This document shows, piece by piece, positions 1 to 64,000 of a stretch of 64,000 nucleotides of DNA. Within the stretch, counting starts at the first letter, position 1. Every line of letters starts with the position of its first letter. The position numbers and the translations under genes were made by a program. The notes below the pieces were generated by a model. The model made no database searches. It was not told where the DNA came from and was given only the letters and a program-made list of their open reading frames with translations. Origin of the DNA: Arcobacteraceae bacterium (lineage in GTDB: Bacteria > Campylobacterota > Campylobacteria > Campylobacterales > Arcobacteraceae); the NCBI GenBank assembly GCA_021107755.1, contig JAIOSF010000026.1, positions 1 through 64,000 of the forward strand, written 5' to 3'.

Positions 1-87
1 AAGAATAAGAACAGGTGAAACAGGAAATGAAGCTGTTTAGTATTTTTACTAATATTCTATGAATTAAAATAAGTTTTTAATTTACTT

Positions 88-125
88 AAAACTCCTTGAG
101 GTTTTCCCTTGGGGAGTTTTTTTAT
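88..125 (+). terminator. Rho-independent terminator of a gene lying left of the window
   Basis: AAAACTCC ... GGAGTTTTTTT hairpin with T tract. Confidence 0.7.
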
Positions 126-126
126 T

Positions 127-1767
127 TTAAAGAATCTTTTTTAAGTAATCAGCAACCCTAAAACTATTTGCATAGATAGTAAAAGTATAAGGGACACTGC
201 CTCCTGTAGGCATAAAGCTTCCATCGGTTACAAAAAGATTATTTATCTCATGAGATTGACAATATTTATTTAAAACAGAAGTTTTAGAATCATTACCAAA
301 TCTACAGCCACCAGCTTGTAGATTTTGTGGAGGATATGGTGAGATGTTTCCATTTATATTTTTTGCTCCCATTGTTTCTAGAAGTTTTACAGCTTTTTTA
401 GCTAGTTTATCTCCTATTATCTCATTTTGTGGATGGGAACCAATTGCAATTTTAGCTACATTAATCCCATATTTATCAACTCTATATTTATCAATAGATA
501 CATTACAATTATCATTTGGAAGCCAATCATTAAAAATCTCAATACTAAGTTTTTTTTGTTTATTAAATGTATAAAAAAGTTTTTTATAAAGTTCTTCTCC
601 CCATACTAGGTTACCATCTTGATCCCATTTTTCTTTGTTTGCTTTTCTTATTGGGTTTGCATGTTCAAAAAGTAATTCAAGTATTCCACCTTTTTGTTTA
701 TCAAAAAAATAAAAGTCTTTTATAACACGATTAACAAAATATCCCTCGGTCATTAAATCTTTTAAAGAGATTTTACTATTTTCATCAAAAGTACCATTAA
801 CAACTCCACCACCACTAAAGAGGAGATTTTTTCCAACTTGCCCAGAATTGTTACTAAGTCCATTTGGAAAATTATTAGTACTTGAGTTTAGTAAAAGGCG
901 ACTAGTTTCGATTGCCTGACCTGCTACAATAAAAGTTTTTGCAAAAATCTCTTTTTTAATATTTTTATTTTTATCTATATATAGAGCACTTACGATTTTC
1001 TTATTTTGTTCCTTGAGCTTTATAACAAAAGCATTTGTAATAAGAGTTACATTTTTGGTTTTTAAAGCTGGATTTATTAAAGCTTCCCTTGCACTTCCTT
1101 TGGCTCCACTACTACACCCATAACTTCCACAATAGTTTGAGTAATAACATTTATCTCTATTTTGTATATCTTGTGACAAAATTGCACGAGGTGTTACAAC
1201 AGAAGTAAAACCAATTTTTTGAGCACTCTTATCAATAAGATGCACAATAGGATGTTCAGTAGTTGCAGGATAAGGAAAATTTTTTGAACTTCTTGGGCTC
1301 TCATATTTGTGTGGTGTTGTATATCCACTTACTCCAACTATTTTTTCAACTTTGTCATAATAAGGTTCTAGCTCCTCGTAATTTATGGGCCAATCTTCAA
1401 TATTAGCACCCTTTATAGTACCAAATTTTGTTTTGAGTTGAAAATCATTAGGGTGAAGTCTGTGGAAAAAACCACTCATAAAGTTAGATGAACCACCAAC
1501 TATAGAACCATTCCAAAAATCCCAATTAGCCTGAGTTGTTGTATACTCGTCATTATTTTCTATAATAGTGTGGTATTCATCATTAAGATTAGGGGTTACA
1601 ATACTTCTTTTTGTATAGGCTATCTCATCTTTAGAAAAATCTTCCCTTTTATAATGTTCCCCTTTCTCTAGAACAATTATTTTTTTACCCGCTTTTGCAA
1701 GTTCATATATAATAGGTCCAGCTCCCGCACCACTCCCTACAACACAAATATCATAGATTGTATTCAT
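127..1767 (-). CDS. GMC-family oxidoreductase (FAD-binding)
   Basis: N-terminal YDICVVGSGAGAGPIIYELAKAGKKIIVLEKG Rossmann motif; C-terminal NLFVTDGSFMPTGGSVPYTFTIYANSFRVADY. ATG at 1767 preferred over ORF start 1830 because it overlaps the upstream stop (ATGA). Confidence 0.85.
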   Translation of the reverse strand: MNTIYDICVVGSGAGAGPIIYELAKAGKKIIVLEKGEHYKREDFSKDEIAYTKRSIVTPNLNDEYHTIIENNDEYTTTQANWDFWNGSIVGGSSNFMSGFFHRLHPNDFQLKTKFGTIKGANIEDWPINYEELEPYYDKVEKIVGVSGYTTPHKYESPRSSKNFPYPATTEHPIVHLIDKSAQKIGFTSVVTPRAILSQDIQNRDKCYYSNYCGSYGCSSGAKGSAREALINPALKTKNVTLITNAFVIKLKEQNKKIVSALYIDKNKNIKKEIFAKTFIVAGQAIETSRLLLNSSTNNFPNGLSNNSGQVGKNLLFSGGGVVNGTFDENSKISLKDLMTEGYFVNRVIKDFYFFDKQKGGILELLFEHANPIRKANKEKWDQDGNLVWGEELYKKLFYTFNKQKKLSIEIFNDWLPNDNCNVSIDKYRVDKYGINVAKIAIGSHPQNEIIGDKLAKKAVKLLETMGAKNINGNISPYPPQNLQAGGCRFGNDSKTSVLNKYCQSHEINNLFVTDGSFMPTGGSVPYTFTIYANSFRVADYLKKIL

Positions 1768-2240
1768 ATTTTTTTCCCAAATGGTTGTGATGCTGTAGGT
1801 ACTGGAATAGTATGATTGATATTCTTCCAACCTAGCATATCTTTGTTCCCCTTATATATAGGATCCCCGAGCATAGCCTCAAGTCCATAATACAGAAGAG
1901 TAGATAACCAGTTTTGTCCGAAGTTTAGTGTCTCAAATTCTCGTAATATTTTCTCTTTTGTCTTTGTATTCAAAAATATAAATTGATTGTTAAATTGATC
2001 AAGTTTATTTGCACCCTCAAGAATAAACTCCAAGTCATCTTTATTAAAGGTAGGATGTTTCATAACAAATAGAAAAAAATCATAACCTTTAAAACTTGAA
2101 GCACCACTATATGTAGGAGTATTAGGAAATAGATGTTCAAGTACAGACTTGATAATTTGTAATTGATTTGTCTTTTTACTTGCATAAAGTTTTGTAAAAA
2201 AACTTAACAATGAAAAAATAAGAAAAGTTCTTCTTCTCAT
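1764..2240 (-). CDS. Gluconate 2-dehydrogenase subunit 3-like protein, partner of the GMC oxidoreductase
   Basis: MRRRTF signal-like N-terminus; 4-nt overlap with GMC dehydrogenase; GDPIYKGNKDMLGWKNI motif. Confidence 0.7.
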   Translation of the reverse strand: MRRRTFLIFSLLSFFTKLYASKKTNQLQIIKSVLEHLFPNTPTYSGASSFKGYDFFLFVMKHPTFNKDDLEFILEGANKLDQFNNQFIFLNTKTKEKILREFETLNFGQNWLSTLLYYGLEAMLGDPIYKGNKDMLGWKNINHTIPVPTASQPFGKKI

Positions 2241-2344
2241 AATAAATACTCCATAAACATAATAATTAGTTAAAAAATTAAGTTTTAATTTAGGTGCCCT
2301 AATAGTATAATAATACCTTTATAAAAATCTTAAAAGGAAGTCGT

Positions 2345-2659
2345 ATGAAAAAATTATTAGCATCACTTGTAGTGATGGCAGCGTTTGTTGGATTTGGAAT
2401 TACTAGTCTAAATGCATCTGTTATAAAAGATGGTATTGTGTTAGCATCAAATGATAAGTGTGGTGGTTCAAAATGTGGTGCATCAACTAAGTGTGGTGGT
2501 GAAAAAGAGGAAAAGAAGTATGGTGAAGGGAAATGTGGAGAAGAGAAAAAAAGCTCTAAATGTGGTAGTTCAAAATGTGGATCATCAGATAAATGTGGTG
2601 GTGAAAAAAAAGATAAGCCTGTAAAAAGTTCTTGCGGAACAGGTAAATGTGGTTCTTAA
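2345..2659 (+). CDS. Secreted low-complexity Cys-Gly-rich peptide (8 KCG motifs)
   Basis: Sec-like signal peptide, then DKCGGSKCGASTKCGG...YGEGKCGEE...SSKCGSSKCGSSDKCGG; all nine Cys followed by Gly. Confidence 0.8.
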   Translation: MKKLLASLVVMAAFVGFGITSLNASVIKDGIVLASNDKCGGSKCGASTKCGGEKEEKKYGEGKCGEEKKSSKCGSSKCGSSDKCGGEKKDKPVKSSCGTGKCGS

Positions 2660-2675
2660 TCACTAAATAAAAATC

Positions 2676-2704
2676 ATAAGCTTCAATATTTTGTTGAAGC
2701 TTAT
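2676..2704 (+). terminator. Hairpin downstream of the KCG peptide gene
   Basis: ATAAGCTTCAA-TATTTTG-TTGAAGCTTAT perfect stem; weak T tract. Confidence 0.55.
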
Positions 2705-2854
2705 AGCTACAAAAAACAAAAAACAATTTTTGTATAGTCCAAATACCAAAATTGTTTACTCAAATAACTTCTAAATAAAATATTATTAAATGAGATAAAA
2801 ATACTCCTAAATACTTATATAACCCTTAAATAAGCCAATTAGATTAAAATTTAA

Positions 2855-3853
<999 letters not shown>

Positions 3854-3955
3854 TAATTACTAAAGTTTAGAAAATTAAATCTTGAGGTCAATACCTCAAG
3901 TATAAAACAAAAAATTAATAAACAAAATAAAAAATAAAAACAATAGGAGAAAATT

Positions 3956-4315
3956 ATGTTTGTATGTGGTTATCATTTTCCAGCGAGTGAAGGAAACGAT
4001 GTATCTTTTGATAAAGTTATAGAAAAAGTAAGTGAAGGTATTGATTCAACAGGTAAAACTGTTACATTAACAAGTGAAACAAGAGAAGGTGTTCAATTAG
4101 AAACATTAGAAGTACCAGCAGGTACATTTGCACACACTGCATTTGTAGATTATTACACAAATACAGAAGTTGCTGAAAAAGATGGTTTAAAAATGATTTA
4201 TTATACAAATAAATACCAAATTTCTGAAATTTCTAAATCTGTAGATGGTGCAGTTACAAAAGATTTATGTAAAAAATTAGATGATATGAATCTATACAGA
4301 GTAAAAGTAGCATAA
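3956..4315 (+). CDS. Uncharacterised 119-aa protein between nifH and nifD
   Basis: Intact ORF with upstream RBS (aggaga); no recognised PII or ferredoxin motif. Confidence 0.8.
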   Translation: MFVCGYHFPASEGNDVSFDKVIEKVSEGIDSTGKTVTLTSETREGVQLETLEVPAGTFAHTAFVDYYTNTEVAEKDGLKMIYYTNKYQISEISKSVDGAVTKDLCKKLDDMNLYRVKVA

Positions 4316-4437
4316 AAAGGTTTAGAATAGCAATTCTTTCATACGATTTCGGCGTTGAGGACTCGTCATTTACTCTAAGTAAACTTCCTCATCCTCGCCT
4401 TGAACTCGAATGAAATAATCACCATTCAAAACCTTTT
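4315..4437. repeat. 123-bp imperfect palindrome in the nifH-nifD intergenic region
   Basis: aaaaggttt..gaat..tttcat.cga ... tcg.atgaaa..attc..aaacctttt around core TTTAC-TCTAA-GTAAA (centre 4376). Confidence 0.8.
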
Positions 4438-4469
4438 GATTAAATTAAAATAAAAGCAAAAGGAAAGTT

Positions 4470-5936
4470 ATGGCAAACGAAGAATTAGAAGCTTTACAAA
4501 AAGAAGCTATAGAAGAGGTACTGTCTGTTTACCCTGCAAAAGCTGCAAAAAACAGAGCAAAGCATTTAGGTGTTGATACTCCAGAGGGTGTAAAAGGTGC
4601 TTGTGATAAAACTAGATCAAATAAACAAACAGTTCCAGGTGTAATGTCTCAAAGAGGTTGTGCGTACGCAGGTTCTAAGGGTGTTGTATGGGGACCAATT
4701 AAAGATATGATTCATATTTCTCATGGACCAGTAGGTTGTGGACAATATTCAAGAGCGGGTAGAAGAAACTACTATATCGGTACAACAGGTGTTGATACAT
4801 TTGTTACAATGAACTTCACAACAGATTTTTCTGAGAATGACATTGTATTTGGTGGGGATATTAAACTTAAAAAAGCTCTTGGTGAGATTGATGAGTTATT
4901 TCCATTAAATAATGGTATATCTATTCAATCTGAGTGTCCAATTGGTTTAATTGGTGATGATATTCAAGCTGTTGCAAAAGTACATAAAAAAGAATCTGAC
5001 AAACCAACAATTGCTGTTTCATGTGAAGGGTTTAGAGGGGTTTCTCAGTCGTTGGGGCACCACATAGCTAATGATATGATCAGAGATGAAGTTATGCCAG
5101 ATGCAAGTCATAGACAAAACTTTGAATCTACAGATTTTGATGTAGCTATTATTGGGGATTACAACATCGGTGGTGATGCTTGGGCTTCAAGAATATTACT
5201 AGAAGAGATGGGATTAAGAGTTATTGCTCAATGGTCTGGAGATGCTACTTATAAAGAGATGGCAATCGCACCAAAAGCAAAACTTAACTTACTTCACTGT
5301 TATAGATCAATGAACTATATCTCAAGACATATGGAACAAGAGTTCGGTATACCTTGGATGGAATATAACTTCTTTGGACCAAGTAAAACAACAGAGTCTT
5401 TAAGAAAAATTGCTGAGTTCTTTGGACCAGAAGTTCAAGAAAAAACAGAAGCAGTTATAGCTAAATATACAAAAATGACTGACGAAGTTATTGCTAAATA
5501 TAGACCTAAATTAGAGGGTAAAAAAGTAATGCTATATGTTGGTGGATTAAGACCAAGACATGTTATTGGTGCTTATGAAGATTTAGGTATGGAAGTTATC
5601 GGTACTGGATATGAGTTCGGTCACGGTGATGATTATAAAAGAACAAAAGAAGATTTAGGAAGAGCTACATTAATTTATGATGATGTTAATGAGTACGAAC
5701 TAGAAGCTTTCGTTAAAAAATTAAAACCAGATTTAGTTGCATCTGGAGTTAAAGAGAAATATGTATTCCAAAAAATGGGTCTACCATTTAGACAAATGCA
5801 CTCTTGGGATTACTCTGGACCATACCATGGTTATGATGCATTCGCAATTTTTGCAAAAGATATGGACTTAGCTATGAACTCACCAGTTTGGAGTCATACA
5901 AAAGCACCATGGGATAAAGAAGAGGTAGGAGCTTAA
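4470..5936 (+). CDS. nifD: Nitrogenase MoFe protein alpha chain NifD
   Basis: Family motifs: [63 protein letters not shown]. Confidence 0.97.
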
Positions 5937-5937
5937 T

Positions 5938-7485
5938 ATGCAAGACGTAAATAATATAGTAAACGGACAAAAGCTGTTCTTAAAAGAAGATTACCAAGCT
6001 TCTTTAGCAGCAAAAAAAGAGTTTGAAGGTTCAATGGGTTCAATTAATCCTGCGAAAGTTGAAGAAGTTGCTGAGTGGACTAAATCTTGGGATTATAGAG
6101 AGAAAAACTTAGCAAGAGAAGCTATTACAGTTAACCCTGCTAAAGCTTGTCAACCACTTGGAGCTATTATGGCTGCACTTGGATTTGAAAATACAATGCC
6201 TTATGTACATGGAAGTCACGGATGTGTTGCATACTTTAGATCGTACTTTACAAGACACTTTAAAGAACCAACACCATGTGTATCTGATAGTATGTCAGAA
6301 TCTGCAGCGGTATTTGGTGGATTAGCAAATATGAAAGATGGTTTAAGAAACTGTAACGCAATGTACAAACCAGAAATGATAGCTGTATCTACAACTTGTA
6401 TGGCAGAAGTTATCGGAGATGATTTAGGTGCATTTATCATTGGTGCTAGAGATGAAGCAGAAGGAGAACTAGATGCTTTACCAATAACTTATGCTCATAC
6501 TCCATCATTTGTTGGGTCACATATTACAGGTTATGATAATATGATGAAAGGTATGCTTGAGCAATTAAGTATAGGAAAAGAGAACAGAGTTGTTGAAGAG
6601 GGAAGAATTAATATTATCCCTGGTTTTGAACCTTACCTTGGATCTTTAGCAGAAGTTAAAGAGATTGCTGCATCATTTTCTGACAAAATTGTAATGTTAG
6701 GTGATCATGAAGAGCAATGGAATACAGGTGCTGGTGGATATAGTTTATATGCTGGTGGTACACCATTAGAAGTTGCTAAAACAGCTATAAATGCAGAGAC
6801 TACAATCTCTTTACAAAAATATTCTACAGTGCAAACTGCTAAGACTATTAAAAATAAATGGAAACAAGGTTTTGAAACTTGTAATCCAATAGGACTTGCT
6901 GGTACAGATGAATTCGTAATGAAATTAGCTGAACTTACAGGTAAAGAAGTTCCAGAGTCGTTAAAAACTCAAAGAGCTCAACTTGTTGATGCAATGCAAG
7001 ATTCTTACCCATATATGCATGGTAAAAAGTTTGCAATCTATGGTGATCCAGATTTCTTATTAGGTCTTGTTGCATTTATCGTTGAAATGGGTGGTATCCC
7101 AACTCATGTATTATGTCACAATGCTCCAAGGAAAGGTTGGGAAGCAGATATGCAAGCAATCATAGACAAATCTGATTGGGCAAGTGATTGTCAAATCTGG
7201 GCTGGTAAAGATTTATGGCACTTAAGATCATTATTATTTACAGAGCCAGTAGATTTCTTAATCGGTAATGTTTACGGTAAAGAATTATACAGAGATACAA
7301 AAATACCTTTAATCAGAATTGGTTTCCCAATTTTTGATAGACATCACTTACATAGATACTCTATGAGTGGTTACAAAGGTGCTTTAAATCTATTAACATG
7401 GATTACAAACTCTGTTCTAGACGAACTAGATGAAGAGACAAAAGATATAGCTAAAACAGATTATTTCTTTGATTGTGTGAGATAA
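5938..7485 (+). CDS. nifK: Nitrogenase MoFe protein beta chain NifK
   Basis: Follows nifD by 1 nt; PYVHGSHGCVAYFRSYFTRHFKEP; STTCMAEVIGDDL; GFPIFDRHHLHR. Confidence 0.97.
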   Translation: MQDVNNIVNGQKLFLKEDYQASLAAKKEFEGSMGSINPAKVEEVAEWTKSWDYREKNLAREAITVNPAKACQPLGAIMAALGFENTMPYVHGSHGCVAYFRSYFTRHFKEPTPCVSDSMSESAAVFGGLANMKDGLRNCNAMYKPEMIAVSTTCMAEVIGDDLGAFIIGARDEAEGELDALPITYAHTPSFVGSHITGYDNMMKGMLEQLSIGKENRVVEEGRINIIPGFEPYLGSLAEVKEIAASFSDKIVMLGDHEEQWNTGAGGYSLYAGGTPLEVAKTAINAETTISLQKYSTVQTAKTIKNKWKQGFETCNPIGLAGTDEFVMKLAELTGKEVPESLKTQRAQLVDAMQDSYPYMHGKKFAIYGDPDFLLGLVAFIVEMGGIPTHVLCHNAPRKGWEADMQAIIDKSDWASDCQIWAGKDLWHLRSLLFTEPVDFLIGNVYGKELYRDTKIPLIRIGFPIFDRHHLHRYSMSGYKGALNLLTWITNSVLDELDEETKDIAKTDYFFDCVR

Positions 7486-7515
7486 TTTAAATAGTAATTT
7501 CGAAATTTACAGATT

Positions 7516-7548
7516 AAAACTAGAAGATTTTTCTTCTGGTTTTTTTTA
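7516..7548 (+). terminator. Rho-independent terminator after nifK
   Basis: AAAACTAGAAGA-TTTTT-TCTTCTGGTTTTTTTT. Confidence 0.8.
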
Positions 7549-7552
7549 AATA

Positions 7553-7580
7553 TTCATTATGTATTAAGTTATATAACGGT
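7553..7580. promoter_or_regulatory. ModE-like operator, upstream copy (imperfect left half)
   Basis: TTCATTATGTA-TTAAGT-TATATAACGGT compared with ATCGNTATATA-N6-TATATAACGAT. Confidence 0.6.
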
Positions 7581-7616
7581 ATTATTTTTTGTGGAAATAA
7601 CGAATTTTTTTTGAAA

Positions 7617-7644
7617 ATCGTTATATACCATTTTATATAAGGAC
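7617..7644. promoter_or_regulatory. ModE-like operator adjacent to modE start
   Basis: ATCGTTATATA-CCATTT-TATATAAGGAC; left half fits the E. coli ModE consensus. Confidence 0.8.
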
Positions 7645-7649
7645 TCAAT

Positions 7650-8432
7650 GTGGAATTTTCATCATCTTTAACAATCTTTAACAGCGATACGCCACTTTTA
7701 TTGGAAAAACGAATTAAGCTTATAGGCTATATAGAGATAGAAGGATCTATAAGTAAAGCAGCCAAAAAAGTACCCATGAGCTATAAAGCTGCATGGGATG
7801 CTATCGATGCCATAAACAACCTTTGCCCAACAACAGTTGTAGAAAAATCTACAGGTGGTGTTGGAGGAGGCGGAGCTGTAGTAACACCTTATGGTAAAAA
7901 CTTAATTAAAACATATTCGACGCTTAAAAAAGAACATGAAAAGTTTTTATCACAATTGACAAAGATGACAGATTTTAACACAGGAGCCCTTAAATCTTTA
8001 GAAAGGTTTTCGATGCAAATAAGTGCAAGAAATCAAGTTCAAGGTATAGTTGAACATATTGAACAAGGAAAAGTAAATTCTTCAGTGTATTTAAAATTAA
8101 AAAGTGGTTACACCTTAGTAAGTGTTATTACAAATGGGGCTATTGATAATTTAAATTTACAAATAGAAGATGAAGTGGTTGCTATATTTAAATCAAGTTC
8201 AGTTCTCCTTACAACAGATTTGAGTTTAAATATTAGTGCTAGAAATAAATTCCAAGGTACTATAACTGATATTAGTTTAGGTGAGATAAATAGTGAAGTT
8301 CTAGTTGATATTGGTAATGGAGATAAAATCGCCTCTGTTATTACGAAAAATGCCACAGGGAGTTTAGATTTGAAAGTTGGTGATAGTGTAAGTGCTATTA
8401 TAAAATCATCTGATGTGATGATAGGAAAATAA
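7650..8432 (+). CDS. modE: ModE-type molybdate-responsive regulator, LysR-like HTH plus two Mop/TOBE domains
   Basis: GSISKAAKKVPMSYKAAWDAIDAIN HTH; repeated ISARNxxQG...VxSVITxxA...SVxAIxKSSxV Mop motifs; GTG start. Confidence 0.88.
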   Translation: MEFSSSLTIFNSDTPLLLEKRIKLIGYIEIEGSISKAAKKVPMSYKAAWDAIDAINNLCPTTVVEKSTGGVGGGGAVVTPYGKNLIKTYSTLKKEHEKFLSQLTKMTDFNTGALKSLERFSMQISARNQVQGIVEHIEQGKVNSSVYLKLKSGYTLVSVITNGAIDNLNLQIEDEVVAIFKSSSVLLTTDLSLNISARNKFQGTITDISLGEINSEVLVDIGNGDKIASVITKNATGSLDLKVGDSVSAIIKSSDVMIGK

Positions 8433-8442
8433 AGGGATAAGA

Positions 8443-9192
8443 ATGTTAAAGAAGTTATTGATTGGAAGTTTATTATTTGTTGGATCTTTATATGCTGGAA
8501 CTATTAATATTGCAGTTGCTGCCAATGTAAGTTATGCTATTGATGATTTAAAAAAAGAGTTTAATAAACTCTATCCAAATACAGAGGTTAAAGTTACACT
8601 TGGAAGTAGTGGTAAACTAACTGCTCAAATTAAAAATGGAGCACCATATCAGTTGTTTATGGCTGCAAATATGAAATATCCACAAGCTTTATATGCTGAT
8701 GGGATTGCTACAACTAGACCACTTGTTTATGCTCAAGGAAGTCTTGCATACTTAAGTAGTAAAAAACAAAATTTTTCAAAAGGTATAAAACTTGTTGAAA
8801 ACTCAAAAATATCTAAAATAGCAGTAGCAAATCCAAAAACTGCACCTTATGGAAAAGCTGCAGTTGAAGCTATGAAAAATGGTGGAGTATATGATAAAGT
8901 AGTAGGAAAATATGTCTATGCTGAATCTATCTCTCAAACTGTTTCTTATGCTGTAACTGCTGCTGATATAGGTTTTATTGCTAAATCTTCACTTTATAGT
9001 CCTAAAATGTCTGCTTATAAAAAAGGTATTAATTGGGCTGATGTAGATCCAAAACTTTACACACCAATTAATCAAGGTATTGTAGTACTTAAAAATGGTG
9101 AAGCAAATAGTGAAGTAGCTGCATTTTATACATTTATGTTAAGTGCAAAAGCAAAAAAAATATTAAATGACTTTGGATATTTAGTACCATGA
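8443..9192 (+). CDS. modA: Molybdate ABC transporter substrate-binding protein
   Basis: Signal peptide; INIAVAANVSYAIDDLKKEF; VTLGSSGKLTAQIKNGAPYQLFMAA. Confidence 0.92.
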   Translation: MLKKLLIGSLLFVGSLYAGTINIAVAANVSYAIDDLKKEFNKLYPNTEVKVTLGSSGKLTAQIKNGAPYQLFMAANMKYPQALYADGIATTRPLVYAQGSLAYLSSKKQNFSKGIKLVENSKISKIAVANPKTAPYGKAAVEAMKNGGVYDKVVGKYVYAESISQTVSYAVTAADIGFIAKSSLYSPKMSAYKKGINWADVDPKLYTPINQGIVVLKNGEANSEVAAFYTFMLSAKAKKILNDFGYLVP

Positions 9193-9587
9193 GTAGTTTA
9201 ATAGCAACTGTAACACAAATAGATTATTGTGATAGTTTGCATATAGTAAAGTTTGATTGTCATAATCAAACTTTATCTATGATGAGTTTAGATTTAACTG
9301 ATGCTATCCAAGTTGGTACAAAAGTAAAACTTGTAATCAAACCATCTCATATAGCAATTGCAAAAGATTTTAGTGGAGAGGTGAGTTATTCAAATCAACT
9401 TAAAACTACTATTAAATCGTGCACAAATGGACAACTCTTAAGTAGTGTGAAATTAGATTTCTTTGATACTACTTTGGAGTCAATTATCACACTAAACTCA
9501 TCGCAAAAAATGGGCTTAAAAGTAGGGGATCAAGTAACTGCCTTTATAAAAGCTAGTGAGATATCAATAGGTGAGGTTTTAGGATGA
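9189..9587 (+). CDS. Molbindin-like di-Mop/TOBE protein
   Basis: Two Mop-like repeats ending [14 protein letters not shown]; 4-nt overlap with modA. Confidence 0.8.
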
Positions 9588-10276
9588 TTGAAATATTTAC
9601 TAACTTAGAGTTTGAACCTTTTTTGCTCTCTTTTAAATTAGCAGGAATCACTACATTGATACTTTTTGTTTTTAGTGTACCATTAGCTTGGTATTTATCT
9701 CAAACAAAGTCAAAGATGAAACCATTTTGGGAAAGTTTAACAGCATTGCCTATTGTACTGCCACCTTCTGTTTTAGGTTTTTATATCCTTGTAGCATTAT
9801 CTCACAATTCACCTATAGGGGTGTTTTTTGAGGATATGTTTGGGATAAAACTTGTTTTTAACTTCACAGGACTTGTGGTTGCAAGTTGTTTTTATAGTTT
9901 ACCTTTTATGGTACAACCTTTGCAAAGTGGTTTTGAATCTATCAATAAAAATATGTTAGAAGCTAGTTATATAAGTGGGAAAGGGAAATGTGAGACTATA
10001 ATTAAAGTTGCATTACCAAATATAAAACCAGCTTTGATGACAGCAATTATTGTAACTTTTGCCCATACAGTTGGAGAGTTTGGGGTTGTTTTAATGGTAG
10101 GTGGAAGTATCCCTGGGGAGACAAAAGTAGCTTCAGTTGCTATATATGAGTTTGTTGAAGTTATGGACTATACACATGCACACATTTATAGTGCTATTAT
10201 GGTTGTTATTAGTTTTCTTGTATTATTGAGTGTATATATTTTTAATGGTAAACAAAATAAAAAATTTGGAATATAA
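9584..10276 (+). CDS. modB: Molybdate ABC transporter permease
   Basis: [44 protein letters not shown]. Confidence 0.93.
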
Positions 10277-10278
10277 AG

Positions 10279-10821
10279 ATGAAAAAAAAGATTATAGAGA
10301 GATATGATGTAAGTGATAATGGAGAAGTTATTATTAAAATATCAGCAAAAAAAGTTGAAGATTTATATAATGAATATGATAAAAAATCATCTTTTTCAAA
10401 AAAAGATTTAGATCAAGAGCTTGTAGAATATATCATAGAAAGTGTAAATGAAATAGGGAAAGAACCTTTTTCTCTTAAGTTTTATTTAGAAGATCAGATA
10501 CCTAAAGGGCTTCAAGAAAAGGTACGAAATAGTATTAAACTATATTTTTCTTATTTGCAAGATTTAGAGAAAAAAAAGATGAAAGAACAAGTGAAAAATA
10601 GTTTTATATTTATCATTATAGGGTTGTTTTTTACTACTTGTTCACTTCTTAGTGGTGATAGTGAAAGTTTTATTGTCAAAATTTTATCAGAGGGGATGCT
10701 AGTTGCTGGATGGGTTTCTTTGTGGGAAGCATTAGCTACGCTTCTTATAAAATGGTTACCACTAACTAAAAAACTAAAAACTTTTACGAGAGTTTTTAAT
10801 TGTGATGTTGAGTTTGCATAA
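10279..10821 (+). CDS. Uncharacterised membrane protein within mod operon
   Basis: Intact 180-aa ORF with TM segments, tightly linked to modB. Confidence 0.7.
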   Translation: MKKKIIERYDVSDNGEVIIKISAKKVEDLYNEYDKKSSFSKKDLDQELVEYIIESVNEIGKEPFSLKFYLEDQIPKGLQEKVRNSIKLYFSYLQDLEKKKMKEQVKNSFIFIIIGLFFTTCSLLSGDSESFIVKILSEGMLVAGWVSLWEALATLLIKWLPLTKKLKTFTRVFNCDVEFA

Positions 10822-10845
10822 ATATCTTTATAAAGGGAGAATAAA

Positions 10846-11193
10846 ATGAAAAAAGAAAATTTATTAATAATTGTTTCAACTAATAATGTTGATTCTATAT
10901 TAAAATTTCCACTTTTATATGGTGGAGTATCAATACCTAGGGGATATTGGAAACGAGTACATATTATATTTTGGGGAGCTTCTATTAAAGTGGTTCAAAC
11001 AAATGTAGATATAAGAAAAAAGGTTCAAGAGATGCAAAAAGATGGTGTGGAGTTTAGTTCTTGCATAGTTTGTGCTCAAGAATATAATGCAGTAGAAGAA
11101 CTAGAAAATATAGGGATACCTTGTAATCATACAGGGGAACTTTTAAATGAAGCTTTACAAAATGATAAATTATGGGCAACCTTAACGGTATAA
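10846..11193 (+). CDS. DsrE-like small protein
   Basis: VHIIFWGASIKVVQTNVDIRKKVQEMQKDGVEFSSCIVCAQEYNAVEELENIGI pattern. Confidence 0.65.
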   Translation: MKKENLLIIVSTNNVDSILKFPLLYGGVSIPRGYWKRVHIIFWGASIKVVQTNVDIRKKVQEMQKDGVEFSSCIVCAQEYNAVEELENIGIPCNHTGELLNEALQNDKLWATLTV

Positions 11194-11196
11194 AAT

Positions 11197-12054
11197 ATGA
11201 TAAAAATAGATATAAATAAAAAACTACATGGTGCAAATGGGGAGATGGATTTAGTTGTTAATCTTGATATAGCTCAAGGTGATTTTGTAGCACTAGCAGG
11301 GCAAAGTGGTAGTGGAAAAACTACGCTTTTGCGTATTCTAGCAGGTTTAGAAGATGCTAGTGGAACTATACAAGTTGGTGAAGAGATTTGGCTGGAGGGT
11401 AAAAAAGCACTCCCATCTCAAAAAAGAAAGATTGGATTTGTCTTTCAAGATTATGCACTTTTCCCTAATATGAGTGTAGAAGAAAATTTATTATTTGTTC
11501 AAAAAGATAAAGAGTTGGCTTCCAAACTATTAGAGCTAACAGAGCTTAGTGAATTAAGAGATAGATTGCCAAATACTCTTAGTGGTGGACAAAAGCAAAG
11601 GGTAAGTTTATGTCGTGCCATGATGAATAAGCCAAAACTACTTCTTATGGATGAACCACTCTCAGCTCTTGACCCTATTATGAGAACAAAACTGCAACAA
11701 GAGATATTGACACTGCATAAAGAGTTTGGAACTACAACAATTATGGTAAGTCATGACCCAAGTGAGATATATAGATTAGCTTCAAGAGTTATAGTATTAA
11801 ACTTTGGTGAGATTATCAATGACGGAACACCAAAAGATGTATTGCTTAAAACAAGTGGAAGTCAAAAATTTTCTTTTGAGGGGGAGTTATTGGATATTGT
11901 AAAAGTAGATGTGATAAATATTGCAATAGTTTCAATTGGTCAACAATTGGTTGAAGTTGTAGTAAGTGATGATGAAGTAAAGAGTTTAAGCATAGGACAA
12001 AGCGTGAGTGTAAGTACAAAAGCATTTACCCCAATGATTCAAGGGCTACAATAA
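11197..12054 (+). CDS. modC: Molybdate ABC transporter ATP-binding protein
   Basis: Walker A GQSGSGKTTLLR; LSGGQKQRVSLCRAMM; LLMDEPLSALD. Confidence 0.93.
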   Translation: MIKIDINKKLHGANGEMDLVVNLDIAQGDFVALAGQSGSGKTTLLRILAGLEDASGTIQVGEEIWLEGKKALPSQKRKIGFVFQDYALFPNMSVEENLLFVQKDKELASKLLELTELSELRDRLPNTLSGGQKQRVSLCRAMMNKPKLLLMDEPLSALDPIMRTKLQQEILTLHKEFGTTTIMVSHDPSEIYRLASRVIVLNFGEIINDGTPKDVLLKTSGSQKFSFEGELLDIVKVDVINIAIVSIGQQLVEVVVSDDEVKSLSIGQSVSVSTKAFTPMIQGLQ

Positions 12055-12090
12055 AACTACTAGAGTGATACTCTAGTAGTTTTATTTTTT
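12053..12090 (+). terminator. Rho-independent terminator of mod operon
   Basis: AAAACTACTAGAGT-GATA-CTCTAGTAGTTTTATTTTTT. Confidence 0.88.
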
Positions 12091-12715
12091 CTTTCTGGTT
12101 TTAGAAACTCTTGCTTTGTTTACTTTATATTTTGTTTTTTCTAACTTTTCTATAAGCTCAACAGCAATTTTATGCATATTTATTACAATATCTTTTTTTT
12201 CCCCCTCTAAATTTTTACCATATAGTTCAAACTTTTCAATTAATGTTGTATAATCAACATCTTTAAGGAAAGGATACAATACAGTTGATCTTTCATTTTC
12301 TAAAATCCAATGACTCAGTGTACATACAACCACAAGCTCTGGTATCCACCATGTTTGGTTTGTTGGGATATCTACCTCTACTTTTTTTGCTAAAACATCA
12401 TAATATGTAATAAGGGGTTCTTCAAACTTTGCTAATGATCTTAGTTCAGGATGTTTTTTAGCACTTTGAACTAGATTGAGTAGATAATCTACATTTTACT
12501 ACGCACTCTTGAAGTTGATCTTTTAACTCTCTTAGTGTATCATAGATATAGATTGTTTCATCATCTGTCCCAACAATTGGTTGCCAATCATTGTTATCAA
12601 CTCGTTCAAAGAACCTCTCCAGTGCAGTTCTTGCAAATACAAGTAATGCTTCTGTTTTTATATCTCTTAAAAGTCGAGGCTTTATCCTTTTTTTTGTGCA
12701 GTTATCTTGAATCAT
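12082..12715 (-). pseudogene. Frameshifted uncharacterised gene (ORFs 12458-12715 and 12082-12333 are pieces of one frame-disrupted reading frame)
   Basis: After LKDQLQECVVK the -1/+2 frame continues VDYLLNLVQSAKKHPELRSLAKFEEPLITYYDVLAKKVEVDIPTNQTWWIPELVVVCTLSHW without stop into the second ORF. Confidence 0.75.
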
Positions 12716-12825
12716 TGTTTCCCTTATAATTTTTTGAAGATTATTTCATAAAATTATAAAAGTTATTTTAATTTTTTAGAGTAGTTTAATTATTTTGATT
12801 AGAAATTTTAAGAAGAGGTTAACTG

Positions 12826-13755
12826 TTAGTTTGATACTACAGTTTTATTTCTTCCTATATTTTTGGCTTTATAAAGAGCTTCATCTGCCCTTGAGAGGGT
12901 AAGCTCTATATTGTTGTTATCAACCTCACTAAATTGAGCAACTCCTATACTAACAGTAAATTTTACCTCTGTATCAAGGTGAACACTTATAGATGTTTTT
13001 TCTATATCTTGTCTTACTTTTTCAGCTACCTTATAGGCACCATCGAGATCACAATCTTGAAGTAACATAACAAACTCTTCCCCACCAAATCGTGCAACAA
13101 TATCACTTGTTCTTACCTCTGCTTCAATTATATGGGCAACTTTTATTATAACTTCATCTCCAACAAGATGTCCATAGGTATCATTGATTTTTTTGAATTT
13201 ATCAATATCTAAAGTAATAATACTAAACGGGATATTATTATTTCTTTGTGAGAAAGATTTGATTTTTTTAGATTGTTCTGAGAAGTATCTTCTATTAAAT
13301 ATTTGAGTGAGAGGATCTCTATGGGACATATCTATAAGTTCCTCATTTGCCTTTTCAAGTTTTTGATTAATTTCACACATCAAAGTATTATCATAAATAT
13401 AGATACAAATATATTTTTTTTCTATATCATAAGGAAGTATTGTAATATCTTGTTGCATAGATTCAAATATTGTATTTGTAATATTACTTACAGGTATATT
13501 GATAAGGTATCTATTAGTATTAAGACTTAAAAATGAAGGATTATTTGTTACCAATACTGTTTTTGCTTTTCTTTTGAGTTTTTTTTCATTGATATATGGA
13601 AAATATTTACAAATATTTTTGCTTAAAATATCTTTTTCTTTAATTTTAGTATATATCTCAAGCCATTTATTCCAAGCTAGTACATTCAAATCTTCATCAA
13701 GAATAATAATTCCATTATTAACAGTATTAAAAATTATGTTGTTATTTATTTGCAT
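12826..13755 (-). CDS. PAS-GGDEF diguanylate cyclase
   Basis: DPLTQIFNRRYF; RFGGEEFVMLL. Confidence 0.9.
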   Translation of the reverse strand: MQINNNIIFNTVNNGIIILDEDLNVLAWNKWLEIYTKIKEKDILSKNICKYFPYINEKKLKRKAKTVLVTNNPSFLSLNTNRYLINIPVSNITNTIFESMQQDITILPYDIEKKYICIYIYDNTLMCEINQKLEKANEELIDMSHRDPLTQIFNRRYFSEQSKKIKSFSQRNNNIPFSIITLDIDKFKKINDTYGHLVGDEVIIKVAHIIEAEVRTSDIVARFGGEEFVMLLQDCDLDGAYKVAEKVRQDIEKTSISVHLDTEVKFTVSIGVAQFSEVDNNNIELTLSRADEALYKAKNIGRNKTVVSN

Positions 13756-13769
13756 AATAGAGCCTTAAA

Positions 13770-14387
13770 TTAAAGATTTTCTAAAGCATTATCAAGTGCT
13801 TTTTTTAGAAAAATAGATGATTCTTTTTTAGTTAAAATCATCAGCTCACCCTTAATATTCTGCTCTTTAAAATTTAGTTCTGTTGAGATTATAATTACAT
13901 GACTATATTCCCCTTCAAATCTTTTATCAAATTCATCAATAGAGTTTATTTTTGTAATATGAGGGGCACTAAATGAGATACTTGTATCTACTAATGAAGC
14001 TAGTTTCCCTGAAGTAGCAGAAGAAAGAATATTAGTAATCTCTAGTATTATATCTTTTATCTCATTTTCATCAATTTCATCATCACTTAGGTCAAATTCC
14101 CGTGCAAGGTTTATACTTGAAATTTCATCTATGATAAAAATGTTTTCACCTGCAAGGTATCCATTAACTAATTGATTTGATACATAGTATTTATTTTTAC
14201 TTAAAAGTTTTTCATTAAGATGTTTTCTTAAATCACAAGATGAAATAGTATCAATATTTGGTATACTTAATGTTGCAAACTTTCCAATTATTTCAGAAAT
14301 TGCTGCTGTTGCAGCACCATAAGAGATATTCATGAGCTCTTGTAAACAATCTTTTTCATCTTCGTTTAATTCAATTAAATTTTTCAT
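13770..14387 (-). CDS. CheC-like chemotaxis phosphatase
   Basis: LQELMNISYGAATAAISEIIG and EITNILSSATSGKLAS motifs. Confidence 0.7.
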   Translation of the reverse strand: MKNLIELNEDEKDCLQELMNISYGAATAAISEIIGKFATLSIPNIDTISSCDLRKHLNEKLLSKNKYYVSNQLVNGYLAGENIFIIDEISSINLAREFDLSDDEIDENEIKDIILEITNILSSATSGKLASLVDTSISFSAPHITKINSIDEFDKRFEGEYSHVIIISTELNFKEQNIKGELMILTKKESSIFLKKALDNALENL

Positions 14388-14750
14388 CTATATTAATCCT
14401 AATGTTGATAACATACTTTTTAAATTATTTTGGTTTATAGGTTTCTTTATAAATCCAATAGCTCCATTATCTTTTGCTTTTTGCATAGAAAGCTCTTGTA
14501 TATCAGCACTTATAACTATAATTTTTGCTTCTGAATCAAATAAACAGATCTCTTTAATAGCCTCAAATCCATCCATTACTGGCATAGTTAAGTCCATAAA
14601 ACATATTGTCGGTTTATTTTCTTTATAAAGATTTACAGCTTCTAGACCATCTTGTGCTTCACTTATCTCTACATTTTCTCCAACTACAAGTTTTAAGTTT
14701 TTAACAGCCATTTTTCGTGCCATTCTTGAGTCGTCCACTACCAAATACAT
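14388..14750 (-). CDS. CheY-like response regulator
   Basis: VVDDSRMARKM; CFMDLTMPVMDG; KKPI. Confidence 0.9.
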   Translation of the reverse strand: MYLVVDDSRMARKMAVKNLKLVVGENVEISEAQDGLEAVNLYKENKPTICFMDLTMPVMDGFEAIKEICLFDSEAKIIVISADIQELSMQKAKDNGAIGFIKKPINQNNLKSMLSTLGLI

Positions 14751-15002
14751 AATGACAATCCTTATTTATTTTTTATAGACTATCATAAAAAAGCTGAAAG
14801 AATTAAGAAATTAATTATAATATTATATAACAAAAAATTATTTTTATATAATTATGATACTACAAAAAAGAAAGTTGGTGTTAAATGGTTTCAAAAATGT
14901 AAATAATATTTAGCCATATTATTTAGATAAATAGACACTAGATTACTTTAAAATAGGCTTTTATAGATAGAAGACAAAGATATTAAAATCCTTTTAAATT
15001 TA

Positions 15003-15018
15003 TGGAATAGTACTTGCA
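15003..15018 (+). promoter_or_regulatory. Sigma54 -24/-12 promoter
   Basis: TGGAATAGTACTTGCA, 38 nt upstream of sORF ATG. Confidence 0.85.
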
Positions 15019-15053
15019 TAATTGTTACTAATTTATAAAATTTTAAAGGGAAG

Positions 15054-15152
15054 ATGATGGAAACTTATATATTACCAATTATATTAATATCTTATACTAT
15101 TGCCATAGTAATTTATACAAATAAAACTTATGCAAAAATGACAAAAAGGTAA
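15054..15152 (+). CDS. 32-aa predicted single-pass membrane peptide (absent from ORF track)
   Basis: MMETYILPIILISYTIAIVIYTNKTYAKMTKR, RBS aaaggga, 3 nt before the next ATG. Confidence 0.65.
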   Translation: MMETYILPIILISYTIAIVIYTNKTYAKMTKR

Positions 15153-15155
15153 TCC

Positions 15156-16262
15156 ATGAAAGTAGCAACACCAGAAAATACATTAGAATTTGCCAAAAAA
15201 TTTTCACACTATAAAGATTTTTATACTCAAAGCAATGGGTTGATATTTTCAAAACTAGGTTTAGGTACATTTAATAAAGAACCATACAAAGAGGAAAACT
15301 ATGTTTTTCATTATATTGCAGGGGTTAAAGAAGCCGTTAAAAATGGAATTAACTTAATAGATACAGCAAGTAACTATAGATATGGACAAAGTGAAAAAGA
15401 GATAGGCGTTGCATTAGAAGAGCTATATGAAGAAGATTCAGTAAAAAGGGAAGATTTAATTATATGTTCAAAAGGTGGTTTTATACAGTTAGATTATCCA
15501 TTTCCAGAGAATCCATATACTTGGATAGATGAAAATATTGTTAGTAAAAAATTAGCAACTAAAGATGAAATCGAGTTAGATCAACACTGTATGACACCAG
15601 ATTATTTAGAATGGTCTTGTAGAAGAAGTTTAGAAAATCTTGGAGTTGAAAGTTTAGATATCTATTATCTTCATAACCCAGAGATGCAGGTTTTAAAATT
15701 AGGTGAGAAAAACTTTTATAAACAAATAGAGAAAATATTCAAAAGGTTTGAAAAGTTAGCTGATGAGGGACTATTTAAATATTATGGTGTGGCTGTTTGG
15801 AATGGTTTTATGTCTGAAATAAATGAAAATATTGAGATAGAAAAATTAGTTGAGTGTGCAAAAAAAGTTGGTGGTGAAAATCATAGATTTAAATATATCC
15901 AAACCCCTTTTAATATGGGAAAAACAACAGCATATACAACACCAACTCAAAAAGTTAATGGTGAAAAATGCACTATTTTACAAGCTGCATATAGATTAGG
16001 TTTAGGTGTTATTGGTAGTTCTAGTTTATTACAAATGAATCTTTTTAAAAAATCATTTACAGCAGAAACAGGGGTGATTTTAGACAATAGTATGACTTTA
16101 AAAAGTGATATTCAATTAGCATTACAATTTGTTCGCTCAACTCCTGGAATTGTAAGTGGACTTTTTGGAAGTAAAGTCCCTGTAAATATAAAACAAAATT
16201 GTGAAATATCAAAAGTAAAAGCAGTACCAAAAAGTAAATATGATTTACTGTATAGGTTGTAG
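15156..16262 (+). CDS. Aldo/keto reductase
   Basis: LGLGTFN; NLIDTASNYRYGQSEKEIG; ICSKGG; YYLHNPE. Confidence 0.88.
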   Translation: MKVATPENTLEFAKKFSHYKDFYTQSNGLIFSKLGLGTFNKEPYKEENYVFHYIAGVKEAVKNGINLIDTASNYRYGQSEKEIGVALEELYEEDSVKREDLIICSKGGFIQLDYPFPENPYTWIDENIVSKKLATKDEIELDQHCMTPDYLEWSCRRSLENLGVESLDIYYLHNPEMQVLKLGEKNFYKQIEKIFKRFEKLADEGLFKYYGVAVWNGFMSEINENIEIEKLVECAKKVGGENHRFKYIQTPFNMGKTTAYTTPTQKVNGEKCTILQAAYRLGLGVIGSSSLLQMNLFKKSFTAETGVILDNSMTLKSDIQLALQFVRSTPGIVSGLFGSKVPVNIKQNCEISKVKAVPKSKYDLLYRL

Positions 16263-16265
16263 TGA

Positions 16266-17915
16266 ATGATATTTGATGTAATTGTTGTAGGTGGTGGCGT
16301 TGCTGGTTTGATGGCTGCTATTGAAGCTAAAAGTGATACTACGCTAAAAGTTGCAGTTGTAACAAAAGGGAATCTTTTTAAATCAAATAGTAGTCTAGCT
16401 AGTGGTGGAATAAACGGTGTTTTGGATAAAAATGATAAAGAGGGTATATCAAAACATATTGATGATACTTTAAAAGGTTCCTATGGACTAGCAGATAAAA
16501 AAGCTGTAACTTATATGTGTGAACAAGCTCCACTAATCATCTCAAAACTTGCAGATTATGGGGTGAATTTTGATAAAGATGAAAATGGAAATATAGCTCA
16601 AAGAAGTTTTGGTGGTGGAAGCAGTAAAAGAACTTGTTATGTTGGTGATAAAACAGGTTCAGCTATAACACAAGCACTTATTAAAAAAGCAAAAACTGTA
16701 GGTGTAGAGTTTTTAGTAAACCATTTTGTGATGAATATTACAAAAATAGACAATAAAGTAAGTGGGATAGTAGTTTTAAGAAGACTAGATTCTTCTGTGA
16801 TGGTCTATCCCGCAAAATCAGTTGTATTAGCAGGTGGTGGATATGCTGGTCTTTACAGAGGTTTTAGTACAAATGCTCAAGACTATACAGGTGATATGCT
16901 CTCAATTGCTTTACGAGCTGGATTAGCTTTAAAAGATATGGAGTTTGTACAGTTTCATCCAACTGGATTTATAAAAACAAGTTATCTTGTAAGTGAAGCA
17001 GCACGAGGTGAGGGTGGCTATCTTATAAATAGTGAAGGTGAGCGATTTGTTGATGAACTAGATACAAGAGATGTGGTAAGTCGTGCTATTTCAAAACAGA
17101 TTAATGATGGTAAAGAGGTGTTTATAGATTTAAGACATTTAACCCCTGAACATATAGAATCAAAACTTCCAAGTTTACAAAAAGCTGCTTTGATGCAAGC
17201 TGGTGTTGATATCACATCAGAGCTACTCCCTATAAAACCAGTGGCTCACTATACAATGGGTGGTATAGAGGCAAATATGACAAGAACAACAATTAAAGGT
17301 CTTTTTGTATGTGGTGAGTGTGCTGTAAATGGGGTACATGGAGCAAATAGACTTGGTGGTAACTCTCTTTTAGAGGGTGCTGTTTTTGGAGAACTAGCAG
17401 GCAGAAATGCGTTAAAGTATAGTGAACGAAAAGCATTTTTGCCAATTGATTACAATATTGTAGTAAAAGATCAACAAAAAGTTGACTATATCTTCGATCA
17501 AGATACAACAAAAAACTTTAATTCTATGAGAATATCTGTTGGGAAAACAATGTTTGAATTAGCTGGAATTAGTAGAAGTAAGCAGAAGCTTTTTAAAGCA
17601 TTAGATTATTTAAAATATTTACGAAGAGAATCTGGAACACTCCATTGTATAGATAAGGGGAGAAATAATAATGTAGAGCTTGTCTCTATATTGGAGTTAC
17701 AAAATGCACTAGAGGTGGCACAAACTGTTGTAATTAGTGCACGAAAAAGAAAAGAGAGCCGTGGTGCACACCATAGGGATGATTATCCTGATACAAATGA
17801 TGAATATAAACACAGTATTTTAGTAAATGAACTAAAAAGAGGTTTTTATAAAGTGTGGTTACAAAAAAATAATATACTAGGGTATTTGCGAAGATTGGTT
17901 GCAAATAATAACTAG
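16266..17915 (+). CDS. FAD-dependent fumarate reductase/L-aspartate oxidase-like flavoprotein
   Basis: VIVVGGGVAGLMAAIEA; FVQFHPTGF; HGANRLGGNSLLE; SRGAHHRDDYP. Confidence 0.88.
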   Translation: MIFDVIVVGGGVAGLMAAIEAKSDTTLKVAVVTKGNLFKSNSSLASGGINGVLDKNDKEGISKHIDDTLKGSYGLADKKAVTYMCEQAPLIISKLADYGVNFDKDENGNIAQRSFGGGSSKRTCYVGDKTGSAITQALIKKAKTVGVEFLVNHFVMNITKIDNKVSGIVVLRRLDSSVMVYPAKSVVLAGGGYAGLYRGFSTNAQDYTGDMLSIALRAGLALKDMEFVQFHPTGFIKTSYLVSEAARGEGGYLINSEGERFVDELDTRDVVSRAISKQINDGKEVFIDLRHLTPEHIESKLPSLQKAALMQAGVDITSELLPIKPVAHYTMGGIEANMTRTTIKGLFVCGECAVNGVHGANRLGGNSLLEGAVFGELAGRNALKYSERKAFLPIDYNIVVKDQQKVDYIFDQDTTKNFNSMRISVGKTMFELAGISRSKQKLFKALDYLKYLRRESGTLHCIDKGRNNNVELVSILELQNALEVAQTVVISARKRKESRGAHHRDDYPDTNDEYKHSILVNELKRGFYKVWLQKNNILGYLRRLVANNN

Positions 17916-17929
17916 GAATGAATAATGCA
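17914..17929 (+). promoter_or_regulatory. Candidate sigma54 promoter of nifT
   Basis: AGGAATGAATAATGCA, 31 nt from GC to nifT ATG; overlaps the upstream stop codon. Confidence 0.6.
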
Positions 17930-17957
17930 TATTATATATAAATATAAAGGATAATTT

Positions 17958-18167
17958 ATGGCAAAAGTGATGTTAAGAGAAGCAAATGGGGAAATATATT
18001 TCTATATAGCAAAAAAAGATATGGAAGAGACTATAGAAACTATTGAATTTAGTGATGATGATAATTGGGGTGGAGAAGTAGAACTAAGTAATGGTGAAAC
18101 TTGGTGGATACAACCAGGTCCAAAAAACCTACCAAAAGAGGAAGTTTGTAAAAAACTAGCCGATTGA
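17958..18167 (+). CDS. nifT: NifT/FixU family protein
   Basis: MAKVMLREANGEIYFYIAKKDMEETI...WGGEVELSNGETWWI. Confidence 0.88.
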   Translation: MAKVMLREANGEIYFYIAKKDMEETIETIEFSDDDNWGGEVELSNGETWWIQPGPKNLPKEEVCKKLAD

Positions 18168-18188
18168 TTAAAATGTATACATAAGAGG

Positions 18189-18209
18189 TGTTTATATTAT
18201 TTATAAACA
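18189..18209. promoter_or_regulatory. 21-bp palindrome in the nifA promoter region
   Basis: TGTTTATA-TTATT-TATAAACA, followed by TATAAT at 18214. Confidence 0.55.
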
Positions 18210-18249
18210 AGAGTATAATATAAGAAATATTATATAGATTGGATGAATT

Positions 18250-19770
18250 ATGAATAGTGAAGATAGTTTGATACAAATAGAACTTAATGTTTTACAAGAT
18301 ATAGCTACAATAATAGCCGATTCAAGAGGACAAATAGTAGAGTCTTTAGAGAAGTGTCTAAAAATACTCAAAAAAAATCTTGATTTAGAAAATTGTGTTA
18401 TATATAAATTAGAAGATGATATGTTAAACATATTTGCTTCTATAGATTTTAATAAGCACCAAAAAATTATATCAGAATATAGACTAGGTGAGGGTGCTAC
18501 AGGTTTAGCTGCAAAGAGTATGGAACCTGTTGTTATTGAAAATGTACATAATGATATATTATTTTTAAATAAATCTGGAAATAGAAGTAGTGATACTATT
18601 TCATATATCGCAGTTCCTATGATTGTAGAACATGAAACAATTGGTGTGTTAGCAACTAATCTTACAAAATCTACAAAAATAGACTTTGATGATACTGTGA
18701 GAATACTATCAATTATTAGTTCTTTATTTGCTCAAAGTATGTATTCACATTTTGTCTTAGAAGATGAGAAAGAGAAGTTAAAAGATCTTAAACAGTATTA
18801 TAAAATGGAGTGGGATTCAAAAGTGCATAATTTTGGTGACATAATTGGCGAGAGTAAGAAGATGAAGGATGTCTATAGAGTTATTGAGCGAATTGCGCAA
18901 AGTGATGTGACTATTCTTGTGAGAGGTGAAACTGGAACTGGTAAAGAACTAGTAGCAGCTGCAATACATAAAAGAAGTCGCAGAGCAGAAGAGCCATTTG
19001 TAAAATTAAACTGTGCAGCTATAACTGATAGTTTACTAGAAAGTGAGCTATTTGGACATGAAAAAGGTGCATTTACAGATGCTAAAGAGACTAGAAAAGG
19101 GCGATTTGAGCTTGCAGATAAGGGGACTTTATTTTTAGATGAGATAGGGGATATTAGTGCGAGTGCTCAAGTAAAATTACTAAGAGTTTTACAAGAAAGA
19201 GAGTTTGAACGAGTTGGTGGAAGCAAAACTATCAAAGTCAATGTAAGACTAGTGGCTGCAACAAATCGAAATCTTGAACAGATGGTAAAAGATGGAGAGT
19301 TTAGAGAAGATTTATATTATAGATTAAATGTTATACCAATAGATTTACCTCCATTGAGAAAAAGGGGTGAAGATATAAAACTTCTTGTAAACTTTTTTCT
19401 TGAAAGAGCTGTGAAAAACCATAAGAAGATGGTAACTATTACAGATGAGGCGATGGATAAACTTATGGGTTATCCTTGGCCTGGAAATGTAAGAGAGATG
19501 GAAAATACTATTGAGAGAATTGTATTGATGGGTGATGAAAAAGGTATAAATGCAGCAGATATGCTTCTACTCCTTCCAGCTTTAAAAAATGAAAAGTTAA
19601 TTGAAGAGTATAAAACAATTTCAATGGAAAATAGAACATTGGATGAGCTAGAGAAAGAAGCGATAGCAAAAGCACTCAAAGATTGTAGTAACAATCAATC
19701 AAAAGCAGCTGAGATGTTAGGGATAACAGTCAGACAAATAGGATATAAAGTGAAAAAATATGGAATCTGA
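18250..19770 (+). CDS. nifA: Nif-specific sigma54 activator NifA (GAF-AAA+-HTH)
   Basis: GETGTGKELVAAAIH; ESELFGHEKGAFTDA; GTLFLDEIGD; C-terminal HTH NNQSKAAEMLGITVRQIGYKVKKYGI. Confidence 0.93.
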   Translation: MNSEDSLIQIELNVLQDIATIIADSRGQIVESLEKCLKILKKNLDLENCVIYKLEDDMLNIFASIDFNKHQKIISEYRLGEGATGLAAKSMEPVVIENVHNDILFLNKSGNRSSDTISYIAVPMIVEHETIGVLATNLTKSTKIDFDDTVRILSIISSLFAQSMYSHFVLEDEKEKLKDLKQYYKMEWDSKVHNFGDIIGESKKMKDVYRVIERIAQSDVTILVRGETGTGKELVAAAIHKRSRRAEEPFVKLNCAAITDSLLESELFGHEKGAFTDAKETRKGRFELADKGTLFLDEIGDISASAQVKLLRVLQEREFERVGGSKTIKVNVRLVAATNRNLEQMVKDGEFREDLYYRLNVIPIDLPPLRKRGEDIKLLVNFFLERAVKNHKKMVTITDEAMDKLMGYPWPGNVREMENTIERIVLMGDEKGINAADMLLLLPALKNEKLIEEYKTISMENRTLDELEKEAIAKALKDCSNNQSKAAEMLGITVRQIGYKVKKYGI

Positions 19771-20299
19771 TATTATATATAAAAATGAACAGTTTGATTT
19801 GTGTGATGACTTTATCGATATAGGTTATATGGCTGAAAACTTTGAAGTGGTTGATACAAATGGTGAAAAGCAAGAGATAAAAAGAAGTCATAGTGATGGT
19901 TCTATGAGTTTATTTATCTCATTTCCTGATACTAGTGATGATTTTAGTAAAGAGATTTTAAAAATCGATCAGTTTATGAGTAAGATTCAAGTTCCTATTA
20001 AATGTTATTTTATATTTAATGAAGAGTTAGAAGATACAACAGTTTTTAAAAATAGACTAAAAAAATTTGAGATGGTTTTTGATAGTGAAGATGAATTTGG
20101 AAATATGTATGGAACAAAAATAGTAAGTGGTAGTTTAGAAAACAAACTTACAAAAGCATTGTTTCTTATCTCAAAAGATGGGGCGGTATTTTTTTTGGAT
20201 ATGCCAAAAGATTTAGAAAAAGAGTTTGATTTAGAGAGATTGCAAGTGGAACTAAACAAAGCATATGTAACATATACTGGCACAGGATGTCATGGATAA
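19760..20299 (+). CDS. Thiol peroxidase-like redoxin-fold protein without peroxidatic Cys
   Basis: GYMAENFEVVDTNGEKQEIKR...LFISFPDTSDDFSKEILKIDQF; the DTxxC position reads DTSDD. Confidence 0.65.
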   Translation: MESDIIYKNEQFDLCDDFIDIGYMAENFEVVDTNGEKQEIKRSHSDGSMSLFISFPDTSDDFSKEILKIDQFMSKIQVPIKCYFIFNEELEDTTVFKNRLKKFEMVFDSEDEFGNMYGTKIVSGSLENKLTKALFLISKDGAVFFLDMPKDLEKEFDLERLQVELNKAYVTYTGTGCHG

Positions 20300-20360
20300 A
20301 CCTTAAGTATCTCATAAATAGAAAAGTTACTTTTTTTATTTTAGAAGGGTAATTCTTAAG

Positions 20361-20376
20361 TGGAATGGCTTATGCA
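20361..20376 (+). promoter_or_regulatory. Sigma54 -24/-12 promoter
   Basis: TGGAATGGCTTATGCA, 40 nt from GC to preferred ATG (20414). Confidence 0.82.
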
Positions 20377-20413
20377 ATATGTTTATCATATAAAGTAATA
20401 AATGGGAAGTATA

Positions 20414-21235
20414 ATGGAAAACATAAAAGAAAAGATAATAAGTGGTGAACTAGTTCCATTTTTAGGTATGGGTGTATTTGAGGGCGTAAAATCTACTGAT
20501 GGTGTACAGTTACCATTTGATAGTGATAGTATGGTACTAGCCCTTAACAATGGTCGAGCTATGAGTGCAAGACTTATGTATGAGTACACAAGAGCTGCTA
20601 TGAGTTTAGAGCAACGAAAAGGTAGAGAGTTTATCATTCAAATGACAAATCATATTTATAGTTCAAAAGAGTATGAACTTCCTTATGTGTACCAATTTTT
20701 AAAAGAGATTAAACCAAAATATATGATAGATACAAACCTTGATGATAGTGGTTGTAAAATCTATGAAGATGTAGAACACTTTATGGTAACTGGCGTTTCA
20801 AGAGTTATGGGTGGATATGATAGATTTATTGTATATAAATATGACTTGCCAACAAAAACATACAACAAAATAGAAAAAGATGAACTAAACGATAGTATCC
20901 CAATTCTTTTTAAACCTATGGGTTCAACTATTCCAGATATGGACTTTATAGTAAGTGATGCTGACTTTGTTGATTGGTTAACAGAAGCTATGGGTGGATA
21001 TGCGATACCTCCATTTTTAAAAGGGTACAAACAAGGGAAATCATACCTATTTTTAGGGATAGATTTTAGTCGTGATACCTATAGAATGGTTGCAAATGAG
21101 ATAACACTAGGACTTGATACAGGAATAGTTGTATCAAACAAAGAGGAACATAGTAAAAAAGAGAATAAGTTTATCTCTACACATAACTTAGAGTTAGTAC
21201 AAGAGGATACAAATAGTTTTTTAAAGGCTTTATAA
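20414..21235 (+). CDS. SIR2-like domain protein (nif-associated)
   Basis: GELVPFLGMGVFEGV Rossmann-like start; KYMIDTNLDDSG; YLFLGIDFSRDTYRM; GGAAG RBS before ATG 20414. Confidence 0.65.
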   Translation: MENIKEKIISGELVPFLGMGVFEGVKSTDGVQLPFDSDSMVLALNNGRAMSARLMYEYTRAAMSLEQRKGREFIIQMTNHIYSSKEYELPYVYQFLKEIKPKYMIDTNLDDSGCKIYEDVEHFMVTGVSRVMGGYDRFIVYKYDLPTKTYNKIEKDELNDSIPILFKPMGSTIPDMDFIVSDADFVDWLTEAMGGYAIPPFLKGYKQGKSYLFLGIDFSRDTYRMVANEITLGLDTGIVVSNKEEHSKKENKFISTHNLELVQEDTNSFLKAL

Positions 21236-21260
21236 AAACTTCTTAAATCTTTTCATATAA

Positions 21261-21290
21261 AAAGCAGGCAAATATTGCCTGCTTTTTTTT
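21261..21290 (+). terminator. Rho-independent terminator
   Basis: AAAGCAGGCAAATATTGCCTGCTTTTTTTT. Confidence 0.93.
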
Positions 21291-21342
21291 AATCTTTCTC
21301 ATCTATAATATTGTTGTGATATTGATATGGTAAAATATTGAT

Positions 21343-21392
21343 ATAACAAAATGCAATATTTTTTAATAAATCTAAAATTTGATGCTATGATA
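21343..21392. repeat. 50-bp direct repeat, copy 1 (upstream of RhuM)
   Basis: ATAACAAAATGCAATATTTTTTAATAAATCTAAAATTTGATGCTATGATA. Confidence 0.85.
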
Positions 21393-21425
21393 CATAATAT
21401 AAAACTCAAAAGAGGCAGAGCAATT

Positions 21426-22421
21426 ATGAATGAGATACTACTATACAAAACAGCAAATCAAGATATAAAACTTGAAGTTTTAATACAAGATGAAACAATA
21501 TGGTTAAATCAAAAACAAATATCAGAACTTTTTGATGTAAAAGTTCCTGCTATTTCTAAACACTTAAAAAATATATTTACTAGTGGTGAACTTAATGAAA
21601 AAGTGGTTGTTTCCAAAATGGAAATAACCACTCAACATGGTGCAATACTAGATAAAAAACAATCAAAATTAGTAAATATTTATAACCTTGATGCAATTAT
21701 ATCTATAGGATACAGAGTAAATAGCCAAAAAGCTACACAGTTTCGTATCTGGGCTACAAATGTTTTAAAAGAGTATATCATCAAAGGTTTTGCTATGGAT
21801 GATGAGAGACTGAAAAATCCATCTCAACCTTTTGGAAAAGATTATTTTGATGAACAACTGATGCGAATACGAGATATACGAACTAGTGAAAGAAGATTTT
21901 ATCAAAAAATCACAGATATATATTCTCAATGCAGTGCTGACTATGATCCCAACAGTGAAGAAACTAAAAACTTTTATGCAACAGTTCAAAACAAACTTCA
22001 CTATGCGATGGTTGGACATACGGCTTCTGAAATTATATATGATAGAGCCGATAGTCAAAAGGAGAATATGGGATTAACCTCATGGAAAAACGGATCAAAA
22101 GGAAAGATTAGAAAAACCGATGTAACTATTGCCAAAAATTATCTTAAAGTAGGTGAGTTAGATTTATATAATAGAATTGTAACTATGTATCTTGATTTTG
22201 CAGAACTTCAAGCAAAAAGTAAAAAGATAATGTATCAAAAAGATTGGATAGAAAGGTTAGATAAGTTTTTGATGTTAAATGACAGAGAGATACTTCAAAA
22301 TAATGGAAAGGTAACTATGAAATTAGCAAAAGAGTTAGCTTTAAATGAATTTGATAAATACAATAAAATACAAGACAAATTATATATAAGTGATTTTGAT
22401 AAGCTTTTAGAAGAAATTTAG
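21426..22421 (+). CDS. RhuM family protein
   Basis: EVLIQDETIWLNQKQISELFDVKVPAISKHLKNIF; YNLDAIISIGYRVNSQKATQFRIWATNVLKEYIIKGFAMDDERLK. Confidence 0.9.
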   Translation: MNEILLYKTANQDIKLEVLIQDETIWLNQKQISELFDVKVPAISKHLKNIFTSGELNEKVVVSKMEITTQHGAILDKKQSKLVNIYNLDAIISIGYRVNSQKATQFRIWATNVLKEYIIKGFAMDDERLKNPSQPFGKDYFDEQLMRIRDIRTSERRFYQKITDIYSQCSADYDPNSEETKNFYATVQNKLHYAMVGHTASEIIYDRADSQKENMGLTSWKNGSKGKIRKTDVTIAKNYLKVGELDLYNRIVTMYLDFAELQAKSKKIMYQKDWIERLDKFLMLNDREILQNNGKVTMKLAKELALNEFDKYNKIQDKLYISDFDKLLEEI

Positions 22422-22423
22422 GT

Positions 22424-24079
22424 ATGGAGTTAGTTTATTTATGGGTTGAGGATTATAAAAATATTAAGAATCAGGGATTTAATTTTTCTCCTAGGTTTGA
22501 GTGTAAATATGATGAAGATAGGAATGAACTTACTATTGATAAAAATGATGATTATGTAAGTATTTTTCCTGATAATATTAATGTTACTGCTATTGTTGGG
22601 GAGAATGGAAGTGGGAAGAGCACTATTCATGAAATAATAAATAATGCAATTTTTGAGATTTTTGATAAATTTGATAAAAAAACAGAAGAAATGTTTTATG
22701 ATAAATGTTTATATGAATATAAAAATATAATTTTATTTTTAAAAGAAGGTAAAAAAATATACTCTATAGTCGCAGGTAAAACAAAAAATAGTTATCATAT
22801 TAGAACATCATTGAAACATTTAGAATTAAAAACAAAGTCTCCTTTTATATATAATAAAAAAGAATTTGATACTAGAAAGTTAAAACTTTTATTTTTTAAT
22901 AATACTAATTTTTTAGATTTTACTGAAAATCATAATTCTTATATTCATCACTATTATATTGCTGGAAAACAAGGATATAGAACAGAATATGATAATTTAA
23001 TTTTACAGAGTAATACAACTATAGGAAAGAATTTGAGACTAAGTCTTTTAGTTAAAATATTATTTCTACTAAAAATAAAGAAAAAATATTTTAGTTTTTT
23101 AAAGTCAGATTTTTTATTTGATAGTATTTTTTTCAAATTAGATGAAAGACAGAAAAAGAATATCATTAAAAACTATGATGAAATAATAAAGGAAATAGAT
23201 TTTAGGTTTATAAATTTGAATAAAGAATATTATAAAAATAATAAAGAAAAAATCATATATTTAGTAGAACATAGCAAGGATATTATTAATTTTGATAATT
23301 TAGATGATGATATTTATTATTTTATAATGTTAGGATTTCAATATTTAAATGATGAAAAAGAATGTGATTTATTAACTGTTGAGATACTTTCAAGTAGTAA
23401 TAACCTTTCCTTAAATCATCTAAGCTCGGGTGAACAAACTATTATAAAGTCATTTGTGGAATTGTTTTATACATTAGAAATAGCTAAGATTAATGATGAA
23501 AATGTAATATTAATGATTGATGAAGTAGAATTAACACTACATCCTAATGTACAAAAAAAATTTATTTATGATTTGAATAAAGGCTTAGAACAATTAAGTT
23601 TTCATAACTCATTACAAATAATAATTAATTCTCACTCTCCCTTTATTCTTTCAGATTTACCAAAAGAAAATGTAATGTTTTTAAAACAAGGCAAACAAAA
23701 ATATCCATTTAAAGATAAACAAACATTTGGAGCAAATATTCATACTCTTTTATCTCATGGTTTTTTTATGAAAGATGGGCTTATGGGTGAGTTTGCGAAA
23801 GATAAAATTCAATCAATTATAAAATATCAAGAGGAACTCTTAGAAAAAAAATTAATGAACGAAGAAAACAAAATTCAAAGAGAAAAAGAAAAAGAAATTT
23901 ATGAAAAAGAGTATAAAACAAAATTTTGGCAAATTCAATCAATTATTGGAGATGATTATTTAAAACAAATAATAAAAAATCATTTGATAGAAATAGAGAA
24001 GATAGTTTTAGGAAATGATGAAGCAAAAAAAGAAGAAGTTAAGAGATTAAAAGCTCAAATAGAGTTATTGGAAAAATAA
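22424..24079 (+). CDS. AAA ATPase, Septu PtuA-like
   Basis: VTAIVGENGSGKSTI Walker A; LSSGEQ signature; ILMIDEVELTLHP; INSHSPFILSDLP; paired with HNH gene. Confidence 0.78.
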   Translation: MELVYLWVEDYKNIKNQGFNFSPRFECKYDEDRNELTIDKNDDYVSIFPDNINVTAIVGENGSGKSTIHEIINNAIFEIFDKFDKKTEEMFYDKCLYEYKNIILFLKEGKKIYSIVAGKTKNSYHIRTSLKHLELKTKSPFIYNKKEFDTRKLKLLFFNNTNFLDFTENHNSYIHHYYIAGKQGYRTEYDNLILQSNTTIGKNLRLSLLVKILFLLKIKKKYFSFLKSDFLFDSIFFKLDERQKKNIIKNYDEIIKEIDFRFINLNKEYYKNNKEKIIYLVEHSKDIINFDNLDDDIYYFIMLGFQYLNDEKECDLLTVEILSSSNNLSLNHLSSGEQTIIKSFVELFYTLEIAKINDENVILMIDEVELTLHPNVQKKFIYDLNKGLEQLSFHNSLQIIINSHSPFILSDLPKENVMFLKQGKQKYPFKDKQTFGANIHTLLSHGFFMKDGLMGEFAKDKIQSIIKYQEELLEKKLMNEENKIQREKEKEIYEKEYKTKFWQIQSIIGDDYLKQIIKNHLIEIEKIVLGNDEAKKEEVKRLKAQIELLEK

Positions 24080-24080
24080 A

Positions 24081-24986
24081 ATGTTAAAAATAAAATATTC
24101 ATTAAATTTAGAAAATAGCTACTATGAAATAATTGCAAAAAGTAAAGCCGATAAATTTAAAGGTTTAACTTTTGAAGAGTATTACAACAAGCATTATAAA
24201 AAAACTTTGATTTATGAATTAAAAGAGATTCTTTGCGGAGATTTTGACAAGATAGTAGAAATAAAAGATTTTCATAAAACTAAATATAAAAATGATAATA
24301 CAGTAAAGAAAATTTTTAATTATGATAAGGCAAAAACAACAAAATTTATTCCCTTGATTTCAAAGCTACAACCAAAAATATCAAAATTTTTTGAAGAAAA
24401 TGTGGAAGTTCATACTTGTTATTATTGTAATACTGATTTTATAAATAAATTCACAAAGGGTAAAGAAACAAAAAATGCCTTTACATTAGACCATGTTTTA
24501 GAAAAAGCAGATTATCCTTTTTTAGCATTGAGTTTATACAATTTAGTACCAAGTTGTTATGTATGTAATAGTAAAGTAAAAGATTCAAAGATACCATTTG
24601 ATAAGTTTTCTCCAACAAATAAAGATTTTGATTTTGATGAAAAAGTAAAGTTTAAATCATTTATTTCAAATCCAAATCTTCAAATAGAAAAAGAAGAAGA
24701 TTTTTATATAAAACTGATAGAACATTATGCAAATAAATATGATAAATATATAGAAAGTTTAAATTTAAACAATAGATATGATTACCATAAATATAAAGTT
24801 GTAGAGATGATCCAAAAAAGAAGAGAATATCCAGATAGTAGAATCAAAGAGTTGTCGGATTTGACTCAAAAAACACAAGAAGAGATAAAACAAGATTTAT
24901 TTGGAATATATTTGAATGAAGACCTACACAAACGCCCACTTAGTAAACTTATTAAAGATATAAGTGAAGAATTAGGTCTAACATAA
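24081..24986 (+). CDS. HNH endonuclease, Septu PtuB-like
   Basis: HTCYYCNTDF ... FTLDHVLEKADYPFLALSLYNLVPSCYVCNSKVKDSK. Confidence 0.8.
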   Translation: MLKIKYSLNLENSYYEIIAKSKADKFKGLTFEEYYNKHYKKTLIYELKEILCGDFDKIVEIKDFHKTKYKNDNTVKKIFNYDKAKTTKFIPLISKLQPKISKFFEENVEVHTCYYCNTDFINKFTKGKETKNAFTLDHVLEKADYPFLALSLYNLVPSCYVCNSKVKDSKIPFDKFSPTNKDFDFDEKVKFKSFISNPNLQIEKEEDFYIKLIEHYANKYDKYIESLNLNNRYDYHKYKVVEMIQKRREYPDSRIKELSDLTQKTQEEIKQDLFGIYLNEDLHKRPLSKLIKDISEELGLT

Positions 24987-25032
24987 CAAAATGCAATACT
25001 TTTAAATAAAACCATTTTTTCTTGCTATGATA
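24983..25032. repeat. 50-bp direct repeat, copy 2 (upstream of DUF1016 gene)
   Basis: ATAACAAAATGCAATACTTTTAAATAAAACCATTTTTTCTTGCTATGATA. Confidence 0.85.
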
Positions 25033-25057
25033 ATAAAAAATATCAAGGTGACATAAG

Positions 25058-26104
25058 ATGAATAGTATTATCAAATCAAGTGAATATAACACTTGGTTAA
25101 AAGAGTTGAAATCTAAACTAAAACAAGCTCAAATAAAAGCTTCTATAAAAGTAAATACAGTATTGCTAGAGTTTTACTGGGAACTTGGCAATGAGATAGT
25201 TGAAAAACAAAAAAACAGCACTTGGGGAAGTGGATTTTTACAACAACTAAGTGATGATTTGATGAGTGAGTTTCCTGATATGAAGGGATTTTCAGAAGCA
25301 AATTTACAGTATATCCGTCGTTGGGTATTATTTTATTCTAAAAGTGGAACAAGTTATTCTACAATTGTGGCACAACTTGTGCCACAATTAATAATAATAC
25401 CATGGGGACATAATAGAACCATAATCTCAAAATGTAAAGATACCCAAGAAGCACTTTTTTATGTAAACAAAACCATAGAAAATGGTTTGGAGTAGAAGTG
25501 TCTTAGTACATCAAATAGAGAGTGATCTATATACAAGAAGTGGAAAAGCTATATCAAACTTTGAAGTAACTTTGCCAAAAGAACAATCAGACTTAGCCTA
25601 TGAACTTATAAAAGACCCATATAACTTTGATTTTTTAACTCTAAGTGAAAATTTCAAAGAGAAAGAACTCGAATCAGGCTTATTGGAACATATCACAAGT
25701 TTTTTATTAGAACTTGGAAGTGGATTTGCTTTTGTTGGAAAACAAAAAATCTTAAAGTCGGTCAAAAAGATTTTTACATTGACTTGCTTTTCTATCATAT
25801 AAGAATGCACTGCTATGTTGTAGTTGAGTTAAAAACTGCTGATTTTGAACCAGAGTTTGCAGGGAAACTAAACTTTTATATTAAAGCCGTTGATGAACAG
25901 ATAAAAACAAAAGAGGATAAACCTACTATTGGTATATTATTATGTAAGAGTAAAGATAAGGTTGTAGTAGAATATAGTTTAAGTGATATACATAAACCAA
26001 TGGGAATATCACAATATCAATTAACTCATATAGTACCAGAAGAGTTAAAGGGAAGTTTGCCAGCTATTGAAGATATTGCAGCTGAGTTAAACAGAAAAGG
26101 ATAG
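25058..26104 (+). pseudogene. DUF1016/YhcG-like PDDEXK nuclease broken by two frameshifts
   Basis: ORFs 25058-25495, 25482-25802, 25784-26104 read as one protein: ...IENG/WSRSVLVHQIESDLYTR...FVGKQK/LKVGQKDFYIDLLFYH...CYVVVELKTADFEPEFAGKLNFYI. Confidence 0.85.
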
Positions 26105-26122
26105 TTGACTTATAAAACCTAG

Positions 26123-26138
26123 CGGAATGATATTTGCA
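26123..26138 (+). promoter_or_regulatory. Sigma54 -24/-12 promoter of clpX
   Basis: CGGAATGATATTTGCA, 37 nt from GC to ATG. Confidence 0.75.
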
Positions 26139-26172
26139 TTGAAATACCAAATACCTTCTAAAAGGCTTTATA

Positions 26173-27411
26173 ATGAAACAAGAAGAATTGATCTGTGACT
26201 TTTGTGGTAAAACAGTCAAAGAAGTAAATAAAATATTTAGTGCAGAAAATGCACATATCTGTAATGAATGTGTAGAAACCTGCTCAATGGTTATGCACAA
26301 AAGTGAACTCAAAAAAGCAAAAGAAGATTTTCAAAAAGGTCTTTCTGTTCCTACAAAAATCAAAGAACACCTTGACAACTATGTAATAGGTCAAAGTGAT
26401 GCGAAAAAAGTACTTTCAGTTGCTTTATACTCACACTACAAAAGAATCGATAAACCAATTTTCAAAAATGTAGAGATAGAAAAATCAAATATTATGCTTA
26501 TTGGTCCAACAGGAAGCGGTAAAACACTACTGGCAAAATCATTGGCTAAGATTATGGATGTACCATTTGCAGTTGCAGATGCTACAGCTTTAACAGAAGC
26601 TGGGTATGTGGGTGAAGATGTTGAGTCTATACTTTCACGACTTTTAGCATCAGCTGATTTTGATGTGGAGCGAGCTCAAAAAGGGATTATCTATATAGAT
26701 GAGATAGATAAAGTTGCAAACAAAAGTGAAAGTGCAACAAGTGGTAGAGATGTAAGTGGAGAGGGTGTTCAGCAAGGACTCTTGAAAATACTTGAAGGTG
26801 GAGAGGTGTATGTTCCTGTAAAAGGGAGTCGTAAAAGCTCAACTACTGAAACAGTTTTATTTGATACTACACATGTACTTTTTATCTGTGGTGGTGCTTT
26901 TGTTGGTCTTGTTGGTGATGATGAACAAAAGAAAAAACATAGAAAAAAAGTGATGGGATTTATGACTGAAAGCTTTGCAGATATAACTGATGAAGTTGAA
27001 TCAAAAGACCTTATCTCGTATGGATTAATACCTGAGTTTATAGGAAGAATTCCTGTAATTGCAACACTTAATGAACTTACAACAGAAGATTTAATACGAG
27101 TTTTACAAGAGCCAAAAAATGCTATTATTAAACAATACCAAGCACTATTTGAACTTGATGGTATGGATTTAGAGTTTAATGATGAAGCATTAGCAACAAT
27201 AGCAGAACTAGCACAGAAAAAAGGTGTAGGGGCAAGAGGACTTAGAGGTATTATAGAAAAAATCATGCTTCCACTTCAATATGAACTTCCAGCATCAAAT
27301 GATATTGAAAAATGTATTATTACAAAAGAGTTTATTGAGGGTGTTGCCGATGTAATTTTAGAATATGTAAAAGAGAGTAAACCTGCTAAAAAAGAGAAAG
27401 AAAATGGATGA
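26173..27411 (+). CDS. clpX: ClpX family unfoldase
   Basis: Zinc finger CDFCGK..CNEC; IMLIGPTGSGKTLLAKSLAKIMDVPF; GVGARGLRGIIEKIMLPLQYELP. Confidence 0.95.
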   Translation: MKQEELICDFCGKTVKEVNKIFSAENAHICNECVETCSMVMHKSELKKAKEDFQKGLSVPTKIKEHLDNYVIGQSDAKKVLSVALYSHYKRIDKPIFKNVEIEKSNIMLIGPTGSGKTLLAKSLAKIMDVPFAVADATALTEAGYVGEDVESILSRLLASADFDVERAQKGIIYIDEIDKVANKSESATSGRDVSGEGVQQGLLKILEGGEVYVPVKGSRKSSTTETVLFDTTHVLFICGGAFVGLVGDDEQKKKHRKKVMGFMTESFADITDEVESKDLISYGLIPEFIGRIPVIATLNELTTEDLIRVLQEPKNAIIKQYQALFELDGMDLEFNDEALATIAELAQKKGVGARGLRGIIEKIMLPLQYELPASNDIEKCIITKEFIEGVADVILEYVKESKPAKKEKENG

Positions 27412-27754
27412 TCTCTCCACTGTATATGAGTGGGCAAGAACAGAAAAATTTAACGAGGTAGATTTACATTACTGTACACTTTTAGCTTTGAAAATTCTTG
27501 ATGATTCATGTAAAATGGACTATGATAATTATAATTTATTTATCTCTGTATATGATGGTATTGTAGATAAAAACCCAACCCCATTTGATAAAAAGGTGCA
27601 TCAAATCATAGCTATGTCTAGAACTGATAATCCTATTAAACCCAAAAAAGAGTATGAAGAGGTTATCCATAACTTACGGGTAGCAATGATGAAAAATATG
27701 GATAAACCATCTATGAAAGCTTTTAAACAACTTGTTTGGGACAATCAAAACTAA
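27404..27754 (+). CDS. Uncharacterised 116-aa protein overlapping clpX
   Basis: 8-nt overlap with clpX stop; no recognised motif. Confidence 0.75.
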   Translation: MDDLSTVYEWARTEKFNEVDLHYCTLLALKILDDSCKMDYDNYNLFISVYDGIVDKNPTPFDKKVHQIIAMSRTDNPIKPKKEYEEVIHNLRVAMMKNMDKPSMKAFKQLVWDNQN

Positions 27755-27782
27755 CTCTCTTTATAAACGATAATAACACTTA

Positions 27783-27796
27783 TTGACATAAGTCAA
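27783..27796. promoter_or_regulatory. Crp/Fnr-type box upstream of moaA
   Basis: TTGACATAAGTCAA, partial palindrome with TTGAC/GTCAA arms. Confidence 0.8.
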
Positions 27797-27845
27797 AGAA
27801 ATACTTTTTTATTTACTCTACAATTTTAATACTAGGAGTATTATT

Positions 27846-28826
27846 ATGTTAGTAGATAGTTATAATAGAGAAGTAGATTATTTAAGAGTTTCTGTAACAC
27901 AAAGATGCAATTTTCGATGTCAGTATTGTATGCCAGAGAAACCATTTGAGTGGACTCCCAAAGAACAGCTTCTCTCATATGAAGAGATGTTTAAATTTAT
28001 TAAAGTATCTATTGACAATGGGGTTAAAAAGATACGGATAACTGGTGGAGAACCACTTGTTAGAGATGATTTAGATAAGTTTATTAAAATGATTTATGAT
28101 TATAAAAGTGATATTGATTTAGCACTTACTACGAATGGATTTTTATTAAAAGCACAGGTTAAAAAATTAAAAAATGCAGGTCTTAAACGGATTAATATAT
28201 CTCTAGATTCACTTGAAAAAGAAACCTTCTGGTATCTTACAAAAAAAGATGCTTTAGAGACAGTTTTAAGTGGAATTGAAGCAGCACTTAGTGAGGGATT
28301 ATTTGTAAAAATCAATACAGTTATGATGAAAGATATTAATGAACACGAAATAATTTCATTGTATGAGTATGCAAAACAAAGAGGTATTCAAATACGATTT
28401 ATAGAATATATGGAAAATGAAAATGCTACATCATATTTAAAAACTTTACCAAGTAAATATGTTTTAGAAGAAATATCAAAAAAACATCTCATAGACGAGA
28501 TAGAAAAAAAAGAAAGTTCTGCTGCAAAACTATACAAAGATGAGAGTGGTTTTGTGTTTGGTATCATTGAACCTTATGATGATAGTTTTTGTAAAAGTTG
28601 TAATAGAATACGCCTTAGTGCTGAGGGAGATTTAATCCCTTGTTTGTATTTTGAAGATTCGTTAAATATAAAAAGTGCTATAAAATCTGATGAAAGATTA
28701 GAAGAAGTTTTAAAAACAGTTGTAAAAAATAAACCAGAAAAAAATAAGTGGTCATACAATACAAATAATAATATAGATACAACTTCTGAAGTCTCCAGTA
28801 GAGCTTTTTATTTTACGGGAGGGTGA
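27846..28826 (+). CDS. moaA: GTP 3',8-cyclase MoaA
   Basis: [29 protein letters not shown]-terminal [21 protein letters not shown]. Confidence 0.95.
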
Positions 28827-28876
28827 TTCTATAAAAGTTTAATTGTTTAGAAATATGTAAATAAAGGATTTAATCA

Positions 28877-30283
28877 ATGGATATAAAATCATTATATAAA
28901 TTAAATGTGGTAGCTGTTGATGATGAGGAGATGATACTTAAACATTTGGATAATCATATCTCAAGGTATTGTAATAAGTTTGAAAAATTTACAAGTGCAA
29001 TTGAAGCATATGAATATATATCTACTTCTACAGTTGATATTGTTATAAGTGATATAAGAATGCCATTAATGAATGGAATAGAATTCTCAAAAAAAGTCAA
29101 AGATTATAAGAAAGATATAATTGTTATTTTGCTTTCGGCTTCTAATGATGCTGACTACTTAATGGAAGCTATTAATGTTGGAGTTGATAGGTTTTTGCCA
29201 AAACCCTATAGCATAAAAGAACTCATAGAGATTTTAGAAAATTATGCAACTCAAATTGAGAGTATAAAAGAAGTTAAATTATACAATGAGTTTATAGTCA
29301 ATAAACTCAAGATAAAAGAAAATAATTTCAAGGATATATTATATTATCTTGAACAATACAATGATGCAATTAATCAAACAAATCTAGTTAGAAAATTTGA
29401 TTCAAATGGAAAAATAATAACTACAAATAATAAGTTTACAAAAACTTTAGGAATGTATTCTTTAGCAAACCAATTAAAAGAGATAAATTCTTTTGATGTT
29501 ATAAAAAATACAACATCTTCAAGTGATAATTTTTTTAACAATTTAATTATTTATGAAAATCAAAACCAAAAAAGCTATATTGAATCTACATATATACCTA
29601 TATATAAGTATGATCAAACACTATTAGAAGTATTAGAAATAAGTTATGATGTTTCTGAAGTCTATAAACTCAATGAAGAGATACAAAAAACACAAGAAAC
29701 GGTTATATATATGTTAGGAACATTGATAGAGAGTCGTTCAAAAGAGACCTCAAATCATCTAAAAAGAGTAGCTTTATATGGGGAAATAATAGGGAAAGCT
29801 TATGGGCTTGATGACAAACAAATGGAGCTTATGAAAATCTCTTCACCTTTACATGATATAGGTAAAATTGGTATTCCTGATCATATTTTAAATAAACCAT
29901 CATCACTAAGTGATGAAGAATATAGAGTTGTAAAAGAGCATTCTAAAATAGGCTATGAGATACTTAAAAACTCAAATAGAGATATTTTACAAATAGCAGC
30001 AGTTATTGCTTATTCACATCATGAGAATTGGGATGGAACAGGTTATCCTCAAAATTTAAAAGGGGAAGAGATAGATATATACAGTAGAATAATAGCTGTT
30101 GCCGATGTATTTGATGCTTTAACTCATGATAGATGTTATAAAAAAGCTTGGTCTATAGAAGAAGCTATTGATTTTATTAAAAAGGAAAAAGGAAAAAAGT
30201 TTGAACCTAAAATAGTTGATATGTTTTTAGAATCAATAGAAGATATTTTAAAAATTTATCGAAAGTATACTGAAAATGACTAG
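28877..30283 (+). CDS. Response regulator with HD-GYP domain
   Basis: REC VVISDIRMPLMNGIEF; LKRVALYGEIIG...PLHDIGKIGIPDHIL; AYSHHENWDGTGYP. Confidence 0.92.
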   Translation: MDIKSLYKLNVVAVDDEEMILKHLDNHISRYCNKFEKFTSAIEAYEYISTSTVDIVISDIRMPLMNGIEFSKKVKDYKKDIIVILLSASNDADYLMEAINVGVDRFLPKPYSIKELIEILENYATQIESIKEVKLYNEFIVNKLKIKENNFKDILYYLEQYNDAINQTNLVRKFDSNGKIITTNNKFTKTLGMYSLANQLKEINSFDVIKNTTSSSDNFFNNLIIYENQNQKSYIESTYIPIYKYDQTLLEVLEISYDVSEVYKLNEEIQKTQETVIYMLGTLIESRSKETSNHLKRVALYGEIIGKAYGLDDKQMELMKISSPLHDIGKIGIPDHILNKPSSLSDEEYRVVKEHSKIGYEILKNSNRDILQIAAVIAYSHHENWDGTGYPQNLKGEEIDIYSRIIAVADVFDALTHDRCYKKAWSIEEAIDFIKKEKGKKFEPKIVDMFLESIEDILKIYRKYTEND

Positions 30284-31727
30284 TCTCAATTTTTTGGATA
30301 TTTTTAAAAATGGAGATAAATTAGAAAAAAAACTACTATTAAACCATATAATTGCACTATTTTTACTATTAAGTATGGTAAGTATCTCTTATGTGATTTT
30401 AACATCTATAATTAGTATGCAAAGTGATAGCTCTTTATTAGTTAACAGCTGTGGAAAACAAAGAATGTATACACAAAAAGTACTTTATTTAGTTAATAAT
30501 TTTTCAGCAAAAAAAGAAAATGATTATTTAAAAAAATTGATAAGTGAAGAGTTAGGATTACTCCAGCTAAATAACAACTATTTAGTTGCAAAATTAAGTG
30601 ATAAAAAATCAGTTAGTTTTCAGAATCAAGAGGTAATAAATTTATTTCAAAATGAAAAGGGTATTAATAGTAAATATCTTCAATTTAAAAATAGTATACA
30701 AATATATATTGATAATAGAGAAGAAAAAAACTTATTAAAGATAGAAGAGTATGGAAGAGAGCTTTTAAATCTTTATGATGATACCACTCAGACTTATCAA
30801 GATATGTCGAAGTTAAAAATTAAAAAATTATTATTTTATGAAAAAATAATATTTATAATATCACTCATTACAATAATTCTTGAGGGATTATTTATCTTTA
30901 GACCCGCTATATTTGAAGTTTATAAAAAACATTCAAAGCTTAAAAAATTAAATAAAAAATTAAATATAGAGGTGAAACTTCAAGTTGAAGCATTAAGAGA
31001 ACAAGAGCAAATGATGATACAACAAGCAAAATTAGCAGAGATGGGTGATATGCTTAGTGATATTTCGCATCAATGGAAACAACCTCTTACAATTTTATCA
31101 ATGCAGTTAGAAAATATGCAGTTGGATATGGAAGATATGGGGATTAATAATAAACTTATAAACGAATATTTCACAGAAAGTTTTACTCTTATAAAACATA
31201 TGTCCACTACAGTAGAAGATTTTAAAAACTTTTATAGACAAGATACTGAAAAAAGAACATTTAATATATACAAAGCAATAGAAGATGTTGTAAATATTGA
31301 AAAAAGTGTATTCTATAAATATACCATAAAAAATGAGATTATTAGTGATACAATAGATATAGATTTTTTTGGATTTTATGGACAATTTAAACAAGTTGTT
31401 CTAAGCTTAACAAATAATGCAATTGATCAAATTGTTGAAAAATATGAAGAGGGGTCTTTACAAAAAGGTGAAGGTAAAATAAGTTTTACAATAATCAAAG
31501 ATGCAAATACAATAAGTATTACAATAAGTGATAACGCAGGAGGGATAGAAAAAAGTATTCTTAACAAAATATTTATACCTTATTTTACAACTAAAGAAAC
31601 AAAAGGTGGTTCTGGAATTGGTTTATACATGGCTAAAACAATTATAGAAAAAAATTTCAATGGAATACTAAGTGTAAAAAACAATCAGTTTGGTGCTGAT
31701 TTTAGTATAAATTTAGATACGAAGTAA
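30276..31727 (+). CDS. Sensor histidine kinase with PilJ-type N-terminal domain
   Basis: NSCGKQRMYTQKVLYLVN; LSDISHQWKQPLTILSMQLENMQ; SDNAGGIEKSILNKIFIPYFTTK. Confidence 0.87.
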   Translation: MTSLNFLDIFKNGDKLEKKLLLNHIIALFLLLSMVSISYVILTSIISMQSDSSLLVNSCGKQRMYTQKVLYLVNNFSAKKENDYLKKLISEELGLLQLNNNYLVAKLSDKKSVSFQNQEVINLFQNEKGINSKYLQFKNSIQIYIDNREEKNLLKIEEYGRELLNLYDDTTQTYQDMSKLKIKKLLFYEKIIFIISLITIILEGLFIFRPAIFEVYKKHSKLKKLNKKLNIEVKLQVEALREQEQMMIQQAKLAEMGDMLSDISHQWKQPLTILSMQLENMQLDMEDMGINNKLINEYFTESFTLIKHMSTTVEDFKNFYRQDTEKRTFNIYKAIEDVVNIEKSVFYKYTIKNEIISDTIDIDFFGFYGQFKQVVLSLTNNAIDQIVEKYEEGSLQKGEGKISFTIIKDANTISITISDNAGGIEKSILNKIFIPYFTTKETKGGSGIGLYMAKTIIEKNFNGILSVKNNQFGADFSINLDTK

Positions 31728-31762
31728 GATTGAAACTTAACTTATAAATACACCTTTTAAAA

Positions 31763-31776
31763 TTGATATATATCAA
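31763..31776. promoter_or_regulatory. Crp/Fnr-type box
   Basis: TTGATATATATCAA, perfect palindrome 55 nt before ATG. Confidence 0.8.
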
Positions 31777-31830
31777 TGTCAAGTATAGTCAAAATAGATA
31801 TGATTATATAAATTAAAAGAAGGATAAAAA

Positions 31831-32169
31831 ATGATTCCAAATGATGCTTTAACTATTGAACAAGTAGGTGCAACTGTACCTTTTTATGAGTTTGTACAAG
31901 ATGGTATAAAATTTTATGGTTTTGATACAAGTAAAACGCCACCACCAGAACCTATGGTAAATGCAATGATAGGACTTAAACTTTTAAAAGAAGGTGAAAA
32001 ACTTATGATGATAAATCACAAATCACCAGGGGGACTTTTCCCTAAGGTTGAAGGTGAATTTGATTTTGAAGAGACTACTTTAGAAGATGGGCGAGCTTGT
32101 GTTATTTTTAGTAAAAAAAGTGAGATAAATCAAGCTACTGATTTTTCTCAAAATAGTTGTAATGGTTAA
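31831..32169 (+). CDS. DUF2249-like protein
   Basis: FYGFDTSKTPPPEPMVNAMIGLKLLKEGEKLMMINHKSPGGLFPKVE. Confidence 0.65.
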   Translation: MIPNDALTIEQVGATVPFYEFVQDGIKFYGFDTSKTPPPEPMVNAMIGLKLLKEGEKLMMINHKSPGGLFPKVEGEFDFEETTLEDGRACVIFSKKSEINQATDFSQNSCNG

Positions 32170-32186
32170 AAGTGTAGCGTTTAATC

Positions 32187-33422
32187 ATGGCAATTTCACA
32201 ACAATTTGCTCCACCATTTAAGCTAATAGCACCTTTTTTTATCATCTCTTTGGTGATATTTATAGCTGCTATTATTTTTTTATTTGGTTATGATGTAACA
32301 AATATGACAATTACTGATAATTTTGTATTGTCTTTTGTTCATCTTTTCTTATTAGGCTTTGTGATGATGGGGATATTTGGTGCAATGGCACAGCTTGTCC
32401 CTGTTGTTTTAGAAGTAGAGCATTTTGCAGTTGAGTTATATTATGTGATATATCCCTTGCTTTTTATAGCTACTATTATGATGGTGTTTGGATTTTATAA
32501 CTATCCTTTGCTTTTGTCATTTGGAGGAGTTATTGCTTTTATATCTTTTGCTATATTTTTATTTGAAACATTTATGACTCTTTTAAAAGTAAAAAAACAA
32601 AGTTTTATCTCTTTGAGTGTGATTATCTCTAATTTGTTTTTACTTTTTGGACTTATTGCTGGGCTATTGATGGCATTTGGTTTTAGTGGATTTATTAGTG
32701 TAGATTTTCAAAGTTTGTTAAGAATACATATTTTTCTTGTATTTTTTGGATATGTTGGAGTTACTATTATGGGAATGAGTTACATACTTATCCCTATGTT
32801 TTGGCTTTCACACTCTTTTGATGTACGATTTTTACATTATGGTATAGGGATATTGTCTAGTGCTGTAGTTGTTGTGGTATTGGGGGAGTTATTTCATTTT
32901 ACATCACTGTTTGCAGTAGGGTTTATTTTGACTATCGTGGCTTTTAGTTTATATCTTTATGAAATATATTTGATATATGCTACAAGAGTTAGAATGCAAA
33001 AAGATATTTATTTTTATTATATAGTTTATTTTATGGTTAGTTTTTTTGCATCTATAGCTTTAGCAATTAGTTATTATTTTATAGACAATGAAACTATCCT
33101 GAAGCTTTTTAGTTTTGTAGTATTATTTGGTGTTGTAAGTTCTTTAATTGTAGGACACTTGTACAAAATAGTTCCTTTTTTGATTTGGTTTGAGAGATTT
33201 TCTCCACTTGTAGGAAAACAAAAAGTTCCAATGTTAGCAGATATGGTGCCAGAACGAAGTGCAAATTTTACATTTTATTTTCATCTTGTAGGATTTCTTT
33301 TGGTGTGTGTTAGTTTGATTTTTGGTTTACAAGATATTTTTAAAGCGGGATGTAGTTTTATGGTTATTGGGGCAATATTTTTACTAAAAGATATTGTATA
33401 TATGATAAATTTTAAGGGGTAA
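32187..33422 (+). CDS. Polytopic membrane protein, NnrS/heme-copper-like
   Basis: Multiple TM helices; FVHLFLLGFVMMGIFGAMAQLVPVVLEVEH; IHIFLVFFGYVGVTIMGMSYILIPMF. Confidence 0.65.
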   Translation: MAISQQFAPPFKLIAPFFIISLVIFIAAIIFLFGYDVTNMTITDNFVLSFVHLFLLGFVMMGIFGAMAQLVPVVLEVEHFAVELYYVIYPLLFIATIMMVFGFYNYPLLLSFGGVIAFISFAIFLFETFMTLLKVKKQSFISLSVIISNLFLLFGLIAGLLMAFGFSGFISVDFQSLLRIHIFLVFFGYVGVTIMGMSYILIPMFWLSHSFDVRFLHYGIGILSSAVVVVVLGELFHFTSLFAVGFILTIVAFSLYLYEIYLIYATRVRMQKDIYFYYIVYFMVSFFASIALAISYYFIDNETILKLFSFVVLFGVVSSLIVGHLYKIVPFLIWFERFSPLVGKQKVPMLADMVPERSANFTFYFHLVGFLLVCVSLIFGLQDIFKAGCSFMVIGAIFLLKDIVYMINFKG

Positions 33423-33425
33423 ATA

Positions 33426-33728
33426 ATGTACACTAAAGAAGAAATTTTTAAAGCAGTATCAACTGTAAATGATCCAGAAGTAGGATTTAATCTTGTGGAG
33501 ATGGGACTTATTTATGATGCAACTTGTGATGAAAAAGGTGACGCAAAAGTAGTTATGACACTGAGTACAAAAGCTTGTCCTTTGCATCAGATGATAGTTC
33601 AATGGGTAGAAGAAGCAGTTTTACGAGAGTTACCAAAGGTTGAAAATATAGAAGTTGAAGTGGTTTGGGAACCTGTTTGGAATATCTCTATGGCTACAGA
33701 AGAAGTGAAACAAAAACTTATAGGATAG
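33426..33728 (+). CDS. MIP18/DUF59 family iron-sulfur assembly-like protein
   Basis: VNDPEVGFNLVEMGLIYDA; MTLSTKACPLHQ; VEVVWEPVWNISMATEEVK. Confidence 0.85.
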   Translation: MYTKEEIFKAVSTVNDPEVGFNLVEMGLIYDATCDEKGDAKVVMTLSTKACPLHQMIVQWVEEAVLRELPKVENIEVEVVWEPVWNISMATEEVKQKLIG

Positions 33729-33729
33729 G

Positions 33730-33915
33730 TTGTTGAAAAAACTTTATGGAAGTTTGATATTTTTCTTCTATTTTGTAAAATATCCAATAGTAATATTTTT
33801 ACCAGTTGCTTATTGGGTATTAGATTATCCAAATAGTGTAGTGATGGATATTTTGTTTATTATATCTTTTATTTTGATATTAAAAGATATTGTTTATCCA
33901 TATAAAAAAGAGTAA
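33730..33915 (+). CDS. Small membrane protein
   Basis: 61-aa hydrophobic ORF within the operon, likely TTG start. Confidence 0.5.
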   Translation: MLKKLYGSLIFFFYFVKYPIVIFLPVAYWVLDYPNSVVMDILFIISFILILKDIVYPYKKE

Positions 33916-33930
33916 AAAGGGGAAAGTAGT

Positions 33931-34350
33931 ATGATATATCTTACTATAAAATTAGTACATATATTTTCAGTGTTTATTTATGGAGGTTTCTTATTTACAG
34001 ATAATCTTTTTTTAGCAAAAATGAAAAGAGATTTAAGTGATGATGAACATTCAAAAATACGAGAGTATTTTATGCAATATGTGCGAAAAGTTGTGCCAAA
34101 AGCTTTGGTTGTTGCTGTTGTTTCAGGAGTTTATTTATTGTATGTAAACTTTGGAGTTATTGAAGAAACTGGTTTGTCAAATTTTCAAATAGTATTAGGT
34201 ATCAAAGCTTTTTTAGGTCTATGGCTTGGAGTTCGTGGAATTCTACAAGTATTTTTTGGAATACAACCTTTGGTTTTCAAAAGTCATTTAGTACCTTTTA
34301 TACTTGTAATTATCATCATCTTTTTATCGCAACTTATGTTTAGTGTTTGA
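33931..34350 (+). CDS. Small integral membrane protein (possibly CopD-like)
   Basis: Hydrophobic; IKLVHIFSVFIYGGFLFTDNLF; RBS aaggggaaag. Confidence 0.6.
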   Translation: MIYLTIKLVHIFSVFIYGGFLFTDNLFLAKMKRDLSDDEHSKIREYFMQYVRKVVPKALVVAVVSGVYLLYVNFGVIEETGLSNFQIVLGIKAFLGLWLGVRGILQVFFGIQPLVFKSHLVPFILVIIIIFLSQLMFSV

Positions 34351-35122
34351 CAAAATGTAAAGAGATGAGTTTTTCTAATACTTTTAAAACATCATCTTCA
34401 TCACTTAAAGATTGTACTATAGAGTGAATACAAGCTTCATAAGGATCAAATCCTTGTACTATAAGTTTTGCTGCGTACACTAGAAGTCTAGTTGATACAG
34501 CTTCTTGAATATCTGTATCATCAAGTTTTCTTATTTCGTGTGCTATTGAAACAAGTTTTATTGCAGTTTGTTCATCTATACCACTTTCTTTGATGATAAT
34601 CTCTTTTTCAATATCTTCATTTGGATAAGTAAATTCCAAAGAGATAAATCTTTGTTTTGTGCTTGGTTTCATACCTTTTAAAACATTTTGATAACCAGGG
34701 TTATAAGAAACTACTAACATGAAATCAGGATGTGCCTCTATAACTTCCCCTGTTCTATCAATTGGTAAAACTCTTCTATAATCTGCTAGTGAATGCAATA
34801 CAACAGTTGTGTCTTTTCTCGCTTCAATTATCTCATCAAGATAACAAATTCCACCTTCTCTTACAGCTTTTGTAAGTGGTCCATCTTGCCAAAAAGTACC
34901 ATTTTCATCTATTAAGTGTCGACCAACCAAATCAGCAGCACTTAAATCATCGTGACAAACAACTGTATATACTTTTCGATTGAGTTTTTGACCCATATAC
35001 TCTATAAATCTAGTTTTCCCGCATCCTGTTGGACCTTTTATAAGCACTGGTAAATTCATCTTAGCTGTTGCTTCAAAAAGTTCTATTTCATTTCCTTGTG
35101 CTACATAAAATATATCTGACAT
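34340..35122 (-). CDS. norQ: NorQ/CbbQ-family MoxR ATPase
   Basis: LIKGPTGCGKTRFIEYM; VCHDDLSAADLVGRHL; next to norD/norB. Confidence 0.9.
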   Translation of the reverse strand: MSDIFYVAQGNEIELFEATAKMNLPVLIKGPTGCGKTRFIEYMGQKLNRKVYTVVCHDDLSAADLVGRHLIDENGTFWQDGPLTKAVREGGICYLDEIIEARKDTTVVLHSLADYRRVLPIDRTGEVIEAHPDFMLVVSYNPGYQNVLKGMKPSTKQRFISLEFTYPNEDIEKEIIIKESGIDEQTAIKLVSIAHEIRKLDDTDIQEAVSTRLLVYAAKLIVQGFDPYEACIHSIVQSLSDEDDVLKVLEKLISLHFVKH

Positions 35123-35131
35123 ATTTTTCCT

Positions 35132-36928
35132 TTATTTTGTTAAGTTTATATATACTTCTGGTATAACTTTTGGCAAGTTTTGACCATCTTTTACTATGGC
35201 AAAACCGTTTCTACCAAAGAGATAACTAAGGTATTCTTTTGCTTCTAAATCGATAGTGATACAAAAAGGGGTAATCCCTTTTTTTTTCACCTCTTCAATA
35301 GCTTTTTTTGTATCTTCTATCCCATATCGTCCATCATATCTATCTTCATCATTTGGTTTCCCATCACTAATAATTAACAATAATTTATTTTGTGATTGTT
35401 GTTTATCTAAGATTTTCGTAGACTCTCGTATGGCAGCCCCTAATCTTGTATAATAAAATGGTTGCATACTATCAATTCTTCCACGAATAAGATTATCATA
35501 TTTATCTCTAAAATTTTTGATAATATTAAAATACACTTTTTTATTTTGTAGTGATGAAAAAGAATAAATAGCAAACTTATCATTTAATTTTTCCAGTGCT
35601 TCACTAAAAACCATAAGGCCATCTTTAATAACATCTATTATTCGCATATCTTGAGTTATCCCACCTTCTGTAGAGAGGGAAACATCAGCTAAAATAAGTG
35701 TAGCCATATCTCTTGTTTTTCTCTCATATGTTGTATAAAAATTTTGATGATGTGTGGATTTATTTTGATGCCCTTTATAATCTATCCATGTATTTATATT
35801 GATCTCATCACCATAAGGCAACCTATCATTTTTGATTCTATCAAGTTCTAGTAAATCAAGTTCTGATTGGATTTTTTTTACAGTCTTTTTCAATCGTTTT
35901 GGTAACTCTGTTGGTATAACATTTATCGTAACTTGTGGTTTTATACGAACATAATTTATCAAATAATTATTTATTCTATAATCCCATTCATCAATCAAAT
36001 GTCCTTTACCTAAAGGATATATTTCTCTCATATCAGGTTGTAAATCCAAATCCATCTTAATTCTAGAAGCTAAGTTGGCTTGTTTTTTCCCTAAAGTTAT
36101 CTCATCTAAATCTTCAGCATGATACAAAGCATTGTCATCAAAACTATCATCTTCCATTCTATCAACATTTACTTGTTCAAAAATACTCATCAAAGATTCT
36201 GGTAAAAAAGCCAAAAAGCCATTTGTCTCTTTTGTGTCATCTATTTGATTTGTTTGTTTTTTCATCTCTAAAGTATCTGTTCTTTCTTTCTCTTTAGCTC
36301 TTTGTAACTCCTCCTCTTCGCTCTCTTGAGTGTTTTTTTTATTTTTAGAAGAGAGGGGAGGGTATATCCATAAAGGATTTGGATAGTTATTTATTAAATC
36401 TTCATTATATTCTTTATCAAAAGACTTAATAAATTCTAATTGTTCAAATTGTGTACTTAAGTATTGTGTTGCATAGAGATAAAACTTATTAAAACCACTG
36501 TATCTATTTTTTAAATAGAAAGTTGCTTGACTATTTTGTTCTATTATATTTGTATCATTTAAAGTAACTTTTGACATCATAGCTACTAGCCAATAATATA
36601 ATAGTTCATTGTATTCTTTATTTGGAAAATATGCAAAAGATGCAGGTAAATAGAGAGATTTTTCATCTTGCCAAGCAAGATAAAAATCACGTCCAAGAAA
36701 AGATATTTTTTCTAAAAATGTTCTTGAGGTATCTATAAATTGTTTATCAGTTGTTTGTATCTCTTTGGCTTTTTCACCACCCATTAGGTGATGAAAAATA
36801 GTAAGAGATTTTGAAATATCGGTTAAATAAACTCTATGCTCTTCATGGAATTTATTTACTTTTTTATTTAAGAATTTATCCCAAACTTTACCAATACTCT
36901 CTTCAAACTCTAAAAAATAGCTAAGCAT
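35132..36928 (-). CDS. norD: NorD VWA-domain protein
   Basis: TLILADVSLSTEGGITQD; LLLIISDGKPNDEDRYDGRYGIEDTKKAI. Confidence 0.9.
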   Translation of the reverse strand: MLSYFLEFEESIGKVWDKFLNKKVNKFHEEHRVYLTDISKSLTIFHHLMGGEKAKEIQTTDKQFIDTSRTFLEKISFLGRDFYLAWQDEKSLYLPASFAYFPNKEYNELLYYWLVAMMSKVTLNDTNIIEQNSQATFYLKNRYSGFNKFYLYATQYLSTQFEQLEFIKSFDKEYNEDLINNYPNPLWIYPPLSSKNKKNTQESEEEELQRAKEKERTDTLEMKKQTNQIDDTKETNGFLAFLPESLMSIFEQVNVDRMEDDSFDDNALYHAEDLDEITLGKKQANLASRIKMDLDLQPDMREIYPLGKGHLIDEWDYRINNYLINYVRIKPQVTINVIPTELPKRLKKTVKKIQSELDLLELDRIKNDRLPYGDEININTWIDYKGHQNKSTHHQNFYTTYERKTRDMATLILADVSLSTEGGITQDMRIIDVIKDGLMVFSEALEKLNDKFAIYSFSSLQNKKVYFNIIKNFRDKYDNLIRGRIDSMQPFYYTRLGAAIRESTKILDKQQSQNKLLLIISDGKPNDEDRYDGRYGIEDTKKAIEEVKKKGITPFCITIDLEAKEYLSYLFGRNGFAIVKDGQNLPKVIPEVYINLTK

Positions 36929-36931
36929 AAT

Positions 36932-38311
<1,380 letters not shown>

Positions 38312-38758
38312 TTATCCTTCAATAGTTGGTGGCCATTCATTGGCATTTACTTTTGATGTCCAGATTAAAAAGTCAGATAGACTATCAACTTCTTCAGTAC
38401 TTAGATTAAACTGTGGCATTTTTCTTCTATGTGGAGTATCAAGTGGCTGTGCTGCCATCCACCCTTGCATATAGCCTTTAAAAGTTGCTTCATCACTAGC
38501 ACCTCGTCTATTAAATACATTCATAAGTTCTGGTGCATAATATGCCCCTTCACCTATAAGTGTATGACACCCAACACAGTTGTTTTTCTCCCATAGTGCT
38601 TTTCCTGCAACTACTGATTCTGTCATATTCACTTCGTTTGAGCGTTCTGGTATTTGTTGTACCGTATCAAAAGATAAACCCAAAAATATTAATAATGCGA
38701 ATAATCCACCACCATAATAGATATTTTTAGCCATACTTTTCGTAATTCGTTCAGTCAT
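38312..38758 (-). CDS. norC: Nitric oxide reductase subunit C (c-type cytochrome)
   Basis: N-terminal TM; CVGCHTLIGEGAYYAPEL. Confidence 0.95.
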   Translation of the reverse strand: MTERITKSMAKNIYYGGGLFALLIFLGLSFDTVQQIPERSNEVNMTESVVAGKALWEKNNCVGCHTLIGEGAYYAPELMNVFNRRGASDEATFKGYMQGWMAAQPLDTPHRRKMPQFNLSTEEVDSLSDFLIWTSKVNANEWPPTIEG

Positions 38759-38776
38759 AAATAACCCCTTTTTTAA

Positions 38777-38796
38777 ATTCTACTTTAAAGTAGTAT
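38777..38796. promoter_or_regulatory. Candidate Rrf2/NsrR-type operator, norC-proximal
   Basis: ATTCTACTTTAAAGTAGTAT; same motif at 38823. Confidence 0.6.
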
Positions 38797-38822
38797 ATGA
38801 AATAGTAGCGAAAGTATTTTTA

Positions 38823-38842
38823 ATTCTATATTAAGGTAGTAT
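38823..38842. promoter_or_regulatory. Candidate Rrf2/NsrR-type operator, norE-proximal
   Basis: ATTCTATATTAAGGTAGTAT. Confidence 0.6.
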
Positions 38843-38868
38843 TTAAATAAACTATATTATCATACACT

Positions 38869-39450
38869 ATGAATAAAGAAAAATTTTTATATCCACCTGG
38901 AGATTTTTCCATATGGATTATCATATATATAGAGTTAATTACTTTTGGGTTATTTTTTATTGGATTTGCCTTTTCTAGAAAAGGGCAAGTAGAAGTTTTT
39001 AATGCATCACAACTTCTTTTAGATCAAAGGTTTGGCTTGGTAAATACTATTTTACTTATTACAAGTAGTTATTTTGTCGTTAAAGCAGTTACTATTATCA
39101 AAACTATAAATACAGAAGAAAGTTTTCAAAAAGCTTCTGTTTATTTACTAGGAGCTATTGGACTTGGTGGAGTATTTTTAATTATAAAAATCATTGAATT
39201 TAGTGATAAATATTCACAAGGGATAAATTTAAGTACAAATAGTTTTTTTATGTTCTATTTTATCTTAACAATATTTCATTTTATGCATGTGGTTTTAGGA
39301 ATGATAATCCTATATAACCTTTATCTAAATACAAAAGTAGGGTTATATACAAAAAAAGAACATAGAGGATTAGAAACAGGAGCTTCTTATTGGCATATGG
39401 TTGATTTACTTTGGATTGTTTTATTTCCATTAGTATATATAATAAGGTAA
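38869..39450 (+). CDS. Cytochrome c oxidase subunit III-like (NorE-like)
   Basis: FHFMHVVLGMIILYNLYLNTK; ETGASYWHMVDLLWIVLFPLVY. Confidence 0.85.
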   Translation: MNKEKFLYPPGDFSIWIIIYIELITFGLFFIGFAFSRKGQVEVFNASQLLLDQRFGLVNTILLITSSYFVVKAVTIIKTINTEESFQKASVYLLGAIGLGGVFLIIKIIEFSDKYSQGINLSTNSFFMFYFILTIFHFMHVVLGMIILYNLYLNTKVGLYTKKEHRGLETGASYWHMVDLLWIVLFPLVYIIR

Positions 39451-39453
39451 AAT

Positions 39454-39696
39454 ATGGCAAATATTACAAAAGTATGGATAGGGTTACTACTGTTTACATT
39501 GTTTGCATTTTTATTAGGATGGTTACAAATAATTGGTAGTTTTTTAGTTTGTGTATTATTAATCACAACTTTTTTTAAAGGTTATTTAGTGATTGAATAT
39601 TTTATGGGCTTAAGTGAAGTTCGGTTAAAATATAGACTTATTCCTACAGTTTGGTTAGGAACTATTCTATTTTTTATAGCAATAGCATACTACTAA
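39454..39696 (+). CDS. NorF/cytochrome oxidase subunit IV-like small membrane protein
   Basis: 80-aa, 4 nt after norE-like gene; TTFFKGYLVIEYFMGL. Confidence 0.7.
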   Translation: MANITKVWIGLLLFTLFAFLLGWLQIIGSFLVCVLLITTFFKGYLVIEYFMGLSEVRLKYRLIPTVWLGTILFFIAIAYY

Positions 39697-39716
39697 AATT
39701 TTGAAAAAGGACTACC

Positions 39717-40115
39717 ATGAAACTTAATAATACTTCTCAATATGCAATTAGAATAGTGACATTTATAGTACAAAATGGTTCAAAAAACAAATATAATGCA
39801 AAAGATATATCAGAAAAACTTTCAATTCCATATAAATATCTTACAAAAATTATGACTCAACTAGTTGAGGCAAATATTATTATTTCTACAAGAGGTAGAG
39901 AAGGGGGCTATAGTATTGAAAAAGAGTTATCTCAAATCACAATAGGTGATATACTTGAAGCAGTAAAAGAAAGTTTACATCAAAAAGAGTGTTTACTTGG
40001 AAATGGACCATGTGATGAAAGAAAAAAGTGTGTCCTACATGATAAGTGGACATCTCCTAAAAGAGCTATTTCAGATATGTTTAGAAATACAACTTTAGAA
40101 GATGTAATAAGCTAA
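39717..40115 (+). CDS. Rrf2 family regulator (NsrR/IscR-like)
   Basis: TSQYAIRIVTFI; LTKIMTQLVEANIIISTRGREGGYSIEKELSQITIGDILEAV; C-terminal Cys cluster CLLGNGPCDERKKC. Confidence 0.88.
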   Translation: MKLNNTSQYAIRIVTFIVQNGSKNKYNAKDISEKLSIPYKYLTKIMTQLVEANIIISTRGREGGYSIEKELSQITIGDILEAVKESLHQKECLLGNGPCDERKKCVLHDKWTSPKRAISDMFRNTTLEDVIS

Positions 40116-40118
40116 GGA

Positions 40119-40412
40119 TTATTTTCCTATAAGATTAGCAATATCTTTGATATCAGAGGCACTTAATGTTTTAACTTGCCCAGCCATAAGACCTTTCATC
40201 GCTCCACCATAAGTTCCATTTTGGTATCCTAAAAGTGAGCTTTCAACTTCTGCTTTTGTCATATCTTTGATAATTTTACTTTTCCCTAAAGCAACTTTTT
40301 CTCCATTTGCACCATGACATGCAACACATTTTTTATATGCTGTTGCTCCATCTGCTAACGCTATAGTAGATACTAATCCTACTAATAATCCAATTGAAAT
40401 AATGTTTTTCAT
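40119..40412 (-). CDS. Class I c-type cytochrome
   Basis: Signal peptide; CVACHGANGEK. Confidence 0.9.
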   Translation of the reverse strand: MKNIISIGLLVGLVSTIALADGATAYKKCVACHGANGEKVALGKSKIIKDMTKAEVESSLLGYQNGTYGGAMKGLMAGQVKTLSASDIKDIANLIGK

Positions 40413-40465
40413 TCTAAATCCTTTTTTTGTTTATAAAATTCTATTAAAAAATCTCTCATTTATCT

Positions 40466-40479
40466 TTGACTTTGGTCAA
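40466..40479. promoter_or_regulatory. Crp/Fnr-type box upstream of the cytochrome c gene
   Basis: TTGACTTTGGTCAA. Confidence 0.75.
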
Positions 40480-40493
40480 TTTTGACACATTAT

Positions 40494-40982
40494 TTAGATA
40501 AATCTATTATCAGATCGTTTTATCTCTACGTCATCTTTGGTTGCTTTCATCCATCCAGATTTTGTTGTGTCATCAATCTTATCAAAGTTTTCAATATATG
40601 GTTTGATATCTAAAAGTGGAGTACCATCAAGTATATCTATCCCTTTAATTGTTACAATATTCTCTTCTACGCTAATAAGCTCTACTACACTTAACCCTAT
40701 TTGATTTGGATGTAATGGAGTTCTTGTAGAAAAAACTCCTCTTGGTGTATTTGTATCATCATTAAAAGGGATGACGGTTAGTTCATGATTGAAAACTTTA
40801 TGAAAATAATAGATTAAGTAGATATGACTAAATCCCTCTAGATCTTTTAATCCCTCTTGATACTCTTTTTTAAACTCTATAGTTGCATAAGTGTCTTTTG
40901 CCCCTCTTGGTTGTATAGGCATATCTTCTAGACTACAAAAAGGAGAGTGTATTGTTGCTATTTGCATTAAATTAATATTCAT
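40494..40982 (-). CDS. trmO: tRNA (N6-threonylcarbamoyladenosine-N6)-methyltransferase TrmO-like
   Basis: IATIHSPFCSLEDMPIQPRGAKDTYATIEFKKEYQEGLKDLEGFSHIYLIYYFH; GVFSTRTPLHPNQIGLSVVEL. Confidence 0.88.
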   Translation of the reverse strand: MNINLMQIATIHSPFCSLEDMPIQPRGAKDTYATIEFKKEYQEGLKDLEGFSHIYLIYYFHKVFNHELTVIPFNDDTNTPRGVFSTRTPLHPNQIGLSVVELISVEENIVTIKGIDILDGTPLLDIKPYIENFDKIDDTTKSGWMKATKDDVEIKRSDNRFI

Positions 40983-41033
40983 AATTACCTTTTTTGATTT
41001 TTGTTATTTTATAAAAAAAAAATACATTTTGTT

Positions 41034-41047
41034 TTGATATGGGTCAA
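41034..41047. promoter_or_regulatory. Crp/Fnr-type box
   Basis: TTGATATGGGTCAA. Confidence 0.75.
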
Positions 41048-41108
41048 ATACAAACTATTTTTTTTAAGATAGTATTATAGATATTAAATTTAATAGTAAA
41101 AGATAAAT

Positions 41109-41447
41109 ATGATAAAAGTAATGCACTTGATTTTAATAGCAACATTAATAACTTCAACATATGCAGATAAGTATGGAAGATTACTTTTGTATGGAAACTG
41201 TATCACTTGTCATCATGAAACAAAAAGTATCTCAGCTCCATCTTTACAAATAATACAACAGAGATACCATGAAGCTTTTGAAGATAAAAAAGAGTTTGTG
41301 AACTATATGGTAGATTGGGTTTATAAACCATCACATGAAGGTTCAATTATGCACGATATGATAGAAAAATATGAGCTTATGCCAGAGCTTGGATATGACA
41401 AAGATACTTTAGAAAAAATAGCAACATATCTTTATGAATTACAATAA
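41109..41447 (+). CDS. Small c-type cytochrome-like protein
   Basis: Signal peptide; CITCHHETKSISAPSL. Confidence 0.8.
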   Translation: MIKVMHLILIATLITSTYADKYGRLLLYGNCITCHHETKSISAPSLQIIQQRYHEAFEDKKEFVNYMVDWVYKPSHEGSIMHDMIEKYELMPELGYDKDTLEKIATYLYELQ

Positions 41448-41459
41448 ATAGCAAAATTT

Positions 41460-41473
41460 TTGATATGGGTCAA
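41460..41473. promoter_or_regulatory. Crp/Fnr-type box
   Basis: TTGATATGGGTCAA, identical to 41034 box. Confidence 0.75.
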
Positions 41474-41530
41474 TCTAAAATCACACAAAAAAAGATAGAA
41501 TTGTTCAAAATTAACAAAAAAGGATAAAAG

Positions 41531-41863
41531 ATGGAAGGTTGTGGAACAGGAGCTTGTCTATGCAGTGGTGGTACAGTAGAAGATACAAATAAATCTGTAC
41601 TACTTGAATCAACAGTAGATTTTTATAAAGTAAAACAAGAGGAGGGTACACATTATTGTTTTGAAGGGATATATCTTCAAAAAGAGGAGATATTGCACAA
41701 TATTCAAATAGGGCAAACTTTATTGCAAAGTAATGATTGTTTAGTAGTCTCCTCAAATAAGACTTTAAAGCCATTTTTAGAATTAAAAGATGGATATATG
41801 GCAAAAGAGTGCTTTTTAGAAGATAAAGTTTTTTATACAGTTATTATGAATTCACAAGAATAA
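41531..41863 (+). CDS. Uncharacterised 110-aa protein with N-terminal Cys motif
   Basis: MEGCGTGACLCSGG; operonic with moaC. Confidence 0.7.
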   Translation: MEGCGTGACLCSGGTVEDTNKSVLLESTVDFYKVKQEEGTHYCFEGIYLQKEEILHNIQIGQTLLQSNDCLVVSSNKTLKPFLELKDGYMAKECFLEDKVFYTVIMNSQE

Positions 41864-41872
41864 GAAAGAAAC

Positions 41873-42370
41873 ATGATTGATAACCTAACACACTTAGACC
41901 AAAACCATAGACCAAAGATGGTCGATGTTTCTTCTAAAGAAGATACTACAAGAGTAGCCGTTGCTAGTGGAATTATCTCTATGAGTAACGAAGCATTTGC
42001 TAATGTAGTATCAAATCAAAATAAAAAAGGTCCTGTAATACAAACAGCAGTAGTAGCAGCTATCATGGGAACTAAAAAAACACCAGAACTTATCCCTATG
42101 TGTCATCCACTGCTTTTAAGTGGAATTAATTGTGATGTAGAACAACTAGATGACCTTCCAGGATTTAAACTTACTGTTACTACAAAGCTTAAAGGGCAAA
42201 CAGGGGTAGAGATGGAAGCACTCACAGGAGTTTCTATTGGACTCCTTACAATTTATGATATGGTAAAAGCAATTGATAAGGGTATGGTTATCTCAAATGT
42301 ACAGCTAGAACATAAAAGTGGTGGGAAAACTGGAGATTTTAAGAGAGAAGAAAATAATATATCTCAATGA
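41873..42370 (+). CDS. moaC: Cyclic pyranopterin monophosphate synthase MoaC
   Basis: [58 protein letters not shown]. Confidence 0.95.
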
Positions 42371-42456
42371 TAATAGAATTTTAAGGACAAATAAATAAAA
42401 AGTAATACAAGTTGATATCTAAAAAATTGATTAAAAAAAGATTGGAAACATAAAAA

Positions 42457-44154
42457 ATGAATTTATCAATATTAAAATCATATTCTATTATATTTATAAT
42501 ATTAGTATTTTGTACTTCTATTGCTTATTACACCATGAATGCACTTATAGACTCGCAAAGTTATTATGCAAAGTTGATTAATATGAGTGGTAAACAAAGA
42601 ATGTTTTCTCAAAAAAGTGCTTTTCTTACATCTAAATTTATTCAAGACAATCAATTAAATTATATTAAAGAACTCAAAAAAATCATTAAAGTTTTTGAAA
42701 AAAATCATAAATATATAGTTAAAAATTTATCATCAGATGCAAAAAAGTTATATTTTGGAAAAAATGATAGTATTGATAAGAATGTAATGAATTATATAGA
42801 TTTAATTAATTCTTTTTTAGAAAATCCTACTGAACAACAATCAAATATAATTTATGAAAAATCACAAATAATTTTAATACAACTTGATACAGCTGTTAAT
42901 CTTTTTCAAAAAGAAAGCGAAGATAAAACAAAAGAATTACACAGAAGAGAATTATTTATTTTAATTGGAACCATCTTAACTATACTTTTTGTAGCACATT
43001 TTTTTGCAAAACCGGTAATTGAAATGATTAGGTTAAAATTTCAAGATTTTTCTGAAATGCTGAATAAAAAAGATAATTTAATAGATTTACAATCTAAATT
43101 TTTTATAAATGCACATGAAGGCATTGTTATTACTGACAAAGAGAATAAAATAATAGATCTTAATCCTGCATTTGAAAAAGTAACAGGATATAAAAAAAGT
43201 GAGCTTTTGGGAAAAGACCCCTCTTTATTAAAATCAGGTGAACACAATATCGCTTTTTATAAAGAAATATGGAACCAACTTCTTCAAAAAAGTTTTTATA
43301 AGGGTGAAATTATTAATAAAAAAAAGGATGGAAAAAGATATATTCAAAATGTATCTATTTTTGTTATAAAAAATGAATTGAAAGAAGTAACAAATTATTG
43401 TGCTCTTATATGGGATATAACAAATGAAAAAAAACGGGACAAAATAATTGAAGAACAAATAAAAATGTCGTCCATGGGTGAAATGATAGGTAATATAGCC
43501 CACCAATGGAGACAACCCTTAAGTGCTATTACAACATCATCTACTGGATTAAAAGTAATGAAAGAACATGGAGTATTAGATGATCAAAGTTTTTTTAAAA
43601 ATTTAAATCACATAGAACATACTGCTCAATATCTCTCTGAAACTATAGATATATTTAAAAACTTCCTAAAAGATAAAAAAGAATACAAAGAGGATATCTT
43701 GCAAAATAGAGTAAATAATGCTTTATGTATTGTAAATGCAACTTTAACAAATAATTATATACAACTTAAAAATAACATTGAGAAAGTAGAACCTTTAAAA
43801 GTAAAAATAATAACAGGTGAACTAGAACAAGTTATTATAAACATTATAAATAATGCTAAAGATGCAATTTTAGAAAAAAAAGTAAAAGATCCTTGGATTG
43901 AAATTAATTTAAAAAAATGTAATGGTTTCGCAATTTTGACAATAGAAGATAATGGGCTTGGAATTCCAGAAGATGTTTTACCCAAAATATTTGAATCTTA
44001 TTTCACAACAAAAAATGAAGACAAAGGTACAGGGCTTGGTCTTCATATGAGTTTTAAAATTATCAAAGAAAGTTTGAATGGTAATATTTATGCTAAAAAC
44101 AGTAATAAGGGTGCAATTTTTTATATTGAATTACCATTATCTGAATCTAGCTAA
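42457..44154 (+). CDS. PilJ-N/PAS sensor histidine kinase
   Basis: NMSGKQRMFSQKSAFL; PAS ITDKENKIIDLNPAFEKVTGYKKSELLGKDP; IGNIAHQWRQPLSAITTSSTGL. Confidence 0.88.
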   Translation: MNLSILKSYSIIFIILVFCTSIAYYTMNALIDSQSYYAKLINMSGKQRMFSQKSAFLTSKFIQDNQLNYIKELKKIIKVFEKNHKYIVKNLSSDAKKLYFGKNDSIDKNVMNYIDLINSFLENPTEQQSNIIYEKSQIILIQLDTAVNLFQKESEDKTKELHRRELFILIGTILTILFVAHFFAKPVIEMIRLKFQDFSEMLNKKDNLIDLQSKFFINAHEGIVITDKENKIIDLNPAFEKVTGYKKSELLGKDPSLLKSGEHNIAFYKEIWNQLLQKSFYKGEIINKKKDGKRYIQNVSIFVIKNELKEVTNYCALIWDITNEKKRDKIIEEQIKMSSMGEMIGNIAHQWRQPLSAITTSSTGLKVMKEHGVLDDQSFFKNLNHIEHTAQYLSETIDIFKNFLKDKKEYKEDILQNRVNNALCIVNATLTNNYIQLKNNIEKVEPLKVKIITGELEQVIINIINNAKDAILEKKVKDPWIEINLKKCNGFAILTIEDNGLGIPEDVLPKIFESYFTTKNEDKGTGLGLHMSFKIIKESLNGNIYAKNSNKGAIFYIELPLSESS

Positions 44155-44164
44155 GTAAGTATAA

Positions 44165-45328
44165 TTAATTGAACCTAAGTAGTATTTTTCCATAGCGTAA
44201 AGTCCAAATTATAAATAAGACTATCCATATAAATGAACTAAAGTATAATATATTCATAAAAATATCACTTTCTAAAACAAAAAACAATGAAGCTAAGACT
44301 CGACTTAGAACAAGTATTTGTGTTAAAAGAAATAAAAATATTGTAATCTTATCGGCAAATATCTTTTGTGCAGGTACTGCATGCCCCATAACTACACGAC
44401 TTCCAAAACCTATTAAAAGATTGGTTACAAAACCTATAGCAAAAATATGAAGTGATAATTTTAAAGAATAAACTTCAAAAATAGATTCTATAAATAAGAA
44501 GACAAACCCAATCTCAAGCCAAATAAATGATAAAACTAAAATTGCCAAAATAGGGGGTGTTTTTTTATAGATATTGAGATTGAGTACAATATATCCAAAA
44601 TATATCATTGATAAAAAAGCACTTAGTTTAAAAAATAAAATCATCTCAAATTGCACAGCAATACCTAATGAAAAGAGTAATAAAATTGCAACTTCTAATA
44701 AATACTTTGGTTTCTTCCAAAGTGGCATACTCATTTGACCACTGTAAAAAGCAGGTATCATTTTTTGTGCAACAGTAAAAACAAGTGCTAAAAGATATGC
44801 AAAAAATATAAGTTGTGAGAGATTTTGAACAAATAAAATTTCACATAGCAATAATACTGCACCAATAAAAAGGAGAAAGTTTAAAACAATAGATTCTTTT
44901 TTTGCTATTGATGTTCCCTTTTTTATAGTTTGATAAAAGATAAAATTTATATAAAAGAGTGTAAGCGATAAAGTTATTTTTCCTATAGTTTCAAATCCAA
45001 TAAGAGTTGTTATCATACTAATTTGTAATATAATCCACGGTAGTAAATAGTGTTTTTTATCTATTATTTTAGAGTGCGTATATTTTGGAATTACAGTTAT
45101 TAAAAAACCTATAAAAGCATTGGTAAATACAGCATAAATCAAGCCAAAACTATGAATAGTAGTAAATTCTGATGTTATAGTTCCATTTAAAGATAATATT
45201 GTTAATACCATTACCATTATGGCAAATAATACACTTGATGTAAAAAATAACTGATGTGGTTGAGAAGTAAATTTTTCTATCCAAGGTTGTTTAATTGGAA
45301 TGTGGTTTTTCTGAGTATGAAAAGTCAT
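44165..45328 (-). CDS. NnrS family protein
   Basis: QPHQLFFTSSVLFAIMVMVL; FAYLLALVFTVAQKMIPAFY; HIFAIGFVTNLLIGFGSRVVMGHA. Confidence 0.85.
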   Translation of the reverse strand: MTFHTQKNHIPIKQPWIEKFTSQPHQLFFTSSVLFAIMVMVLTILSLNGTITSEFTTIHSFGLIYAVFTNAFIGFLITVIPKYTHSKIIDKKHYLLPWIILQISMITTLIGFETIGKITLSLTLFYINFIFYQTIKKGTSIAKKESIVLNFLLFIGAVLLLCEILFVQNLSQLIFFAYLLALVFTVAQKMIPAFYSGQMSMPLWKKPKYLLEVAILLLFSLGIAVQFEMILFFKLSAFLSMIYFGYIVLNLNIYKKTPPILAILVLSFIWLEIGFVFLFIESIFEVYSLKLSLHIFAIGFVTNLLIGFGSRVVMGHAVPAQKIFADKITIFLFLLTQILVLSRVLASLFFVLESDIFMNILYFSSFIWIVLFIIWTLRYGKILLRFN

Positions 45329-45719
45329 GATTAGCCTTTAAAGTCAATATTTATATATCAAATTAAAAACCAAAATGTGTTTTATTATATGTTTAGGAGA
45401 CCTATTTAAAAGTGTTTGGTTTTTAATTTGTAGAATTGTATAGTTATTTAGAATAAAAAAACATGACTTATATCAATTGCATATAATTACTTATTAGTAT
45501 GAAAAATAGTTAATAAAACATAAAGTATAAATATAAGGTTAGAATTAAATATTTGTTACTCAATTGTAACTATTAAACTAAAAGGAAATATTTTTGTTGA
45601 AAATAGTTCTAAATGTGCTTTATTTACGCTTGTTCTTCCTTTTAGTACATAATATTTTTAAAATCTCTTTTAAAGTTATACATAAGTGAATCTAGTATAA
45701 AGTTTAATAATTACTAAAC

Positions 45720-45733
45720 TTGACTAAGGTCAA
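45720..45733. promoter_or_regulatory. Crp/Fnr-type box upstream of napA
   Basis: TTGACTAAGGTCAA. Confidence 0.8.
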
Positions 45734-45800
45734 GATAATTAATTATTTATAGTGATAAAATTTGGATGTTTAAGAACAAACATATATAAAAGGAGAAAAT

Positions 45801-48620
45801 ATGGCACTTTCAAGAAGAGATTTTCTAAAAAGTTCAGCTGCTGCTTCAGCTGCTGCTGCTGTTGGAATGAGTGTACCAACCGAGTTAACTGCTGCTGCAA
45901 ATACAGCAGAAACTGATTGGCGTTGGGATAAGGCTGCTTGTAGATTTTGTGGTACTGGTTGTGGTATTATGATGGCTACAAAAAATGGTAAAATAGTTGC
46001 TGTTAAGGGTGACCCTGCAGCACCTGTAAATAGAGGATTGAACTGTATCAAAGGATACTTCAATGCAAAAATCATGTATGGTGCAGATAGATTAAAAACA
46101 CCATTATTAAGAGTTGATTCAAATGGTAAATTTGATAAAAATGGTAAATTTGCACCAGTTTCTTGGGAAAGAGCTTTTGATGAGATGGAAGTGCATATTA
46201 AAAAAGCTCTTAAAGCTAGTGGTCCTGAAGGGGTAGGTATATTTGCTTCTGGACAATATACAGTTATGGAAGGGTATGCAGCTCAAAAAATGATGAAAGG
46301 TGGATTTAGATCAAATGCTATTGATCCAAATGCACGACATTGTATGGCATCTGCTGTTGTTGGTTTCTATCAAACTTTTGGTATAGATGAACCAAGTGGT
46401 TGTTATGATGATATAGAACTTACAGATACAGTTGTATCATGGGGTTCAAATATGGCAGAGATGCATCCTATTTTATGGTCAAGGGTAACTGATAGAAAAT
46501 TATCAGATCCAGAGAGAGTAAAAGTTGTAAATATTTCAACTTATAGACATAGAACTTCAGATTTAGCTGATATGGAGATTATCTTCACACCTAATACTGA
46601 TTTGGCACTTTGGAACTACATAGCAAGAGAGATTGTATATAATTATCCTGAGTCTATTGATTGGGATTTTGTAAACAAACATATGATTTTCTGTTCACAA
46701 CCTGTAAATACAGGATATGGGATGAGAAGAAGTGATGAAAAATCTATTAAAGATGGTAAATATACAGACCTTGAAATGGAAACTATCTCAAAAGAGATGA
46801 GAAAAGTTGTTTCAGAAGCTGAAGCACCAGCATTAGAACCTTTTGGTTATAAAGAGGGTGATATGATGGAGAATAAACCAGCTGGATTAAAACACTGGGA
46901 GATATCTTTTGAAGAGTATAAAAAATTCTTAGATCCATATACAGTTGATTATGTTGCAAAGATATCTAAAGGAAATCCTGATGAAGATATTGAAGAGTTC
47001 AAGAAAAAACTTCAAGCTTTAGCAAAACTATATGTTGAAAAGAATAGAAAGGTAGTAAGTTTCTGGACTATGGGTATGAATCAACATACAAGAGGTACTT
47101 GGGTAAATACACTTGCATACAATGTTCACTTTTTACTAAACAAACAAGCAAAACCAGGAAGTGGAGCATTCTCACTTACAGGGCAACCAAGTGCATGTGG
47201 AACAGCAAGAGAAGTTGGAACATTTTGTCATAGATTACCTGCTGATATGATGGTAGCAAATCCAAAACATAGAGAGATAGTCGAAAATGTATGGAAAGTT
47301 CCAAAAGGTACACTAAATCCAAAAGGGCATCAAGATATTATGAGAATTCATAGAGATATCGAAGATGGTACTATAAAATTTGCTTGGGTAAATGTATGTA
47401 ATCCATACCAAGATACAGCATCTGCAAAACATTGGATTAAAGCAGCTCGAGAGATGGATAACTTTATCGTAACTTCTGATGGATATCCTGGTATTTCTGC
47501 AAAAGTGTCAGATTTGATTTTACCATCTGCTATGATCTATGAAAAATGGGGAGCGTATGGAAATGCTGAAAGACGAACACAACATTGGAGACAGCAAGTA
47601 CTTCCTGTAGGAGATGCTATGTCTGATACTTGGCAATGGGTTGAGTTATCAAAAAGATTTACAGTAAAAGACTTATGGGGTGAACAACCAATCCTAAGTT
47701 CAGGTGGAAAACAAAAACTTCCAGATGTAATATCAGAAGCTAAAAAAATGGGATATACAGAAGATACTACTATGTATGATATTCTTTTTGCAAATGATAG
47801 AGCAAGAAGTTATGAATTAGATCACAATGATCCAATTCAAAAAGGATATGATAACTCTGAGTGTTTTGGAGATAGTAGAAAAGTGATAGGTTCAGATGGT
47901 AAAGAGTTTACAGGATATGGTTTCTTTATTCATAAATATCTATTTGAAGAGTATGCAGATTTTGGTAGAGGTCATGCACATGATTTAGCTGATTTTGATA
48001 CATATCATAGAGTTAGAGGGCTTAAATGGCCAGTTGTAGATGGTAAAGAAACTCAATGGAGATTTAATACTAAATATGATCCTTATGCTAAAAAATATGG
48101 AAAAGAAACTGGGCATACTGATTTTGCATTTTATGGAAAACTAGCAAAAGCATTACCATTTGGAGATTTAAATGGAATTAAAGATAAAAATAAAAAAGCT
48201 TTAACAAATAAAGCAAAAATCTTTGCAAGACCATATATGGATCCACCAGAAACTCCAGATACAGAGTATGACACATGGTTATGTACAGGTAGGGTACTTG
48301 AACACTGGCATAGTGGTACTATGACTATGAGAGTTCCAGAACTTTATAGAGCAGTTCCTGAAGCTTTATGTTATATGCATCCTGAAGATGCAAAAACAAA
48401 GGGACTTAAACAAGGTGGACTTTGTTGGGTTGAATCAAGAAGAGGTAGAGTAAAAGCAAGAGTTGAAACAAGAGGTAGAAATCGACCTAGTCGTGGTTTA
48501 GTATTTGTTCCTTGGTTTGATGAAAAAGTATTTATAAATAAAGTTTGTCTTGATGCAACTTGTCCACAATCAAAACAAACAGACTTTAAAAAGTGTGCAG
48601 TAAAAATTTACCAAGCATAA
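45801..48620 (+). CDS. napA: Periplasmic nitrate reductase catalytic subunit
   Basis: TAT signal [43 protein letters not shown]. Confidence 0.97.
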
Positions 48621-48677
48621 ATTTGAAGTAACTTCTCTTAATTGAGAGGTGCTTTCTAAAAAACAAAAAGTAAAGAT

Positions 48678-49472
48678 ATGAAAGAAATTATGAGTGAACG
48701 AAGAAAATTCTTTTTAACAATTGCGAGAGCTACTGGCGTAGCAGCTTTAGGTGGGTTAGTTTGGAGTGCTTATGTAGATGAAGTAACTGCTAACTCATTG
48801 ATGTTGAGACCTCCTGGTGCATTGGAAGAGGAGGATTTTTTAAAAACTTGTATCAAATGTGGTATGTGTGTAGAAACGTGTCCATTTGATACATTAAAGT
48901 TAGCAGCACCTGGTGATAATAAGCCAATGGGAACACCATACTTTACACCAAGGGAAGTTCCTTGTTATATGTGTACAGATATCCCTTGTGTACCTGTATG
49001 TCCAACGGATGCATTGGATATTAAAAAGGTAAGTAATACAAGTGGAGATTTGGATATCAATATGGCACAGATGGGAACAGCAGTTATTGATACAAAAAAC
49101 TGTATTGCATATTGGGGTATTCAGTGTGATGCTTGTTATCGAGCGTGTCCTTTATTAGATGTTGCTATTAAAGTTGAATATGAACAAAATGCAAGAACAG
49201 GTAAACATGCTTTTTTAAAGCCTGTAGTTGATAGTGATTTTTGTACAGGATGTGGACTTTGTGAGAGAGCTTGTGTAACTGATAAAGCTTCTATTTTTGT
49301 ACTTCCTAGAGAGGTAGCTTTAGGGAAAGCAGGAGACTATTATATTAAAGGTTGGGATAAAAATGATGAAAAGCGACTTGAAAATGCTACAAGTCAAATA
49401 ACAAAAACAGAGTTAAGTAGTGAGAAAGCAATAGATTCATTAAATGATATGGGGGGACTTTTAGATGATTAA
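48678..49472 (+). CDS. napG: NapG ferredoxin-type protein
   Basis: CIKCGMCVETCPF and further 4Fe-4S motifs; order napAGHB. Confidence 0.93.
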   Translation: MKEIMSERRKFFLTIARATGVAALGGLVWSAYVDEVTANSLMLRPPGALEEEDFLKTCIKCGMCVETCPFDTLKLAAPGDNKPMGTPYFTPREVPCYMCTDIPCVPVCPTDALDIKKVSNTSGDLDINMAQMGTAVIDTKNCIAYWGIQCDACYRACPLLDVAIKVEYEQNARTGKHAFLKPVVDSDFCTGCGLCERACVTDKASIFVLPREVALGKAGDYYIKGWDKNDEKRLENATSQITKTELSSEKAIDSLNDMGGLLDD

Positions 49473-50304
49473 AAATAAATATTTAATTTTAAGAAGAATT
49501 ACCCAAATAAGTTTAATGACATTGTATTTTGGAGCAAATGCTTGGGGATGGACTTTTATTACAGGGAACTTGAGCTCTTCACTGATTTTAGGGACGATTC
49601 CTATGAGTGATCCTTATGCTGTATTACAAATGTTTGCAGCTGGGGCTTTGATTGCTTCAAATGTATTTTTAGGAGCTTTAGTTGCAGTTTTATTGTATGG
49701 ACTTGTTGGTGGTCGTGCATTTTGTTCATGGATTTGTCCTGTAAATATTATTACCGATAGTGCAAATTATTTACGAAGAAAATTAGGATTTAATGAAATA
49801 CAAAAGAAACAACCTGCTACTAGGAATATGAGATATTGGGTTATTGCACTTAGTCTTATTATCTCTGTTGGATTTGGAGTAACTGCTTTTGAGTTTATCT
49901 CTCCTATATCGATGGTACATAGAGGTATTATTTTTGGTATGGGATTTGGATGGGCTGCTATTGTAGTGATATTTTTATTTGATCTTTTTGTTTTAAAAAA
50001 TGGTTGGTGTGGGCATATCTGTCCATTAGGTGGATTTTATTCTATCATTGGAAGTTTTAGCCTTATTCGAGTTAAGCACCAAGAGGAAAAGTGTACGCTG
50101 TGTATGAAGTGTAAAGAGGTTTGCCCTGAAAATCAAGTGTTGTTTATGGTTGGAAAATCAAGTGAACAGGTTTTAAGTGGCGAGTGTACAAATTGTGCAA
50201 GATGTATAGAAGTTTGTGACGATGATGCTTTAAATTTCTCAATAAGAGATTTAATAAATCAAAAAACTAAGGAGATGAGTTATGAAAACAATAGTAAAAA
50301 TTAG
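49465..50304 (+). CDS. napH: NapH quinol dehydrogenase membrane component
   Basis: TM segments; GGRAFCSWICPVNIITD; CGHICPLGGFYS; ferredoxin motifs. Confidence 0.93.
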   Translation: MIKNKYLILRRITQISLMTLYFGANAWGWTFITGNLSSSLILGTIPMSDPYAVLQMFAAGALIASNVFLGALVAVLLYGLVGGRAFCSWICPVNIITDSANYLRRKLGFNEIQKKQPATRNMRYWVIALSLIISVGFGVTAFEFISPISMVHRGIIFGMGFGWAAIVVIFLFDLFVLKNGWCGHICPLGGFYSIIGSFSLIRVKHQEEKCTLCMKCKEVCPENQVLFMVGKSSEQVLSGECTNCARCIEVCDDDALNFSIRDLINQKTKEMSYENNSKN

Positions 50305-50917
50305 TCTAAGTGTTGTTGCTGGATCTGTTTTATTTTTGACTGGATGTAATAATACACCACAAAAAGCGACAGAGGTAAAGCCTGCTAAAATGGTAAGTGA
50401 GGAATCATTGGGTTTAAGAAAAGTTGATCTATATAGTGAAAATGTAGTAACACCTGATGAAACAAAATATAGTACAGAGTATGCAGGGAGTGGTAAAGTT
50501 ATAGAAAGAGCATTTCAAGATGCACCACCTATGATACCACATGATACAGAAGGAATGTTACCAATTCAAATTGATAATAATCAATGTGTAGGGTGTCATA
50601 TGCCAGAGGTTGCTGTTGGGATGAATGCAACACCAATTCCAAAATCTCACTTTACAAATTTTAGGCCACATCATAAGTTTGATGGAAATAAGTTTGAAAA
50701 AAGTATAGATAATATGAAAAATGAGATTGCTATTAAAGAAGAATCAACTTTAGTAAATGCAAGATTTAACTGTAGTCAATGTCATGCACCACAGAGTGTT
50801 GGGCAACTAGTAGAAAATACATTTAGTCCTGATTTTACAAGTAAAGATGGAGCTTCAAAATCAAGCTGGAGTGGTTCTAAACTAACAGAAGGTTTAGATA
50901 CAATACTTGGTGAATAA
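50282..50917 (+). CDS. napB: NapB diheme cytochrome c
   Basis: Two CxxCH motifs (CVGCH, CSQCH); lipobox-like LTGC. Confidence 0.93.
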   Translation: MKTIVKISLSVVAGSVLFLTGCNNTPQKATEVKPAKMVSEESLGLRKVDLYSENVVTPDETKYSTEYAGSGKVIERAFQDAPPMIPHDTEGMLPIQIDNNQCVGCHMPEVAVGMNATPIPKSHFTNFRPHHKFDGNKFEKSIDNMKNEIAIKEESTLVNARFNCSQCHAPQSVGQLVENTFSPDFTSKDGASKSSWSGSKLTEGLDTILGE

Positions 50918-50919
50918 AG

Positions 50920-51399
50920 ATGGATAGAAGAGAACTTTTTAGTTCTCTTTTTTCTTCAAAATCTAAAGAGAAAAAAGAGATAGTGGTACGACCACCATAT
51001 TATATAGACAATGATTCTTTTCTTAAAGAGTGTGTAGAATGCGATGGTATTTGTAGCACTTTTTGTGAAGAGAAAATTATTGTAATACAAGAAGATAAAA
51101 CACCTAAAATAGATTTTACTCTTGGTGGATGTACTTATTGTGATGCATGTGCGGTAAATTGCCCACATGAAGTTTTAAAAGTTGAATATAAAAAAAACAT
51201 AGAACAAACAATAGAGATAGATATATTGAAGTGTATGAGTTGGCATGGTACAATGTGTTTTAGTTGTAAAGATCCTTGCTTGGATGATGCAATTGAATTT
51301 TTAGGAATATTTAAACCAAGTATCATCGAAGACAAGTGTACCTCATGTGGTTTTTGTATCAGTGTGTGTCCAGCACAAGCTATAGTTATAAAGGATTAA
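50920..51399 (+). CDS. napF: NapF ferredoxin-type protein
   Basis: MDRRELFSSLFSSKSK; 4Fe-4S motifs CTYCDACAVNCP, CTSCGFCISVCP. Confidence 0.9.
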   Translation: MDRRELFSSLFSSKSKEKKEIVVRPPYYIDNDSFLKECVECDGICSTFCEEKIIVIQEDKTPKIDFTLGGCTYCDACAVNCPHEVLKVEYKKNIEQTIEIDILKCMSWHGTMCFSCKDPCLDDAIEFLGIFKPSIIEDKCTSCGFCISVCPAQAIVIKD

Positions 51400-51401
51400 A
51401 A

Positions 51402-51713
51402 ATGGCAGTTAAATTTATATCATATGTAGATGAAGATAGTTTCGGGAATTGGTTTATTGAACTCACAGATACTCTAGAAGAGACAACAGTAGTATGTAAA
51501 AATCTTGATGAGTATAAAAAAAATATAGAAGAACTTGGAAGTAAATATGCCGCTGATATAGAAGTAGTTTGGAGTAAATCTAAAACATTATCTCCAAAAA
51601 GCTATCAAGATTTAAATGACAAAATGGCAGAGCTTCAAAAAGAGTATCAAGATGAAATAGATAAAATAAATGAAGAAAAACAAGATGTAAGTGGGTTTAA
51701 TCCAAATGGCTAA
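51402..51713 (+). CDS. Uncharacterised protein in nap operon
   Basis: ATG at 51402 preferred over ORF start 51336; MAVKFISYVDEDSFGNW. Confidence 0.7.
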   Translation: MAVKFISYVDEDSFGNWFIELTDTLEETTVVCKNLDEYKKNIEELGSKYAADIEVVWSKSKTLSPKSYQDLNDKMAELQKEYQDEIDKINEEKQDVSGFNPNG

Positions 51714-52650
51714 AAAACTATTTATACTCTTATTTGCAATAAATCTTTTTGCTTTACAAAATTTAACTCCTGCAAAAGTATTAAAAGCAACAGGTACAGT
51801 TCAAAGTATGGTTTTTCAAGATGGAAAACTTTATGCAGGAACAGATAATGGAACTGTTGAGATTTTTGATATAGGTTCAAATCATAAAGTACAAACTATA
51901 AAACTGCCTAATATAAAAGATTTTATGGGAGATGTAATACCTGCAAAGATATATTCAATAGACCTAATAGATGATAAAATATTGATAGTATCTCAAGGGA
52001 TGAAAGGGTATAGAAATATTTTTATTTATGAAAATGAAAAGCTAGAAAAAATTATTGGCATTGATAACAAGATGTTTATACAACAAGCAAGTTTTATCTC
52101 ATCTGATTTAGTTTTATTTGGTTTATTAAGTAACCAAGTGGGACTATATGATACAAAAAAGAAAAAAGAAAATTACCTTATTCAAGTGAGTCATTCATCA
52201 TTTTCACACTTTATGGTTAGCGAAGATAAAAAAAGATTTGCTACAACAGATGAAAGTGGAATAGTAAGAGTTTTACAAGTAAAAAACGGTCAGATTATAA
52301 ATCAACCAAAAGCATTAAATCTTGATAGAGTGTATCAAGTTGATTTTAAAAAAGGGATTATATTAACAGCGGGACAAGATAGAAAAGCTGTAGTATATAT
52401 GAAAAATAGTGCATATAGTTTAGATTTTGATTTTTTATTGTATGCCTGTGCTTTAAGTCCAAATGCAAAACTTGGAGCAGTAGCATACAATGAAAAAAAT
52501 GAGGTTTTAGTATTTGATATTAAGACACAAAAATACCTATACAATTTAAGTGCTCAAGAAGCAACACTTACTCAAATACTGTTTATAAATGAACAAGAGA
52601 TATTTGTAAGCAGTGATAGTCAAACAATAAATTATTATAAATTAAACTAA
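51706..52650 (+). CDS. napL: NapL-like WD40/beta-propeller protein
   Basis: Signal peptide MAKKLFILLFAINLFA; repeated beta-propeller-like units; position between napF and napD. Confidence 0.75.
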   Translation: MAKKLFILLFAINLFALQNLTPAKVLKATGTVQSMVFQDGKLYAGTDNGTVEIFDIGSNHKVQTIKLPNIKDFMGDVIPAKIYSIDLIDDKILIVSQGMKGYRNIFIYENEKLEKIIGIDNKMFIQQASFISSDLVLFGLLSNQVGLYDTKKKKENYLIQVSHSSFSHFMVSEDKKRFATTDESGIVRVLQVKNGQIINQPKALNLDRVYQVDFKKGIILTAGQDRKAVVYMKNSAYSLDFDFLLYACALSPNAKLGAVAYNEKNEVLVFDIKTQKYLYNLSAQEATLTQILFINEQEIFVSSDSQTINYYKLN

Positions 52651-52660
52651 GGGGTTAATA

Positions 52661-53044
52661 ATGAATATTTCAAGTATAGTAGTACAAACAGTACCAAAGT
52701 ATCTAGATGAAGTTGTGGCAAGTTTAAAAGCTTGTGAAGTGTGTGATTATCATATGCACGATGAAAAAGGACGAATTATCATCACTATTGAAGGTGAGGG
52801 TGTAAAAGAGGAGCTAGAAAAACTAAGAGTTATAGAAGCTATACCACATGTTGTGGCAGCTGATATGCAAATGGCTTATAGTGAAGATGAACTCAATGAA
52901 CATATGGAAGTATTAGACAATGCAGATGCAGTACCAAAAATGTTAAATGATGATAATATAGATTTAGATAATATTATCTATAGAGGTGACTTGAAGAAAA
53001 AAGATTTAGAAGGTTTTGCTGCAGAATTTGACAAAATAGATTAG
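52661..53044 (+). CDS. napD: NapD chaperone
   Basis: MNISSIVVQTVPKYLDEVVASLKAC...; C-terminal gene of nap operon. Confidence 0.8.
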   Translation: MNISSIVVQTVPKYLDEVVASLKACEVCDYHMHDEKGRIIITIEGEGVKEELEKLRVIEAIPHVVAADMQMAYSEDELNEHMEVLDNADAVPKMLNDDNIDLDNIIYRGDLKKKDLEGFAAEFDKID

Positions 53045-53061
53045 CAATAAAAGGAAAAACT

Positions 53062-53505
53062 ATGGAATATAATCAAAGTGAATTTCTTATTGAAACAATT
53101 GTACCACAAGATGAGCTAATAATCTCACGAACAGACTTGAAGGGTGTGATTACATATGCAAACGAAACATTTGCAAATATATCTGGGTATAGTGTAGAGG
53201 AATTAGTAGGACAAACACACAATATAGTAAGACATCCAGATATGCCAAAGCGAGTTTTTAAAGATATGTGGAATAAACTTCAAAATCAACAACAGTGGAC
53301 AGGTGTAGTAAAAAACTTGCGTAAAGACACTGGATATTATTGGGTTCATGCTACAATTAGTGGAGTATATAAGGAAGATAAACTTGTAGAGTATAAATCT
53401 ATAAGAGTACCTATTTCTTATGAAGATAGATTAAAATATCAAAAAATTTATGATCAGTATAGAAATATTGATAAAGAAAATATTAGAAGAGTAATATATA
53501 GCTAG
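53062..53505 (+). CDS. PAS-domain protein (Aer-like sensor module)
   Basis: TDLKGVITYANETFANISGYSVEELVGQTHNIVRHPDMPKRVFKDMW. Confidence 0.85.
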   Translation: MEYNQSEFLIETIVPQDELIISRTDLKGVITYANETFANISGYSVEELVGQTHNIVRHPDMPKRVFKDMWNKLQNQQQWTGVVKNLRKDTGYYWVHATISGVYKEDKLVEYKSIRVPISYEDRLKYQKIYDQYRNIDKENIRRVIYS

Positions 53506-53512
53506 AATGTAG

Positions 53513-54502
53513 CTATATATTTGATTTACAACTTGTTAATAGTTTATCAAGTTCATCTTTTAAATTTTGTAATTTTTTTGTAGATTTTATCAAGTCTTCA
53601 GTTGATTCTATAACAATATCTTCACTTTTATCTAACTGTTTTGCAATCTCTGGTCTATTTTGAAGTTCATTTATTATATTACTAAATTCATCAGTCAAAC
53701 TTTCAAGTTTTTGTGATGCTAATTTTGATTGCTCTAATGCTGTTTGTGAGTAATCCATAGCACTTGAAACTTTATGTATAAAACAGTTAAAATTATCAGC
53801 CATCTCTACAAATTCAGTTTCACCATTCATATCTAAAAGTTCAATGTTTTCTAAATCATTAGAACTTATTTTTTTAGATTTGGCGATAAATTCTCTAGCA
53901 TGAGCTTCTATCTGTCTTAATTGTATCAAAGCATATAAGGCAAAAATAAATAGTAAAGAGAATGATACATATTGAAAATTCTTTATAAAATTTGTTTTTT
54001 GTTCTATATGTTTTGTGTAAAGAGTAACAATGGTATCCACTTCTGCTAATAATTTATTGTTTGTTTTGTATATATATTTCAAAATGGAGTTCAACTGATT
54101 TATGTCATTTTGCATTAAAGAAGTTTTAAAATTATTAGTATTTTTTTCAAAACTATCCCAAAGAATAATTACTTTTGATATTTGATTGTTGATATCTTGG
54201 GTTGGAGCTGCTGAGATACCTAAAAGTTTATTTCCATCTTTTAAAGTTTTCAGTCCATGATTAAATTCAGATAGAGCATTATCAAGTTCTGAAAAGTCAT
54301 CAGTTTTATATTGGTAAAGATAAAAAATATTTTTTGTGATTTTTTGTGTTAACATTCTTTGTTTACCAGCTATATTTACTATTGTTGCATCTTTTATATT
54401 CTTTTGATTTAGATATATAGTGATACTTATAACTGTAAAAATAGTTAAGATTAAAAGGGATGCAAGTACTTTTATTTTTTGACTTACACTGATATTTTTC
54501 AT
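53513..54502 (-). CDS. Membrane protein with PilJ-type sensor domain, no kinase domain
   Basis: NIAGKQRMLTQKITKNIFYLYQYKT; two TM segments; coiled coil C-terminus. Confidence 0.75.
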   Translation of the reverse strand: MKNISVSQKIKVLASLLILTIFTVISITIYLNQKNIKDATIVNIAGKQRMLTQKITKNIFYLYQYKTDDFSELDNALSEFNHGLKTLKDGNKLLGISAAPTQDINNQISKVIILWDSFEKNTNNFKTSLMQNDINQLNSILKYIYKTNNKLLAEVDTIVTLYTKHIEQKTNFIKNFQYVSFSLLFIFALYALIQLRQIEAHAREFIAKSKKISSNDLENIELLDMNGETEFVEMADNFNCFIHKVSSAMDYSQTALEQSKLASQKLESLTDEFSNIINELQNRPEIAKQLDKSEDIVIESTEDLIKSTKKLQNLKDELDKLLTSCKSNI

Positions 54503-54504
54503 GG

Positions 54505-55167
54505 TTATACTCCTAAGTAGATACTTTGTAATTCTTCAAGATTTTCAATCATGACAATTCCTTTATCTACATTTATAGTTTTATTTCTCACAAGTCTTTT
54601 TAAAACTCGTGAGAGAGTTTCTGGTTGTATATGTAACATTAAAGCAACCTGATTTCTTTTGAGTTGATTGAACATCTCTAAATCATTAGAAAGCATAAAA
54701 GCAACTTTTGAAGTAGCATCAAATACTAATTCTCGATTGACAATACACTGTAATTGTTGATTTTTATAAATAATCTCTTCAATAAATTTTACAATGAGTT
54801 CATTCCCAAGTAAAAATTCATCTTTAAATTTTTTAAAATCTATTGCAAGCATTAGACTATCTTCTATAAACTCTGTATTTGAAAAACATCTAATTTGATT
54901 GTGGTTTATATTAGATAACTCTGATATCATACTGTTTGGGTAAACATAATATAAAAATATCTCATTATCATATTTGTCAATTTTATATACTTTTATAAGA
55001 CCAGTAATTAAAAAAAGTATTTTATCTACAGAATCTGATTCATAATATAAAATAGAATTTTTCTCAAATTTTGATAAATATGATATTGAAGCCAATTTCT
55101 CTAAAGAACCATCATCTAAATGTGCAAATAGGTTAATTTTTTTAATAGTTTCTGTTATACTAATCAT
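54505..55167 (-). CDS. Crp/Fnr family regulator
   Basis: cNMP fold; HTH MLHIQPETLSRVLKRLVRNKTI. Confidence 0.88.
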   Translation of the reverse strand: MISITETIKKINLFAHLDDGSLEKLASISYLSKFEKNSILYYESDSVDKILFLITGLIKVYKIDKYDNEIFLYYVYPNSMISELSNINHNQIRCFSNTEFIEDSLMLAIDFKKFKDEFLLGNELIVKFIEEIIYKNQQLQCIVNRELVFDATSKVAFMLSNDLEMFNQLKRNQVALMLHIQPETLSRVLKRLVRNKTINVDKGIVMIENLEELQSIYLGV

Positions 55168-55201
55168 AGTTACATCCTATCTTATAATTAATTTTTTTAC
55201 C

Positions 55202-55215
55202 TTGATTTAGGTCAA
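55202..55215. promoter_or_regulatory. Crp/Fnr-type box between regulator and FmdE-like gene
   Basis: TTGATTTAGGTCAA. Confidence 0.75.
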
Positions 55216-55274
55216 TGATATAGTCTATATTTTAATGTAAAATGGACACAATATGATATTATAAGGGAATTTTG

Positions 55275-55868
55275 ATGAATTATCCAACTTTTTTTGAAGA
55301 AATTGAAAACATTACAGTAAAAGATGACCTTTCACAATTTTTAGGTATCTCTGAAAATGGCGTGATGGAGTTTAGTTATTTAGATATAGTAAAAAGTGCA
55401 GGGCATAGTTGTCCTACAGTTGCTGGGGCATATTTGATGGCACAAGCTGGATTAAAAGCACTCTATAAAGATGAGCTACCTAAAAGAGGTGAGATTTTTG
55501 TAGCTTTTAAAGAAGATTGTAAAGATGGTGTTGCTGGTGTGATTGCAAATGTATTTACTCAAATTACAGGAGCAACTGAGCAGTTTGGTTTTAAAGGTAT
55601 TGGTGGAAATTATGTTCGACATGATTTGATGCAATTTAATGCAGAGATAACTTCAGATGTAAAACTACAAAGGCTAGACACAGGTAAAACTGTAGAGGTA
55701 GTTTATAATCCAAGTAGTATTGGTATCAATCCTCTCCAACCACAACTTATGGAAAAAATTCTAAAACAAACTGCAACACAAGATGATAAGATACTATTTG
55801 GTAAAATTTGGCAACAAAGAGTTGAAGAGATTTTTAAAAATAAAGAGAAGGTTATTACAATACAATGA
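55275..55868 (+). CDS. FmdE-like protein
   Basis: DIVKSAGHSCPTVAGAYLMAQAGLKALY. Confidence 0.65.
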   Translation: MNYPTFFEEIENITVKDDLSQFLGISENGVMEFSYLDIVKSAGHSCPTVAGAYLMAQAGLKALYKDELPKRGEIFVAFKEDCKDGVAGVIANVFTQITGATEQFGFKGIGGNYVRHDLMQFNAEITSDVKLQRLDTGKTVEVVYNPSSIGINPLQPQLMEKILKQTATQDDKILFGKIWQQRVEEIFKNKEKVITIQ

Positions 55869-56503
55869 AAAATGTAGAAGTACAATATATTTTTAGTGGT
55901 AAAAAACAATCTTACAAAATAAAAAGCAAAGAGTTTCAAAGTGGATATATAAAGCGTGAAGCTTATACAACTGCATATATCTCAAAAGAGGGTATAAAAG
56001 AAGATGAACAAGCCGATAGTAGATATCATGGAGGAGTTGATAAAGCACTTTTAATAGCTTCAACAAATCATTGTCAAGCTTATGAAAAAGAGTTCGATGA
56101 GCCTATAGATATTGCTATCTTTTCTGCAAATATTTTACTCAATGAGTTAGACGAGAGTAGTGTTTGTGTTGGGGATATTTATAGTATAGGAGAGGTTCAG
56201 CTCCAAGTAACCCAACCAAGGCAACCATGTTGGAAAATTGGGGCTGTCTTTTCACCTAGTGCTTCACAGTTTATTAAACAACACAGTGCAACTGGCTGGT
56301 ATGTAAGAGTCCTGCAGGAGGGAAATATATCTTTAAATGATAGTGTTAAACTCATAGAGAGAAAGAGTGCTATATTAATAAAAGATATGACACAATATTT
56401 AGATTCAAAAACAATTGAGAAAAATATTTTAGATATGATTTTAGCAGCTAATTTTGTAGCTCAAAGTTATAAAAATGACATATCGAAAGTTACTGTCATA
56501 TGA
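55865..56503 (+). CDS. MOSC domain protein
   Basis: DSRYHGGVDKALLIAS; QVTQPRQPCWKIGAVF. Confidence 0.88.
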   Translation: MKNVEVQYIFSGKKQSYKIKSKEFQSGYIKREAYTTAYISKEGIKEDEQADSRYHGGVDKALLIASTNHCQAYEKEFDEPIDIAIFSANILLNELDESSVCVGDIYSIGEVQLQVTQPRQPCWKIGAVFSPSASQFIKQHSATGWYVRVLQEGNISLNDSVKLIERKSAILIKDMTQYLDSKTIEKNILDMILAANFVAQSYKNDISKVTVI

Positions 56504-56838
56504 CAGTAGAGAAGTTTGCAAACGAAACTGAAACATTAAAAACTTTTCTACAAACTTATTGCAAAGATAAACATCATAACCAACAACAAATAGAGCAACC
56601 TATCATTTATAAAAATCAAACTTTTATTATTTCTACATATCTATGTGAAGAGTGTCAACTGCAATATGATTATTCTTTACAAAAGTTAGTTGAATGTCCT
56701 CATGAAGAGAAACCTCGATGTAGAAAATGCCCAAATCCTTGTTATGAAAAACCGTATTGGAAAAAACTAGCAAAGATAATGAGATATAGTGGATTTAAAT
56801 TAGGATTATTAAAATTAAAAAATAGACTTTTTTCTTGA
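56500..56838 (+). CDS. Nitrous oxide-stimulated promoter family protein
   Basis: CPHEEKPRCRKCPNPCYEKPYWKKLAKIMRYSG. Confidence 0.75.
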   Translation: MTVEKFANETETLKTFLQTYCKDKHHNQQQIEQPIIYKNQTFIISTYLCEECQLQYDYSLQKLVECPHEEKPRCRKCPNPCYEKPYWKKLAKIMRYSGFKLGLLKLKNRLFS

Positions 56839-56869
56839 CCTAAAAAGAGATATCAGCTACTATTACACT

Positions 56870-57505
56870 ATGATACAACAACTACAAAAATTAGATTTAT
56901 TTAACACGCTGAATAATAATGAATTAGAACAAATAGTAAAGATTTCAACTATAAAAAATTTTCAAAAAGACAATATTGTATTTTATGAGGGGGATACCCC
57001 AGAGTATTTTTATCTTTTAATTGATGGTTTTGCAAAAGTTTATAAAGTTGATCCAAAAGGGACTGAGATAGTTTTGCATAACTTTGTAGGAACTACACTT
57101 ATTGCAGAGATGGCAAGTATTGAGGGGTTTAATTTTCCAGCTACTTGTATCTGTGTAGAAGACTCAACTTTTGCTTTGATAAAAAAAGATGAGTTTTTAA
57201 AAATACTTCAAACAAATGCAAAAATATCTTTTAAAGTAACAAAGTCCTTGACAAAAAAAATAAAAGGGATGGATGGACTTTTAAATAGAAGTCTTATCTT
57301 TGATGCCACAACTAAAGTAGCTTCTTATATCCATGATAATCCAGAAGTATTTAAAAATAAAAAAAATAAAATCATAGCAACAGAGCTACATATGACACCA
57401 GAAACACTCTCTCGAATACTTAAAAAGCTTAAAGATTTGAAAATCATAGATAAAGAGCATAATCTTTTAAACAAAGATAAACTAGAGATGTTTATTAATT
57501 TTTAG
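56870..57505 (+). CDS. Crp/Fnr family regulator
   Basis: cNMP fold; HTH ELHMTPETLSRILKKLKDLKII. Confidence 0.9.
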   Translation: MIQQLQKLDLFNTLNNNELEQIVKISTIKNFQKDNIVFYEGDTPEYFYLLIDGFAKVYKVDPKGTEIVLHNFVGTTLIAEMASIEGFNFPATCICVEDSTFALIKKDEFLKILQTNAKISFKVTKSLTKKIKGMDGLLNRSLIFDATTKVASYIHDNPEVFKNKKNKIIATELHMTPETLSRILKKLKDLKIIDKEHNLLNKDKLEMFINF

Positions 57506-57860
57506 TAATAAAGATAGCTAACCAAATTGTAGGATTTGAAGTATATGTAACTTGATGTTTTTGGTTTGCTTTTATATAGAGACTATCACCTTTTTTAAGA
57601 TGATATATACTTTTATCATCGTAACTTATCTTTGCTTCACCCTCTAAAACTAAAACAAATTCATCTTCACTTTGGTCATACCAATACTCTTTTGGTGTAG
57701 TTTGTCCATAAGAGATGATTCTCTCTATTTTTATGTTTTCATTTTGTGTAATAGTTTGAAATATCTCCTCTTTTGATGAGGTAGGAATATTGTCTAAAAA
57801 GTTAACTATAGTACTATTCATACAAACTCCAATTTTATTATAAGTTAGGTAGTATATCAT
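57495..57860 (-). CDS. Cupin domain protein
   Basis: EFVLVLEGEAKISYDDKSIYHLKKGDSLYIKANQKHQVTYTS. Confidence 0.85.
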   Translation of the reverse strand: MIYYLTYNKIGVCMNSTIVNFLDNIPTSSKEEIFQTITQNENIKIERIISYGQTTPKEYWYDQSEDEFVLVLEGEAKISYDDKSIYHLKKGDSLYIKANQKHQVTYTSNPTIWLAIFITKN

Positions 57861-57888
57861 AGAAAATTAAAGGATAATTTGAAGCATA

Positions 57889-58191
57889 ATGGTACATATA
57901 GATTTTACACTTACATATATAGAACTTTATTTGATAGTTATTAATATATTTTCATTTACTCTTTACTCTTTTGATAAACTTCAAGCTATAAGAGAAGATA
58001 AAAATATCTCAAGAGTACCTGAGTTAAAATTATTACTTTCAACACTTATTGGTGGTACTATAGGTTCTATTTTAGCTATGCTGTTTTTTAGACATAAGAT
58101 AAAAAAGTTTTCATTTCTATGGAAATTTGTTGTTGTGATTCTTTTACAAATAGTTTTGATTGCAATATGCAATGAAATGAATCTTCTCTAA
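57889..58191 (+). CDS. DUF1294 family membrane protein
   Basis: FSFTLYSFDKLQA...RVPELKLLLSTLIGGTIGSILAMLFFRHK. Confidence 0.8.
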   Translation: MVHIDFTLTYIELYLIVINIFSFTLYSFDKLQAIREDKNISRVPELKLLLSTLIGGTIGSILAMLFFRHKIKKFSFLWKFVVVILLQIVLIAICNEMNLL

Positions 58192-58235
58192 AAATATAAG
58201 TTACAATACAACATAAAATCATAAGAGGGAAAAAT

Positions 58236-58625
58236 ATGAAAATATGTGGAATAGAGATAAAATCAAATTATGCGATACTAAGTGTAGTAGAGGAGGGGAG
58301 TTATTTTGATTTAAAAATAAAAAAACTCATATTAGAAGATGATGAACTACAAAATAATATAGTACTTTTCAAGGAGAGTTTAGAATCCTTTCTCAATGAG
58401 AATCAAATAGAAAAAATCACTATCAAGAAGCGTTCAAAAAAAGGAAACTTTGCAGGTGGTGCTGTTACATTTAAAATAGAAACAATTATCCAGTTAAATA
58501 GTATGTGTGAAGTTGGGTTTATATCTGGTCAAGTTTTGAGTAAATTTGAGAAGAAAAATGAAATCATCTATCCAAAAAGTTTAAATAAATACCAAGAACA
58601 AAGTTATCTTTGTTGTTTGGTATAG
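58236..58625 (+). CDS. DUF3010 family protein
   Basis: MKICGIEIKSNYAILSVVEEG; KRSKKGNFAGGAVTFKIE. Confidence 0.75.
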   Translation: MKICGIEIKSNYAILSVVEEGSYFDLKIKKLILEDDELQNNIVLFKESLESFLNENQIEKITIKKRSKKGNFAGGAVTFKIETIIQLNSMCEVGFISGQVLSKFEKKNEIIYPKSLNKYQEQSYLCCLV

Positions 58626-58640
58626 AAAGCTTACTGAAAA

Positions 58641-58985
58641 TTAGTAAGCGTCTCGACAGCGGTGATTGAGACCTTTTTTGTAGGATTGATAAACATCTTC
58701 AACAGTTACATGAGTTTCAAACATCATTAAAATTTGTTTTAAAAAATTAATTGGATATTCCACATAGTGTCCCTCATCTTGTCTGTAATATTCTTCAAGT
58801 GTTTCATACATACCTTCGTAGATTTTTGGGTATTCTTTTTTTAGTCTTTCTAGTTTTTGTGCAGCAAGTCGTATTTTATCATCATTAAACTCACCTCTTT
58901 CATTAATATCTTTTCTTTTTTCGATATATTCAATAAGGTCTTTTTTGTTTCTAATGTAATCTGAAAATAAATCAATAAGTCTCAT
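58641..58985 (-). CDS. Uncharacterised protein
   Basis: Intact 114-aa ORF next to ferredoxin operon. Confidence 0.65.
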   Translation of the reverse strand: MRLIDLFSDYIRNKKDLIEYIEKRKDINERGEFNDDKIRLAAQKLERLKKEYPKIYEGMYETLEEYYRQDEGHYVEYPINFLKQILMMFETHVTVEDVYQSYKKGLNHRCRDAY

Positions 58986-59041
58986 ATTTATACTATCCTA
59001 TATATTTTTTACTTATAAAAGTATATCGTAATTCACTTGAA

Positions 59042-59073
59042 TAAAAAAAGCCCAACACTTTAGCTGGGCTTTT
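59042..59073 (-). terminator. Rho-independent terminator of the ferredoxin operon
   Basis: Minus strand AAAAGCCCA-loop-TGGGCTTTTTTTA. Confidence 0.85.
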
Positions 59074-59098
59074 AGATAGTATTTGTAAAGAGATTTTA

Positions 59099-59479
59099 CT
59101 AAATCTCTACAGCCATTTTAGATTCTCTATCCTCTATAGAGATAGATTCTCTAAAAGGTCTAGGTTGATTTGCAGGGCTTAGTATCCCTTTTTTCTTATG
59201 AACTCTAATACTATAGATGCCATTTTCTTGTCCATCTAAATAGTATGAGTCATATTCTTCTGTGTAAGGCATATCCCATACGATACATCCCTCTGTAGGA
59301 CAGACATCGGCACATTTTGGTACAGTTGTATCTACACATTCGATACATTTTTCTGGTTTTACATAAGTGAATTCTGCATCTTCTAGTGGAGACTCATCAG
59401 CACTTACTATTGCAGTTGCAGGACACTCCTCAATACAGGCATCACAGTTTATACAAGTATCAGTGATATAAACAGACAT
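59099..59479 (-). CDS. 4Fe-4S dicluster ferredoxin
   Basis: CINCDACIEECPATAI and CIECVDTTVPKCADVCPTEGCI. Confidence 0.9.
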   Translation of the reverse strand: MSVYITDTCINCDACIEECPATAIVSADESPLEDAEFTYVKPEKCIECVDTTVPKCADVCPTEGCIVWDMPYTEEYDSYYLDGQENGIYSIRVHKKKGILSPANQPRPFRESISIEDRESKMAVEI

Positions 59480-59480
59480 C

Positions 59481-59867
59481 TTACCATTGACCTATATTTG
59501 CATGAGATTCTCTATCTCTCATAGCTATCTCTTCAATAAATGGTTGTGCTTTTATTTCAGGAAGCATAAGACCTTTTTTCTTGTGTTCTCTAATTTTGTA
59601 AACACCCTCTTCATTTTTTTCTTTGTAATATTCATTAAATTCAGCAGTATATGGCATATCCCATACAATTGCACCCTCTGTTGGACAGGCTTCTACACAT
59701 CTTGGTTCATCAGCATGACCAACACACTCAACACAAGATTCAGGTTTTACATAAAATTTATCATCACTTGGATTTTTTTCGTTTGTATCCTCTAATATTG
59801 CTGCAACTGGACACTCACCTGCACATGCCTCACAATTTATACATTCATCAGTTATATATACTGCCAT
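59481..59867 (-). CDS. 4Fe-4S dicluster ferredoxin (paralog of adjacent gene)
   Basis: CINCEACAGECPVAAI and CVECVGHADEPRCVEACPTEGAIVWDMPYT. Confidence 0.9.
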   Translation of the reverse strand: MAVYITDECINCEACAGECPVAAILEDTNEKNPSDDKFYVKPESCVECVGHADEPRCVEACPTEGAIVWDMPYTAEFNEYYKEKNEEGVYKIREHKKKGLMLPEIKAQPFIEEIAMRDRESHANIGQW

Positions 59868-59891
59868 AATTTTCTCCTAGTTTTAGTTTTT

Positions 59892-59939
59892 AGATAAATC
59901 TTAAAACCAATATAGTCATATCAATTTTAAGATTTATCT
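59892..59939 (-). repeat. Perfect 15-bp inverted repeat in ferredoxin operon leader
   Basis: AGATAAATCTTAAAA-N18-TTTTAAGATTTATCT, 25 nt before the ATG. Confidence 0.8.
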
Positions 59940-60051
59940 TTTAAGTTGGTATAAAATGAGTATATTGAGTTTAGTTTTAGTATATGGTAACTGCGGATTT
60001 GTTTTACAATATACTCATTTATGTTTTTAATATATACAAAAACTATTCCAT

Positions 60052-60067
60052 TGGTACATATATTGCA
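60052..60067 (+). promoter_or_regulatory. Sigma54 -24/-12 promoter
   Basis: TGGTACATATATTGCA, 43 nt from GC to start. Confidence 0.85.
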
Positions 60068-60107
60068 TAATGAACTATTAATATAAATCATCAAAAAGGA
60101 TATTACT

Positions 60108-60602
60108 TTGGAAATAGAGATAGATAATAATAAAGTTGTTTTACAAAAAAAAGATAGAGCCATAGGAACTGAAGCACCAGCAATAAGAGTAAAAATGGAT
60201 GATGGAGAAACAAAAGTTATAGGAATGATGGCAGATAAAATACAAGTATTTATCACAATGCCAAATGAAGAAAGCCTAACAAGTGAGTTAGAATCAATTC
60301 TTACAAAACATACTAAATCATTAATCTACATTATTAGTGCTAATCCTATTACAAAATCGTTGAATAATATTGATACATCAAGTGATTTTAAAGATTTTAG
60401 TTTAAAAATGGGTGTAAATGTAGATGATACACTTTGTGCAAAATCAATATTTATCATCAATAAAGATGGAGAGATAGAGTATAAAGAGATTGTTCCTAAC
60501 TTGACTGATGAGTTTAATCTAACACAATTTGATGAGAGTTTAGACAAAGCAATCAAGTTTAAGAAAAAAGGACACACACATGAAAATTGGATGGGTGTGT
60601 AA
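60108..60602 (+). CDS. Redoxin-fold protein related to ORF 19760, no peroxidatic Cys
   Basis: RAIGTEAPAIRVKMDDGETKVIGMMADKIQVFITMPNEESLTSELESI; TTG start. Confidence 0.65.
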   Translation: MEIEIDNNKVVLQKKDRAIGTEAPAIRVKMDDGETKVIGMMADKIQVFITMPNEESLTSELESILTKHTKSLIYIISANPITKSLNNIDTSSDFKDFSLKMGVNVDDTLCAKSIFIINKDGEIEYKEIVPNLTDEFNLTQFDESLDKAIKFKKKGHTHENWMGV

Positions 60603-60608
60603 CTGTTT

Positions 60609-61019
60609 ATGAAACACTTTGAAGATGAAAAACATCTCTTAAACAATGAAGATATTGACACACTCCATAAAGAATTTTTAGATATCTTTAATAGTGTAGA
60701 TCCAAGTGATGATAGTAGCTATAGAGATAAATTAATCAAACTTTATGAACATTCAAAAACGCATTTTCGCATTGAAGAAACCCTTATGGATGAAAGTGGT
60801 TATAGAACTTCAAAAGAGCATAAAGATGAACATTGTAAAGTATTAGCAGAGATGAATTATTTTATTAATCTCTCTCAAAATAGATTTGGTATCAATATGT
60901 TAAAAGCATATTATAAAGAGAAAGTACCACACTGGTTTGACTTACATCTTATTAGTATGGATAGTGATCTTGCTCATCATCTCAAGAATCATACAACATT
61001 AAAGGAACAAAATGTTTAG
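60609..61019 (+). CDS. Bacteriohemerythrin
   Basis: DTLHKEFLDIFN; LYEHSKTHFRIEETLMDESGYRTSKEHKDEH; HLISMDSDLAHH. Confidence 0.85.
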   Translation: MKHFEDEKHLLNNEDIDTLHKEFLDIFNSVDPSDDSSYRDKLIKLYEHSKTHFRIEETLMDESGYRTSKEHKDEHCKVLAEMNYFINLSQNRFGINMLKAYYKEKVPHWFDLHLISMDSDLAHHLKNHTTLKEQNV

Positions 61020-61443
61020 TACAACAACACTCCAATGGCTAGAAGAAAACGATTACGATAAAAATGACATTAACAAAGTTGGAAAGCATGGAAATAGTGC
61101 TTTAATGAAAGCAGTTCGAGAAGCTAGAAGTGATATAGCAAAAGAGATACTTGATACAAAACCAGAATTAGAGATTTCAAATGTAGATGGAAATACAGCA
61201 CTTTGGAATGCTTGTTTTGGACAAAATTACAAATGTGTAGAACTGCTTGTAAAGGCTGGAATAAACCTAGATAAAATGAATGACAATGGTGTTACTGCTT
61301 TAATGTATAGTGCAAGTGCTGGAAAAGAGGATATGGTAAAACTTCTCCTTGAAGCTGGAGCAAATAAAGAGTTAAAAAATCTTGATGATTTTAAAGCTAT
61401 CGATTTAGCAGTAACTCCTACAATATTTAAACTACTGAAATAA
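61012..61443 (+). CDS. Ankyrin-repeat protein
   Basis: GNSALMKAVREARSDIAKEIL; GNTALWNACFGQNYKCVELLVKAGINLDKMNDNGVTALMYSASAGKEDMVKLLLEAGA. Confidence 0.92.
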   Translation: MFSTTTLQWLEENDYDKNDINKVGKHGNSALMKAVREARSDIAKEILDTKPELEISNVDGNTALWNACFGQNYKCVELLVKAGINLDKMNDNGVTALMYSASAGKEDMVKLLLEAGANKELKNLDDFKAIDLAVTPTIFKLLK

Positions 61444-61446
61444 TTT

Positions 61447-61896
61447 ATGACAATAAGAAAAGCTATACAAGAGGATATAGAAGATATTACAAAACTTTTA
61501 TATCATCTTTTTAACCAAGAGGTAGAGTTTAACTTTAATAAAAAACTCCATAAAAAAGCTTTACGAAAAATTATCAACGATAAAAATATCGGTGAAATTT
61601 TTGTTATAGTGAAAAAAGGGAAAATAATTGGTTGTGTCAATATACTTTATACTGTAAGTACTGCACTTGGTGGCACAGTTGCATTTTTAGAGGATATGAT
61701 TGTCTCTCCCAAACATAGAAGAAAATCACTAGGTACAAAACTTTTAAAATATACAATTAACTATTTAACTAAAAAAGGTGTTCAAAGAATTACTCTTTTA
61801 ACTGATAAAGATAACTATAAAGCACATAAATTTTATGAAAATCTTTCTTTTAAATTTTCAGATATGATTGTTTATAGGCAAATTCTTAAAAATTAA
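61447..61896 (+). CDS. GNAT acetyltransferase
   Basis: MTIRKAIQEDIEDITKLLYHLF; DMIVSPKHRRKSLGTKLLKYTI. Confidence 0.9.
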   Translation: MTIRKAIQEDIEDITKLLYHLFNQEVEFNFNKKLHKKALRKIINDKNIGEIFVIVKKGKIIGCVNILYTVSTALGGTVAFLEDMIVSPKHRRKSLGTKLLKYTINYLTKKGVQRITLLTDKDNYKAHKFYENLSFKFSDMIVYRQILKN

Positions 61897-61992
61897 ATCT
61901 TCAAACTAATAAATTTAGATTAAATAGGATAATTTATATCTTATTTAGAAATTCTTGCGTATCTTTGGGATAAATATTATAAAGGAGATAGC

Positions 61993-62874
61993 ATGAGAGA
62001 AGTTATAAACATCTATAAAAAACATAAAATAAATGTTGACAATTTTATATCAATTGTTATAAAAACATTACCTAAAGATTATATCAAAAACTCGAAATAT
62101 ATTTTGGATAATAATAGATATATTCAGTTACTGTATAGTGTAGATGATAACTATAAACAAAGTAGTCCAGTGATTTGTAGAAAAGATACAGATGATATGA
62201 ATATTAATAGTGATAAAAGTCATTATTTTATGAAATTAGACTTAGATGAAGATAATTTATATATATCTAATCCTTACATTCATTACAAAACAGGGAAAGC
62301 TAGCTTATCAGTTGTCAAAAAACAAGGTGATCATTACTTTATCTTTGATTTTGATTTGATATTTTTACTTGAAGAGTTAAAACTTATTGACTATAATACT
62401 ACCTATGACAGATTAAAAAGAATGGTTTATATCCTTGGTTCTGTGATGTTAGGTATCATAGCTATAGTACTTATTGGTCATGGTGGATATACTTTTTTAA
62501 CTATGTCAATAGGTACAAATGAGTTTGATTTTTTTGAAGCAACATTTAAGGCTATTATATCAGTTACACTTGGTATTGCTATTTTTGATTTGGCAAAACA
62601 GATATTTGAACATGAAGTTATCTTTCACTCATTTAGCCATGGAAACGATAGACAATATAAAGTTTTAGGAAAATTCTTAATCTCAATTATTATTGCATTA
62701 TCAATTGAGACTTTAATGGTTGTTTTTAAAATTACTTTAGACGATTATAAAAATATGGATTCTGCATTCTATTTATTATTTGGTACAACAATTATGTTTA
62801 TAGGATTGGCGTATTTTTATAAAAGTATTACTCAAAGTGCAATTTTAGACGAGAAACAATCACATAAACTATAA
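61993..62874 (+). CDS. Uncharacterised membrane protein
   Basis: Intact 293-aa ORF with about four TM segments and RBS aaggaga. Confidence 0.75.
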   Translation: MREVINIYKKHKINVDNFISIVIKTLPKDYIKNSKYILDNNRYIQLLYSVDDNYKQSSPVICRKDTDDMNINSDKSHYFMKLDLDEDNLYISNPYIHYKTGKASLSVVKKQGDHYFIFDFDLIFLLEELKLIDYNTTYDRLKRMVYILGSVMLGIIAIVLIGHGGYTFLTMSIGTNEFDFFEATFKAIISVTLGIAIFDLAKQIFEHEVIFHSFSHGNDRQYKVLGKFLISIIIALSIETLMVVFKITLDDYKNMDSAFYLLFGTTIMFIGLAYFYKSITQSAILDEKQSHKL

Positions 62875-62880
62875 ACTAGA

Positions 62881-62910
62881 TGTAGCTTATCAAATTTTGG
62901 ATAAGCTACA
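62881..62910 (+). terminator. Strong hairpin, possible terminator
   Basis: TGTAGCTTATC-AAATTTTG-GATAAGCTACA; no T tract. Confidence 0.5.
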
Positions 62911-62996
62911 TTATGGTTACAACATAATTCTTGATTGATATAAAATCTTATGATAAAATAAAGCCACAAATAAAATACTTTAAAAGGCTTAAAAGC

Positions 62997-63896
62997 ATGA
63001 AAAAATTCTTTCTTTTTCTTCTTATCATTATTGCAGTGCTTTTTGTAGTTAATAATTATGCCTCAAAAAATCAATATGATGATTTAAATGCTATTACATT
63101 AGAAAATATTGAAAAATTAGAGATATCAAACAATAAAACTTTAGGAATTGCTTTTGGTGGTGGTGGTGTGAGAGGTTTTATGCATCTGGGTGTTATAAAA
63201 GCTTTAGAGGATGCTGGTATAAAACCTGATATTGTTACTGGAAGTTCAGCTGGCTCTATAGCTGCTTCATTGTACGCAACTGGTATGAGCTATAAAGAGA
63301 TTGAAAGAATCGTAACATCACTTCAGGAGAAAGATTTAGCAGATATAAATATATTTTCATATGGTGGACTTATAGGTGGTAAAAAACTCTCAACTTGGAT
63401 ACAAAATAATACAAATAATATAGCTATAGAAAACACCCCTATAAAACTAGGTATTGCAGTTACAGATTTAACTCATGGAAAACCTTTACTGATAACAAGG
63501 GGTGATATGGGGAAAGCTGTACAGACCTCTTCAACTGTACCCGTGGCTTTTGTACCAATAAATTCAAATGGGAATATCTATATAGATGGTGGAATCTTAT
63601 CTCTGATCCCTATACGATTTACAAGAGCTATGGGGGCAGATATAGTAATAGGTGTTGATATCTATTGTGGTAAAAAGAACAAACCAAAAGAGGAGATGCT
63701 CAATATTGCCATGGCAACCCTTCGTTTACAAAGTTGTGAAATAAGTAAAGAGGAACAAAATGAAGCTGACTTTATTATAAGACCTGATTTTGAACCAAAA
63801 AGTTTTAGTAGTTTTGATTCAAAAGAGGAGTCTATAAAAGCTGGTTATAAAGCTACAAAATCGATGATTGAAGAGTTAAAAAAGAAATTATTATAA
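62997..63896 (+). CDS. Patatin-like phospholipase
   Basis: LGIAFGGGGVRGFMHLGVIKAL; VTGSSAGSIAASLYA; IYIDGGI; ATG 62997 preferred (signal/TM start). Confidence 0.9.
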   Translation: MKKFFLFLLIIIAVLFVVNNYASKNQYDDLNAITLENIEKLEISNNKTLGIAFGGGGVRGFMHLGVIKALEDAGIKPDIVTGSSAGSIAASLYATGMSYKEIERIVTSLQEKDLADINIFSYGGLIGGKKLSTWIQNNTNNIAIENTPIKLGIAVTDLTHGKPLLITRGDMGKAVQTSSTVPVAFVPINSNGNIYIDGGILSLIPIRFTRAMGADIVIGVDIYCGKKNKPKEEMLNIAMATLRLQSCEISKEEQNEADFIIRPDFEPKSFSSFDSKEESIKAGYKATKSMIEELKKKLL

Positions 63897-63907
63897 CTTC
63901 ATACTTA

Positions 63908-63923
63908 AGGTATACATATTGCA
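63908..63923 (+). promoter_or_regulatory. Candidate sigma54 promoter of the truncated last gene
   Basis: AGGTATACATATTGCA, 40 nt before ATG at 63961. Confidence 0.7.
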
Positions 63924-63960
63924 TAATAACTCCTATATAATTATATAGGAAAATACACCA

Positions 63961-64000
63961 TGGGAAAAATTGAAGATAAAATCAAACAAGATTTAATGAG
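63961..64000 (+). CDS. Truncated CDS at window edge
   Basis: ATGGGAAAAATTGAAGATAAAATCAAACAAGATTTAATGAG (MGKIEDKIKQDLM...). Confidence 0.5.

Follow-up and report, generated by a model that had tools for sequence, protein, structure and literature searches.

An aldo/keto reductase and a lone FrdA-type flavoprotein accompany nitrogenase genes in Campylobacterota

In the Campylobacterota that we sampled, essentially every conventional nitrogenase is accompanied by a pair of genes for an aldo/keto reductase (AKR) and a stand-alone flavoprotein of the FrdA/SdhA type (FLAV). In the DNA studied here, a 64-kb stretch from an Arcobacteraceae bacterium that we refer to as the window, the pair is preceded by a small open reading frame (sORF) for a single-transmembrane (TM) protein and followed by nifT and nifA. 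The enzyme superfamilies to which AKR and FLAV belong are already known. The open-access literature, in contrast, yielded no description of the pair as a companion of nif genes, nor of the small peptide, and the excerpted text on the 'Zeitz' epsilonproteobacterium lists nif genes with no mention of the pair (PMC4674564). We give an even chance to the view that AKR–FLAV–nifT–nifA, with the sORF where it is present, constitutes a dedicated nitrogen-fixation accessory module that serves the redox or metabolite upkeep of nitrogenase.

The features of the locus are listed in Table 1. An earlier note on this DNA had described positions 15003–17915 as a σ54-type (−24/−12) site, a small ORF, AKR and FLAV leading into nifT and nifA, and its coordinates are correct. 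The site TGGAATAGTACTTGCA does precede the small ORF, the sequence GGGAAG ahead of ATGATG bears out its ribosome-binding site, and 3 nt separate the sORF from AKR and AKR from FLAV. The score of the nifA-type activator, 509.8 bits, is slightly below the TIGR01817 cut-off of 528.85. The nifHDK genes lie in the same window at 2939–7485, and a further σ54-like site, at 20361, lies ahead of the SIR2-like gene. Between nifH and nifD is an ORF of 119 aa (3956–4312) that is kept in most nifHD-containing loci and that matched no Pfam family.

Table 1. Features of the AKR–FLAV locus (positions are those of the window)
Feature	Position	Strand	Basis or remark
σ54-type (−24/−12) site TGGAATAGTACTTGCA	15003..15018	+	GG-N10-GC element, same form at nifH
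Small single-TM protein ORF (sORF)	15054..15152	+	Called at 32 aa; 31 aa from the probable start at 15057
AKR, aldo/keto reductase	15156..16262	+	PF00248 E=8e-28; tetrad D69/Y74/K106/H173 in alignment
FLAV, stand-alone FrdA/SdhA-type flavoprotein	16266..17915	+	PF00890/PF02910, residues, tree, fold match
Weaker σ54-like site AGGAATGAATAATGCA before nifT	17914..17929	+	Promoter-motif scan
nifT	17958..18167	+	TIGR02934 65.1 bits, cut-off 41
nifA-type activator (GAF, AAA+, Fis HTH)	18250..19770	+	TIGR01817 509.8 bits plus Pfam domains
Redoxin-like protein of conserved module	19760..20299	+	PF08534 E=6.5e-4, under Pfam cut-off; 29 loci
SIR2-like protein of conserved module	20402..21235	+	PF13289, under Pfam cut-off; 28 loci

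The association with nitrogenase was assessed in 398 Campylobacterota genomes, in which AKR was counted at E ≤ 1e-60 and NifD when it scored over its cut-off. AKR was present in 74 genomes, which represent 24 genera and are not independent samples, full-length NifD was present in 73, and both were found together in 73. The one genome with AKR only (G394) has rpoN (σ54) and nifU–AKR–FLAV–nifT on one contig, along with an incomplete match to nifH and fragments that resemble NifE/N, and since these other nif genes are present the absence of nifD looks like an assembly gap. All 74 AKR genomes carry nif genes, and AKR is absent from the rest. Orthologues of FLAV were found in 74 of the 74, with scores of 638–1018 bits as compared to 566 or less for paralogues. 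In two genomes (G162 and G420) FLAV is on a different contig from AKR, nifT lying directly after AKR in the former; thus, the co-retention of AKR and FLAV is independent of linkage. The nif link that the earlier note had proposed is upheld by these counts together with the conserved order AKR–FLAV–nifT–nifA, and a check within Campylobacterota for the pair as a common feature of non-diazotrophs left it intact. Beyond the phylum survey, exact peptide patterns were searched for across 85,488 species, and every record that matched was named either Campylobacterota or simply 'bacterium'.

Two genomes have a NifD below the cut-off, and both are without AKR. One (G049:C14:2135-9460) contains a divergent, apparently intact nif set in which NifH is over its cut-off and NifD and NifK are just under theirs. 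It is apparently Lebetimonas-like and of a different nif lineage, and from its lack of AKR it follows that the AKR module is not needed by all nitrogenases. The other (G262:C1:1435843-1440756) contains a decayed nif cluster with fragments of nifH and nifK that are interrupted by stops and frame breaks.

The widespread gene order is AKR–FLAV–nifT–nifA–redoxin-like–SIR2-like(–clpX), with nifU–AKR–FLAV–nifT in its place in Sulfurimonas-type genomes. At most loci about 10 nt or less separate the stop codon of AKR from the start of FLAV, and at Sulfurimonas-type loci the two overlap by 8 nt; nifT comes directly after FLAV or AKR in nearly every locus. Homologues of clpX are found in 26 nif loci and adjoin the SIR2-like gene where inspected. 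In the window a second ClpX (26173–27411, 51% to the other ClpX of the genome) is preceded by a σ54-like site at 26124, and a defence-type island (21351–26104) lies between it and the SIR2-like gene. The island contains RhuM/PDC-S05, a PDC-M62A/B ATPase plus HNH and a YhcG/DUF1016 nuclease that is split over three ORFs. In relatives such as L040 and L058 the SIR2-like gene and clpX are adjacent.

The product of AKR scores 97.8 bits against PF00248 (gathering score 24 bits), and the residues of its catalytic tetrad are invariant in our alignment. It reached no NCBIfam equivalog cut-off, and its most likely activity is the reduction of carbonyls with NAD(P)H. Weak matches were obtained to 1qwk, IolS and L-galactose dehydrogenase. 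Because confidence in the predicted model is no more than moderate (pLDDT 76.8), fold matches leave the substrate unfixed. The best outside match seen (38%) was an AKR from a Nostoc NRPS gene cluster, and plasmid searches returned distant AKRs only, one of them in a Nostoc NRPS cluster.

FLAV retains a complete dicarboxylate active site: H231, R268, H328, R362 and E244 are invariant in the alignment and are the equivalents of H232, R287, H355, R390 and E245 of FrdA. The His that attaches FAD covalently is replaced by N41 in all FLAV rows of the alignment, and FAD is accordingly predicted to be bound non-covalently. The predicted model (pLDDT 86) matches Escherichia coli FrdA with a TM score of 0.92, and NadB structures ranked lower. 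FLAV sequences are monophyletic (support 100/98) and stand apart from E. coli FrdA, SdhA and NadB and from the paralogues in the genome studied here. At the locus FLAV is flanked by AKR and nifT, with no gene for an Fe-S partner or a membrane subunit. Soluble relatives that work alone and bind FAD non-covalently reduce fumarate but cannot oxidise succinate (PMC9557727), which is why the probable substrate of FLAV is fumarate or another unsaturated acid like it. FLAV is most likely a soluble lone-subunit enzyme that reduces fumarate or a comparable unsaturated dicarboxylate, the reductive direction being suggested by analogy with these relatives.

The label 'aspartate oxidase-like' that FLAV had been given is wrong as regards the active site. 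It is true that FLAV resembles NadB in being a stand-alone protein without the covalent His, and NadB models do match it (418.4 bits for TIGR00551), but this is under the trusted cut-off of 452.75, and every other NadB equivalog cut-off was missed as well. Moreover, Phe115, as in FrdA and SdhA, is at the position of Glu121 of NadB, the genome has a separate NadB that carries the Glu, and the fold of FLAV is nearer to that of FrdA. A second L-aspartate oxidase, consuming O2 or making iminoaspartate, is thus a highly improbable identity for FLAV.

Matches to SDH occurred in 60 of 60 relatives; these are paralogues of 46% identity or less that tree and score set apart from FLAV. Plasmid searches contained no FLAV orthologue, the best match being about 36%. 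The sister clade of FLAV is made up of stand-alone paralogues from two loci, L081 (7139–8692, genome G050) and L082 (7574–9133, genome G047). AKR and NifD were undetected in both genomes, and in L081 a NifU homologue lies near the FLAV paralogue.

The sORF is a real gene that is under purifying selection at the level of amino acids. Of 40 distinct loci, 23 have an ORF of about 30 aa with a single TM segment immediately ahead of AKR, and the other 17 lack it. These ORFs share an acidic N-terminus, a Tyr midway along the helix and a basic tail that often reads YTNxxYKK. Nine of nine separate pairs had dN/dS values of 0.00–0.32 (synonymous sites are saturated in the 0.00 pair), and differences at codon positions 1, 2 and 3 numbered 71, 43 and 115 over 266 codons (p=3e-8). 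Since relatives begin with MET, the second of the two ATG codons is probably the true start. In a profile survey of the phylum, all 13 matches at E ≤ 1e-6 immediately preceded AKR in genomes with nif genes, as did three weaker matches; other weak matches (3e-5 or worse) were scattered. One of these weak matches (G011:C18:14077-14139, E=3e-5) lies 43 kb from the main copy and is possibly a paralogue. No Pfam or NCBIfam model matched the sORF, which we regard as an undescribed, lineage-limited protein family and one that annotation is likely to overlook.

Could the sORF instead be a leader ORF only, acting by translational coupling or regulation through a product without function? Many loci place it between the promoter and AKR, and in some Arcobacter loci a hairpin replaces it in the AKR leader. 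Selection on its amino acids and the conserved TM and YTN-YKK pattern speak against this. So does promoter position: several Arcobacter-type loci have one σ54 site for the sORF and a second for AKR, in seven (L032, L041, L046, L051, L028, L029 and L057) AKR's own site lies downstream of the sORF, and in some loci the sORF sits upstream of the only σ54 site of AKR. As σ54 sites separate the two genes, the sORF is not merely a leader of AKR, and we consider a role as leader alone quite unlikely. The hairpin itself is a conserved stem-loop: its 9-bp stem forms completely in each of 10 sequences, which differ in both arms, and it is sometimes trailed by an attenuator- or terminator-like T run. It lies between the σ54 site and AKR in nine loci (L041, L045, L046, L048, L051, L026, L027, L028 and L029) and between the σ54 site and the sORF in L054; it is not in the window, and Rfam gave no match in the four loci checked.

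Sigma-54 sites in the window exceed chance. The form GGAAYNNNNNNTGCA occurs six times in the 64 kb as compared to 0.6 expected, a number that none of 100 shuffles reached, and five of the six sites directly precede nifH, sORF/AKR, nifT, the SIR2-like gene and clpX. Equivalent sites precede either AKR or the sORF in 25 of the 40 distinct loci. In several loci without a site of its own AKR closely follows nifK, and there the nifH promoter may drive it. In Campylobacterota σ54 also drives flagellar genes. The earlier note had implied NifA control of the locus; the σ54-type promoter is there, but the canonical NifA upstream site, TGT-N10-ACA, is absent from the window and from 23 of 24 loci (one occurrence across 24 upstream regions versus 1.6 expected), and no other palindromes upstream of the promoters rose above shuffles. 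For this reason NifA dependence is a matter of inference.

How might the module work? During nitrogen fixation, σ54 RNA polymerase would transcribe sORF (where present), AKR, FLAV, nifT and nifA, probably under activation by the NifA that the module itself encodes. AKR would reduce carbonyls with NAD(P)H and FLAV, a FrdA-like lone subunit, a fumarate-like acid, the two perhaps acting on the same or linked metabolites. The pair would thereby maintain the redox state or the metabolites that nitrogenase assembly or operation requires, with the small TM peptide as a putative physical partner that might serve as a membrane anchor or as a modulator. A more specific version, to which we attach little probability, makes AKR, the lone flavoprotein and the peptide of about 30 aa obligatory partners in a redox step for nitrogenase assembly or upkeep, in which the peptide would dock the enzymes at the membrane, with, for example, electrons from the quinone pool. 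Against such an accessory module, a co-inherited nif island can give perfect co-occurrence with no biochemical link; co-inheritance alone is, however, argued against by the two genomes that retain FLAV away from AKR.

The main rival to a housekeeping pair is that AKR and FLAV work directly alongside NifT (and NifU) in maturing nitrogenase or its metal clusters or in keeping them stable. They might, for instance, produce or repair a small organic ligand or hold a cluster-assembly partner in the reduced state. The position of nifT, the nifU–AKR–FLAV–nifT order of Sulfurimonas-type genomes and the nif-linked ClpX of the same module all favor such a role. Nevertheless, gene order is not mechanism, NifT is without an agreed function (it is listed as unknown; PMC12903952), and homocitrate needs no new route given that NifV is present; an alternative homocitrate route was rejected because NifV scores over its cut-off. 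We judge direct action in maturation to be possible, if on the unlikely side. The earlier note had gone further in suggesting electron supply or the handling of oxygen and reactive oxygen species (ROS), and of its interpretation the nif link is what stands. Redox enzymes adjoining nif genes with a σ54 site do invite the idea that the pair supplies electrons to nitrogenase, but the flavin potentials of the superfamily, about −50 to −220 mV (PMC9557727), are too high for reduction of the Fe protein, and the module contains no gene for a ferredoxin, flavodoxin or Fe-S subunit. With such potentials and no low-potential carrier, direct supply is very improbable. Handling of O2 or ROS in microaerobic nitrogen fixation, to which the redoxin-like and SIR2-like neighbors in most loci might point, is very unlikely too, though a shade less so: the redoxin-like protein matches its family only under the Pfam cut-off, inspection by eye showed no obvious peroxidatic Cys in it, and the core pair includes no ROS enzyme. 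Metabolite, redox or maturation housekeeping is more likely than electron supply.

Because the pair accompanies conventional nitrogenase, nitrogen fixation in Campylobacterota seems to use helper genes, and because co-occurrence with nif is complete, AKR and FLAV are plausible missing parts of the nitrogenase system of this phylum. Vents and sulfidic water are habitats where the phylum abounds, essentially all of its sampled conventional diazotrophs keep the pair beside nifT, and the pair may help to explain NifT.

Finally, we compare the module with known systems. AKR shares with the aldo/keto reductase superfamily its TIM-barrel match and D/Y/K/H tetrad, but it is a long-insert family of its own, below every NCBIfam equivalog. 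In the fixR–nifA operon of Bradyrhizobium, too, a redox gene is co-transcribed ahead of nifA from a σ54-type promoter, but that gene, fixR, encodes a short-chain dehydrogenase with no relation to either AKR or FLAV. The nif-linked second ClpX of the window resembles ClpX2 of Azotobacter vinelandii, which is cited as controlling NifB/NifEN levels (PMC3916325). FLAV is like E. coli FrdA of complex II (PDB 6awf/1kf6) in fold, in its active-site His, Arg and Glu residues and in the Phe at the NadB Glu121 position, but unlike it in having neither the covalent-FAD His nor genes for FrdB, FrdC and FrdD and in forming a separate clade; it also differs from FrdA/SdhA in falling below the TIGR01812 cut-off. 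With NadB it has in common a stand-alone subunit, a predicted non-covalent FAD and a common fold, but it lacks Glu121 and coexists with the genome's own NadB. The soluble fumarate reductases, yeast Osm1/Frds1 and Shewanella flavocytochrome c, are likewise stand-alone members of the same superfamily with, as predicted for FLAV, non-covalent FAD, whereas FLAV is nearer in sequence to FrdA/SdhA, has no cytochrome domain and is linked to nif.
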